Shown: positions 1-36,304 of the stretch, one piece after another
Numbering within the stretch: the first letter of the stretch is position 1
How the letters are laid out: each line of letters begins with the position of its first letter
Assembly (NCBI GenBank): GCA_947592005.1
Contig: CANQDJ010000010.1
Coordinates: forward strand, 1 to 36,304
Length of the DNA stretch: 36,304 nucleotides
Source: an uncultured Anaeroplasma sp.
GTDB lineage: Bacteria > Bacillota_I > Bacilli_A > Acholeplasmatales > Anaeroplasmataceae
Direction of reading: 5' to 3'
The notes under the pieces: generated by a model
Seen by the model: the letters and a program-made list of their open reading frames with translations, nothing else
Databases searched by the model: none
What the model was told of the DNA's origin: nothing
Position numbers and translations under genes: made by a program

Positions 1-1167
1 TTTTTCTTTTTCTGGAAGAGATTTCTCATATTCATATATTTGCCGTTCCGCCTCTGGATTTGCCGAAGACGGTACATTACGTATCGCTTCTATAACATCT
101 TCTTTTGTTATGTAAGATACATAATCTGTATCCTCTACATTCCCTTCCCCTTTGATTAACATTGCCTGTTTATATCTTTCAATCGGATATGTTGTTATTT
201 CTCCACATAAATTCTCTAAATCTCTTCCCGAATATTTCGGAGTGGCCTTCGCTATATATTCATACGTCAAATCTTTTGCCAAAGGTACCCCCTTTAATTG
301 TTTCTCTATTATCTTGCTTCTCGCTTCTTCATTCGGTAATGTTATATTTATCTTATACCGACATCTTGATAATATCGCCGGATCTATATTGCTCGGCATA
401 TTGGTCGCCGCTATAAACAAAAAGTTATTCCCTGAATCAAATCCGTCTATCACTTTTAAAAAGTTTGTTACCATTGAATCATTAATTACCGAATTATTAT
501 CTTTTCCTCTCACTCCCAATATTTCTTCGGCTTCATCTAAAAATATTATCGCATATTTAAACTTCTTTATCTCTTCAAATATCTTTGATATATTCTTCTC
601 TGATTCTCCGACATACTTATCTTTTATTTCTTTTGCTGATATATGTACAAATGGAGCATCTACTTCCGATGCAACGGCTTTCGCAAACATTGTTTTTCCT
701 GTCCCCGGTACTCCATATAACAATATTGCCTTCGCTGGTTTATGTTTAAATTTCTCAAATATTTCCGGATGTTTAAAATAAAACACACATTCCGAATTGA
801 TTATCTTTTTCGCATTGTCCAATCCGACTACATCATCAAATGTTACTCCGGTCGCTGTAGATATTTTTAAACTTGTTTCCGTTTCTTCCGTCGTTGAATT
901 GGTGGAAGACTTTTCCGAAGCGATTCCTTTTTCCGTTTTCGGTTTTTGTGCCATTTTTACTTTAATGCCTTCAATAATTTTAGAATAATTATTAATTCTT
1001 TTAATTGCAAAATCTTTTTCAGATGGTGCTTGTTTCGCTAAAGCAAAACATAAATTGCCTGCCTCTTTTAATTTGTCAATCGCTCCTTGATAATCCCCAT
1101 TTTTATTTAAAGCAACTGCCTGATTAAAACAATCGTCAATTTTTTTATTAATCTCCAAGACAGTCAT
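1..1167 (-). CDS. Vps4-like AAA ATPase with N-terminal MIT-like domain (3' end outside window)
   Basis: The frame is open to the window edge: 389 codons are visible and the C-terminus is missing. ATG 1167 follows GGTGGTGA. Residues 1-75 are helical and resemble the three-helix MIT domain of Vps4, including a GDYQGAI stretch at 24-30 that parallels the NYEEAL region of Vps4; a degenerate TPR is the alternative. Residues 76-104 are a polar Ser/Thr/Glu linker. From about 107 a classical AAA domain follows: Walker A GVPGTGKT (152-159), pore loop KYVGES with Tyr185, Walker B IIFLDEAE (207-214), sensor 1 AATN (253-256) and arginine-finger candidates R268/R270. Known Vps4 enzymes bind C-terminal MIM helices of ESCRT-III proteins and pull the filaments apart. 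By inference this ATPase acts on the coiled-coil proteins encoded just upstream. Isoleucine codons change from ATT in the N-terminal part to ATA in the AAA part. The AAA call is secure; the MIT call is moderate. Confidence 0.85.
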   Translation of the reverse strand, partial: MTVLEINKKIDDCFNQAVALNKNGDYQGAIDKLKEAGNLCFALAKQAPSEKDFAIKRINNYSKIIEGIKVKMAQKPKTEKGIASEKSSTNSTTEETETSLKISTATGVTFDDVVGLDNAKKIINSECVFYFKHPEIFEKFKHKPAKAILLYGVPGTGKTMFAKAVASEVDAPFVHISAKEIKDKYVGESEKNISKIFEEIKKFKYAIIFLDEAEEILGVRGKDNNSVINDSMVTNFLKVIDGFDSGNNFLFIAATNMPSNIDPAILSRCRYKINITLPNEEARSKIIEKQLKGVPLAKDLTYEYIAKATPKYSGRDLENLCGEITTYPIERYKQAMLIKGEGNVEDTDYVSYITKEDVIEAIRNVPSSANPEAERQIYEYEKSLPEKEK

Positions 1168-1191
1168 ATCATTTCACCACCAATTTTAAAA

Positions 1192-1752
1192 TTATAAAGA
1201 ATTAAATTTTGCCATTTCTTCATCAATAGAAACATCTACTTCAGATAATTGTGCATCAATTCTTGCCTGTAATTCACTATCAATCTCAATATTATCGGAA
1301 TTTTGAATGTCTTCAAATGTGGAATCGGCTTGTTCTAAAAACATATCCAATTGACTTCTTGTTTTTTCCGATTCAATAGCCATTCTTTGCTGCTCTTTCA
1401 ACATTTTCTTATAATCAAATTGACCAAATAATTTTGCGGTTTCTTTAGAAAGAATTACCATGCTTTCATTAAATTCCTTTGTATTACTTGCTTCTGTTCT
1501 AAGAAGTTCTTGTAAAGTAATCTGATGAAGCATATGCTTACTTTTTTCTTTTCTCGCTATTATCATTTTAAGAAAAATCAATGTTTGATTATATTCCGCA
1601 GTCATTTTATTTCTTTTAGCCTCGGCAGCCTTAACTATTAATTCTTTTTCTTTTCCTTCGCATTCTGTTATAAATTTTTGAAATTTCTTTTTCGTTTGTC
1701 GAAGTTTCATATTATTTTCTAACTCTCTAGTTTGTTTTGATTTAAGAATCAT
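1192..1752 (-). CDS. ESCRT-III/CHMP-like helical protein
   Basis: 186 residues, almost entirely predicted helix. ATG 1752 is chosen because GGAAGGG lies at the right distance before it; the upstream ATG at 1770 sits 2 bases after the previous stop with no usable site. The N-terminal half is basic (KLRQTKKKF) and the C-terminal third acidic, the layout of Vps2/CHMP1-type ESCRT-III proteins. Long helices fill about 10-75, then a segment with FGQFDYKKMLKEQQ near 110 resembles the later helices of CHMP1/Vps2. The tail contains DSELQARIDAQL (158-169), close to the MIM1 motif (D/E)xxLxxRLxxL that binds MIT domains. ESCRT-III proteins polymerise on membranes and are disassembled by Vps4. The ATPase with the MIT-like domain is the next gene, 24 bases downstream, which supports the pairing. 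Sequence similarity is by eye only; a generic coiled coil remains possible. Confidence 0.6.
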   Translation of the reverse strand: MILKSKQTRELENNMKLRQTKKKFQKFITECEGKEKELIVKAAEAKRNKMTAEYNQTLIFLKMIIARKEKSKHMLHQITLQELLRTEASNTKEFNESMVILSKETAKLFGQFDYKKMLKEQQRMAIESEKTRSQLDMFLEQADSTFEDIQNSDNIEIDSELQARIDAQLSEVDVSIDEEMAKFNSL

Positions 1753-1772
1753 AGATACTTTCCCTTCCATTC

Positions 1773-2729
1773 CTATAAATTATCAATTTCGTCTTTTAAT
1801 TTTTGAGTTTTATTACCATCAAACGCTTCTTTTTGTTCCAAAATGATATCATCTTGTGTTTGATTTAATCCTCGTTGATATCGATCATTCTTTTCTGTCA
1901 TTTGTCTGATATTTTCAATGTCATTGGCCAAAGCCTCTTTAGTCGCTTCAAAACTTTCACTTTGGCTTTTTTTATTTTCTTCGCTGACAACAACGAATTC
2001 ATTAACAATATCATCAATAGAAGTTTTAGATCGCTTTTTAATTTGAATCTGATGTTCAATAAACTTTTTATCTAGAACGGCCAGTTCATTAAGTAGAGAA
2101 TCGATTGCATTTTTATATTTCATTTCTCCCTCTTTAAAGAAAGAAAGTTTAATGTTAATTTCTTGAATTTGTGCCTTTATTTTCTCCAACTCAGAATCCT
2201 TGTTTATCGTTGTCGCTAAAAGTTTTAAATCGTTTTTCTTTTTAAGCAATCTATCTTTATTTACTAACTGCTGGGCCTGACTTATATAAAGATCTACAAC
2301 GTTATTAAATCTTTCTGCATAATCTTTATCGGATAAAATAAGACATTTCTCAAAGTCGAAACTACCAGTATATATATCAAATAAACTATTTATATTTTCT
2401 GAAACAAACAAAACCATTTCTTTGATTCCCGCACTTCTTGTCTTAGATAATCTCGCTAATTTATCAAGCAAATCATTTATTTTTTCTTCTGTTTTTTGGC
2501 GATTCTTACGATTGATACGACTGGTATCCCTAGCCTCACTCTTTTTTTCGGCAATGGAATTTAAAAGTTCTTCTACACAACTATTAATTGTTTTTTTATC
2601 AAAAACAAATTCTTTATCTTCATCTTCAAAAGTTTCTTCCACTTTACGCTGAATTATTTTTAAATCTCTTTCCCACTCTGCCCATTGTTCTCTCATTTGA
2701 TTGATATTTTTTTTATCAAATAATCCCAT
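1773..2729 (-). CDS. Long coiled-coil protein of the ESCRT-like operon
   Basis: 318 residues; I do not recognise a named family. ATG 2729 follows AAGGAGATG at good spacing. The protein starts MGLFDKKN, like the short amphipathic starts of PspA (MGIF) and some CHMP proteins, and has no signal peptide or membrane segment. It is rich in Lys, Glu, Asp, Asn and Gln. Heptad-like helices run through about 45-95, 155-235 and 260-318, separated by a more hydrophobic patch around 100-150 (EMVLFVSENINSLF). The last residues, DEIDNL, are acidic with a terminal leucine, as in the neighbouring small protein. The stop is 20 bases before the preferred start of that protein, so the two are likely co-translated. 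It may be a second filament subunit, a scaffold or an adaptor; this is inference from the neighbours. Confidence 0.7.
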   Translation of the reverse strand: MGLFDKKNINQMREQWAEWERDLKIIQRKVEETFEDEDKEFVFDKKTINSCVEELLNSIAEKKSEARDTSRINRKNRQKTEEKINDLLDKLARLSKTRSAGIKEMVLFVSENINSLFDIYTGSFDFEKCLILSDKDYAERFNNVVDLYISQAQQLVNKDRLLKKKNDLKLLATTINKDSELEKIKAQIQEINIKLSFFKEGEMKYKNAIDSLLNELAVLDKKFIEHQIQIKKRSKTSIDDIVNEFVVVSEENKKSQSESFEATKEALANDIENIRQMTEKNDRYQRGLNQTQDDIILEQKEAFDGNKTQKLKDEIDNL

Positions 2730-2835
2730 TTTTTAACATCTCCTTATAATTTTTCAATTTCTTTTAAAAAAAATTTATCATTTTCTTTTTTTTTACAATA
2801 TCAAATAAAGTTATGAACTTTATCAATTAATTTTC

Positions 2836-3756
2836 TTATATTCCATTTTTTAGTTCTTTTTGGCAATATGGGCAAAATGGAAATTTCTTATCTACAATAT
2901 TTTGACAATAAGGACATCGAATTTCATTTTCTTTCAAAATCGCCTTATTTCCAGTTTGTCCCAATTTAACTTCAAATTCACGATCCTCTTTAATATCTTT
3001 GCGTCTTTCGTCATGGAATTTATGTTCCAAATCGTCCAATGCCTTATCAAACATAATATCATTGATTTTCGTTAAACGCTTTTCTCCTTCTTCTGGAGTA
3101 TATAAATTTAATGTCAATTCATATGGTTTAACCGCATATTCACTTAATTCCTCTTTTAAGGCCAAGACTACCTTTTGACTTATTTGGTCTTGATTCTCTG
3201 ATTGACTGAATATTTCTATTTTATGCCCTGTATTTGCCAAACCTTCTTCTACACACCTTTTAACTATTCTATGGAAAATTGGTGAAACTTCTTCCTGAAT
3301 AATTTGTTGTAAATCTTCTATCTTATCTGCGTGCTTTTTTACGATTTGCATTAATAGTCTTTTCTTTGTCTTAAGCAATTTAATATGTAAATCTATTCTA
3401 AAAGAACATTTAATTTCTACTTCTGGCATAGTTTCTTTGTAATAATATTGATCTAAAACTGCTGTCTTAATCGTATCAAATTGATAATTCAAATTGATTA
3501 AGTAAAATTTAAAATTTTTACCTTTTGTGAAAAAGGCTCTAGGTAAGGTACATGGCTCTTTGGCTTGTGGAATAATATAATCTTCCGGATAAAAAACATA
3601 ACTTTCTTTGTTATAAATTAAACAACCCACATAATCATCTGGGACTTCAAATGAAATAGTTTTCGCACCCGAATATTCACTTTCTTTGGATTTTGTGATT
3701 AATTTTTTTGCATCGGTAGATGCTGTGATTGTTTCCGCTTTATTTCTTAAAAACAT
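2836..3756 (-). CDS. SPFH-like protein with C-terminal zinc ribbon
   Basis: 306 residues. ATG 3756 follows AAAGGGGGAT. Residues about 35-245 read as an SPFH/Band-7 fold: a beta-rich start (TISFEVPDDYVGCLIYN), a long middle helix region with EEVSPIFHRIVKR, then the strand-loop YELTLNLYTPEEGEKRL typical of the end of the SPFH domain. A charged helix (about 230-262) leads to a zinc ribbon with C281/C284 and C295/C298 in two CPYC knuckles. There is no transmembrane segment, so membrane contact would be peripheral or through a partner. B. subtilis YdjI has this same combination (SPFH plus zinc ribbon) and is encoded in the pspA-ydjGHI operon, PspA being an ESCRT-III family member. That known pairing supports a membrane-remodelling role here. 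A 106-base AT-rich gap separates it from the next gene. Confidence 0.75.
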   Translation of the reverse strand: MFLRNKAETITASTDAKKLITKSKESEYSGAKTISFEVPDDYVGCLIYNKESYVFYPEDYIIPQAKEPCTLPRAFFTKGKNFKFYLINLNYQFDTIKTAVLDQYYYKETMPEVEIKCSFRIDLHIKLLKTKKRLLMQIVKKHADKIEDLQQIIQEEVSPIFHRIVKRCVEEGLANTGHKIEIFSQSENQDQISQKVVLALKEELSEYAVKPYELTLNLYTPEEGEKRLTKINDIMFDKALDDLEHKFHDERRKDIKEDREFEVKLGQTGNKAILKENEIRCPYCQNIVDKKFPFCPYCQKELKNGI

Positions 3757-3772
3757 AATTTTATCCCCCTTT

Positions 3773-4513
3773 TTATTTTATTTTTTTTAATATTTTAGAA
3801 ATTGTATTGGACGATATACAAAAACCCATTCCATTCAGACTGACATATGAATTTATATTTTTAATATCCGTCGGAACCTTTTCTATTAAGGAATATGTAG
3901 TCATACCAATAACCTTTGCTTTACAATCTATTAAAGGCCCACCAGAATTACCATGATTTAAACTTATGTTGGTTTGAATAACTGGATCCAATTTTTGATT
4001 ATGAACTCTCTTCGGATTAGAAACAACTCCTTCATTATAGGAAAAATCCTGTTGTTCCGGATTACCAATAGTAAATACATGATCTCCCATTTTCACCAAA
4101 TTCGAATCCGCTAATTGTAATCCATCGATAGAAGGAATTTTTACTGTTGGCAGTAAAATGGCCACATCATCTTCTACAGACAAGGCAACAACTTTAACAG
4201 GATAAAATAGTTTTGAAATTTCAGGAAAAAATTGAATTTTTATAGTTGGAGAAACTACCTTTCTACTGTCATCCATAATTACATGGGCATTCGTACAGAT
4301 ATACCCATTCGATAACAAACATCCCGAACCATAGGAACAACATTCACTATTTATTGTTGCAACAACTTTAACAACTGCCTTTTTAGCAATGTCAATAATT
4401 GATTCAACATCAAAATTGTTTGGAGATTCCTCTTCTTCTCTCAATAAATTTTGACAATATGGGCACTTAGAAACCTTATTGGGAACCTCAGCACCACAAA
4501 ACTTACATTTCAT
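3773..4513 (-). CDS. Zinc-ribbon trypsin-like serine protease (HtrA-type catalytic domain, no PDZ)
   Basis: 246 residues from ATG 4513, chosen because the zinc ribbon then starts the protein (MKCKFCG) and AAGGA lies 10 bases upstream; ATG 4519 and a TTG at 4537 are possible. The zinc ribbon uses C3, C6, C17 and C20. After an acidic linker a chymotrypsin-fold protease follows with the full triad: His77 in TNAHV, Asp116 in DDVAIL and Ser190 in GNSGGP. The TIGNP and VVSN segments match the HtrA/DegP family. Unlike typical HtrA it has no signal peptide, transmembrane anchor or PDZ domain, so it should act in the cytoplasm. It is the first gene of the operon and ends 16 bases before the SPFH gene. 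The shared zinc-ribbon type suggests that the two proteins recognise the same partner or surface. The substrate is unknown. Confidence 0.85.
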   Translation of the reverse strand: MKCKFCGAEVPNKVSKCPYCQNLLREEEESPNNFDVESIIDIAKKAVVKVVATINSECCSYGSGCLLSNGYICTNAHVIMDDSRKVVSPTIKIQFFPEISKLFYPVKVVALSVEDDVAILLPTVKIPSIDGLQLADSNLVKMGDHVFTIGNPEQQDFSYNEGVVSNPKRVHNQKLDPVIQTNISLNHGNSGGPLIDCKAKVIGMTTYSLIEKVPTDIKNINSYVSLNGMGFCISSNTISKILKKIK

Positions 4514-4602
4514 TCTCATCACATCCTTAAAAATCAATATGAATTCTCCTATTTTTATTATTATAGATATAATAAAAAAATTTTTGTATAAATTTCATTT
4601 AA

Positions 4603-4631
4603 CTTATAATAAATACATCGATTCTTGTCAA
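4603..4631 (-). promoter_or_regulatory. Sigma-A-type promoter of the ESCRT-like operon
   Basis: On the minus strand TTGACA (4626-4631) and TATAAG (4603-4608) are separated by exactly 17 bases. Transcription would start near 4596, giving a leader of about 80 bases before the protease gene. The operon is therefore a separate unit with a near-consensus, probably quite active promoter. I see no clear operator. Confidence 0.75.
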
Positions 4632-4748
4632 AATTTCTTATAAATTTATTATAATATTCATATATTTTAAATTCCATAAAATGTGAACTATGTCTATGAA
4701 AAAATTTTGGCCATTTTCATAAAAAATTATAGTTTTTGACTATATTTT

Positions 4749-4794
4749 AAAAAAAATAAAGGATTTTTATCAAATTTTTGTCAAAAATCCTTTA
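4749..4794 (-). terminator. Rho-independent terminator after spmB
   Basis: A 12-base perfect inverted repeat (arms 4757-4768 and 4783-4794) is followed on the minus strand by eight T. The right arm lies inside the last codons of spmB. It separates spmAB from the ESCRT-like operon. Confidence 0.85.
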
Positions 4795-5284
4795 TTAAAA
4801 AGAATAATGCTACACAACATAAGAAACAAATTAAATCACAAAATAAACCCACAATATAAGAATGTCTTGTCTTTTTAATTCCGATATATCCAAAATACAA
4901 TCCCATTACATATACGGTAGTATCACTTCCTCCTTGTAAAACACTACTTATCAAGCCAATTTTACTATCTACTCCATAAGTTTGTATAATAGAAACCATC
5001 ATCGATAAAGAGGCATGAGAGGATACGGGACGAAATACCCCTTGAATAAATAATTCACTGGGTATAGATTTGAATTGGAAAAAGTCATTCAGGATACCAC
5101 TCGATTTAAAAACACTGACCGCCACATACATAACCAACAAATATGGAAGTATGGTTATTCCCGTTTTCATAGAATCCTTACACCCGTTTATAAACGATTC
5201 ATACGCATTGTTTCTTTTTATTGCCGAATAAACCAAAACAATCAAAACAAAAGATAAAATAATATAATAACTAACGTTTTGCAA
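4781..5284 (-). CDS. spmB: Spore maturation protein B
   Basis: 167 residues, close to the 178 of B. subtilis SpmB. The start is TTG 5284, placed by AAAGGAGG 8 bases upstream; it lies 14 bases inside the end of spmA, so the genes are translationally coupled. The protein is a multi-pass membrane protein of the nucleoside-recognition (Gate) family, with conserved stretches VFRPVSSHASLS and QGGSDTTVYV. In B. subtilis SpmA and SpmB are needed for spore core dehydration and heat resistance. Upstream extension of the frame would read through spmA and is not used. The presence of the pair suggests sporulation in this organism or a close ancestor; no other spore gene is visible here. Confidence 0.9.
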   Translation of the reverse strand: MQNVSYYIILSFVLIVLVYSAIKRNNAYESFINGCKDSMKTGITILPYLLVMYVAVSVFKSSGILNDFFQFKSIPSELFIQGVFRPVSSHASLSMMVSIIQTYGVDSKIGLISSVLQGGSDTTVYVMGLYFGYIGIKKTRHSYIVGLFCDLICFLCCVALFFLIKDF

Positions 5285-5852
5285 GAACTCTACCTCCTTT
5301 ATCCAAAACAATAGATAAAATAGTGGAAATAGTGGAAACAACGGCAATATACGGAATAATCGCTACCGGATTGGTACTATGATACTGACTTCGAATGGCA
5401 ATTAACATCGTCGGAATCAAACATAATCCCGATGTATTGATTAATAAAAAAGTTATCATTTCATCTGATGCCACTTCACTATGATTATTTAATTCATCCA
5501 ATTTTTTCATAGCCAACAACCCAAACGGGGTGGCAGCCGAACCCATAGATAACATATTTGCCATAAAATTCATAGAAATATATTGTAAAGCCTCTTCTTC
5601 TTTGTCTAAATTTTTAAATAGTGGGTGAATGATACATATAATATATCGACTGAGCACCTTCAATAATCCGCTGTCCTTACAAATTTGTAAAATACCACCC
5701 CAAAAGATCAATAAGACATAAATATCGAGAAATAAAAAAAACGCTTCTTTCGGTGCCGATAATAATTGAGTTACTACTATATCTGCCCGATTGGTACAAC
5801 CGGCATAGATAAGACCTACCAAAAATATGAATATAAATATCTTATTAATCAT
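5271..5852 (-). CDS. spmA: Spore maturation protein A
   Basis: 193 residues, versus 196 in B. subtilis. ATG 5852 follows GGTGAT. It is a multi-pass inner-membrane protein of the nucleoside-recognition (Gate) family. Family landmarks are FWGGILQICKDSG, the SMGSAATPFGLLAMKKL segment (the family usually has a glycine/alanine-rich xxNAATPxGLKAM here) and the FLLINTSGLCLIPT segment. It is the first gene of a two-gene unit with spmB. The promoter must lie in the 91 bases shared with the divergent aminopeptidase gene, but I see no convincing -35/-10 pair for this direction. Confidence 0.9.
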   Translation of the reverse strand: MINKIFIFIFLVGLIYAGCTNRADIVVTQLLSAPKEAFFLFLDIYVLLIFWGGILQICKDSGLLKVLSRYIICIIHPLFKNLDKEEEALQYISMNFMANMLSMGSAATPFGLLAMKKLDELNNHSEVASDEMITFLLINTSGLCLIPTMLIAIRSQYHSTNPVAIIPYIAVVSTISTILSIVLDKGGRVLAKR

Positions 5853-5910
5853 AGAATCACCAATTAAGTATATGTAGTTATAAAGAAATATAGAAATAAG
5901 AAATAAAAAG

Positions 5911-5919
5911 TGATATAAT
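5911..5919 (+). promoter_or_regulatory. Extended -10 promoter of the M18 aminopeptidase gene
   Basis: TGATATAAT carries the TGn extension directly before a consensus TATAAT (5914-5919), 24 bases upstream of the start codon. No good -35 is seen at 17 bases, as is common for extended -10 promoters. Confidence 0.65.
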
Positions 5920-5943
5920 TAGATAAGTTAAGGAGGAATAAAT

Positions 5944-7311
5944 ATGTATGGAAAAAATGCTTGGAATAAATACCAAGACAAACAAGAAGTATTAAAATTT
6001 AATGAAGAATACAAAGACTTTATTACGAAAGGGAAAACAGAAAGAGAATGTGTTTCTTATGCCATAGAACTTTGTAAGAAAAAAGGATTTAAAGAAATAA
6101 ATCAATTTACTTCTTTAAAAACCGGAGATAAAGTATATGTCATCAATAAAAATAGAAACATTTGTGCTTTTATCATAGGAAAAGAACCTTTGGAACAAGG
6201 CATCAACATATTGGGGGCCCATATCGATTCTCCAAGAATCGATTTAAAACAAAATCCACTTTATGAATCCAAAGGCTTTACCTTAGCGGATACACATTAC
6301 TATGGCGGTATTGTAAAATACCAATGGGTTGCTAGACCTCTAGCACTTCATGGCGTCGTCTATAAAAAAGACGGAACGGAAATAAAATTAAATATCGGAG
6401 AGAACCCAAACGATCCCGTATTCTGTATTACGGACTTACTTCCGCATTTGGCAAAAGACAAAAACACCAAACCTGCCGATAGAGTAATTGAAGGGGAAGA
6501 TTTAGACGTTACCATAAGACATTTACCATTAAACGAGGAAGAGAAAGAATCTGTTAAAAAAATGACATTGAATCTCTTAAAAGAAACCTATCATATCGAG
6601 GAAGAAGATTTCGTTTCTGCCGAAATCGAAATTGTCCCTGCTGGAGAAGCAAGAGATTTGGGTTTAGATCGCTCTATGATTTTAGGATATGGGCACGACG
6701 ATCGAGTTTGTGCTTATACTTCTCTTCGAGCATTATTAGATGCAGGAACTTGTAATTACACAACTTGTGCGTTTCTTGTAGATAAAGAAGAAATTGGTTC
6801 TGTCGGGGCAACAGGAGCTCATTCTAAATGGTTTGAAAATACACTAGCCGAATTGATTGCCTTGACAACCGAATATAATGATTTAAAACTTCGCCATGCT
6901 TTAACAAATACAAGAATGTTATCTTCTGATGTATCTGCCGGAGTCGATCCACTTTATACGAGTGTATTCGAAGGAAAAAATGCCGCTTATTTGGGAAACG
7001 GAATTTGTTTTAATAAATACACCGGCTCACGAGGAAAATCCGGTTGTAATGATGCTGATCCGAAATACATCGCTCAAATTCGAAATATAATGGATTCCAA
7101 TTCCATTCATTATCAAACAGCCGAATTAGGAAGAGTAGACATCGGAGGCGGTGGTACTATCGCTTATATTTTGGGAAACTACAATATGAATGTCATCGAT
7201 GCCGGAATCGCCGTTTTATCCATGCACGCCCCTTATGAAGTTGTTTCCAAAGTAGATGTCTATGAAGCATATCTTGCATATATGGCATTTTTAAAAGAAG
7301 CCAAATTATAA
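5944..7311 (+). CDS. M18 family aspartyl aminopeptidase
   Basis: 455 residues, full length for the family. AGGAGG stands just before ATG 5944. It is a zinc metallopeptidase that removes N-terminal, often acidic, residues from peptides in the cytoplasm. The di-zinc site and catalytic residues are all present: H93 and D95 in GAHIDSPR, D252/D253 in GYGHDDR, E282/E283 in KEEIGS, D329 in SSDV and H428 in SMHAPYE. It is a single gene, divergent from spmAB and convergent with the alaS operon, with its own promoter and a shared terminator. Confidence 0.95.
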   Translation: MYGKNAWNKYQDKQEVLKFNEEYKDFITKGKTERECVSYAIELCKKKGFKEINQFTSLKTGDKVYVINKNRNICAFIIGKEPLEQGINILGAHIDSPRIDLKQNPLYESKGFTLADTHYYGGIVKYQWVARPLALHGVVYKKDGTEIKLNIGENPNDPVFCITDLLPHLAKDKNTKPADRVIEGEDLDVTIRHLPLNEEEKESVKKMTLNLLKETYHIEEEDFVSAEIEIVPAGEARDLGLDRSMILGYGHDDRVCAYTSLRALLDAGTCNYTTCAFLVDKEEIGSVGATGAHSKWFENTLAELIALTTEYNDLKLRHALTNTRMLSSDVSAGVDPLYTSVFEGKNAAYLGNGICFNKYTGSRGKSGCNDADPKYIAQIRNIMDSNSIHYQTAELGRVDIGGGGTIAYILGNYNMNVIDAGIAVLSMHAPYEVVSKVDVYEAYLAYMAFLKEAKL

Positions 7312-7313
7312 AG

Positions 7314-7351
7314 AAAAAATCCTTAAGATTCAAAACTTAAGGAATTTTTTT
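7314..7351. terminator. Bidirectional terminator between the M18 gene and the alaS operon
   Basis: The arms TCCTTAAG (7320-7327) and CTTAAGGA (7336-7343) are flanked by an A-run on the left and a run of seven T on the right, so the hairpin can stop transcription from both sides. It overlaps the 3' end of the minus-strand gene. Confidence 0.85.
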
Positions 7352-7877
7352 ATATAGAATTCATTCCGTTTTTAATTTCGGGAATACAAAATGAATTTTC
7401 TTTCAATCCTATAAAATGCGTACAAGCCAATATAATATTATCAAAAGAAGAAATCATAGAATTCAATCGGTGGATTTCTTCTTTTGTTTCTTCTTTCTTC
7501 TCAATTAAAGAAATCAACCGAGTGCCGTCCATACAATACGGATATGTATCTTTCAATAATGTTATCGTTCTACTTGAACCTAAAATTACACTTCTTTTAT
7601 GAATATAAGGTATAAATTCATAAAAAACACCACGAATATTAGAAAAAAACTGTTTCAAAAAAGGCAACGCAATCAAAGAAAGAGTATTACAAGCTAATAT
7701 GATTTTATCCACCTTTTTATCCAAAATCAAACAAAGATAAAACGATCGCTTTAAAAGAAATTCTATACTTTTATCCCCATACGGAAAAAAACTCTTATCC
7801 ATAATCAAAATATAACTGTTTTCTTCTTTTCGGATTTTGGTTAAATAATACAATCCGCCATTTCCCGAATCAATCAA
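7350..7877 (-). CDS. Short Asp/Glu racemase-like protein (MurI-like, compact)
   Basis: 175 residues, versus about 265 for glutamate racemase MurI. The recognisable MurI landmarks are kept in order: IDSGNGG at the N-terminus, FFPYGDKS, LACNT with one catalytic Cys and LACTHF with the second. The missing length is mainly in the second half, between the two cysteines and at the C-terminus. MurI makes D-glutamate for peptidoglycan, so this could be a minimal racemase or a relative with another substrate. The start is TTG 7877, overlapping the stop of the exonuclease gene; an in-frame TAA upstream leaves no other common start. It is the last gene of the alaS operon. Function is uncertain because of the size. 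Confidence 0.6.
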   Translation of the reverse strand: MIDSGNGGLYYLTKIRKEENSYILIMDKSFFPYGDKSIEFLLKRSFYLCLILDKKVDKIILACNTLSLIALPFLKQFFSNIRGVFYEFIPYIHKRSVILGSSRTITLLKDTYPYCMDGTRLISLIEKKEETKEEIHRLNSMISSFDNIILACTHFIGLKENSFCIPEIKNGMNSI

Positions 7878-8764
7878 TCCAATTCTCGTCTTAAAACCTC
7901 GGCTTTATTCGTTTTTAGATTAACTTCGTCCTTAAACGCTTTAAATACTTTAGCGGTAATTTCCGAATCATTAAAAGCGTCGTGAATTTGAACATCTTCA
8001 TTATCGTAATATATTTTATACAATTTGAATAGACCCGGATCATTTTTTAAATCATAATAACTCTTGATAATTTGACATAAATTAATAAATCTCGTCTTAT
8101 TCTGTAAGGACGGTTTCTCATTAATAGAATATGAATCATTCAACACAAGTATGTCATTTTTTCCGTAAACGATAATCGCCGGATGATAATTATCCAACAC
8201 TTCCAAAAAATCATCATAAAATTCGTCATAAGAAATCGCCTTATAATAAAACTCATACGCTGTGATATTCAAAAAATCTTCTAATCGCTTCGTAATCGGA
8301 TTTAATTTCGGTTTAATATACTTAGAATATCGACAAATTTCTTCTCCTTCTCCATCATAAACAATAAATCCCGCTTGAATCAATTCAGCACGAAATCCTC
8401 TCCCTTTAAAATTATATGTCGGCATCGTCATCTCCAAATCCAAAACCATAATATTCCCCAATGATTTCAAAAACTTAGATAACGAATGATTTAAAGATTG
8501 TTTATCATAATAAACCGCACTGTCGAAACGTCCCATTGCCGATAATTGATAAACAAAAGAAACAATATAACATTCTTTTCCTCTACGAATTACTTTGTCA
8601 TCTTCATCATAGTCCAAATCTATCCAATTCCCCTTATATAAATATCGTTTGAATAAATTCATTTGACTATTTTTAAAATAAAAAAATAAAATTCGTCTAT
8701 TTTGTATTATTCCTATTGTTTTACTATGGATATCCACTTGCCGAATAACACCCTTTATCCTCAT
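7874..8764 (-). CDS. DnaQ-like DEDDh 3'-5' exonuclease with N-terminal beta-rich domain
   Basis: 296 residues from ATG 8764, which has AGAGGG 6 bases upstream; a TTG two codons earlier is rejected. The C-terminal part (about 104-275) has the exonuclease motifs: D109 and E111 in LDLEMT, D204 in YGKND, and H261 with D266 in HDAFND, giving the DEDDh active site. The family trims DNA or RNA 3' ends; the KapD-type exonucleases of Bacilli are relatives. The first 75 residues, beginning MRIKGVIRQVD, look like a small OB-fold or cold-shock-like barrel that could bind RNA; this is inference. It follows trmR after 13 bases and overlaps the racemase-like gene by 4. Confidence 0.8.
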   Translation of the reverse strand: MRIKGVIRQVDIHSKTIGIIQNRRILFFYFKNSQMNLFKRYLYKGNWIDLDYDEDDKVIRRGKECYIVSFVYQLSAMGRFDSAVYYDKQSLNHSLSKFLKSLGNIMVLDLEMTMPTYNFKGRGFRAELIQAGFIVYDGEGEEICRYSKYIKPKLNPITKRLEDFLNITAYEFYYKAISYDEFYDDFLEVLDNYHPAIIVYGKNDILVLNDSYSINEKPSLQNKTRFINLCQIIKSYYDLKNDPGLFKLYKIYYDNEDVQIHDAFNDSEITAKVFKAFKDEVNLKTNKAEVLRRELD

Positions 8765-8777
8765 ACGCAACCCTCTT

Positions 8778-9386
8778 TTATTTCCTTACGGAAACCGACA
8801 TTCCATCACCGATATGATATATATTCGTTAAAAATTCTTCTTTTTCCAGTAATGCTTGACGGAAAAGATTCAACTTTCGAATCAACCCTTTTACACCTTT
8901 CGACTGTTTATCATATTCCGCCGTATTCTCTACCAATCCGTGAAAAAACATATTATCGCATACAATAACACCATATTCGGATAAAAGCGGAGAATATAAT
9001 TCAAAAAATTTAAGATATTGTGCTTTAGCGGCATCAATAAAAATAAAATCAAACTTTAATTGTGCCAAAGCGGAAAAAACCTCTAACGCATCGCCTTCCA
9101 AAAGTTTTATTTTAGGATAATCTTCCAAATTCTTTTTGGCTTGTTGAATCATCTCATTATCTCTTTCTATCGTATAAACTTCACTACCGCAAATCTTATG
9201 CATACGAATTGCCGAATACCCGATTGCCGTTCCAATTTCCAAAATTCTTTTCGGGCGTTTTAAAGAAACTAATTGTTCCAAAAACAATAATCCTTCGTCC
9301 GAAATAATGGGAATGTGATTTTCTTTCGCATATTCTCTTATCTTTTCTTCCCAAGCAGAAAAGACTAAAAGCGGTTTATTCTCCAT
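8778..9386 (-). CDS. trmR: SAM-dependent O-methyltransferase, TrmR/YrrM-like (tRNA wobble uridine)
   Basis: 202 residues from ATG 9386, set by GGAG 6 bases upstream; the longer frame would lie inside the preceding gene. Motif I EIGTAIGYS (50-58) is the SAM-binding loop, and IDAAK (117-121) with DN (144-145) are the metal/catalytic positions of the class I O-methyltransferase 3 family. In B. subtilis, TrmR (YrrM) methylates 5-hydroxyuridine in tRNA to 5-methoxyuridine. Position downstream of alaS-ruvX-yrzB matches B. subtilis, which supports TrmR over other members of the family. The start overlaps the end of the DUF1292 gene by 11 bases. Confidence 0.8.
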   Translation of the reverse strand: MENKPLLVFSAWEEKIREYAKENHIPIISDEGLLFLEQLVSLKRPKRILEIGTAIGYSAIRMHKICGSEVYTIERDNEMIQQAKKNLEDYPKIKLLEGDALEVFSALAQLKFDFIFIDAAKAQYLKFFELYSPLLSEYGVIVCDNMFFHGLVENTAEYDKQSKGVKGLIRKLNLFRQALLEKEEFLTNIYHIGDGMSVSVRK

Positions 9387-9687
9387 TACAATCTCCGCCA
9401 CAGCCGGAACACCCGTCACAATTTCCACCGCATTTTTCTTCAAGATTATCGTAATAATCGTTCAATAACTCTTCGACAAATTCCCATTCTTCTTCGCTTT
9501 CGATAGCGGTTAAAGCACCTTCTCCGTTTTGACCTTCTTCAAATATAGCGGCTGAAACCCGCTCTTCTCCTCTTGGTTGAAACACAACGAAATTTTTATT
9601 CCATTCATCGGAAAAGAAAGTAAATAATATATCACATATCAATTCTTTTCCATCATCGGTTGTTATAATAATTGTTCTATCTTCCAT
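9376..9687 (-). CDS. DUF1292 (YrzB-like) small acidic protein with Cys-rich tail
   Basis: 103 residues; AAGGAG before ATG 9687. The body (ITTDDGKELICDILFTF, then FVVFQP and the acidic EEEWEFVEELL) matches the DUF1292/YrzB family, whose function is unknown. The gene order alaS-ruvX-yrzB agrees with B. subtilis. Unlike most YrzB proteins the C-terminus carries five cysteines in a symmetric CxxxCxxCxxCxxxC pattern (within the last 19 residues), suggesting metal binding. The genes ireB (yrzL) and mltG, usually nearby in Bacilli, are absent here. Confidence 0.8.
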   Translation of the reverse strand: MEDRTIIITTDDGKELICDILFTFFSDEWNKNFVVFQPRGEERVSAAIFEEGQNGEGALTAIESEEEWEFVEELLNDYYDNLEEKCGGNCDGCSGCGGDCNGE

Positions 9688-9696
9688 AAATACTCC

Positions 9697-10116
9697 TTAA
9701 AATGCTATTTTATCTAAATAATTTTGTAAAATGATTACGGCTGCCATCTCATCTTTTTTTTCTTTTCTTTGATTTCTTCTTACATTCCCCGAAATCATAG
9801 CCTTATCCACTAAAACCGTCGTCAATCGTTCATCTTCCAAAACCACTTGAATATCTGTATTTTCTTCTATAGATTTCTTAAAATCTTCCGAAATTTTGGC
9901 ACGAACTCCAACATCGCCGTTCATATGTTTAGGATATCCCAAAACAACCGTCTTTACTCTCTCTTTATCACAAACATTTTTTATATACTCCGCTGCCAAA
10001 GAATACTGATTTTCCTCAAAACGAAACGTTTCATACGCTCTGGCAAGCATTCCGAGTTCATCGGATATGGCCACACCCAATGTTCGACTTCCCAAATCTA
10101 ATCCGATGTATTTCAT
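9697..10116 (-). CDS. ruvX: RuvX/YqgF RNase H-like Holliday junction resolvase
   Basis: 139 residues, normal length. The RNase H-fold residues are D7 in GLDLGSRTLG, the EDERLTT motif (94-100) and D122 in KKDEMAA; LGYPKHMNG (59-67) is also family-typical. YqgF proteins are essential or near-essential in many bacteria and are linked to Holliday-junction resolution and to 16S rRNA 5'-end processing. ATG 10116 overlaps the alaS stop by ATGA, so it is coupled to alaS. Confidence 0.95.
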   Translation of the reverse strand: MKYIGLDLGSRTLGVAISDELGMLARAYETFRFEENQYSLAAEYIKNVCDKERVKTVVLGYPKHMNGDVGVRAKISEDFKKSIEENTDIQVVLEDERLTTVLVDKAMISGNVRRNQRKEKKDEMAAVIILQNYLDKIAF

Positions 10117-12725
10117 TGAATGGTATCCTTTAAATGTTGTAATGCCTCTTCCGCTTTAAACGCATCTTTTCCTCCGGCTTGGGCAAGATCTTTCTTACCG
10201 CCTCCGCCACCACCGGTAATCTTCGTGGCTTCCCGAACAATCATTGAAGCATCGTATCCGTTTTTCGTTGCACAAACAAAAGTTACTTTTGTTTGATCTT
10301 TATATGCCAAAACAACGACATCTAAATCTTTATTATTTCTTAAAGCGGTAGCCATATCTTTTATAATATTGGTATCGGGAGTATCGACAAAAGCAAATAA
10401 TTTACGCTTTTCTATCTGTGAATCAAAACGAGATAAATCATTTAAAGCCGATTGACTCTTCTTCATATTCCATTCTTTTTCCAAAGATTTTAATGCATTT
10501 TGAGCCAAAGCGATTTCCTTACGAAGTCTTAAAATATATCGATATCCGAATTCATTCATTTCAGGCTTTTTATATCCGTAATTCAAACATATATTCTCTT
10601 TTTCGGCTAATTCCATAAATTCTTCCGCTTTATGAATCGTAGCATCTAATGTACTCATACTATTTAATGAAGACTGGTAAACATAATACATAGCATTCTG
10701 CGAAGTCGCCGCAGTAATACGGAAAACACCTGAACCGATAGATTCTACCGACATAACGGCAAAACATTCGATTTCTTTTGTGTTATTAACATGTGTTCCC
10801 GCACAAAATTCTTTGGAAACCCGCATATCGACTACCCGAACTTTATCTCCGTATTTTTCTTCAAACAATGCCATCGCACCCAATTTTTTCGCTTCCTCGA
10901 TAGGTAAAACTTTCGTATCGACAGGATTGGCTTGGTTGATATAAGTATTGACTAAATCTTCTACCTGCAAGATCTCTTCATCGGTTAACGCATGATAATT
11001 ATTGAAATCAAAACGACAATATTCCGCACCGACTTGGGAACCTTGTTGATGGACATGACTTCCCAATACTTTTTGTAACGCCGCTTGTAATAAATGAGCG
11101 GAAGAATGATTCTTTCTTGTTAAATCTCGATTGGTTTTATCGACTTCGGCATAAACGAGTTCTCCCAAATGGAATGGATTTTCTTTCATTATATGCAGAT
11201 GTTGCCCATTCGGCATTTTTACAACATCTAATACTTCAATTCCATTGATATTTCCTTTATCACATAATTGTCCACCGCTAAAAGCATAAAATGGTGTTTC
11301 ATCTAAAACAATGCCATTACCAAATATGGCTATAACTCTGGCTTTATGATTGGTGGCATTATAACCTGAAAAACGAGATTCTTGTTTAAATGCTAAAAAT
11401 TCTTCATTTTGACCACCCATAGAATTCTCATCTTTACGAGCATTTCTGGCTCTGTTTTTTTGCTCCTCCAAAAATCTTTTAAATCCTTCCACATCTACTT
11501 CCAAGCCTTTTTCTTTCGCATATTCCATCGTCAATTCCAACGGAAATCCATAGGTGTCATATAACATAAAAGCATCTTGAGCGGAAATCACTTTATCCGT
11601 TTTATCCGCAATCACTTCGAATTTTTTCTCTCCGCTTGCTAAAGTCTGTAAAAACTTTTCCTCTTCCGCCGTAATTACTTCCCGACAAATAGATCGTTTT
11701 TCATGAAGATACGGATAATATGGATCCATTATTTCGATAACAACATCAACCAATTCTGCCATAAAAGGCTTATGTATTCCCAAAGACTTCGCATATTTAG
11801 ACGCTCTTCGTAATACCCTTCGCAATACATATCCTCTACCTTCATTCGAAAGCGTAGCACCGTCCGCTACCGCAAAAACAACAGTACGGACATGGTCGGC
11901 AATTACCTTAAATGCCATTTGCCCCGTATATTTTACATGAGAAATCTCTTCTGTTTTACGAATGATTGGTAAAAATAAATCCGTATCATAATTCGTTTCC
12001 GCTTCTTGCATTACACAACATAATCTTTCCAATCCGCAACCCGTATCAATATTTTTCGAAGGAAGTTCTTTATAATTCTTTCTTTCAACACCTTCTTGCG
12101 AATTAAATTGAGAAAATACGATATTCCATATCTCGATAAACCGATCATTTTCTATATCTTGTTCAATCAATTCTTTTCCTCGAGAATCATATTTTTCTCC
12201 TCGATCGTAAAACATTTCCGTATCCGGTCCACAAGGTCCCTCTCCAATTTCCCAAAAGTTGCCTTCCAACGGAATCAAATGATCTTCACAAATCCCATTT
12301 TCTATCCAGTATTTTTTTGCTTGTTCATCGTTTATATAATAAGTAATATATATTTTATTTTTATCAAAACCAAACCATTTTTCATCAAATAATAATTCGA
12401 CCGCAAACTCTATCGCTTCTTTTTTAAAATAATTCCCAATAGAAAAATTACCCAACATTTCAAAAAAAGTATGATGTCTTGCCGTTTTTCCTACGTTTTC
12501 AATATCATTGGTACGAATACATTTTTGAGCGTTTGTTATTCTCGGATTCGGTGGAACCATAGTCCCGTCAAAATATTTTTTCAGTGGTGTAACTCCAGCA
12601 TTGGTCCATAACAACGTCGGATCATTGGAAGGTATTAAAGACGCAGATGGTTCTACCGTGTGTCCTTTAGACTTAAAAAAGTCCAACCACATTTGTCGTA
12701 TTTCACTTGAAGTCATTTTTTTCAT
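10113..12725 (-). CDS. alaS: Alanyl-tRNA synthetase
   Basis: 870 residues, full length. It charges tRNA-Ala and edits Ser/Gly mischarging. The class II catalytic core has RHHTFFEMLGNF (83-94). The editing domain has the zinc-ligand motif HSSAHLL and the matching CAGTH. The C-terminal C-Ala domain ends with the six-glycine GGGGGGKKDLAQAGG motif. ATG 12725 follows AGAGGG by 6 bases. It is the first gene of a six-gene operon. The predicted transcription start is only about 22 bases before the start codon, so there is no T-box leader. Confidence 0.97.
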   Translation of the reverse strand: MKKMTSSEIRQMWLDFFKSKGHTVEPSASLIPSNDPTLLWTNAGVTPLKKYFDGTMVPPNPRITNAQKCIRTNDIENVGKTARHHTFFEMLGNFSIGNYFKKEAIEFAVELLFDEKWFGFDKNKIYITYYINDEQAKKYWIENGICEDHLIPLEGNFWEIGEGPCGPDTEMFYDRGEKYDSRGKELIEQDIENDRFIEIWNIVFSQFNSQEGVERKNYKELPSKNIDTGCGLERLCCVMQEAETNYDTDLFLPIIRKTEEISHVKYTGQMAFKVIADHVRTVVFAVADGATLSNEGRGYVLRRVLRRASKYAKSLGIHKPFMAELVDVVIEIMDPYYPYLHEKRSICREVITAEEEKFLQTLASGEKKFEVIADKTDKVISAQDAFMLYDTYGFPLELTMEYAKEKGLEVDVEGFKRFLEEQKNRARNARKDENSMGGQNEEFLAFKQESRFSGYNATNHKARVIAIFGNGIVLDETPFYAFSGGQLCDKGNINGIEVLDVVKMPNGQHLHIMKENPFHLGELVYAEVDKTNRDLTRKNHSSAHLLQAALQKVLGSHVHQQGSQVGAEYCRFDFNNYHALTDEEILQVEDLVNTYINQANPVDTKVLPIEEAKKLGAMALFEEKYGDKVRVVDMRVSKEFCAGTHVNNTKEIECFAVMSVESIGSGVFRITAATSQNAMYYVYQSSLNSMSTLDATIHKAEEFMELAEKENICLNYGYKKPEMNEFGYRYILRLRKEIALAQNALKSLEKEWNMKKSQSALNDLSRFDSQIEKRKLFAFVDTPDTNIIKDMATALRNNKDLDVVVLAYKDQTKVTFVCATKNGYDASMIVREATKITGGGGGGKKDLAQAGGKDAFKAEEALQHLKDTIQ

Positions 12726-12753
12726 ATTATCCCTCTTCCCGTATAACAGTATA

Positions 12754-12782
12754 ATTATACCAAAAATCTCCTTTTATAGCAA
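12754..12782 (-). promoter_or_regulatory. Promoter of the alaS operon
   Basis: TTGCTA (12777-12782), a 17-base spacer and TATAAT (12754-12759) with a TGG extension. The leader is about 20 bases, which rules out a T-box riboswitch. Confidence 0.75.
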
Positions 12783-12835
12783 TAGACTTAAAAAATCGCC
12801 CTATCAAAAAAGATATAAAAAATATCCATTTCCAT

Positions 12836-12868
12836 AAAAAAAACTAAACTTTATCGGTTTAGTTTTTT
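12836..12868 (-). terminator. Terminator after the lipoprotein gene
   Basis: The arms AAAACTAAAC (12840-12849) and GTTTAGTTTT (12857-12866) form a 10-bp stem with a 7-base loop. On the minus strand the stem runs into eight T. The plus-strand side also has a T-run but no gene to serve. Confidence 0.85.
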
Positions 12869-12874
12869 ATCCAT

Positions 12875-13561
12875 TTATGCATTGGAAGGCAATAGATTAT
12901 TTTCATTAAATGTCAGTGCCGGAGTAGGAAAACCTTTTAACTCTTCTTTATTAATATTTCCGCTTTCTATAATAGTAAAATCATAATAAATCGGAACAAA
13001 GGCATAAACTTCTAAAACAGATTGACTTTTTTCAACATGTTGAACATATATCGGTAAATAAAGAATAGATAAATAATTATTTCTTTGTCCCTCCAAATAC
13101 TTTTCCAACACATCGCCGGCTTTTACTTTAATATTCCAAGAAGAAGCCTTCTTTAAATCAAACGATACATTCAATTTATCTTTCGTAATCTCATCAGATT
13201 TGTAAACAATAGAAGCGATTTGAGATTGTTCTTGAGCGGTAATACTGTTAACGAAAGACAAAGAATAGATATCATATTCTTTTAAATTTTTCTTTATGGA
13301 TTCTAATGTATCGTCCAATGAACAATTATAAACAAATAAAACAGAAGAAACATCTTCGGCTGTTTTAACACTATAGTAATTTTTCGCAGTCGTGTCTACT
13401 TCATGAATGGTTTTTCCATTCTTTACAGATTCCAAATTCAATTCCGTTACCAAAGAAGCGCTTGGATTATCCATTCTTTTTGTGGTTGATTTATTTTTCT
13501 TACATGATGCCATACTTAAACAAGAAAGAATGACAATCAAAAATACGCATAATTTTTTCAT
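12875..13561 (-). CDS. Putative lipoprotein of unknown function
   Basis: 228 residues. The N-terminus has KK, a hydrophobic stretch and a lipobox-like MASC with Cys20, so the mature protein should be lipid-anchored on the outer face of the membrane. The rest has mixed alpha/beta character with no motif I recognise; the only other cysteine after the lipobox is in the NCSLDD segment. The gene stands between its own promoter and terminator, downstream of xerC, and appears monocistronic. The GGGG ribosome site before ATG 13561 is weak. Confidence 0.75.
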   Translation of the reverse strand: MKKLCVFLIVILSCLSMASCKKNKSTTKRMDNPSASLVTELNLESVKNGKTIHEVDTTAKNYYSVKTAEDVSSVLFVYNCSLDDTLESIKKNLKEYDIYSLSFVNSITAQEQSQIASIVYKSDEITKDKLNVSFDLKKASSWNIKVKAGDVLEKYLEGQRNNYLSILYLPIYVQHVEKSQSVLEVYAFVPIYYDFTIIESGNINKEELKGFPTPALTFNENNLLPSNA

Positions 13562-13588
13562 ATTTAAACCCCGTTTCTTAACATAAAA

Positions 13589-13617
13589 ATTATAACAAAA
13601 TTCAACTATGAATACAA
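13589..13617 (-). promoter_or_regulatory. Promoter of the lipoprotein gene
   Basis: Consensus TATAAT (13589-13594) with TGT extension, and a weak TTGTAT at -35 (13612-13617) with 17-base spacing. No terminator is seen between xerC and this promoter, so some read-through from xerC is possible. Confidence 0.65.
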
Positions 13618-13626
13618 GTTATTTTT

Positions 13627-14565
13627 TTATTCCTTCTTCTGCTTGACTTTTCCCGCACGAGGGTGAGCGATATCATAAGAACTTCGAATCCGTTCAAAAG
13701 ATACATGTGTATAAATTTGGGTGGTAGATAAACTTTCATGTCCCAACAATTCTTGAACACTCCGCATATCCGCCCCATGATTCAATAATGCCGTAGCGAA
13801 ACTATGTCTTAACATATGTGGAGAAATATGAAATGTTTCATGGCAATCGGAAACCAATTTATCCAATATTTTTCTTACCCCGACACGAGTTAACTGCGTT
13901 CCGTTTTTATTCAAAAAAACATATCGATTTGTTTCATCACCGGATAGATACAACAACTCCAATCGAAAAGTGGAAATATAATGTTTCAAAGATTCGGCAA
14001 GTTCGTCATACATTACAACCACTCGATCTTTACTACCTTTTCCATGAATTTGAATCGTTCGATTTTGAAAATCAATGTCTTTTATCTGCATAGAACATAA
14101 CTCGCTTACCCGAAGTCCACAACCATATAGGCAACCCAATATACAATAATTTCGATATCCCAATTTGTTATTCAAATCACAGATATCGAATAACATCATA
14201 ATCTCTTCTTCTTTAATCATTTTCGGAAGACGTTTGGGAATCTTCGGTGCTTCTACATTCTCGAAATAATTATTTGAAACGGTCCCATTTTTTAATAAAA
14301 ATTTATAAAAACTATTCAATGCCGATAATTTTCTGTGAATAGAACTAGATGCATAACCTTGATTGGATAAATACGATATATAATTCTTACATACCCGTTC
14401 ATTTCGAAGAGATGTCAAATTGGGAGCCATCTTTTCGGAAATCAAAAAATTCAAGAATTCCTCGATATCCCTTTTATAATTTTCTACCGTATTCATGGAA
14501 TAATTTTTAATACCTATTAAATTATCAATAAAATCATCAATTACTTCTTCGTCTTTATTTTTCAT
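13627..14565 (-). CDS. xerC: Tyrosine recombinase XerC-like
   Basis: 312 residues. The N-terminal SAM-like core-binding domain (about 1-105) is followed by the catalytic domain with all active residues: R152 in GLRVSE, a Lys in GKGSKDR (176-181), H250 and R253 in [10 protein letters not shown]276 in LGHESL and Y285 in IYTHVS. XerC/CodV proteins resolve chromosome dimers at dif. The gene overlaps trmFO by ATGA, the arrangement found in many Bacilli (trmFO-xerC), which argues for the housekeeping enzyme and against a phage integrase. A XerD role cannot be excluded from one protein alone. Confidence 0.85.
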
Positions 14566-15857
14566 TTTATTTTTCCTATCTCTTGCTTCATCGTTTCCAA
14601 TGCTCGTATTCCATATAGTTTTTTTCTATCCGCTTTTTTATGAGGAAAATCCAAATCCGCAACAATTCCGAAATTCGCATTCATCGGTTGAAAATTCGAA
14701 GATTCCGTAAAACAAATATAATGGATAATAGAGCCTAACACAGTGGTTTTAGGAAGTACTACCATTTCTTTAGAAGATAAATACAAATCCATATTTATCG
14801 CCGCTAAAATACCGGAAGCGGCTGACTCTACATATCCTTCTACTCCACTGATTTGACCAGCAAAAAATAAATTGGGAAATTTCTTTGTTTGAAGTGTCGG
14901 ATTTAATATTTTCGGTGCGTTGATATAGGTGTTTTTATGCATACGTCCGTATTTGGCAAATCGAGCATTTTCCAATCCGGGAATCATTTGAAAAACACGC
15001 TTTTGTTCAGGAAACGTTAAATGAGTTTGAAAACCAACCATATTATATAATTTCCCTTCGGCATCATCTTGTCGTAATTGAACTACCGCATAAGGCAATT
15101 TCCCTTCAGGCGTTTTTAACCCCACCGGTTTCATCGGACCAAACGTTAAAGTTTGAGCTCCTCGTTTTGCCATAATTTCAATAGGCATACACCCTTCGAA
15201 AACCTTTAATTCATACTCTTTCGGTTCTACCGCTTCTGCCGAAATCAACGCTGTATAAAACCGATCAAATTCTTCCTTGTCCATCGGACAATTATAATAA
15301 GACGCTATTCCCTTATCATATCGACTCTTTAAATACACTTTATCATACTGAATAGAATCTGCATAAATAATCGGTGCCTGAGCATCGAAAAAATAAAAAT
15401 CTTCTTCTCCGAAAAGGTCTTTGATTGCCTGACAAAGTTTTCCGGTTGTCAGCGGCCCTGTCGCTATAATAGTAGGAATATTGGGATTCAATTCCGTTAC
15501 TTCTTCCTTTATAATTTCCACATTAGGTAAATGAGTAATGACTTCGGTTATATATTGGGAAAATCCTTCCCGATCTACCGCCAAAGCCCCACCGGCTTCC
15601 ACCCTATTTTTTTTAGCGGAAGCCATTATCAAAGAACCCATCAATTCCATTTCTTGTTTCAATATTCCACAAGCATTCTCCAAAGAATCGCTTTTTAAAC
15701 TATTTGAACAAACCAATTCGGCAAATTGATCGGTTTTATGAGCCGGAGTCATTTTTTTGGGACGCATTTCATATAACCGAATCGAATATCCTTTTTTTGA
15801 TAAATAATAACACGCCTCACAACCCGCAAGACCTGCCCCGATGATTTGAATGACCAT
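14562..15857 (-). CDS. trmFO: Folate/FAD-dependent tRNA (m5U54) methyltransferase TrmFO
   Basis: 431 residues, full length. AGGGAT precedes ATG 15857. The FAD-binding GAGLAG motif is at residues 7-12, followed by [11 protein letters not shown] and the conserved Cys50 in LVCSNSLKS. It makes ribothymidine at position 54 of tRNA using methylenetetrahydrofolate. The C-terminal NFGI and ALETM segments are family-typical. It lies between a nitroreductase gene (17-base gap) and xerC (4-base overlap). Confidence 0.97.
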
Positions 15858-15874
15858 CTTATCCCTGCTTTTCT

Positions 15875-16396
15875 TTATTTCATAATAATTGTTTCATCGA
15901 ATTCTTTTCTCGGACCATGTACTCCGATATTTTTCGGATAACCGATTGGTATAATACAATTTACAACATATTCTTGAGGAATATCCAATATAAATTTTAA
16001 AATATCTTCCTTAAAAGAACATACATAACAACTGCCTAAATTCATAGCGGTAGCCGCTAATAAAATATGCGTAGCGACAATCGTCGAATCAATCTCACCA
16101 TGATCTTTATTATCATATTTTCTATGCCAACTTTCTTTCGGATTATGACATACCACAATAACCGTTTTCGCATCAAACAAATATTTAGTGGCTTCTTTCA
16201 TTTTTTCCAATAATGTCGGATTTTCCACAACATAAATCTTTTGCGGTTGAGCATTGACTGCCGTCGGAGCCAACGAAGCCGCCTTCAAAAGGGCTTCCAA
16301 TTCTTCCGTAGTAATCTTATCTGCCGTAAAACTACGACAAGAATACCTTTGTTCAATCACATCGAAATATGACTTTTGATATTTCTTTAAATCCAT
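15875..16396 (-). CDS. Nitroreductase family flavoprotein
   Basis: 173 residues from ATG 16396, chosen because AGGAGG spans the end of the HD gene just upstream; the longer frame has no site. FMN-contact motifs of the nitroreductase family are at R17-F23 (RYSCRSF) and APTAVNAQP (43-51); the C-terminal IPIGYP stretch is also typical. These enzymes use NAD(P)H to reduce nitro or quinone compounds; the natural substrate is not predictable. The two-base gap to the HD gene indicates coupled translation. Confidence 0.9.
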
Positions 16397-16398
16397 TT

Positions 16399-17013
16399 TT
16401 ATTCCTCCTCTATAAATAAATCTTTTTTCATTTCTTTTATATATCGTTTTACCACATCTTGTTTTTCTTCCCAAAACTTTTTCGCAAGCGGAGTAACCAT
16501 ATAATCTTGACTTAAAATATGGGCGCTGTGTTGTTCAATCACTTCCAAAGCCCTATGATAACTTTGCGGACGATTTTCTCCTTCCGCCAATAAATCCCAA
16601 ACAATACCCAAAGCCCCTTCTTCATCTAACAAATCAGCTTCCATCAAAAGAATCAATTCTTCCTGTAAACACTCTTTTAATCGTTCTTTATAGGAATGAA
16701 GAGAGATAATCTGAGCCGTTTTATCTATAAATGTATCATCAAAATGATGACTTTCCGCATAATCTCTAAAGATTTCGGCACTTTCCTCCGCATGATTTAT
16801 TTTAGATACACCATAGCCAATATCATGAAAAATTGCCGCCGTCAACACAACATTTTTATCACAATTCGGACAATCCGGAAGTAGCCTTAAACACCATTGA
16901 TATACCCTTTTACTATGTTCGAAACGATTACGAAAAGGAAATCTTCTATCGATCAAAGCATCTTTAGACAATAAATATTTTTCTACAAATTCCAGCATTT
17001 CTGTATAATCCAT
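16399..17013 (-). CDS. HD-domain phosphohydrolase
   Basis: 204 residues; GAGGGG before ATG 17013. The HD metal residues are H33, H63-D64 (in IFHDIGYG) and D127. Such proteins hydrolyse phosphate esters of nucleotides or second messengers; nothing here fixes the substrate. It is the first gene of the HD-nitroreductase-trmFO-xerC unit. Confidence 0.85.
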   Translation of the reverse strand: MDYTEMLEFVEKYLLSKDALIDRRFPFRNRFEHSKRVYQWCLRLLPDCPNCDKNVVLTAAIFHDIGYGVSKINHAEESAEIFRDYAESHHFDDTFIDKTAQIISLHSYKERLKECLQEELILLMEADLLDEEGALGIVWDLLAEGENRPQSYHRALEVIEQHSAHILSQDYMVTPLAKKFWEEKQDVVKRYIKEMKKDLFIEEE

Positions 17014-17038
17014 ATATTCCCCTCATATCTATATAAAA

Positions 17039-17047
17039 ATTATAGCA
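17039..17047 (-). promoter_or_regulatory. Extended -10 promoter of the HD-nitroreductase-trmFO-xerC operon
   Basis: TGCTATAAT on the minus strand (TATAAT at 17039-17044), about 25 bases before the start codon. The -35 region is only a T-run. Confidence 0.6.
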
Positions 17048-17060
17048 TATTCCCATAAAC

Positions 17061-17098
17061 AAAAAAATATGTGTTTTTTAAATTCACATATTTTTTTT
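17061..17098. terminator. Terminator after the giant surface-protein gene
   Basis: AAAAAAATATGTG (17061-17073) pairs with CACATATTTTTTT (17085-17097). The A- and T-runs make it usable in both directions. It begins 5 bases after the stop of the 2096-codon gene. Confidence 0.75.
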
Positions 17099-17102
17099 AT
17101 CG

Positions 17103-20100
17103 TTAAATGATATTTTTAATAACATCAAAGATTGTAGAATTTAATTCTTGAATACAATCTTTCAACGCACTATCTTGAACATAATAATGATATTCTGCTT
17201 TAAATAATCCTGTTTTATATCCGTATAAAGATTGAGAATAGTCGAAGCCCAAAGAATGTGTGTCTGTTACAAAATAAATCTTCATTTTTTCCGCATATTC
17301 TTTCTCACTTGTAAGCATATTGCCATCATCAAAATAGAATGCATCTTTTTCTATTTTTGTAACTGTATAAGGAATATATACTCCTTGATTCAACGACTTA
17401 CAATTCTTAAACGCGTTCGTTTGAATTTCCAAAACACCTTCATTGATAATTACCGTCTGAATCTGCGTGTTTTCCGCAAACGCATTCGCTCCAATAACCG
17501 TAATTTCTTTCCCTTCGACAGTATATTTCGGAAGAATCAAAATGTTTCCTTTCCATTCGGAGGATATACCCGTTATCGTTGTATCTTGGATAGTAAACAA
17601 CTCTTTCCGCAAAGTAATCAAAGCCGAAATCGTATTGGAAGCAATACTTCCTTCCGCTAAAGGAGAATATGTCTTATCTTGTTCAATCCACGCATTAATT
17701 TCATACTCTCCATTTACACCAAACGGCAATTCTTTTACCTGTAAAACATCAGAATCTTTCATCGCTATCTCTATATATAACGGATTATTTTTCTCATTAT
17801 AGAAAACATAAGAATCATAATCCAAAGTAATCGTTCGATATCCTTCTCTATAAGCGATATACGGTTCAAGATAAATATAGCGAATCGTACAATCTCCTTC
17901 TTCTATTACTTCCATTATATCTCTATATTCAGAATATAAGAATTTAGAGGTAATATATTCCACTGGATAAGTATAATATCTTCCATCGACAAGAATTTGA
18001 TATTTTTCATGCGTTAAACCTAAAATAGTATCGGTATTCTCTTCGTCCGCCAAACTGAATTTTTGATCTTCTACTACCAAATAGGCCATGTTTTTCCATT
18101 TTGTATAAACCGTTAAATCTTGATTCTTCATAACCATAGAAGGCAAAGTGAAATCCGTAGTAATACATTCATCGGTCAACGCATTATAAAATCCCAAGAA
18201 TTCGGTTTGATTTTGTTCTATGGTATAAGTCGATGTATTTTCTCCAACCAACAACACTTCTTTCAAACCCATACCTTGACTATCAATGATGGTAAATTGA
18301 TACATTTCTTCCCACTTAGCATACACGTGTGTATTCTTATTTTGAATTACGGCATCTTCTTCTTTAAATTCCGTAATGCCTTCACTATCTTTAAACCACC
18401 CGACAAAATGATATTGCCGACCATTATATAACCGATATTCACTAGACGGAGCCGGAATAGAGAAAGTCGAACCCGCTTCTAAACGAATCGAAATCGTTTC
18501 AAAATTATTCTTATCCAAGTCCGTTCCTTCTCCCATATGGAAGAATACCGTATGTTCACACTTGCCGGTTGCTGTACCGGAAGCATCATAGATAGTATCC
18601 ATAGGCATATCCATACCTTGAATAGTGAAATTATCCTTCTTATAAGAAGCCACATATTCCGAAAAATCCATATTATTTATCATAATATCTGTAAAATAAG
18701 TATGCATATTTCTTTGTTCCAAATTAGATAATTTCAATTCTTTACAAGATAATGTGATGACATTTACCATCTTAAAACTAAAATCTAAAACCGAAGTCAA
18801 TGCGTACGCATCATATATCAAATCATTTTCTTCTTTTACTGCCACAGGAGTTAGTCGTACTTTCGCCTTCAATTCTCCCAAATCGGCATTTCCGGTTAAT
18901 TCTTTCATATTCAATCCGAAAGTAAAATCCTTAGAAGAAAGCGATAAATCTTCAGAATAAGAATACGCCGTAATAACTTTACTTGCGTCGATTGAAGTAT
19001 CTTTCTTCTCTCCGGTATTGATCAATTTCAATATACTATCCGGCAATCCCATAGAAAAATCCAACAAATAATACATAATATCAGATAAAAACGTATCTAA
19101 GGTAATACAAATTCGTTTCGAATTTTTCGATTTGCTGTCGACACGATTGATATAAACATATCCATCTTGATATAAAATATAAATATCTTTCTTTGAAACA
19201 ATAAGAGTATATAAACTACCGATGTTTTGCATATCCATATGGGCAAACACAATAGGTTTTCCCGAAGAATCCACTTCTACATACAAATCGATTGGAATAT
19301 CTACTTTTAAAATAGAAATCGCCTCTAATTGAATCGTTCCAGCAATGTGGAAATCTCGGAAAGTCGCAGTTGTAACAATACCATCTACCAAATCGCCAAG
19401 TTCGTTGATATCATAATATCCTTCCAAATCACTCGGTGCTTCTACACCCGATACCGCTCCAAGTGAAACCGACAAGTTTTCTATGGCATTATACTTATCC
19501 ATACTTTCATAAGCCGTATATAATTTATCCAATGTCAAAGACAATTCCGAATCCGTCTTACCAAGCCGTATCGTTACCATCTCATTTTCCGGAACAGCGG
19601 AAATAAAATGATGCATATCTAATTGAATGATATATTCTTGATTCAGCACTGTTACAGAATGAATTAAATCAGAAATATGAAGTTCTTCTTGACTTTCTAT
19701 CGGATTTTTATCTTCTATGAAAGATTGAATCAACTGGCGTAATGACGTAAAGTCCACATAATTCAATTCCGGATTCAAATACTTTTCCAAAGGAATATAT
19801 TCTTCCAAATTCAAGCCACTTACTTTTTCTAACGTAGCCAATATGCCCAATATATTATCCAAACCCGTCTTTACTTTTAATACATTATTCAAATCCGTAC
19901 TATTTCCGTATATTCCATATACCATATGATCTCGGATAATCAAATTCAAATTATGATTAGAAACCAAATTCTTTCCTTTATATTCCAACACATTTAAAAC
20001 TAACCCTAAAGAAATATTTTCTTTATCCGTATAATCCAACTGAATCATTCCATAAATCTTATATTTTAATTCTTTATTCTGAATGATTTGCAGAGGATTC

Positions 20101-23100
20101 TGTTCCTTTCCAATCTCTATAGAGAATTCCTTTTTCTGAACCGAATCCAATATTTCCTTGATGTATCCACACAATGTCAAAATATCATTTTGGGTTATAT
20201 ATTTCATCGGGGCTTCTTTATATTCCGTTTCTTGCGTTTTAGAAATAGATAGTTTTAAATCGATGGATTGACTATCGGAAACCTGAATTTCCATTCTTTC
20301 TTCAATTTGAGCGAAAAGAATAGTTAATTTTGATAAATTTTTTAAAAGTCCACTCATATCAAAACCAATCGAATTTTCATTCGTGAATTCCATTCTTTGA
20401 AGTATATTTTCCAAGCCATCGGAAGATAAAGTGATATTAGGCATATCCCATTCAAACTTCTTACAAATCTGTTGAATAAAAGACTCCAATTCCGCTACAT
20501 TCAATCGTATTGTCAATCCGCCGATTGAAACATATAAATCCTTTTCAACCAGTTGAATATATACTTCCAAAACCATATTGGAAACCGTCGCACAAATATA
20601 GCCCTGTACATGATATATTCCATCTGCCAAAATCAAATCTATTTTTGAATCGTTCAAAGATAAAACCATATCTTCTTTTCCCAAAGAAATCATTCCGTCC
20701 AAAGAAATACGATATGAATTTTTACCGATACCTTCCGCTACCCAAGCAATATCGTCAGCAAATTCACTCAAATGAATATACTTTTCCGTTTCCACTTCGA
20801 TTGTTCCGTCGTAAGAAGCGAGAATTTCCATATTCAAATCAAACAATTCCTTTAAAGACACTGCCAATCCGTTTTCTCTATTTGTGATTTCAATACGGAA
20901 TGGTTTGGTTGTATCAATCCATTTTTTCAAAGAATCCGCATACGTACTCAAATTCAAATCCAAAATCGTATGATCTTCTTCCAATTTCAAAGATTGTATT
21001 ATCTGTTCGAAATCCAAAGAGAAAATCATATTTAAAATCGTATCTAAATTCCATTCGGAATCTTCCTTTTGCGGAAGATATTTTTCTATATCTTCCATCG
21101 TCAAATATCCATACAATGATTCAAAATGCACAAAGATAACATTAGAATATTCCACATCTTGTATCTTATATGTATTAAAATAAGATAATTCCAACGGAAG
21201 CGTTATATCTTTATATCCCAATTCAATAGTAGCACTTAATTTCATTTTATCTGTAAAATCTACTTTGATTTGACCACTCAAAGATAAATCTTCTTTTTCG
21301 CCATTTACGACAAGCGTCATCTTTTTAGAGTGATACAACGCCAAAACATCTTCGATTATATAATCCAAGTATCCTAAATTTTCATATCCTTCATCGATTA
21401 TTTCAATCGGAGTATCTATACCTGCTTTACATTGAATATCGGCCATCAAATTATCATATATAACCGCTACATTCAAACCTTCTTCTTTCTTTATTTGAAG
21501 TTGTAAATCTTTCATACGCTCCATAAATGAAGAAAGCCCCAATGTCAATGAAATATCGGTATCCGAAGACACAACATCTTTCAATAAGGCATCATAATCT
21601 ATCGATAGAATCGTATTTATAATGTTGTTGATATCTATATCGGGAATAGATAAAGAAATATCCGTATATTTTTCTATTATTTTTTCGGCATCGTCTTTAT
21701 TCAATTTTAAATGAATAGAACCATATTCAAAATATATAATATCATTACCATATAAAATACGAATTGTTTCATCTAAAGAAGAATATTGAACACGAACCAA
21801 ACAATCCAATAATAAATTTTGACGGAAATCAGTTTTACCATTAACGGAAATCGTTAAATCTTTATAGGTCGCAGTGAAATCCAATGTTGCTTGTTTCTGA
21901 TCAAGCAATTCAACAACCTCATCGACAATAAACGATAAATCGGAAACCTCGATAAATTCCGTCGTGTCGATTTCTTCTACCTGTTCTGTCGTCTGTTCAA
22001 GAATAACTCCTATTTTGTTTCCTTCCAACTCCAAATCGGTATGAGCCGTAATTAATTGATATGTTTCACCTTTGGAAAAATGAAAATACAATGGTAAAGA
22101 AATATCGAAAATATGTAAGTCAGCATAAACTTCTATATCCGTTCCATCGGCATTCTTCGTAACTTCGGCACTATTCAAATCCGAAATGATCGCACTGGTA
22201 TCCAACCCCTCGGTGGAAGAAGTATCACCCTTAAAAGATGCCAGTATCTTTTGGATATCGTCCGGAGTGGCTTTTATCTTTAAGCCTCCGAGTGAAAGAT
22301 AAATATTATCTTGATAAGAAACATACAAATCTTCTAATTGAACCGCTACTTTGACATTTTTTAAATCGGATATATTCAAACGAACCAATCCAATTCGTGT
22401 CGTATCATTCCATGTAAGAGTCAATTTTAAATTCTTATCCGTTCCATCGGCATTCTGTAAAGAAGACGTAATCATCGTCAAAACATCGTCTTCTTTCGGA
22501 GTATCTTCACTGCCATCTGCCGGTTCTAATATTTCATATTGTTTAAAGAAATCGGTATCGCCATTTTCAAATTCTACCGGAGAATAATCAAATACTTCCG
22601 TACAATCCGTTTTAGAAACTGCTTCTATACCCATTGCCTTTACTTTATATTCTTCTTTTATTTTCGCTTCCAAAATATGCCAGGTCGAATCCATTTTATA
22701 ATCTATTTTTATGGAATTAAACTTAGGAACCATAGAAGAATTGGCATTGGTCAATACTTCTCTACGATACCAAAACGGGGCATAATCATCATTCGGATTC
22801 AAAGAAAGGCGAATCGTATATGTTCCGTCCTCATTGACAATCAATTCCGATGCCTCCAGTATTGTTTCTTCACAAATAATGTATCCCGTACACTGAAACG
22901 GCAACCAACCATATCGTTTGATATAAGCGGAATTAGAAATACATTCCGGTTGAGCAGTTTTCCAAGTCGTATTAAATCCGTCGATATGATCCGCATCTCG
23001 AAGTAAAACTTTATTATCCAAGAAATATTTTTGTTTTCCGCTGGAAATCATACCAGAAGAAACAGTAGACACCAATGCCTTATGATCTTTTACCAATCTC

Positions 23101-23393
23101 GTATAATATATTTGAATCGTCGCTACCGATGCTTCGGATTTTCCGGTGGTGGTAGTCTTAAATTCTTTCGCATTTTCAATCGTCCACATCGCAAAAGCCA
23201 AATTATCCAAAACAGAATACTGTTCTGGATTACTGCCATCGGTCGGTGCTTCTTTTACCGTCGTTTTATATTTCGCTTCGGTTTCTTCGATTTGGGCAGG
23301 TCCACGATGTGCTTCTTTAATAAAATATGCACCTATACCGCCCCCTACAGCGATTAGAATTGCCAAAACAATCAATATTATTTTCTTTTTCAA
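17103..23393 (-). CDS. Giant membrane-anchored repeat protein with InlB-like and BspA-like segments
   Basis: 2096 residues from TTG 23393, which has AAGGGGAG at 8 bases; a GTG three codons earlier abuts the site. One N-terminal membrane segment (about residues 4-25) anchors it with nearly all mass outside. Residues about 280-1450 hold tandem beta-rich units of about 200 residues, each with a Y-x-x-x-GG-like strand followed by an acidic helix. The landmark strand (for example YLSLGGLKIK and YVSIGGLTIRLN) recurs near 364, 553, 751, 953, 1158 and 1401. The units recall LppX/LolA-like lipid-binding lipoprotein folds, by inference only. Two Listeria/Bacteroides InlB-type repeats follow (FVGWFKDSEG and HVYAKWEE near 1620-1700, then TVYTKWK), and a BspA-type leucine-rich segment near 1945-2020 (VIGANAFAENTQIQ). 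There is no LPXTG or C-terminal anchor. It is monocistronic. The role is unknown; binding at the cell surface is plausible. Confidence 0.85.
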   Translation of the reverse strand: MKKKIILIVLAILIAVGGGIGAYFIKEAHRGPAQIEETEAKYKTTVKEAPTDGSNPEQYSVLDNLAFAMWTIENAKEFKTTTTGKSEASVATIQIYYTRLVKDHKALVSTVSSGMISSGKQKYFLDNKVLLRDADHIDGFNTTWKTAQPECISNSAYIKRYGWLPFQCTGYIICEETILEASELIVNEDGTYTIRLSLNPNDDYAPFWYRREVLTNANSSMVPKFNSIKIDYKMDSTWHILEAKIKEEYKVKAMGIEAVSKTDCTEVFDYSPVEFENGDTDFFKQYEILEPADGSEDTPKEDDVLTMITSSLQNADGTDKNLKLTLTWNDTTRIGLVRLNISDLKNVKVAVQLEDLYVSYQDNIYLSLGGLKIKATPDDIQKILASFKGDTSSTEGLDTSAIISDLNSAEVTKNADGTDIEVYADLHIFDISLPLYFHFSKGETYQLITAHTDLELEGNKIGVILEQTTEQVEEIDTTEFIEVSDLSFIVDEVVELLDQKQATLDFTATYKDLTISVNGKTDFRQNLLLDCLVRVQYSSLDETIRILYGNDIIYFEYGSIHLKLNKDDAEKIIEKYTDISLSIPDIDINNIINTILSIDYDALLKDVVSSDTDISLTLGLSSFMERMKDLQLQIKKEEGLNVAVIYDNLMADIQCKAGIDTPIEIIDEGYENLGYLDYIIEDVLALYHSKKMTLVVNGEKEDLSLSGQIKVDFTDKMKLSATIELGYKDITLPLELSYFNTYKIQDVEYSNVIFVHFESLYGYLTMEDIEKYLPQKEDSEWNLDTILNMIFSLDFEQIIQSLKLEEDHTILDLNLSTYADSLKKWIDTTKPFRIEITNRENGLAVSLKELFDLNMEILASYDGTIEVETEKYIHLSEFADDIAWVAEGIGKNSYRISLDGMISLGKEDMVLSLNDSKIDLILADGIYHVQGYICATVSNMVLEVYIQLVEKDLYVSIGGLTIRLNVAELESFIQQICKKFEWDMPNITLSSDGLENILQRMEFTNENSIGFDMSGLLKNLSKLTILFAQIEERMEIQVSDSQSIDLKLSISKTQETEYKEAPMKYITQNDILTLCGYIKEILDSVQKKEFSIEIGKEQNPLQIIQNKELKYKIYGMIQLDYTDKENISLGLVLNVLEYKGKNLVSNHNLNLIIRDHMVYGIYGNSTDLNNVLKVKTGLDNILGILATLEKVSGLNLEEYIPLEKYLNPELNYVDFTSLRQLIQSFIEDKNPIESQEELHISDLIHSVTVLNQEYIIQLDMHHFISAVPENEMVTIRLGKTDSELSLTLDKLYTAYESMDKYNAIENLSVSLGAVSGVEAPSDLEGYYDINELGDLVDGIVTTATFRDFHIAGTIQLEAISILKVDIPIDLYVEVDSSGKPIVFAHMDMQNIGSLYTLIVSKKDIYILYQDGYVYINRVDSKSKNSKRICITLDTFLSDIMYYLLDFSMGLPDSILKLINTGEKKDTSIDASKVITAYSYSEDLSLSSKDFTFGLNMKELTGNADLGELKAKVRLTPVAVKEENDLIYDAYALTSVLDFSFKMVNVITLSCKELKLSNLEQRNMHTYFTDIMINNMDFSEYVASYKKDNFTIQGMDMPMDTIYDASGTATGKCEHTVFFHMGEGTDLDKNNFETISIRLEAGSTFSIPAPSSEYRLYNGRQYHFVGWFKDSEGITEFKEEDAVIQNKNTHVYAKWEEMYQFTIIDSQGMGLKEVLLVGENTSTYTIEQNQTEFLGFYNALTDECITTDFTLPSMVMKNQDLTVYTKWKNMAYLVVEDQKFSLADEENTDTILGLTHEKYQILVDGRYYTYPVEYITSKFLYSEYRDIMEVIEEGDCTIRYIYLEPYIAYREGYRTITLDYDSYVFYNEKNNPLYIEIAMKDSDVLQVKELPFGVNGEYEINAWIEQDKTYSPLAEGSIASNTISALITLRKELFTIQDTTITGISSEWKGNILILPKYTVEGKEITVIGANAFAENTQIQTVIINEGVLEIQTNAFKNCKSLNQGVYIPYTVTKIEKDAFYFDDGNMLTSEKEYAEKMKIYFVTDTHSLGFDYSQSLYGYKTGLFKAEYHYYVQDSALKDCIQELNSTIFDVIKNII

Positions 23394-23436
23394 AAATAAC
23401 ACTCCCCTTGTTTATTCAAAACAAAACACATTTTAT

Positions 23437-23464
23437 ATTATACCATACTTTTTATCAATGTCAA
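23437..23464 (-). promoter_or_regulatory. Strong promoter of the giant surface-protein gene
   Basis: Perfect TTGACA (23459-23464) and TATAAT (23437-23442), 16-base spacer, with TGG extension. This is one of the best promoters in the window, suggesting strong expression of a very large protein. Confidence 0.8.
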
Positions 23465-23490
23465 ATATGCTCGACATTTGAAGATTTTTA

Positions 23491-23524
23491 TAAAAAAAGA
23501 ACTTCTCCTTCTCGGAAAAGTTCT
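23491..23524 (-). terminator. Terminator after ackA
   Basis: AGAACTTCTCC (23498-23508) pairs with GGAAAAGTTCT (23514-23524) with one mismatch and a 5-base loop; seven T follow on the minus strand. Confidence 0.85.
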
Positions 23525-23536
23525 CTATGAAAATTA

Positions 23537-24727
23537 CTATATTTTGGCAACTCTTACCGTGTCTCTCGCAATCATTACCTCTTCATTTGTAGGAATGATA
23601 AACGCACGAATCTTAGAATCTTTAGTAGTGATTTCTTGTTCTACGGCACGAATATTATTGGCGTTTTCGTCCAATTTAACACCCAATACCGCAAGACGAT
23701 TCAATATATTTTTCCGTAAATGAATCAAATTTTCGCCCATACCAGCGGTAAAGGCAATTACATCACAGCCACCCATATATACATAATATGCCGCAATATA
23801 ATCTACGATTCGTTTTGCTTGAACATCAAATGTAAGTTTACATCTATGATCTCCGGCTTCCATACCTGCCGTAACATCACGAGCGTCATTAGAACGGCCG
23901 GACATTCCCAAATAACCGGATTTTTTATTCAAAATATTAACAACTTCGGCTGCCGTCTTTCCTTCTTTTTCACAAATATAAGACACAACCGTAGGATCCA
24001 AAATACCAGATCTTGTTCCCATAGGAATACCTTCCAACGGAGTCAAACCCATTGAAGTATCTACACTTTTACCGCCATCTACTGCACAAATAGACGCACC
24101 ATTTCCCAAATGACATACGATGGTTTTCGTATCTTTTAAAGGCTTGCCAATCAATTCGGCCGCTCTTTGAGAAACATATTGATGGGAAGTACCATGAGCC
24201 CCATATTTCCGAATACCATATTTTTCATACCATTCATATGGTGTAGCATACATATATGCTTCTTCCGGCATAGTTTGATGGAATACTGTATCGAACACAA
24301 CAACTTGCGGAACTTTCGGTAACGCTTTTTGAAATGCTCGAATTCCGATAATATGAGCCGGATTATGCAACGGAGCCAAATCCGCCAATTCTTGAATCTT
24401 TTGAATCACTTCTTCCGTTACCAAAGCCGAATCCTTAAAGAATTCTCCTCCCTGAACAACACGATGACCGACACCGGAGATTTCATCTAAACTTTTTACA
24501 ATTCCTTTTTGAATCAAAGTATCCAATAAAAGTTGAACACCTTCGGCATGAGTAGGTAATACAGGGTGTGTTTCTTCTTTTTTACCTGCATATTTGATTG
24601 TAAAAATCCCTTCTGCCAATCCGATTCTTTCCATAACTCCGGACGCAATTACTGTTTCTTCTGGCATTTCCAATAATTGAAACTTAATAGACGAACTGCC
24701 AGCATTTACTGCCATAATTTTTGCCAT
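23537..24727 (-). CDS. ackA: Acetate kinase
   Basis: 396 residues from ATG 24727 with GAGGAAAA upstream; the longer frame lies in the preceding gene. It interconverts acetyl phosphate plus ADP and acetate plus ATP. Family motifs are all present: AVNAGSSSIKF, HRVVQGG, DTVFHQTMP, HGTSHQ, HLGNGAS, GTRSGILDP and GMGEN. It follows the ytxK-like gene by one base, the usual Bacilli arrangement. The partner gene pta is not in the window. Confidence 0.97.
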   Translation of the reverse strand: MAKIMAVNAGSSSIKFQLLEMPEETVIASGVMERIGLAEGIFTIKYAGKKEETHPVLPTHAEGVQLLLDTLIQKGIVKSLDEISGVGHRVVQGGEFFKDSALVTEEVIQKIQELADLAPLHNPAHIIGIRAFQKALPKVPQVVVFDTVFHQTMPEEAYMYATPYEWYEKYGIRKYGAHGTSHQYVSQRAAELIGKPLKDTKTIVCHLGNGASICAVDGGKSVDTSMGLTPLEGIPMGTRSGILDPTVVSYICEKEGKTAAEVVNILNKKSGYLGMSGRSNDARDVTAGMEAGDHRCKLTFDVQAKRIVDYIAAYYVYMGGCDVIAFTAGMGENLIHLRKNILNRLAVLGVKLDENANNIRAVEQEITTKDSKIRAFIIPTNEEVMIARDTVRVAKI

Positions 24728-24728
24728 T

Positions 24729-25688
24729 TTAATTTTCCTCACTTCTATTATTATAATTATTATTCTCAAACCACGCTTCTATATCCATTAAAGAACCATT
24801 AAAGTCCTTTACATCTGTAAAACTTGGTAGTTTGACCATAAAACATTTATTCCGATCCATTATTCGTTTTTGCATAACGATAATGATTTTCGGCTTGGTA
24901 GATAAAAACATCGAATCTGGAAGTTCAATTAATCCGATAATCGAAACTTCTTTCAATAATTTTTCTTTAAACTCCTTATTTTTATCATAATCGAAAAAAT
25001 CATGTTCCACAATCCCAATCATGCACCCATCTTCTTTCAACATAGGAACATAATGTAAGATTGCCAGATAAGGAAAATATTCCTTTTTCTCAGATTGATA
25101 AACACTATGAGGCATATCAAATACAATCGCATTCATATTCGTCATATTCAAATTCAGTGTATCTTGCAGATAAACCTCAATCGGAGTAGATAATAAATCG
25201 GCGGTCATTGTTGTAAGTTTTGTCATCCATAAATCATGATCGCAAGCGAATAAATTACAATTTTTATCTAAATGATTCGAAATCGTCAAAATCAAATTTC
25301 CCGTTCCACATAACGGATCCAATATATTTATATCTTTTTCGGGACATACTTTCGTAATCAAATAAGCAATAAATATTCCCAACGTATCCGGTGTGGTGTT
25401 TCCATTGGGAATCCGCATTTCTTTAAATCCCCGCAAAACGATGGACTGCATCGCCTTACGCACATCTTCTACCGTAAAATCCACATCGGCTATTTTATCA
25501 TATATTTTTTGAAGACGAGTATGATATTCCGAATCTAAATCCGTTAATATTTCTCCCGCCAAAATATTTTTTACCGTCATTTCCATTAATTCAAAATAAG
25601 GTTTGTGAAACACTTCGTATAACAAATTATTGGATTCATCCAAACAATCGTAAAACAACTCCAAATTGTTTATTTTTACATCTTGCAT
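24729..25688 (-). CDS. Class I SAM-dependent methyltransferase, YtxK-like
   Basis: 319 residues from ATG 25688, which follows GGTGGTGA. The ATG at 25712 overlaps the -10 box and cannot be transcribed from that promoter. The N-terminal 100 residues are helical. The SAM-binding motif I is LDPLCGTGN (123-131). Motif IV reads DMPH (191-194) instead of the NPPY of active DNA adenine methylases, as is usual for YtxK-type proteins, so the target is doubtful. In B. subtilis ytxK also stands just upstream of ackA. Confidence 0.8.
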   Translation of the reverse strand: MQDVKINNLELFYDCLDESNNLLYEVFHKPYFELMEMTVKNILAGEILTDLDSEYHTRLQKIYDKIADVDFTVEDVRKAMQSIVLRGFKEMRIPNGNTTPDTLGIFIAYLITKVCPEKDINILDPLCGTGNLILTISNHLDKNCNLFACDHDLWMTKLTTMTADLLSTPIEVYLQDTLNLNMTNMNAIVFDMPHSVYQSEKKEYFPYLAILHYVPMLKEDGCMIGIVEHDFFDYDKNKEFKEKLLKEVSIIGLIELPDSMFLSTKPKIIIVMQKRIMDRNKCFMVKLPSFTDVKDFNGSLMDIEAWFENNNYNNRSEEN

Positions 25689-25710
25689 ATACGATTTCAC
25701 CACCATAAAC

Positions 25711-25739
25711 ATTATATCAAATTTACAAAATATTGTAAA
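25711..25739 (-). promoter_or_regulatory. Promoter of ytxK-like-ackA
   Basis: TTTACA (25734-25739), 17-base spacer, TATAAT (25711-25716) with TGA extension. The transcript would begin near 25704, which fixes the start codon of the first gene at 25688. Confidence 0.8.
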
Positions 25740-25857
25740 TAAACTTTGCCAATTTCTTATTCTTCCAATTTAGATAAAATTATACTTTTTTTCCTATTCA
25801 TATATAATCTATCGTAAAAGAAAGATTCTAAGTAATAAAATTTTATTTTTTTAATAA

Positions 25858-27291
<1,434 letters not shown>

Positions 27292-27298
27292 AAAGAAG

Positions 27299-27327
27299 AG
27301 TCCTAATTCGAATTAGGGCTTTTCTTT
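27299..27327 (+). terminator. Terminator of gdhA
   Basis: The palindrome AGTCCTAATT-CG-AATTAGGGCT (27299-27320) is followed by TTTCTTTT. Confidence 0.8.
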
Positions 27328-27342
27328 TCGACAAAAAATGAG

Positions 27343-27348
27343 TATAAT
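27343..27348 (+). promoter_or_regulatory. -10 box of the small gene after gdhA
   Basis: Consensus TATAAT, 25 bases before ATG 27373; no clear -35 at 17 bases, where the gdhA terminator tail lies. Confidence 0.5.
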
Positions 27349-27372
27349 GGAAACAAATAAGGGGGAAAATTT

Positions 27373-27888
27373 ATGCAACAATTACAAAATGATTTAGATA
27401 TTAAAAAATGGTTAGAAAGTGAAAAAGAAAAAAAAGATTTATGCGGAACGTATGATTTTTGTATAAAATGTGATAAAACCAAGGAAACACCTTGTGCGGT
27501 TGCTTATACGTTATTGAATAAAAAAAGAAAAAGAATATCTTTATCTTTCGAAGAAAAATTGGCAATAGCCAAAGAGGAAACAAAACAAAAATTTAAAAAT
27601 ATAGAAGAGGCTATTTCCGAATTAAAAATAAAATTACGGATTTGCAAAAAAAATGTAACCCTTCGTTACAATAAAAAACTTTTGGGATTAATTACTTTAA
27701 CCAAAAACAGTTTAAAAATTCATTTGGCAATTCAACCGAATTTGTATGAAATAATTCCGCATATTGATTATAGCGATAAAAAAACATACGAAGAATGTCC
27801 TTTTACGATAAAAATAACAAGTAAACGGAGTATAAAAAACGCTATATCATTGCTTACTCTTTTGCGGGACGGAGATAAACTTATTTAA
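27373..27888 (+). CDS. Uncharacterised protein with DUF5655-like C-terminal domain and Cys cluster
   Basis: 171 residues; AAGGGGG before ATG 27373. The N-terminal part has four cysteines (C24, C30, C33, C41) that could bind a metal. From about residue 55 it resembles a domain seen in clostridial uncharacterised proteins: SFEEKLAIA, then an RYNKKLLGLITL strand, LKIHLAIQPNLYE, a DYSDKKTYEECP segment and ITSKRSIKNAISL. I recall this pattern as DUF5655-type; no function is established. It stands alone and converges on the intron; its 3' end is 14 bases from the intron boundary. Confidence 0.65.
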   Translation: MQQLQNDLDIKKWLESEKEKKDLCGTYDFCIKCDKTKETPCAVAYTLLNKKRKRISLSFEEKLAIAKEETKQKFKNIEEAISELKIKLRICKKNVTLRYNKKLLGLITLTKNSLKIHLAIQPNLYEIIPHIDYSDKKTYEECPFTIKITSKRSIKNAISLLTLLRDGDKLI

Positions 27889-27940
27889 ATTTTACCATTG
27901 TAATAGGGTAGAGGGATAATTTTCAATTATCGCCCCTCCC

Positions 27941-27975
27941 ACTGCACCGTACGTACGGTTCTCGTATACGGCGCT
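27941..27975 (-). ncRNA. Group II intron domain V catalytic hairpin
   Basis: On the minus strand AGC begins an outer stem in which GCGCCGTA pairs with TACGGTGC (one GU pair). An inner TACG/CGTA stem capped by AGAAC follows, with CG unpaired on the 3' side. This is the standard domain V form, so the RNA core looks intact. Confidence 0.8.
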
Positions 27976-27981
27976 CCATAA

Positions 27982-29292
27982 TTATAATTTACATTTACTT
28001 AGGTAATAACTATAAGGGTCGACCAGTCCTGGTCGATTCTTTTTGTTATTCTTTGTTGATAATATTTTAGGACTTAATAGAAAGTTTATTATTGGATAGT
28101 TACACATTCTATATAATCCTTGCCTTGCATTCGATATACCTAGTAATTCTTTATCACTATAGTTTGATTTAGTTATTTGTTTAAGTTTCTTTAGGTTCTT
28201 ATATATCGTTTGTGGTTTCTTCCATTCTTTGATTATAATCACCCTTATTTTGTGTCTTAACCACCCACTAAATTCTCTTAAGAATGTTCTCATATCACTT
28301 ATTCGGTAATAATTTATCCATCCTTTTACTATTTGATTTACTTTAAGAAAGATTTCTCCTAGTTTTGAAGCTACTGCTTTCTTTCTTATCGTTGCTTGCT
28401 TGATTTTTTCTTTTAACCTTTGTTTCCTATTAGCTAGAGGAGCTAATCTTCAAGTACCTTTACAATTCCAGTATGTGAACCCTAAGAATTCGCCTTTACT
28501 TGGTTTAACTATCTTGGTCTTTTCCTCATTTGCTTTAAGAAACAATTTCCTTGTTAACCAACTCTTAACACTCTCTTTGACTCTTTTCGCACTATTCTTA
28601 GTCTTAACAAATATGTTAAAGTCATCGGCGTACCTTACGAATTTAAGCCCTCGGGTTTCTAATTCTTTATCGAGTTTATCTAGATATATGTTAGATAATA
28701 CCGGTGAAAGTGGTCCTCCTTGTGGCACTCCCTCTTCACTTGGACTTACTAACCCTTTTTCCATTATTCCCGCTTTTAAGTATGCCCTTATTAAGTGTAA
28801 TGTTGTTGAGTCATTGACGTGTTCCCTAAGTATTGAGATTAATTTATCATGATTCACGGTATCAAAATATTTCTCTATATCAAAGTCTATTATCCATTTA
28901 TATCCATTATTTATATACTCTAATGCTTTTGCCATTGCTTTATGACAATCTCTATTGGGTCTAAATCCATAGCTACTTTCACTAAAGTATGGTTCGTAGA
29001 TTCCACTTATTACTTGTGCTATTGCTTGTTGTATTACTCTATCTATGACTGTTGGTATGCCTAGTGGCCTTTGTTTGCCATTTGGTTTAGGTATGTAAAC
29101 TCTTCTTACTGGTTGAGGCTTATAAGTCTTATTCAATATTTGTTCCTTGATTCTTTCGTAATTCTTATATATATAGCTTTCTATTTCATCAACTGTCATT
29201 TGGTCAATGCCAGGTGCACCCTTATTACTCTTTACTCGCTTTGTTGCCTCTATTATATTTGTATATTCGAGTATCTCGTCTATTAATCTCAT
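27982..29292 (-). pseudogene. ltrA: Group II intron reverse transcriptase/maturase interrupted by an in-frame TGA
   Basis: One reading frame of 436 codons runs from ATG 29292 (AAAGGAGG upstream) to TAA 27982, broken only by TGA at 28450-28452 (codon 281). The first part has the RT motifs: IPKPNGKQRPLGIP, DFDIEKYFD, QGGPLSP (191-197) and YADD (221-224). The second part is the maturase/X domain (GWINYYRIS, ARQGLYR). There is no HNH endonuclease domain. The stop falls at a place where the sequence GT-stop-RLAPLANRK suggests an original Trp (TGG to TGA). All other Trp codons I checked in the frame are TGG, and TGA is a normal stop in neighbouring genes, so this is a nonsense mutation, not recoding. 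The element is probably immobile unless helped in trans. Confidence 0.85.
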
Positions 29293-29811
29293 TTGTTGCG
29301 CCTCCTTTCTATTCGTAAATTTGTCTAGGATTACTCTATTGGGTAATTCATCATTCTAGTATACGTTCCTAGATGCTAGATTTCCTCGCCTTTCGAGTTG
29401 CCTAGATATTGCTTATAGTGAGTTGCACTATAATTATGTTTGACCCTTCAATACTAGGTGCTGTATCTACTATGGTCAAAGCTGACTCCTTACCATTTAA
29501 ACTTTCGTCCGTTCGTACTGTTGACTTAGGTGGTAAGGTCTCACGGGGTAAGTTATTAATCCCTTTTAATTTCTTCACAACCTCTTGATTTACTCTCTTG
29601 GTTTACGTTTACCTTTTAGACTTCGAATTGTTATGCATTCTTATCTACCATTTAGCCTTATATCAAGTTTCTGTTCGTAGGCTCGAAGAATTTGTTAGCC
29701 ACTTCCTCCACCCCAGTATCGCTACTTTCGGTTTGTGGTTCACTACACTTGGCGGTAAATACCCGTGGTTGGACTTTCACCAACTGGATTAATAGCATGC
29801 CCGTCACACAT

Positions 29812-29852
29812 AAAAAGGGCTGTAAGAAATAAAATTTCTAACAGTCCTTTTT
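29812..29852 (-). terminator. Terminator of the Nudix gene and 5' exon of the intron
   Basis: Two 19-base arms (29812-29830 and 29834-29852) pair with two mismatches around a 3-base loop. The last codons and stop of the Nudix gene form part of the stem. The T-run ends in TTTTTAT, directly joined to the intron 5' end. Confidence 0.85.
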
Positions 29853-30335
29853 CATTCGATTCGCATAATACAATTTATAAAAATCTTCGGCAAGTCCGCC
29901 TTTGGCAATACAAGCCAATGCTTCTTCTATACCATACCACCCGTAAGAATCTATCTCGTAATTCGGTTGAAGTTCCATCGTATCGACAATTACCTTAAAA
30001 TTAAAAATCAACGCATTACTTTTCGGCCAATACGCACTTTTTTGAAATTCAATGGAAATCGGTTCAATTCCAATCTCTTCTTTCATTTCTCTTCTTACTG
30101 CCTCTTCTGCCGATTCTTTATGATTGATATATCCTGCTACCAATATATTCCGTTCCGATCCATATTGCTTAATCAATAAAGTTTTAGTTTGTTCCTTATT
30201 TAAAATAACCATACTTACTGCCGAATAAAAAATAGGAAAACGATACATTTTACATTGCGGACAATAAGGAATCAAGCCTTCATGTTTTAATGGTTGTTTT
30301 ACTAATTTCGTTCCGCATTCCATACAATAATTCAT
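29838..30335 (-). CDS. Zinc-ribbon Nudix hydrolase (NudC-like)
   Basis: 165 residues from ATG 30335 with GGGTGA upstream; a GTG three codons earlier overlaps the preceding stop. An N-terminal zinc ribbon (C4, C7, C25, C28) precedes a Nudix domain with a complete Nudix box at 68-90 (G-x5-E-x7-REMKEEIGI). The pairing of zinc ribbon and Nudix fold is that of NADH pyrophosphatase/decapping enzyme NudC, though the protein is shorter than E. coli NudC (about 257) and lacks its N-terminal domain. It is second in a unit with the alpha/beta hydrolase, 5 bases apart. Confidence 0.85.
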   Translation of the reverse strand: MNYCMECGTKLVKQPLKHEGLIPYCPQCKMYRFPIFYSAVSMVILNKEQTKTLLIKQYGSERNILVAGYINHKESAEEAVRREMKEEIGIEPISIEFQKSAYWPKSNALIFNFKVIVDTMELQPNYEIDSYGWYGIEEALACIAKGGLAEDFYKLYYANRMKKDC

Positions 30336-30340
30336 AATTT

Positions 30341-31216
30341 TCACCCAAAAATTTTCAAAATATCTTCTACTACAATGGAAGAATTCTTTTCATTCAATAT
30401 TTCATGTTTCATATTCTCATATTCTATCACATTTATATCACTATAACCGATTTTACGTAACGCATTCATCGTTTTCTTTAACCCTTTTGTTCCCGCTGTC
30501 GTACGATCGTCCTTACCGGAAATACTCCATATTTTCAATTTAGGATTTTGAACACCATATTTTTTAGGTTTTTTTAAATTTTTAACCATAGTAAAAAGAT
30601 TCAAATATCCGTAATTATCAAACTTAAAACAACATAGAGGATCAGATAAATAATTCTTTATATTCTCTTCATTATAACTTAACCAAGATATATCTTCTTT
30701 AAATGACATACCATTAGAAAAAGCAAATAATAATTTACTTCTTTTTTTCTTCCCGAATATTTTACAATTCAACTTTGCCAATAAAACCGCAAGCCAAGCC
30801 AAAGAATTACAGGCAACCGTTCCGCATAAAATAAGACGTTCTATTTCATTATCATATAACATCAAATAATTTCTAACAATCAATGATCCCATAGAATGTC
30901 CAATCATATATATTGGCTTCCCGATATTTTTAGATTGGAGAACTTGCGTAATTAAATGTTGATCTTCTACCATTTGTTCGGGTGTTCCGATATGTCCTAA
31001 AGGATATTCCTCATTTACACTCTCTCCATGTCCACGATTATCGGATATAATGACACTGAATCCTGCTTGATGTAGAGAATGAATCAAAGGAATATATCTT
31101 TCCTTATGTTCCACCATACCATGAACAATTTGAACGCACGCAACACAATCTTGTTTGTGTTCATATAAATAAGATATTTCCAATCCGTCGGTCGTTGTTA
31201 CTTTTTGTTGTTCCAT
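30341..31216 (-). CDS. Alpha/beta hydrolase, monoacylglycerol lipase-like
   Basis: 291 residues; GGAGG before ATG 31216. The oxyanion region is VHGMVEHKERY. The nucleophile is S108 in GHSMGS, the acid D236 or D237 in SGKDDRT, and H271 in MKHEILNE completes the triad. The DNRGHGES segment is typical of serine aminopeptidase S33/lysophospholipase proteins. There is no signal peptide, so it is cytoplasmic. The substrate is probably a small lipid ester. Confidence 0.88.
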   Translation of the reverse strand: MEQQKVTTTDGLEISYLYEHKQDCVACVQIVHGMVEHKERYIPLIHSLHQAGFSVIISDNRGHGESVNEEYPLGHIGTPEQMVEDQHLITQVLQSKNIGKPIYMIGHSMGSLIVRNYLMLYDNEIERLILCGTVACNSLAWLAVLLAKLNCKIFGKKKRSKLLFAFSNGMSFKEDISWLSYNEENIKNYLSDPLCCFKFDNYGYLNLFTMVKNLKKPKKYGVQNPKLKIWSISGKDDRTTAGTKGLKKTMNALRKIGYSDINVIEYENMKHEILNEKNSSIVVEDILKIFG

Positions 31217-31238
31217 ATCGCACCTCCATATATATTTT

Positions 31239-31244
31239 ATTATA
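31239..31244 (-). promoter_or_regulatory. -10 box of the hydrolase-Nudix unit
   Basis: Consensus TATAAT on the minus strand, about 23 bases before ATG 31216; the -35 region is a poor T-rich match. Confidence 0.5.
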
Positions 31245-31297
31245 CACGATTTTTAAGAAAAAAAACATTTTCAAAACACAATATAAATTTATTTTCA

Positions 31298-31331
31298 TTA
31301 AAAAAATTAAAACGGCTTAACAAAGCCGTTT
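31298..31331 (-). terminator. Terminator of the tRNA-Leu gene
   Basis: On the minus strand AAACGGCT and AGCCGTTT form a stem followed by TAATTTTTTT, just downstream of the tRNA 3' end. Confidence 0.8.
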
Positions 31332-31341
31332 ATCATTTTAA

Positions 31342-31425
31342 TGGTGCCCGAAACAGGAATCGAACCTGCACTCCTCGGGAACTAGATTCTAAGTCTAGCG
31401 CGTCTGCCAGTTCCGCCATTCGGGC
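31342..31425 (-). tRNA. tRNA-Leu (anticodon UAG)
   Basis: 84 bases. The acceptor arms GCCCGAA and TTCGGGC are followed by A73 and an encoded CCA. The anticodon stem CTAGA/TCTAG holds the loop CTTAGAA, giving anticodon TAG. The long variable arm is that of a class II tRNA, and the T-arm GCAGG-TTCGATT-CCTGT is standard. It is a single gene with its own promoter and terminator. Confidence 0.95.
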
Positions 31426-31443
31426 AAATCATATGATATAGGA

Positions 31444-31473
31444 ATTATAACGCTTTTCAATGCCCTATGTCAA
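31444..31473 (-). promoter_or_regulatory. Promoter of tRNA-Leu
   Basis: TTGACA (31468-31473) and TATAAT (31444-31449) with an 18-base spacer; the transcript starts about 12 bases before the mature tRNA. Confidence 0.8.
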
Positions 31474-31583
31474 GAAAAATGAATAAAATTAACGATTTTT
31501 TCAATATGGTTCATTAAAAAAGTAAATTCTCAAACGGTGTACCATAAAAAAAAGAGTAAAACCATATATTTTAAGAAATTTAT

Positions 31584-33137
31584 TTATAATATTTTAGTTG
31601 TCCACTCTTCCGCATTAAAAACATCAGTAACAATATCTTCATAAAATTCTTTTTCATGACATACCAAAACAATCGTTCCTTTAAATGCTTGTAAAGCGGA
31701 TTTTAACGATTCTTTCGCTAAAACATCTAGATGATTCGTAGGTTCGTCCAACACCAAAGTATTACATTCCATCAACATAATTTTACACAATCGTACCTTA
31801 GCCGCTTCTCCACCGGATAAGACAACCATTAAAGACTCTATCTTCTCTTTCGTCAATCCGCAAGATGCCAATGCTGCTCGAACTTCGGCATTTGTCATCA
31901 TAGGATACATATCCCAAACTTCTTCCAATGCCGTCTTTTTGGAATATTCTTCCTCTTGTGCGAAATAGCCGTATTTTATATTATAATCCAACTTACATTC
32001 TCCCGATACAGGAGGAATAATTCCCAACATCGTTTTTAAAAGAGTAGATTTTCCAATACCATTGGCACCCTTAATGGCTATTTTTTGACCACGCTCTATC
32101 GTAAAATTTAATTTTTTAGATAAAGGTTCTTGATACCCTATTACCAAATCTAAAGCAGTAAAAACAAATTTACCAGAAGCATTGGCTTCTTTAAAACGAA
32201 AAGTAGGACGAATTTGTTCTTTAACTTTATCGATGATTTCCATTTTATCCAATATACGTTGTTTGGATTTGGCTAAGTCGGTTGTGGCAACTCTCGCTTT
32301 ATTTTTAGCGATAAATTCTTTTAAATGAGCAATTTCTTTTTGTTGTTTTTCATAAGCCATATTTTGTTGACGTTTTTTTAATTCATACATCTGCATATAC
32401 GAATCATAATTTCCCGTATAGCGAGTTAAAACTCCATCTTCCAAATGATAAATTACATTTACAACTCTATTCAAAAAAGAAATATCATGAGAAACCAATA
32501 AAAAGGCATTATCGTAATTTTGCAAAAAATTCTGAAGCCATATGATTTGTTCTTCATCTAAAAAATTGGTAGGTTCATCTAAAATCAAAATCATAGGGTT
32601 CGCCAATAACAATTTTGTCAATAATACTTTCGAACGCTGTCCGCCACTTAAATTACTAACATCGTGGTCCAAACCTATACTTCCCAAACCCAAACCGTTG
32701 GCAACTTCTTCAATTTTAGAATCTAACGCATAAAAACCGGAACTTTCCAATTCCGATTGAATTTCTCCCGCTTCTTCTAAATATTGCGTCATTTCTTCTT
32801 CACTGCATTCTGCCATTTTTTCATATAATATATTCATTTCTTTTTCCGAATCATACATATATTGAAACGCTTCTCTCAATACTTCCCGAATAGTCTTGCC
32901 TTTGGTTAATGTAGTATATTGATTCAAATATCCGGTAGTAATTCTTTTACACCATTCGATTTTTCCTTGATCGGGTGTTAAATCACCTGTAATCATTTTA
33001 ATAAAAGTGGACTTTCCTTCTCCATTCAATCCAATCAGTCCGATATGTTCTCCTTTTTGCATAACAAAAGACGCATTTTCCAATATGATACGATTTCCAA
33101 AAGAAAATGATACATCACTACATTTTAAGACACTCAT
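31584..33137 (-). CDS. ABC-F family ATPase
   Basis: 517 residues; AAGGAG before ATG 33137. It has two ABC domains in one chain and no membrane segment. Domain 1: Walker A GLNGEGKS (36-43), LSGGQ (163-167), LDEPTN (186-191). A charged helical linker (about 250-310) follows. Domain 2: GANGIGKS (357-364), LSGGE (440-444), LDEPTNHLD (463-471). ABC-F proteins act on ribosomes, in translation-factor roles or as ribosome-protection resistance factors; the sequence does not show which. It is the last gene after the two chromate-transporter genes, 9 bases downstream. Confidence 0.92.
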   Translation of the reverse strand: MSVLKCSDVSFSFGNRIILENASFVMQKGEHIGLIGLNGEGKSTFIKMITGDLTPDQGKIEWCKRITTGYLNQYTTLTKGKTIREVLREAFQYMYDSEKEMNILYEKMAECSEEEMTQYLEEAGEIQSELESSGFYALDSKIEEVANGLGLGSIGLDHDVSNLSGGQRSKVLLTKLLLANPMILILDEPTNFLDEEQIIWLQNFLQNYDNAFLLVSHDISFLNRVVNVIYHLEDGVLTRYTGNYDSYMQMYELKKRQQNMAYEKQQKEIAHLKEFIAKNKARVATTDLAKSKQRILDKMEIIDKVKEQIRPTFRFKEANASGKFVFTALDLVIGYQEPLSKKLNFTIERGQKIAIKGANGIGKSTLLKTMLGIIPPVSGECKLDYNIKYGYFAQEEEYSKKTALEEVWDMYPMMTNAEVRAALASCGLTKEKIESLMVVLSGGEAAKVRLCKIMLMECNTLVLDEPTNHLDVLAKESLKSALQAFKGTIVLVCHEKEFYEDIVTDVFNAEEWTTKIL

Positions 33138-33146
33138 ACAAACTCC

Positions 33147-33791
33147 TTAAAATTGAAATAAAATGCCTATTGCCGCCGCTAAAGCAATATATAAAATAGG
33201 GTGTTTTTTATACTTGAATATTAAAATACCCATAAACAATCCTAAAGCAAGACATTTATAATTAAATAATCCATCAAAAAATACCGGTATTCTTCCCCAA
33301 ATGTCCGTCCAAAAATTTGAAGCCGTTATTCCGTCAAAAGCCTTAGTCGGATTCGGATTTAAAATAGACAAAGATAAAATAGAATACGCTGCATAACAAA
33401 TCAAACCGATAGAAGCCGCCCGTAATCCGTAAAATACCCAGTTCACCACTTTGGCTTTTTTAAATTTCTCTAAAAATTGACAAATCAATAAAATCACAAT
33501 TATAGAAGGCGAAACAAGTCCGATAGTAGCGACTGCCCCACCGATAAATCCCATAAAAGCATTATTCCCGAAATTCGAATACCCCACAACATATCCCACA
33601 TAAGTAGCCATATTGATTCCTATCGCTCCAGGAGTAGATTCGGATATGGCAATCATATTCGTCAGTTCATCAATACTAAACCAGCCTGTTGTTTCACTCA
33701 ATTCTCTTAAAAAAGGTATTGTGGCAAGTCCACCGCCAAAAGCCAATATACCGACTTTAAAAAACTCAAAAAATAATCGAAGGAGTATCAT
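33147..33791 (-). CDS. Chromate transporter family half-subunit (second)
   Basis: 214 residues from ATG 33791 with AGGAGG upstream (the site lies inside the Glu-rich end of the first subunit gene). A single CHR domain: FGGGLATIP (18-26), SESTPGAIGINMATYVGY, and several hydrophobic segments. Short-chain CHR proteins occur as gene pairs whose products work as a heterodimer. Chromate efflux is known for some members; the true substrate here is unknown. Confidence 0.9.
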   Translation of the reverse strand: MILLRLFFEFFKVGILAFGGGLATIPFLRELSETTGWFSIDELTNMIAISESTPGAIGINMATYVGYVVGYSNFGNNAFMGFIGGAVATIGLVSPSIIVILLICQFLEKFKKAKVVNWVFYGLRAASIGLICYAAYSILSLSILNPNPTKAFDGITASNFWTDIWGRIPVFFDGLFNYKCLALGLFMGILIFKYKKHPILYIALAAAIGILFQF

Positions 33792-33792
33792 A

Positions 33793-34377
33793 CTATTCTT
33801 CCTCCTTTTTCTCTGAATCATCGGATTGTTCGACTTTCTTATGTTTATCCCTATACCAACCGACTCCAACACCGATTAATCCGGCAACAATCACATACAC
33901 AAATAAAGGAATTGGCGTGAAAATAGCCAAAAACAAAACGACAATCGCTATACCGAATGTAATTTTATCCACTATACTTTTCTTTTGAAGTTTTAATATA
34001 GCGGAAACCACCAATACAAATATACAAACCCGCATCGCTTTAAAAGCAGATTGAACTTGCGGGATATCCGCAAATTGATTCAATACAGTAGCAATGATAA
34101 AAATGATAAACAAAGCAGGAGAAATAAAACCCAAAGTAGCGAATATTCCTCCTAAGACTCCTTTGATTTTATATCCGATAAACGTAGAAACATTAACCGC
34201 AATCGCTCCGGGAGTACATTGCCCAATCGCATAATAATCAGCAATTTCGTCTTCCGTTGCCCAACCTCTTTTTTCAACCAATTCCTTTTGTAACAATGGT
34301 AACAAAGCATATCCTCCACCGAAATTGATAATTCCCAACTTAAAAAAAAGAGCATATAGTTTTAATAATGTTTTCAT
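33793..34377 (-). CDS. Chromate transporter family half-subunit (first)
   Basis: 194 residues from ATG 34377. The earlier ATG at 34404 lies at the predicted transcription start and has no ribosome site. One CHR domain with FGGGYALLP (19-27) and CTPGAIAVN; the C-terminus is a charged, Glu-rich cytoplasmic tail. It is one base from the second subunit gene. Confidence 0.9.
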   Translation of the reverse strand: MKTLLKLYALFFKLGIINFGGGYALLPLLQKELVEKRGWATEDEIADYYAIGQCTPGAIAVNVSTFIGYKIKGVLGGIFATLGFISPALFIIFIIATVLNQFADIPQVQSAFKAMRVCIFVLVVSAILKLQKKSIVDKITFGIAIVVLFLAIFTPIPLFVYVIVAGLIGVGVGWYRDKHKKVEQSDDSEKKEEE

Positions 34378-34410
34378 ATAACCACTTCTCTTTCGATAAT
34401 TCATAGTATT

Positions 34411-34439
34411 ATCATAATTTTATTAAAACAAAAAGTCAA
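34411..34439 (-). promoter_or_regulatory. Promoter of the CHR-CHR-ABC-F operon
   Basis: TTGACT (34434-34439), 17-base spacer, TATGAT (34411-34416). Confidence 0.65.
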
Positions 34440-34478
34440 TATCGATTATTTAAAAATGCCGTAATATCCGTATAAAAT

Positions 34479-34507
34479 TTGACTATATCTATTTTTTTTG
34501 ATATAAT
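34479..34507 (+). promoter_or_regulatory. Promoter of leuA
   Basis: TTGACT (34479-34484), 17-base spacer, TATAAT (34502-34507) with TGA extension. The leader is only about 30 bases, so no T-box or attenuator precedes leuA. Confidence 0.8.
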
Positions 34508-34542
34508 TTGTATAATCTTTTTTAAATATGGAGGTGTTGAAA

Positions 34543-36207
34543 ATGAAAGGATATGAAAAATATTCTAGAGGCTATTTTATGCCTCCCGTTGAATGTAATG
34601 ATTGGACAAAAAAAGAGTATATTGAGCATGCACCTATTTGGTGTAGCGTCGATTTAAGAGATGGAAATCAATCTTTGATTAAACCTATGTCACTCGATCA
34701 AAAAATAGAGTTTTTTAAATTGCTTGTCCAAATCGGTTTCAAAGAAATCGAAGTTGGATTTCCTGCCGCTTCCGAAACGGAATATGAATTTTTAAGGGCA
34801 TTAATTGATATGGAGTTAATTCCCGATGATGTTACTATACAAGTTTTAACACAAGCCAGACCACATATTATCAAAAAAACATTTAAGGCTTTGGAAGGCT
34901 GTAAAAAAGCGGTAGTTCACCTTTACAATTCTACTTCTTTGGCTCAACGAGAACAAGTTTTTCAAAAATCCAAAGAAGAAATATTACAAATAGCCGTTGA
35001 TGGTGCCAAATTGCTTGTCGATTTGGCCAAAGAAACAAAAGGTACATTCTTATTTGAATATTCTCCGGAAAGTTTTACCGGAACGGAAATGGAATACGCT
35101 TTGGAAGTATGCAATGCGGTCATCGATGTATTTCAACCGACAAAAGAAAATAAATTGATTATCAATCTTCCGGCTACCGTAGAAATGTCTTTACCGCATA
35201 TTTACGCACAACAAATCGAATATATGAATAAAAATTTAAAAAACAGAGAATCCCTTATTCTCTCTCTACACCCACATAACGACAGAGGAACCGGAATAGC
35301 CGATTCCGAACTCGGACTTTTGGCAGGAGCGGAGCGAATTGAAGGTACTTTATTCGGGAATGGCGAACGGACAGGAAATGTGGACATAATAACTTTAGCC
35401 TTAAATATATATACACATGGTGTAGATCCAAAATTGGATTTTTCGGATATACCTTCCATAATCAAATTATATGAAAGCGTAACAGAAATGAAAGTATATG
35501 ATAGACAGCCATATTCCGGAAAATTCGTATTTGCCGCCTTCAGCGGTTCACATCAAGACGCTATATCCAAAGGAATGAAATATCATAAAAAGAATAAATT
35601 AAATACATGGAATATTCCTTATTTACCGATAGATCCGAAAGATTTAAACCGAGAATATTCGGCAGATGTTATACGCATTAATTCTCAATCCGGAAAAGGT
35701 GGTATTTGTTATATTTTGGAAACCAACTTCGGATTGGATATTCCTCAAAAAATGAGAGAAATGGTTGGATATATTGTAAAAGATGTTTCCGATAAAGAAC
35801 ATACCGAATTGACTCCAAGCGATGTTCAAAGTATTTTTATAGAAAATTTTGTCAATCTGAAAACACCGTTGGAATTGAATGAATACCATTTTATTCGGGA
35901 AGGCGATATATTTAAAGTTATGCTGTCAATCTTCTATAACGGAAATCGCATCGATCATCTTGCGGAAGGTAGTGGTCGATTAGACGCTATAAGCAACGCT
36001 TTGAAACAAACTCTACATTTGGATTACACTTTGACAAATTATTCGGAACACTCTTTAGATTCTTCTTCTACCGCTCAAGCGGCAGCTTATGTTTCCATAA
36101 AACTAAAAGAGAAAGAATATTGGGGAACGGGAATTGATGATGATATCATTTGTGCTTCTATCCATGCGTTAATTTCCGCTATTAATAATTCCATCATTCA
36201 TAAGTAA
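34543..36207 (+). CDS. leuA: 2-isopropylmalate synthase, long yeast/actinobacterial type
   Basis: 554 residues from ATG 34543, preceded by GGAGGTG; the ATG at 34528 lies upstream of that site. It condenses acetyl-CoA and 2-oxoisovalerate in the first step of leucine synthesis. The TIM-barrel has WCSVDLRDGNQ with R39/D40, EVGFPAAS and the metal ligands H243 and H245 in LHPHND. The C-terminal LeuA-dimer regulatory domain (about 430-554) has GSGRLDAISNAL, YSEHSL and WGTGIDDDI. The APIWCSVDLRDGNQ start and the length mark the class found in yeasts and actinobacteria, not the roughly 510-residue B. subtilis LeuA. No other leucine gene is adjacent. Confidence 0.93.
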   Translation: MKGYEKYSRGYFMPPVECNDWTKKEYIEHAPIWCSVDLRDGNQSLIKPMSLDQKIEFFKLLVQIGFKEIEVGFPAASETEYEFLRALIDMELIPDDVTIQVLTQARPHIIKKTFKALEGCKKAVVHLYNSTSLAQREQVFQKSKEEILQIAVDGAKLLVDLAKETKGTFLFEYSPESFTGTEMEYALEVCNAVIDVFQPTKENKLIINLPATVEMSLPHIYAQQIEYMNKNLKNRESLILSLHPHNDRGTGIADSELGLLAGAERIEGTLFGNGERTGNVDIITLALNIYTHGVDPKLDFSDIPSIIKLYESVTEMKVYDRQPYSGKFVFAAFSGSHQDAISKGMKYHKKNKLNTWNIPYLPIDPKDLNREYSADVIRINSQSGKGGICYILETNFGLDIPQKMREMVGYIVKDVSDKEHTELTPSDVQSIFIENFVNLKTPLELNEYHFIREGDIFKVMLSIFYNGNRIDHLAEGSGRLDAISNALKQTLHLDYTLTNYSEHSLDSSSTAQAAAYVSIKLKEKEYWGTGIDDDIICASIHALISAINNSIIHK

Positions 36208-36209
36208 AA

Positions 36210-36231
36210 AAATGGACAAAAAAGTCCATTT
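36210..36231 (+). terminator. First hairpin after leuA
   Basis: AAATGGAC and GTCCATTT around a six-A loop; it has no long T-run, so alone it would be weak. Confidence 0.4.
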
Positions 36232-36232
36232 C

Positions 36233-36274
36233 AGACTGTTGACAAACTAAAAATGTTAACAGTCTTTTCTTTTT
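36233..36274 (+). terminator. Rho-independent terminator after leuA
   Basis: Arms of 12 bases (36233-36244 and 36254-36265) with one GU pair, then TTTTCTTTTTA. I see no gene in the last 30 bases of the window. Confidence 0.8.
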
Positions 36275-36304
36275 ACCTAGAGTTATACAGTGGATAAATA
36301 TTTC

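Follow-up and report, generated by a model that had tools for sequence, protein, structure and literature searches.

Does a bacterial genome harbor an ESCRT-III-like protein together with a Vps4-type motor? Human cells and archaea use ESCRT-III filaments and the ATP-driven Vps4 motor to cut and mend membranes. Recent surveys reported the pair to be missing from bacteria (cf. PMC7615534). The window, that is, the whole stretch of 36,304 nucleotides analyzed here, derives from an uncultured Anaeroplasma sp., a bacterium of the gut type, and the original prediction assigned its first five genes to a Zn-ribbon trypsin-like protease, an SPFH-like protein with a Zn ribbon, a long coiled coil, a CHMP-like helical protein, and an MIT-like plus Vps4-type AAA ATPase, all under one promoter.

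The five open reading frames were indeed found at positions 1–4513 of the reverse strand, co-directional and closely spaced, with gaps of 16, 106, 2, and 24 nt in the order from the protease to the ATPase, and their domains were identified (Table 1). The single promoter was not borne out, as the promoter-like matches stayed at the level of shuffled sequence (24 versus 27.1 ± 5.8). The ATPase reading frame is open at the contig start (position 1) and the gene is incomplete; no continuation of the operon was found on the rluB contig C13 or on C16 (TPR/TM homologues). An alternative TTG start of the protease gene is possible at 4537.

Table 1. Genes and sequence features of the operon.
Feature	Coordinates	Strand	Basis
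Zn-ribbon and trypsin-like serine protease, 246 aa	3773..4513	-	Trypsin_2 E 6.8e-22
N-terminal Zn ribbon of the protease, CxxC-x(n)-CxxC	4451..4507	-	sequence CKFCGAEVPNKVSKCPYC; Zn_Ribbon_1 E 0.076
SPFH/Band-7-like protein, 306 aa, with a Zn ribbon at its C-terminus	2836..3756	-	Band_7_1 E 0.027, Zn_ribbon_3 E 7.7e-6
Mostly helical protein, 318 aa	1773..2729	-	position relative to other loci
ESCRT-III (Snf7)-like protein, 192 aa	1192..1770	-	Snf7 matches of the family, hhalign, AlphaFold, Foldseek
Acidic C-terminal helix with MIM1-like motif DSELQARI (residues 164-171)	1198..1278	-	model helix 165-191
MIT-like domain and Vps4/Cdc48-type AAA ATPase, at least 388 aa	1..1167	-	AAA E 5.7e-36, MIT E 5.9e-4
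MIT-like three-helix bundle (helices 3-22, 26-46, 48-73)	949..1161	-	model, pLDDT 83-94
AAA core: Walker A GVPGTGKT, Walker B IIFLDE, pore loop KYVGESEKN, sensor-1 N256, Arg R270	340..726	-	profile and invariant columns

The ESCRT-III-like protein

By family profile and predicted structure, the 192-aa protein is ESCRT-III-like, in agreement with the CHMP-like protein of the original prediction. Three relatives scored 31.8 (G977), 28.2 (G031), and 27.3 bits (G380) against the Pfam Snf7 model, of which the curated cut-off is 27.3 bits, and the second paralogue of the sister genome scored 26.4 bits. As the window protein itself had no Snf7 match at E 1 or better, the assignment to Snf7 applies to the family and not to the window sequence alone. 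The same model scored below its cut-off in Sulfolobus acidocaldarius and did not match the ESCRT-III-like proteins encoded beside archaeal Vps4. When the family profile was aligned with those archaeal proteins, which were termed ESCRT-III by their position beside Vps4 and their layout rather than by a Pfam match, hhalign gave 36.7 over 148 columns, collinear end to end, far above the reversed and heptad-block-shuffled controls (19.7 or less). A Snf7 match in the genome of L014 lay beside housekeeping genes and was set aside.

The AlphaFold model of the 192-aa protein (pLDDT 82; helices 2-53, 57-115, 120-146, 148-157, and 165-191) contains the long α1-α2/3 hairpin of ESCRT-III followed by α4 and α5. 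The best PDB match by Foldseek was archaeal CdvB (prob 0.97), though at a weak E of 0.07 that is only supportive, and superposition on Asgard ESCRT-IIIB gave an rmsd of 3.0 over 116 residues. BAR domains matched the model equally high by Z; because of this and the weak Foldseek E, the fold alone is no proof of ESCRT-III. A PDB sequence search with the family profile placed CHMP2A third at E 0.46, which is not significant alone. The sister paralogue bears DKELLDRIDAL, which fits the MIM1 pattern [DE]xxLxxR[LI]xxL and marks a candidate MIT-binding tail.

The locus had also been regarded as an elaborated PspA/Psp module, a view we had to abandon. PspA_IM30 (PF04012) matched none of the operon proteins of the window, the sister genome, and the relatives at E 1, and a PF04012 gene was found in 0 of the 11 carrier genomes, with control matches in 9 of 14 genomes. 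Since the family matches Snf7 rather than PspA_IM30 and the carriers are devoid of PspA, we rule out a variant of the Psp system.

The ATPase and its MIT-like N-terminus

The ATPase of the window carries a single AAA domain, and its model shows the C-terminal helix expected of Vps4 (371-383). The MIT-like N-terminus was likewise recovered: the Pfam MIT matches (6.6e-4 in the sister protein) lie under the 30-bit cut-off of that model, and the three-helix model is accompanied by PDB profile matches to the MIT domains of calpain-7 (2.2e-5) and Sulfolobus Vps4 (0.0016) and by an hhalign E of 2.9e-6 against the N-termini of archaeal Vps4. The MIT profile of the ATPase also matches TPR repeats. No MIT-like domain was detectable in the ATPase of the second subtype (subtype B, A14), and MIT domains suspected by eye on the subtype-B protease and a RuvB-like ATPase were not supported by PDB and profile comparisons.

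The best structural match of the ATPase by VIA-align was Vps4 of M. sedula (Z 29.1, rmsd 2.1 over 266), and Vps4_C was found on the L034 homologue only (E 0.0023). In sequence, this AAA domain resembles D2 of Cdc48 more than it does yeast Vps4. In a tree of 21 rows, the Bacilli ATPases clustered on their own (81/86), separate from archaeal Vps4 plus Chlorohelix, which gives no support to a recent transfer of archaeal Vps4.

Gene order, partners, and distribution

The ATPase gene lies directly 3' of the ESCRT-III-like gene in 15 of 16 loci from eight genera of Bacilli. Because it recurs in 15 loci, the pairing is more than chance. The expected conservation in other Bacillota held for this gene order, and SPFH and protease genes recur as well, but the exact five-gene set is not kept. 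The sister locus retains the last four genes and misses the protease, and the protease-first arrangement is found only in this genome.

The SPFH/Zn-ribbon gene is located upstream in at least 8 of the 15 loci with the pair. Both an SPFH domain and a Zn ribbon are present in its product, as foreseen for a YdjI-like protein; the Band_7 match is weak in the window and stronger in the sister locus (3.5e-5) and in L034, L037, and L057 (Band_7_1 2e-13 to 6e-21). The slot of the 318-aa protein is occupied elsewhere by helical proteins of about 100 and 190 aa or by one protein of 317-348 aa (L034, L035, L037, and L057 versus L012, L038, and L039). None of these matched the 318-aa protein at the sequence level; its reading as a fusion of the two shorter proteins (100 and 190 aa) was rejected because no profile match was found, and the correspondence is positional only. 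The neighbor protein of about 190 aa aligned with the archaeal ESCRT-III-like proteins with an hhalign score of 42.9 over 180 columns.

The protease retains an intact catalytic triad, H (TNAHV), D (VEDDV), and S (GNSGGP), has no obvious membrane segment, and matches the protease domain of RT-Protease_XI in PADLOC (8.8e-18). Trypsin-like proteases are encoded downstream of the ATPase in L041, L084, L086, and L088, with no SPFH gene within the sequence examined. In line with the original prediction, a protease and the SPFH/Zn-ribbon protein are part of the wider system. The other variable neighbors comprise TIR proteins (L036, L037, and L057), BrxL (L037; 5e-169), a proteasome-like subunit adjoining the pair (L085), a TPR/multi-TM gene (L012), and kinase, PP2C, and VWA genes, including kinase/phosphatase/VWA genes in L034 and L035.

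Carriage of the operon is patchy, at about 2-5% of genomes, and rare even within the genus. The operon is inserted next to spmB, which is directly followed by rluB in three relatives, and an integrase adjoins it in L041 and L086. A plasmid search with the ESCRT-III-like protein found none, and a single marginal match of 19 bits among 348 genomes of the Clostridia-type phylum was not counted.

Possible functions and comparison with known systems

Altogether, the locus probably encodes a bacterial ESCRT-III/Vps4-type membrane machine, most likely one that is remodeled by ATP hydrolysis and equipped with exchangeable effectors, perhaps with a role in stress or phage defense. We infer a function in envelope stress or membrane remodeling. 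The ESCRT-III-like protein would polymerize on the cytosolic side of the cytoplasmic membrane, potentially with the second paralogue in the sister genome or with the second archaeal-ESCRT-III-like protein at other loci, and the SPFH/Zn-ribbon protein may mark a membrane patch or recruit it there. The MIT-like domain of the ATPase would dock on the acidic C-terminal MIM-like tails, and the ATPase would thread the subunits through its pore, so that the polymer is remodeled or disassembled. The cytoplasmic Zn-ribbon protease might either remove ESCRT-III or adaptor subunits or be an effector released on sensed membrane damage.

What such a machine would serve can be read in different ways. A module for phage defense or cell suicide shares the core mechanism with the reading above and differs in purpose: the core would sense or scaffold membrane damage by phage, and the neighboring enzyme (protease, TIR, or BrxL) would kill. 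This is a genuine possibility to which we give somewhat less than an even chance. The exchangeable neighbors with relatives in defense, protease domains akin to those of RT-Protease_XI and Avs1b in PADLOC, the patchy carriage, the insertion beside spmB, and the adjoining integrases are consistent with it. However, TIR proteins and proteases are also found outside defense, the PADLOC matches come from a scan of the neighboring proteins and involve none of the core proteins, and the kinase/phosphatase/VWA neighbors suit a general stress response equally. A bolder version, which we regard as rather unlikely, is an immune machine in which an ESCRT-III polymer anchored by the SPFH protein detects damage done to the membrane by phage or toxin. 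The MIT ATPase would determine the threshold by constantly disassembling this polymer, and the exchangeable effectors would act once disassembly fails. Only tentatively do we entertain envelope repair in place of PspA/Vipp1, in which the system patches the membrane and the protease is a non-killing regulator or turnover enzyme. The carriers devoid of PspA, the SPFH partner reminiscent of the link between YdjI and PspA, and the kinase, PP2C, and VWA neighbors agree with repair, but the absence of PspA was counted in carriers only and may be general in these lineages, and such rarity within a genus is odd for housekeeping.

The ESCRT likeness itself could be convergent: the helical proteins would then be coiled coils of unrelated origin, and the ATPase would feed the protease as a TPR-AAA unfoldase. 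The weak score of the window protein in the direct comparison with Snf7, the TPR matches of the ATPase N-terminus, the proximity to Cdc48 D2, and the proteasome-like subunit beside the pair point in this direction. We nevertheless consider convergence improbable, given the collinear profile matches far above the controls, the relatives over the Snf7 cut-off, CdvB as the top fold match, and the near-invariant order of the two genes.

A compact bacterial ESCRT-III that brings its motor along, in a small operon transferable to laboratory bacteria, would offer a simple system for testing ESCRT-III disassembly and could inform when the partnership of ESCRT-III and the motor arose. Through the recurrent proteases and TIR neighbors, bacterial ESCRT would also be connected with protein turnover or with immunity.

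Among the known systems, PspA of Bacillus subtilis requires the SPFH protein YdjI to be brought to the membrane (PMC8581546), and the two loci share the coupling of an ESCRT-III superfamily protein to an SPFH protein; the system of the window differs in being Snf7-like, in its Vps4-type ATPase and protease, and in carriers that possess no PspA. Bacterial Snf7/PspA proteins and AAA ATPases have been proposed to conduct ATP-dependent membrane remodeling in the sections of Ravi et al. 2024 (PMC11237479) available to us, which also place VPS4-like genes next to TPR/6TM genes, comparable to the TPR/multi-TM gene in L012. Those sections describe snf7 as displaced in VPS4 transfers, whereas a snf7-like gene is present here, and they contain no description of an SPFH-helical-ESCRT-III-MIT-AAA operon with a protease. 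With archaeal ESCRT (Main and Meth_adaptin; CdvB/CdvC), the operon has in common that ESCRT-III-like genes precede the gene of an MIT-AAA Vps4. Archaeal ESCRT loci may hold an SPFH/coiled-coil/Zn-ribbon protein, a partner shared with the Meth_adaptin type (PMC10936438), and kinase and phosphatase partners are shared with the Main type (L070 and L071 for comparison). Winged-helix or adaptin proteins were not identified here, and the Bacilli host, the separate ATPase group, and the protease, TIR, and BrxL neighbors set our system apart from the archaeal ones. Eukaryotic ESCRT-III/VPS4 likewise combines an MIT-AAA motor with acidic MIM-like tails; the operon differs in that no ESCRT-0/I/II was seen, the host is bacterial, and a protease gene adjoins the machinery.

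Operon layout and the ESCRT-III-like protein

The five open reading frames on the minus strand lie where the original prediction had placed them, with gaps of 16, 106, 2, and 24 nt. Promoter-like sites were no commoner than the shuffled rate, so the single promoter also proposed for the operon cannot be claimed. As the window starts contig C10 (genome size, 1.49 Mb), the ATPase gene is cut; its product aligns with the complete protein of the sister operon (L012), which is carried on a contig of an Erysipelotrichaceae MAG, until only a few residues of that protein remain.

Judging from sequence comparisons, the 192-aa protein is ESCRT-III-like. On its own, it was too diverged to match the Pfam ESCRT-III model Snf7. 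A match with an E of 6e-6 came from the sister operon's second paralogue, and proteins retrieved with the family profile scored 31.8, 28.2, and 27.3 bits (curated cut-off, 27.3 bits). This model is hard to satisfy: its scores stay under the cut-off in Sulfolobus acidocaldarius, and it did not match the ESCRT-III-like proteins that plasmids of Thermococcus and Halarchaeum encode next to Vps4. The profile-profile comparison between the family and those archaeal proteins gave a score of 36.7 over 148 columns, against 13-15 for reversed profiles and at most 18.9 for 40 heptad-block shuffles; therefore, shared coiled-coil composition does not explain the match. The second ~190-aa protein, which in other loci sits where the window has the 318-aa helical protein, matched the archaeal set better than the family did (42.9 over 180 columns; controls ≤19.7).

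The predicted fold supports this identity. In the AlphaFold model (12 sequences; pLDDT 82), the succession of helices is that of ESCRT-III. Foldseek ranked S. islandicus CdvB first, with a probability of 0.97 but an E of 0.07, and CdvB2 filaments were among the hits after it. VIA-align superposed Asgard ESCRT-IIIB with an rmsd of 3.0 over 116 residues, but BAR domains scored equally high, and the fold therefore supports and does not prove ESCRT-III identity.

The AAA ATPase

The ATPase retains intact catalytic motifs. The closest structure to its AAA model in VIA-align was the archaeal Vps4 of M. sedula (Z 29.1, rmsd 2.1 over 266), with which p97 ties, and yeast Vps4, spastin, and katanin are close. 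The AAA sequence is nearer Cdc48 D2; in a tree of 21 sequences, the Bacilli ATPases formed one group apart from archaeal Vps4, and the link to Cdc48 D2 was not resolved. The likeness to Vps4 rests on the N-terminus, modelled as a three-helix bundle. This bundle matches Pfam MIT in both the window and sister genomes, its PDB matches include MIT domains from calpain-7 and from Sulfolobus Vps4, and comparison with archaeal Vps4 N-termini gave an E of 2.9e-6 (reversed control, 1.3e-3). TPR repeats match it as well, and helical hairpins are known for this ambiguity. Vps4_C was found on the L034 homologue.

Distribution and accessory genes

In profile searches, the ESCRT-III-like gene turned up in 9 of 395 genomes of the class, 10 of 382 of the phylum, and 8 of 160 of the order. 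Across 8 genera, the AAA ATPase gene directly follows it in 15 of the 16 loci examined; the exception is L036, in which the next gene encodes an ESCRT-III-like segment fused to FtsK/SpoIIIE and no Vps4-like gene was found within the sequence examined. Subtype A (SPFH/zinc-ribbon, one or two helical genes, ESCRT-III, MIT-AAA) comprises the window, L012, L034, L035, L037, L038, L039, and L057. Subtype B (~200-aa protein, Snf7-like, AAA, trypsin-like protease, RuvB-like AAA) comprises L041, L086, L084, and L088, one of these genomes coming from the same genus as the window. L085 and L087 share a third arrangement.

In three relatives, rluB directly follows spmB, whereas the operon follows spmB in the window and L012. 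Thus, the operon is an accessory insertion. Just upstream of it, L041 and L086 carry an integrase gene. The subtype-B operon of genome G031, its downstream genes, and an integrase on the opposite side are perhaps one larger mobile island.

Accessory genes differ between loci. The window and each of the four subtype-B loci encode trypsin-like proteases; TIR proteins occur near L036, L037, L039, and L057, BrxL after the ATPase in L037, and VWA, kinase, and PP2C genes beside L034 or L035. The N-terminal helical domains of the L041 protease and RuvB-like ATPase appear related (hhalign 1.1e-3 over 77 columns; reversed, 0.084) and are possibly a shared docking domain. The proteasome-like subunit of L085 matched PF00227 (1.1e-9), and the L087 copy is similar by eye; archaeal CdvB is a known proteasome substrate for degradation.

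Coordinates of features in related loci
Locus	Positions	Feature
L036	6101-12001	ESCRT-III-like gene, 623-aa FtsK/SpoIIIE motor fusion, then TIR + zinc-ribbon + leucine-rich-repeat protein
L041	3496-4482	Subtype-B protease
L041	2039-3472	RuvB-like ATPase
L085	1483-2142	Proteasome-subunit-like gene adjoining ESCRT-III-like and MIT-AAA genes
L087	2064-2732	As in L085
L063 (G031)	2241-12870	Downstream of subtype-B operon: Hsp70-like, coiled-coil, and 1440-aa proteins
L012	8179-10749	TPR/multi-TM gene downstream of sister operon
L019 (contig C16, window genome)	944-8916	Tandem leucine-rich-repeat family sharing the ~90-aa N-terminal domain of the L012 TPR/multi-TM gene
L068 (NZ_CP128401.1)	1-2455	Two ~200-aa ESCRT-III-like genes, archaeal-type Vps4, kinase

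Proposed role and known systems

Homology-level identities, intact catalytic motifs, and gene linkage are shown for this system. We propose that the ESCRT-III-like protein would polymerise on a membrane, to which the SPFH protein would recruit it, and that the MIT domain of the ATPase would dock on its tail, allowing ATP-driven removal of subunits; the protease may act on members of the assembly or as an effector. Defence and repair are both candidate roles: the neighbouring genes lean toward defence, and the kinase/phosphatase loci toward stress response.

The operon as found here was absent from the non-subscription literature searched. SPFH proteins as the membrane link have precedents in YdjI-PspA (PMC8581546) and the archaeal Meth_adaptin ESCRT loci (PMC10936438). 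Ravi et al. (2024; PMC11237479) mention transfers, without snf7, of VPS4-like genes to bacteria, as well as AAA ATPases occurring with Snf7 or PspA in bacteria; therefore, the general idea of a bacterial ESCRT-III-type protein paired with an AAA ATPase has precedent. The genes on the plasmid of Candidatus Chlorohelix (Chloroflexota; L068) are a second bacterial ESCRT/Vps4 system, distinct from this one and probably derived from archaea, and their order is that of archaeal ESCRT loci.

Follow-up and report, generated by a model that had tools for sequence, protein, structure and literature searches.

The small helical protein and the AAA ATPase encoded side by side at the beginning of the window (the whole stretch of 36,304 nucleotides analyzed here, i.e. 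the entire contig C10, one of the 76 contigs in the 1.49-Mb genome of an uncultured Anaeroplasma sp.) probably constitute a bacterial module of the ESCRT-III/Vps4 type, in which a polymer would recruit the ATPase via its C-terminal helix. This prediction builds on the MIT-AAA architecture and fold of the ATPase, on the assignment of its neighbor to an ESCRT-III-type family with a predicted helical hairpin, on the linkage of the two genes, and on a tail helix with MIM1 spacing. Published surveys regard the membrane-cutting machinery composed of ESCRT-III and Vps4 as confined to archaea and eukaryotes and absent from bacteria, and in the open-licence literature we found no paper on a bacterial locus with both ESCRT-III-like and MIT-AAA genes. 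The initial annotation had proposed a bacterial counterpart of the contact between the ESCRT-III tail and the Vps4 MIT domain; this idea is supported by sequence homology, by the predicted structures and by the conserved pairing of the genes, and the pair resembles ESCRT more closely than that annotation held. The peptide put forward as the MIM1, DSELQARIDAQL, does not fit that role well. We consider it reasonably likely that the class to which the host belongs has a true ESCRT-III/Vps4 machine with recruitment of MIT to a tail helix, inherited with or exchanged with archaea. A linked and conserved pair in bacteria with small genomes would represent a minimal ESCRT open to reconstitution and would show the MIT-tail code beyond archaea and eukaryotes; with such a pair, ideas on where ESCRT arose and how it was transferred also become testable on actual sequences.

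The pair belongs to a minus-strand run of five tightly spaced, co-directional genes heading to position 1 (Table 1). The small protein likely starts at the ATG at 1752, since its homologs begin with M(G)xFKS and an AAGGG element lies upstream; the resulting 186 aa agree with the reading frame reported initially. Compared with its full-length ortholog, the ATPase lacks just a few C-terminal residues. The ortholog of the SPFH protein in locus L007 exceeds the Band_7 cut-off, and strong matches were obtained in L047 and L068. Where the 318-aa protein is encoded, other loci have one or two helical genes; profile-profile comparison revealed no match of this protein to ESCRT-III or to the helical proteins of neighboring loci.

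Table 1. Predicted features of the five-gene run and of the tail of the small protein, in window coordinates
Feature	Position	Strand	Basis
Zinc ribbon + trypsin-like (HtrA-type) protease	3773-4537	-	First gene of the run; Pfam Trypsin_2 7.5e-22
SPFH/Band-7-like protein with C-terminal zinc ribbon (YdjI-like architecture)	2836-3756	-	Weak Band_7_1 and zinc-ribbon matches
318-aa helical/coiled-coil protein, N-terminus MGLFDKK	1773-2729	-	Gene order
ESCRT-III-like small protein P0001: basic helical hairpin, acidic tail	1192-1770, probable start 1752	-	Family alignment, AF2, VIA
Initially annotated motif DSELQARIDAQL, tail helix A	1246-1281	-	Helix conserved among homologs
C-terminal helix B, DVSIDEEMAKF, better MIM1-like element	1204-1236	-	Spacing kept among homologs
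MIT-AAA ATPase (Vps4/CdvC-like), P0005	1-1167	-	Pfam MIT and AAA; CdvC; MIT model; C-terminus truncated by the contig end

A second species of the genus (genome G016) carries a matching gene run with a complete ATPase of 390 aa at the identical chromosomal site, flanked in both genomes by two nucleoside-gate (spore-maturation-type) genes and an aminopeptidase gene. Contamination or misassembly is thus ruled out and the locus is bacterial, because the same genes occur in the same place with the same flanking genes. In G016 the run continues into a second small protein (P0007) and then a TPR-membrane protein; the protease gene is absent from the G016 locus, and a homolog of the protease adjoins the MIT-AAA gene of genome G239 (Trypsin_2 4.2e-23). 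Elsewhere in the genome from which the window derives (G000), four tandem genes (L087, G000:C16:944-8916) encode proteins in which BspA-like repeats are joined to an N-terminal module with kinship to the TPR-membrane protein of G016.

The presence of an AAA ATPase with an MIT-like N-terminus next to the small protein, already noted in the initial annotation, is corroborated by Pfam (MIT: E 6e-4, under the Pfam cut-off; AAA: 6e-36) and by a structural match to the archaeal Vps4 MIT. The NCBIfam CdvC model (NF041006) aligns with residues 15-371 of P0005 (160.9 bits, short of the curated cut-off of 650 bits) and ranks first among the NCBIfam models for the homologous ATPases of three loci (L045, L046 and L047; 213-219 bits), which it matches over the full length, including the MIT part; none of these ATPases reaches the 650-bit cut-off, the best homolog scoring 219. 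The N-terminal three-helix bundle is predicted with pLDDT of about 90-97, and its MIT part (model residues 201-273) has as the best PDB match 2w2u, a chain from a study of archaeal ESCRT-III and its AAA ATPase (Z 12.4, rmsd 1.9 A, 73 of 75 residues, 22% identity), followed by 2v6y, the Vps4-like MIT of S. solfataricus (Z 12.3); these are the top two among 961 chains, with many other MIT entries ranking beneath them. On the strength of this model, we regard the prediction of a genuine MIT domain as secure. Both Pfam and the structure match give the architecture of Vps4, an N-terminal MIT followed by one AAA domain, and the ESCRT-III neighbor gene expected of a Vps4 (PMC11188069) is there if the upstream family is accepted as ESCRT-III-like. 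The oligomerization helix Vps4_C was not seen at E 1e-4 in the homologous ATPases. In the AAA tree, in which other AAA rows are interspersed, deep nodes are weakly supported and canonical Vps4 is not represented, a branch splits the bacterial MIT ATPases from the archaeal/Chloroflexota MIT ATPases, counting those two named groups, so that descent from archaeal Vps4 is not established. At the position that our alignment equates with Leu64 of VPS4A, the genus of the window has Ser or Glu and most homologs have a hydrophobic residue; the MIT interface of the window's own ATPase may therefore be modified. Leu64 of VPS4A is required for MIM1 binding (PMC11218997). Further MIT matches in genomes G028 and G130 turned out to be TPR-like proteins and lie outside the present system.

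The small protein is a member of a family of about 190 residues, present in 11 genomes of the host's class. A family profile seeded from three sequences revealed homologs in further families of this class, again with an MIT-AAA gene directly downstream. A survey of 395 genomes of the class gave strong matches in 10 (E <= 1e-51; following match 2e-5), and the survey of the phylum added one genome (G629), again from this class. The family gene directly precedes the MIT-AAA gene in 10 of the 11 genomes; the exception is G239, with two family copies located ~8 kb upstream of the MIT-AAA gene. Searches of viral contigs revealed no relative of the small protein, comparison of the family profile with PDB sequences yielded no match, and the ATPase search of the genome contigs returned distant AAA matches only. 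G239 also encodes a 623-aa protein (L067:5171-7042, plus strand) that joins an ESCRT-III-like domain at its N-terminus (E 1.5e-18, later 8e-56, with the family profile) to FtsK_alpha and an FtsK/SpoIIIE motor, possibly a second way to couple such a polymer to an ATPase.

Kinship of this family with ESCRT-III is suggested by several profile matches. P0007, the paralogous second copy of G016, matches Pfam Snf7 (E 6.1e-6, profile positions 3-148 of 171) with a score slightly below the curated cut-off (26.4 vs 27.3 bits); P0001 itself has no Snf7 match, and three of nine family members match Snf7 at E < 1. The net charge of the small protein is +9 over the first 110 residues and -11 over the last 75. 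A basic N-terminal half combined with an acidic C-terminal tail is the charge pattern of ESCRT-III. The family profile also identified a 188-aa protein encoded on a plasmid of Thermococcus peptonophilus (L070; 49.6 bits; E 3.4e-14 in a search of every ORF in the loci retrieved), which itself matches Snf7 (4.2e-4) and whose gene lies two genes from an MIT-type ATPase that possesses Vps4_C, with kinase and PP2C genes alongside. This link between the P0001-type family (termed EB) and the Thermococcus ESCRT-III is the best evidence of common ancestry. The layout of the Thermococcus locus resembles that described for the archaeal "Main" clade (PMC11188069). The bacterial loci share with this clade the combination of an ESCRT-III-like protein and an MIT-AAA in one locus, the kinase and PP2C genes (in L045 and L046), and a family profile that recognizes the Thermococcus protein; they differ in the bacterial host, in the SPFH-zinc-ribbon and TPR-membrane partners, in that a winged-helix partner was not identified here, and in the separate placement of the ATPases in the tree. 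The archaeal Meth_adaptin loci reportedly pair Vps4 with an SPFH protein that has a coiled coil and a zinc ribbon (PMC11188069), a likeness that does not extend to adaptin-appendage, GOLD or ProX-like genes, which were not identified here. The crenarchaeal Cdv system is similar in the full-length match of the MIT-AAA proteins to the CdvC model and in the occurrence of CdvB and CdvB2 among the Foldseek matches of the small protein, and dissimilar in that CdvA was not seen here and G016 has FtsZ.

The acidic tail does carry DSELQARIDAQL, which had been described as a MIM1 except for a shift of the last leucine. The strict consensus (D/E)xxLxxRLxxL is matched neither by this segment nor by any of the 13 tails compared. 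The pattern with the last hydrophobic residue shifted by one is present in P0001 and P0006 only, and since 1.5% of the shuffled P0001 tails also have it (3.4% for P0006), the match taken alone is weakly above chance; relaxed MIM1 matches with Lys/Arg occur in 4 of 13 tails. In the alignment of 13 homologs DSELQARIDAQL corresponds to a conserved helix, with the pattern D/N-x-E-[LIV]-x-x-[hydrophobic or R]-[ILV], an acid at E166 and hydrophobic residues at L167 and I171 in all rows (192-aa numbering of P0001, used also below). The initial annotation had named lack of conservation among homologs as a ground for refutation, and the features that suggested MIM1 are not retained: R170 is found in three of 13 homologs, all from the genus of the window, the position is hydrophobic in the other 10, and the final leucine is not conserved. 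In the last helix, DVSIDEEMAKF, an acid is present at D179 in 11 rows and hydrophobic residues at 182, 186 and 189 in 13, 12 and 13 of 13, respectively, which keeps the p, p+4, p+7 spacing of MIM1 (DxxΦxxxΦxxΦ); three homologs (L044, L045 and L046) also have a basic residue in this helix (DVQIEEKLKSL, DLEIEEKLKSL and DDLIEKKLNQL). From these sequences it appears most likely that the proposed idea was right and the motif one helix off. That DSELQARIDAQL itself docks as the MIM1 in the MIT groove seems doubtful, given the fate of its arginine and last leucine and the final helix that retains MIM1 spacing in nearly all rows, although this reading has in its favor that the helix is kept in every homolog, that the core D-x-E-L-x-x-R-I-x-A is invariant in P0001, P0006 and the paralog P0007, and that the first tail helix of P0007 contains a relaxed MIM1, DKELLDRIDAL, in exact register with DSELQARIDAQL. 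The likeness to Asgard and eukaryotic ESCRT-III of the Vps2/24/46 type with a C-terminal MIM1 lies in the Leu/Ile-rich helix that ends the acidic tail, a feature described for Asgard (PMC7240154); the difference is that here the basic MIM1 residue is found in some homologs only and the strict consensus is unmet. CdvB proteins use MIM2 and lack MIM1 (PMC7240154).

Three loci (L047, L066 and L068) share one gene arrangement: SPFH-zinc-ribbon protein, a helical protein of 104-123 aa, a helical protein of ~195 aa (EA), EB and MIT-AAA, with a zinc-ribbon/TPR/membrane protein of ~1000 aa directly after the MIT-AAA gene or one gene on. Profile comparison gave P 4e-4 for EA vs EB, which is suggestive of kinship. 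In L045 and L046 the ESCRT-like core lies amid genes for vWA, PP2C/phosphatase and kinase proteins (TerY-P-like, the domain names being read from the sequences), a layout similar to that of archaeal ESCRT loci in which a kinase and a phosphatase are encoded. In L066 the protein downstream of MIT-AAA (3894-7028, minus strand) has a zinc ribbon, a TIR_2 domain (2.2e-9), TPR and membrane segments, hinting at signaling or defense. A defense or conflict island, with ESCRT-like parts serving against phages, would account for the patchy spread (10 of 395 genomes), for the TerY-P-like vWA, phosphatase and kinase genes of two loci and for the TIR domain in one downstream protein; we nevertheless think it unlikely, as the small protein, the 318-aa protein and the SPFH gene match no PADLOC family and the chromosomal site is identical in two species of the genus. 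The defense reading is compatible with that of an ESCRT module.

AlphaFold2 predicts for P0001 helices at residues 12-53, 57-115, 120-146 and 166-191, with a mean pLDDT of 80, about 90 in the hairpin. In VIA the hairpin superposes on Snf7 (8wb6) nearly in register (Z 8.6, 1.8 A over 102 residues), on CHMP2A-CHMP3 (7zcg; Z 8.6, 2.1 A over 109 residues) and on the Asgard ESCRT-IIIB (9ftl; Z 9.5). Foldseek has CdvB and CdvB2 among its top matches but yields no E-value under 0.001; against the model, BAR domains reach scores equal to or above those of ESCRT-III, as expected for long helices. The protein thus combines the alpha1-alpha2/3 hairpin of ESCRT-III, a fold match that is not unique, with the charge split; in view of the Foldseek and BAR scores, the fold result is supportive rather than decisive. 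Since the stop codon that ends the small gene and the start of the ATPase gene share a reading frame, we also folded a 301-residue read-through with the stop codons read as residues, a modeling device: both domains fold, and the confidence of the tail, 72 dropping to 56, shows no clear rise beside the MIT compared with the small protein alone. It could be argued that the small protein is a generic helical protein that partners an AAA unfoldase, or serves as its substrate, without any membrane link, and that its likeness to ESCRT-III is the look of any long hairpin, considering that the model fits BAR and further helical proteins just as well and the Foldseek E-values are not significant. This explanation has a slim chance, as it leaves aside the Snf7 profile match, the match to a protein of an archaeal Vps4 locus, the true MIT domain, the split into basic N-terminal and acidic C-terminal parts, the M(G)xFKS N-terminus, and the SPFH and membrane-protein neighbors. 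An envelope-stress system of the PspA type that gained an AAA partner, suggested by the SPFH-zinc-ribbon neighbor found also in the PspA/YdjI operon of B. subtilis (PMC8581546, PMC11237479), is very improbable, as PspA_IM30 has no match among nine family members or anywhere in the window genome, three of these nine members match Snf7 instead, and the partner is an MIT-AAA.

For the preferred ESCRT-III/Vps4-type module we propose the following mechanism. The basic alpha1-alpha2 hairpin of the small protein would polymerize at, and bind to, the inner membrane, with the acidic tail being regulatory. The C-terminal helix DVSIDEEMAKF, possibly aided by the DSELQARIDAQL helix, would dock in the groove of the MIT domain of the neighboring ATPase, and the ATPase hexamer would thread and extract subunits, remodeling or recycling the polymer. 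The SPFH-zinc-ribbon protein and the TPR-membrane protein of G016 probably set the site of assembly, by analogy to YdjI and PspA. In B. subtilis, YdjI ties PspA to the membrane (PMC8581546); the PspA-YdjGHI system likewise joins an ESCRT-III-superfamily protein to an SPFH-zinc-ribbon membrane partner, and differs in having PspA rather than a Snf7-like protein and in lacking an MIT-AAA ATPase (PMC8581546). Our best guess of the biological role is membrane repair or the response to envelope stress, with defense as a possibility. Cell division is unlikely to be the main role because G016 has FtsZ and the system is patchy. We considered replacement of FtsZ in division and rejected it, as G016 carries FtsZ. 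FtsZ (PF12327, PF00091) was not found in the genome of the window and is present in all other genus members listed; its absence is probably an assembly gap.

Bacterial Vps4-like ATPases have been described by Ravi et al. 2024 (PMC11237479), and those systems, like the present one, combine a Vps4-like AAA with a TPR-membrane protein; according to that paper, snf7 is displaced there by a TPR-6TM gene, whereas here the ESCRT-III-like genes are retained. A plasmid of Chlorohelix allophototropha (Chloroflexota; L071:1-4655) has an MIT-type AAA gene whose neighbors encode a kinase and two ~200-aa helical proteins, possibly an independent bacterial ESCRT locus with marginal homology to ESCRT-III. Finally, membrane proteins of ~600 aa in four loci (L014, L015, L020 and L022) have a C-terminal AAA that groups in the tree with the MIT ATPases of G166, G188 and G274.
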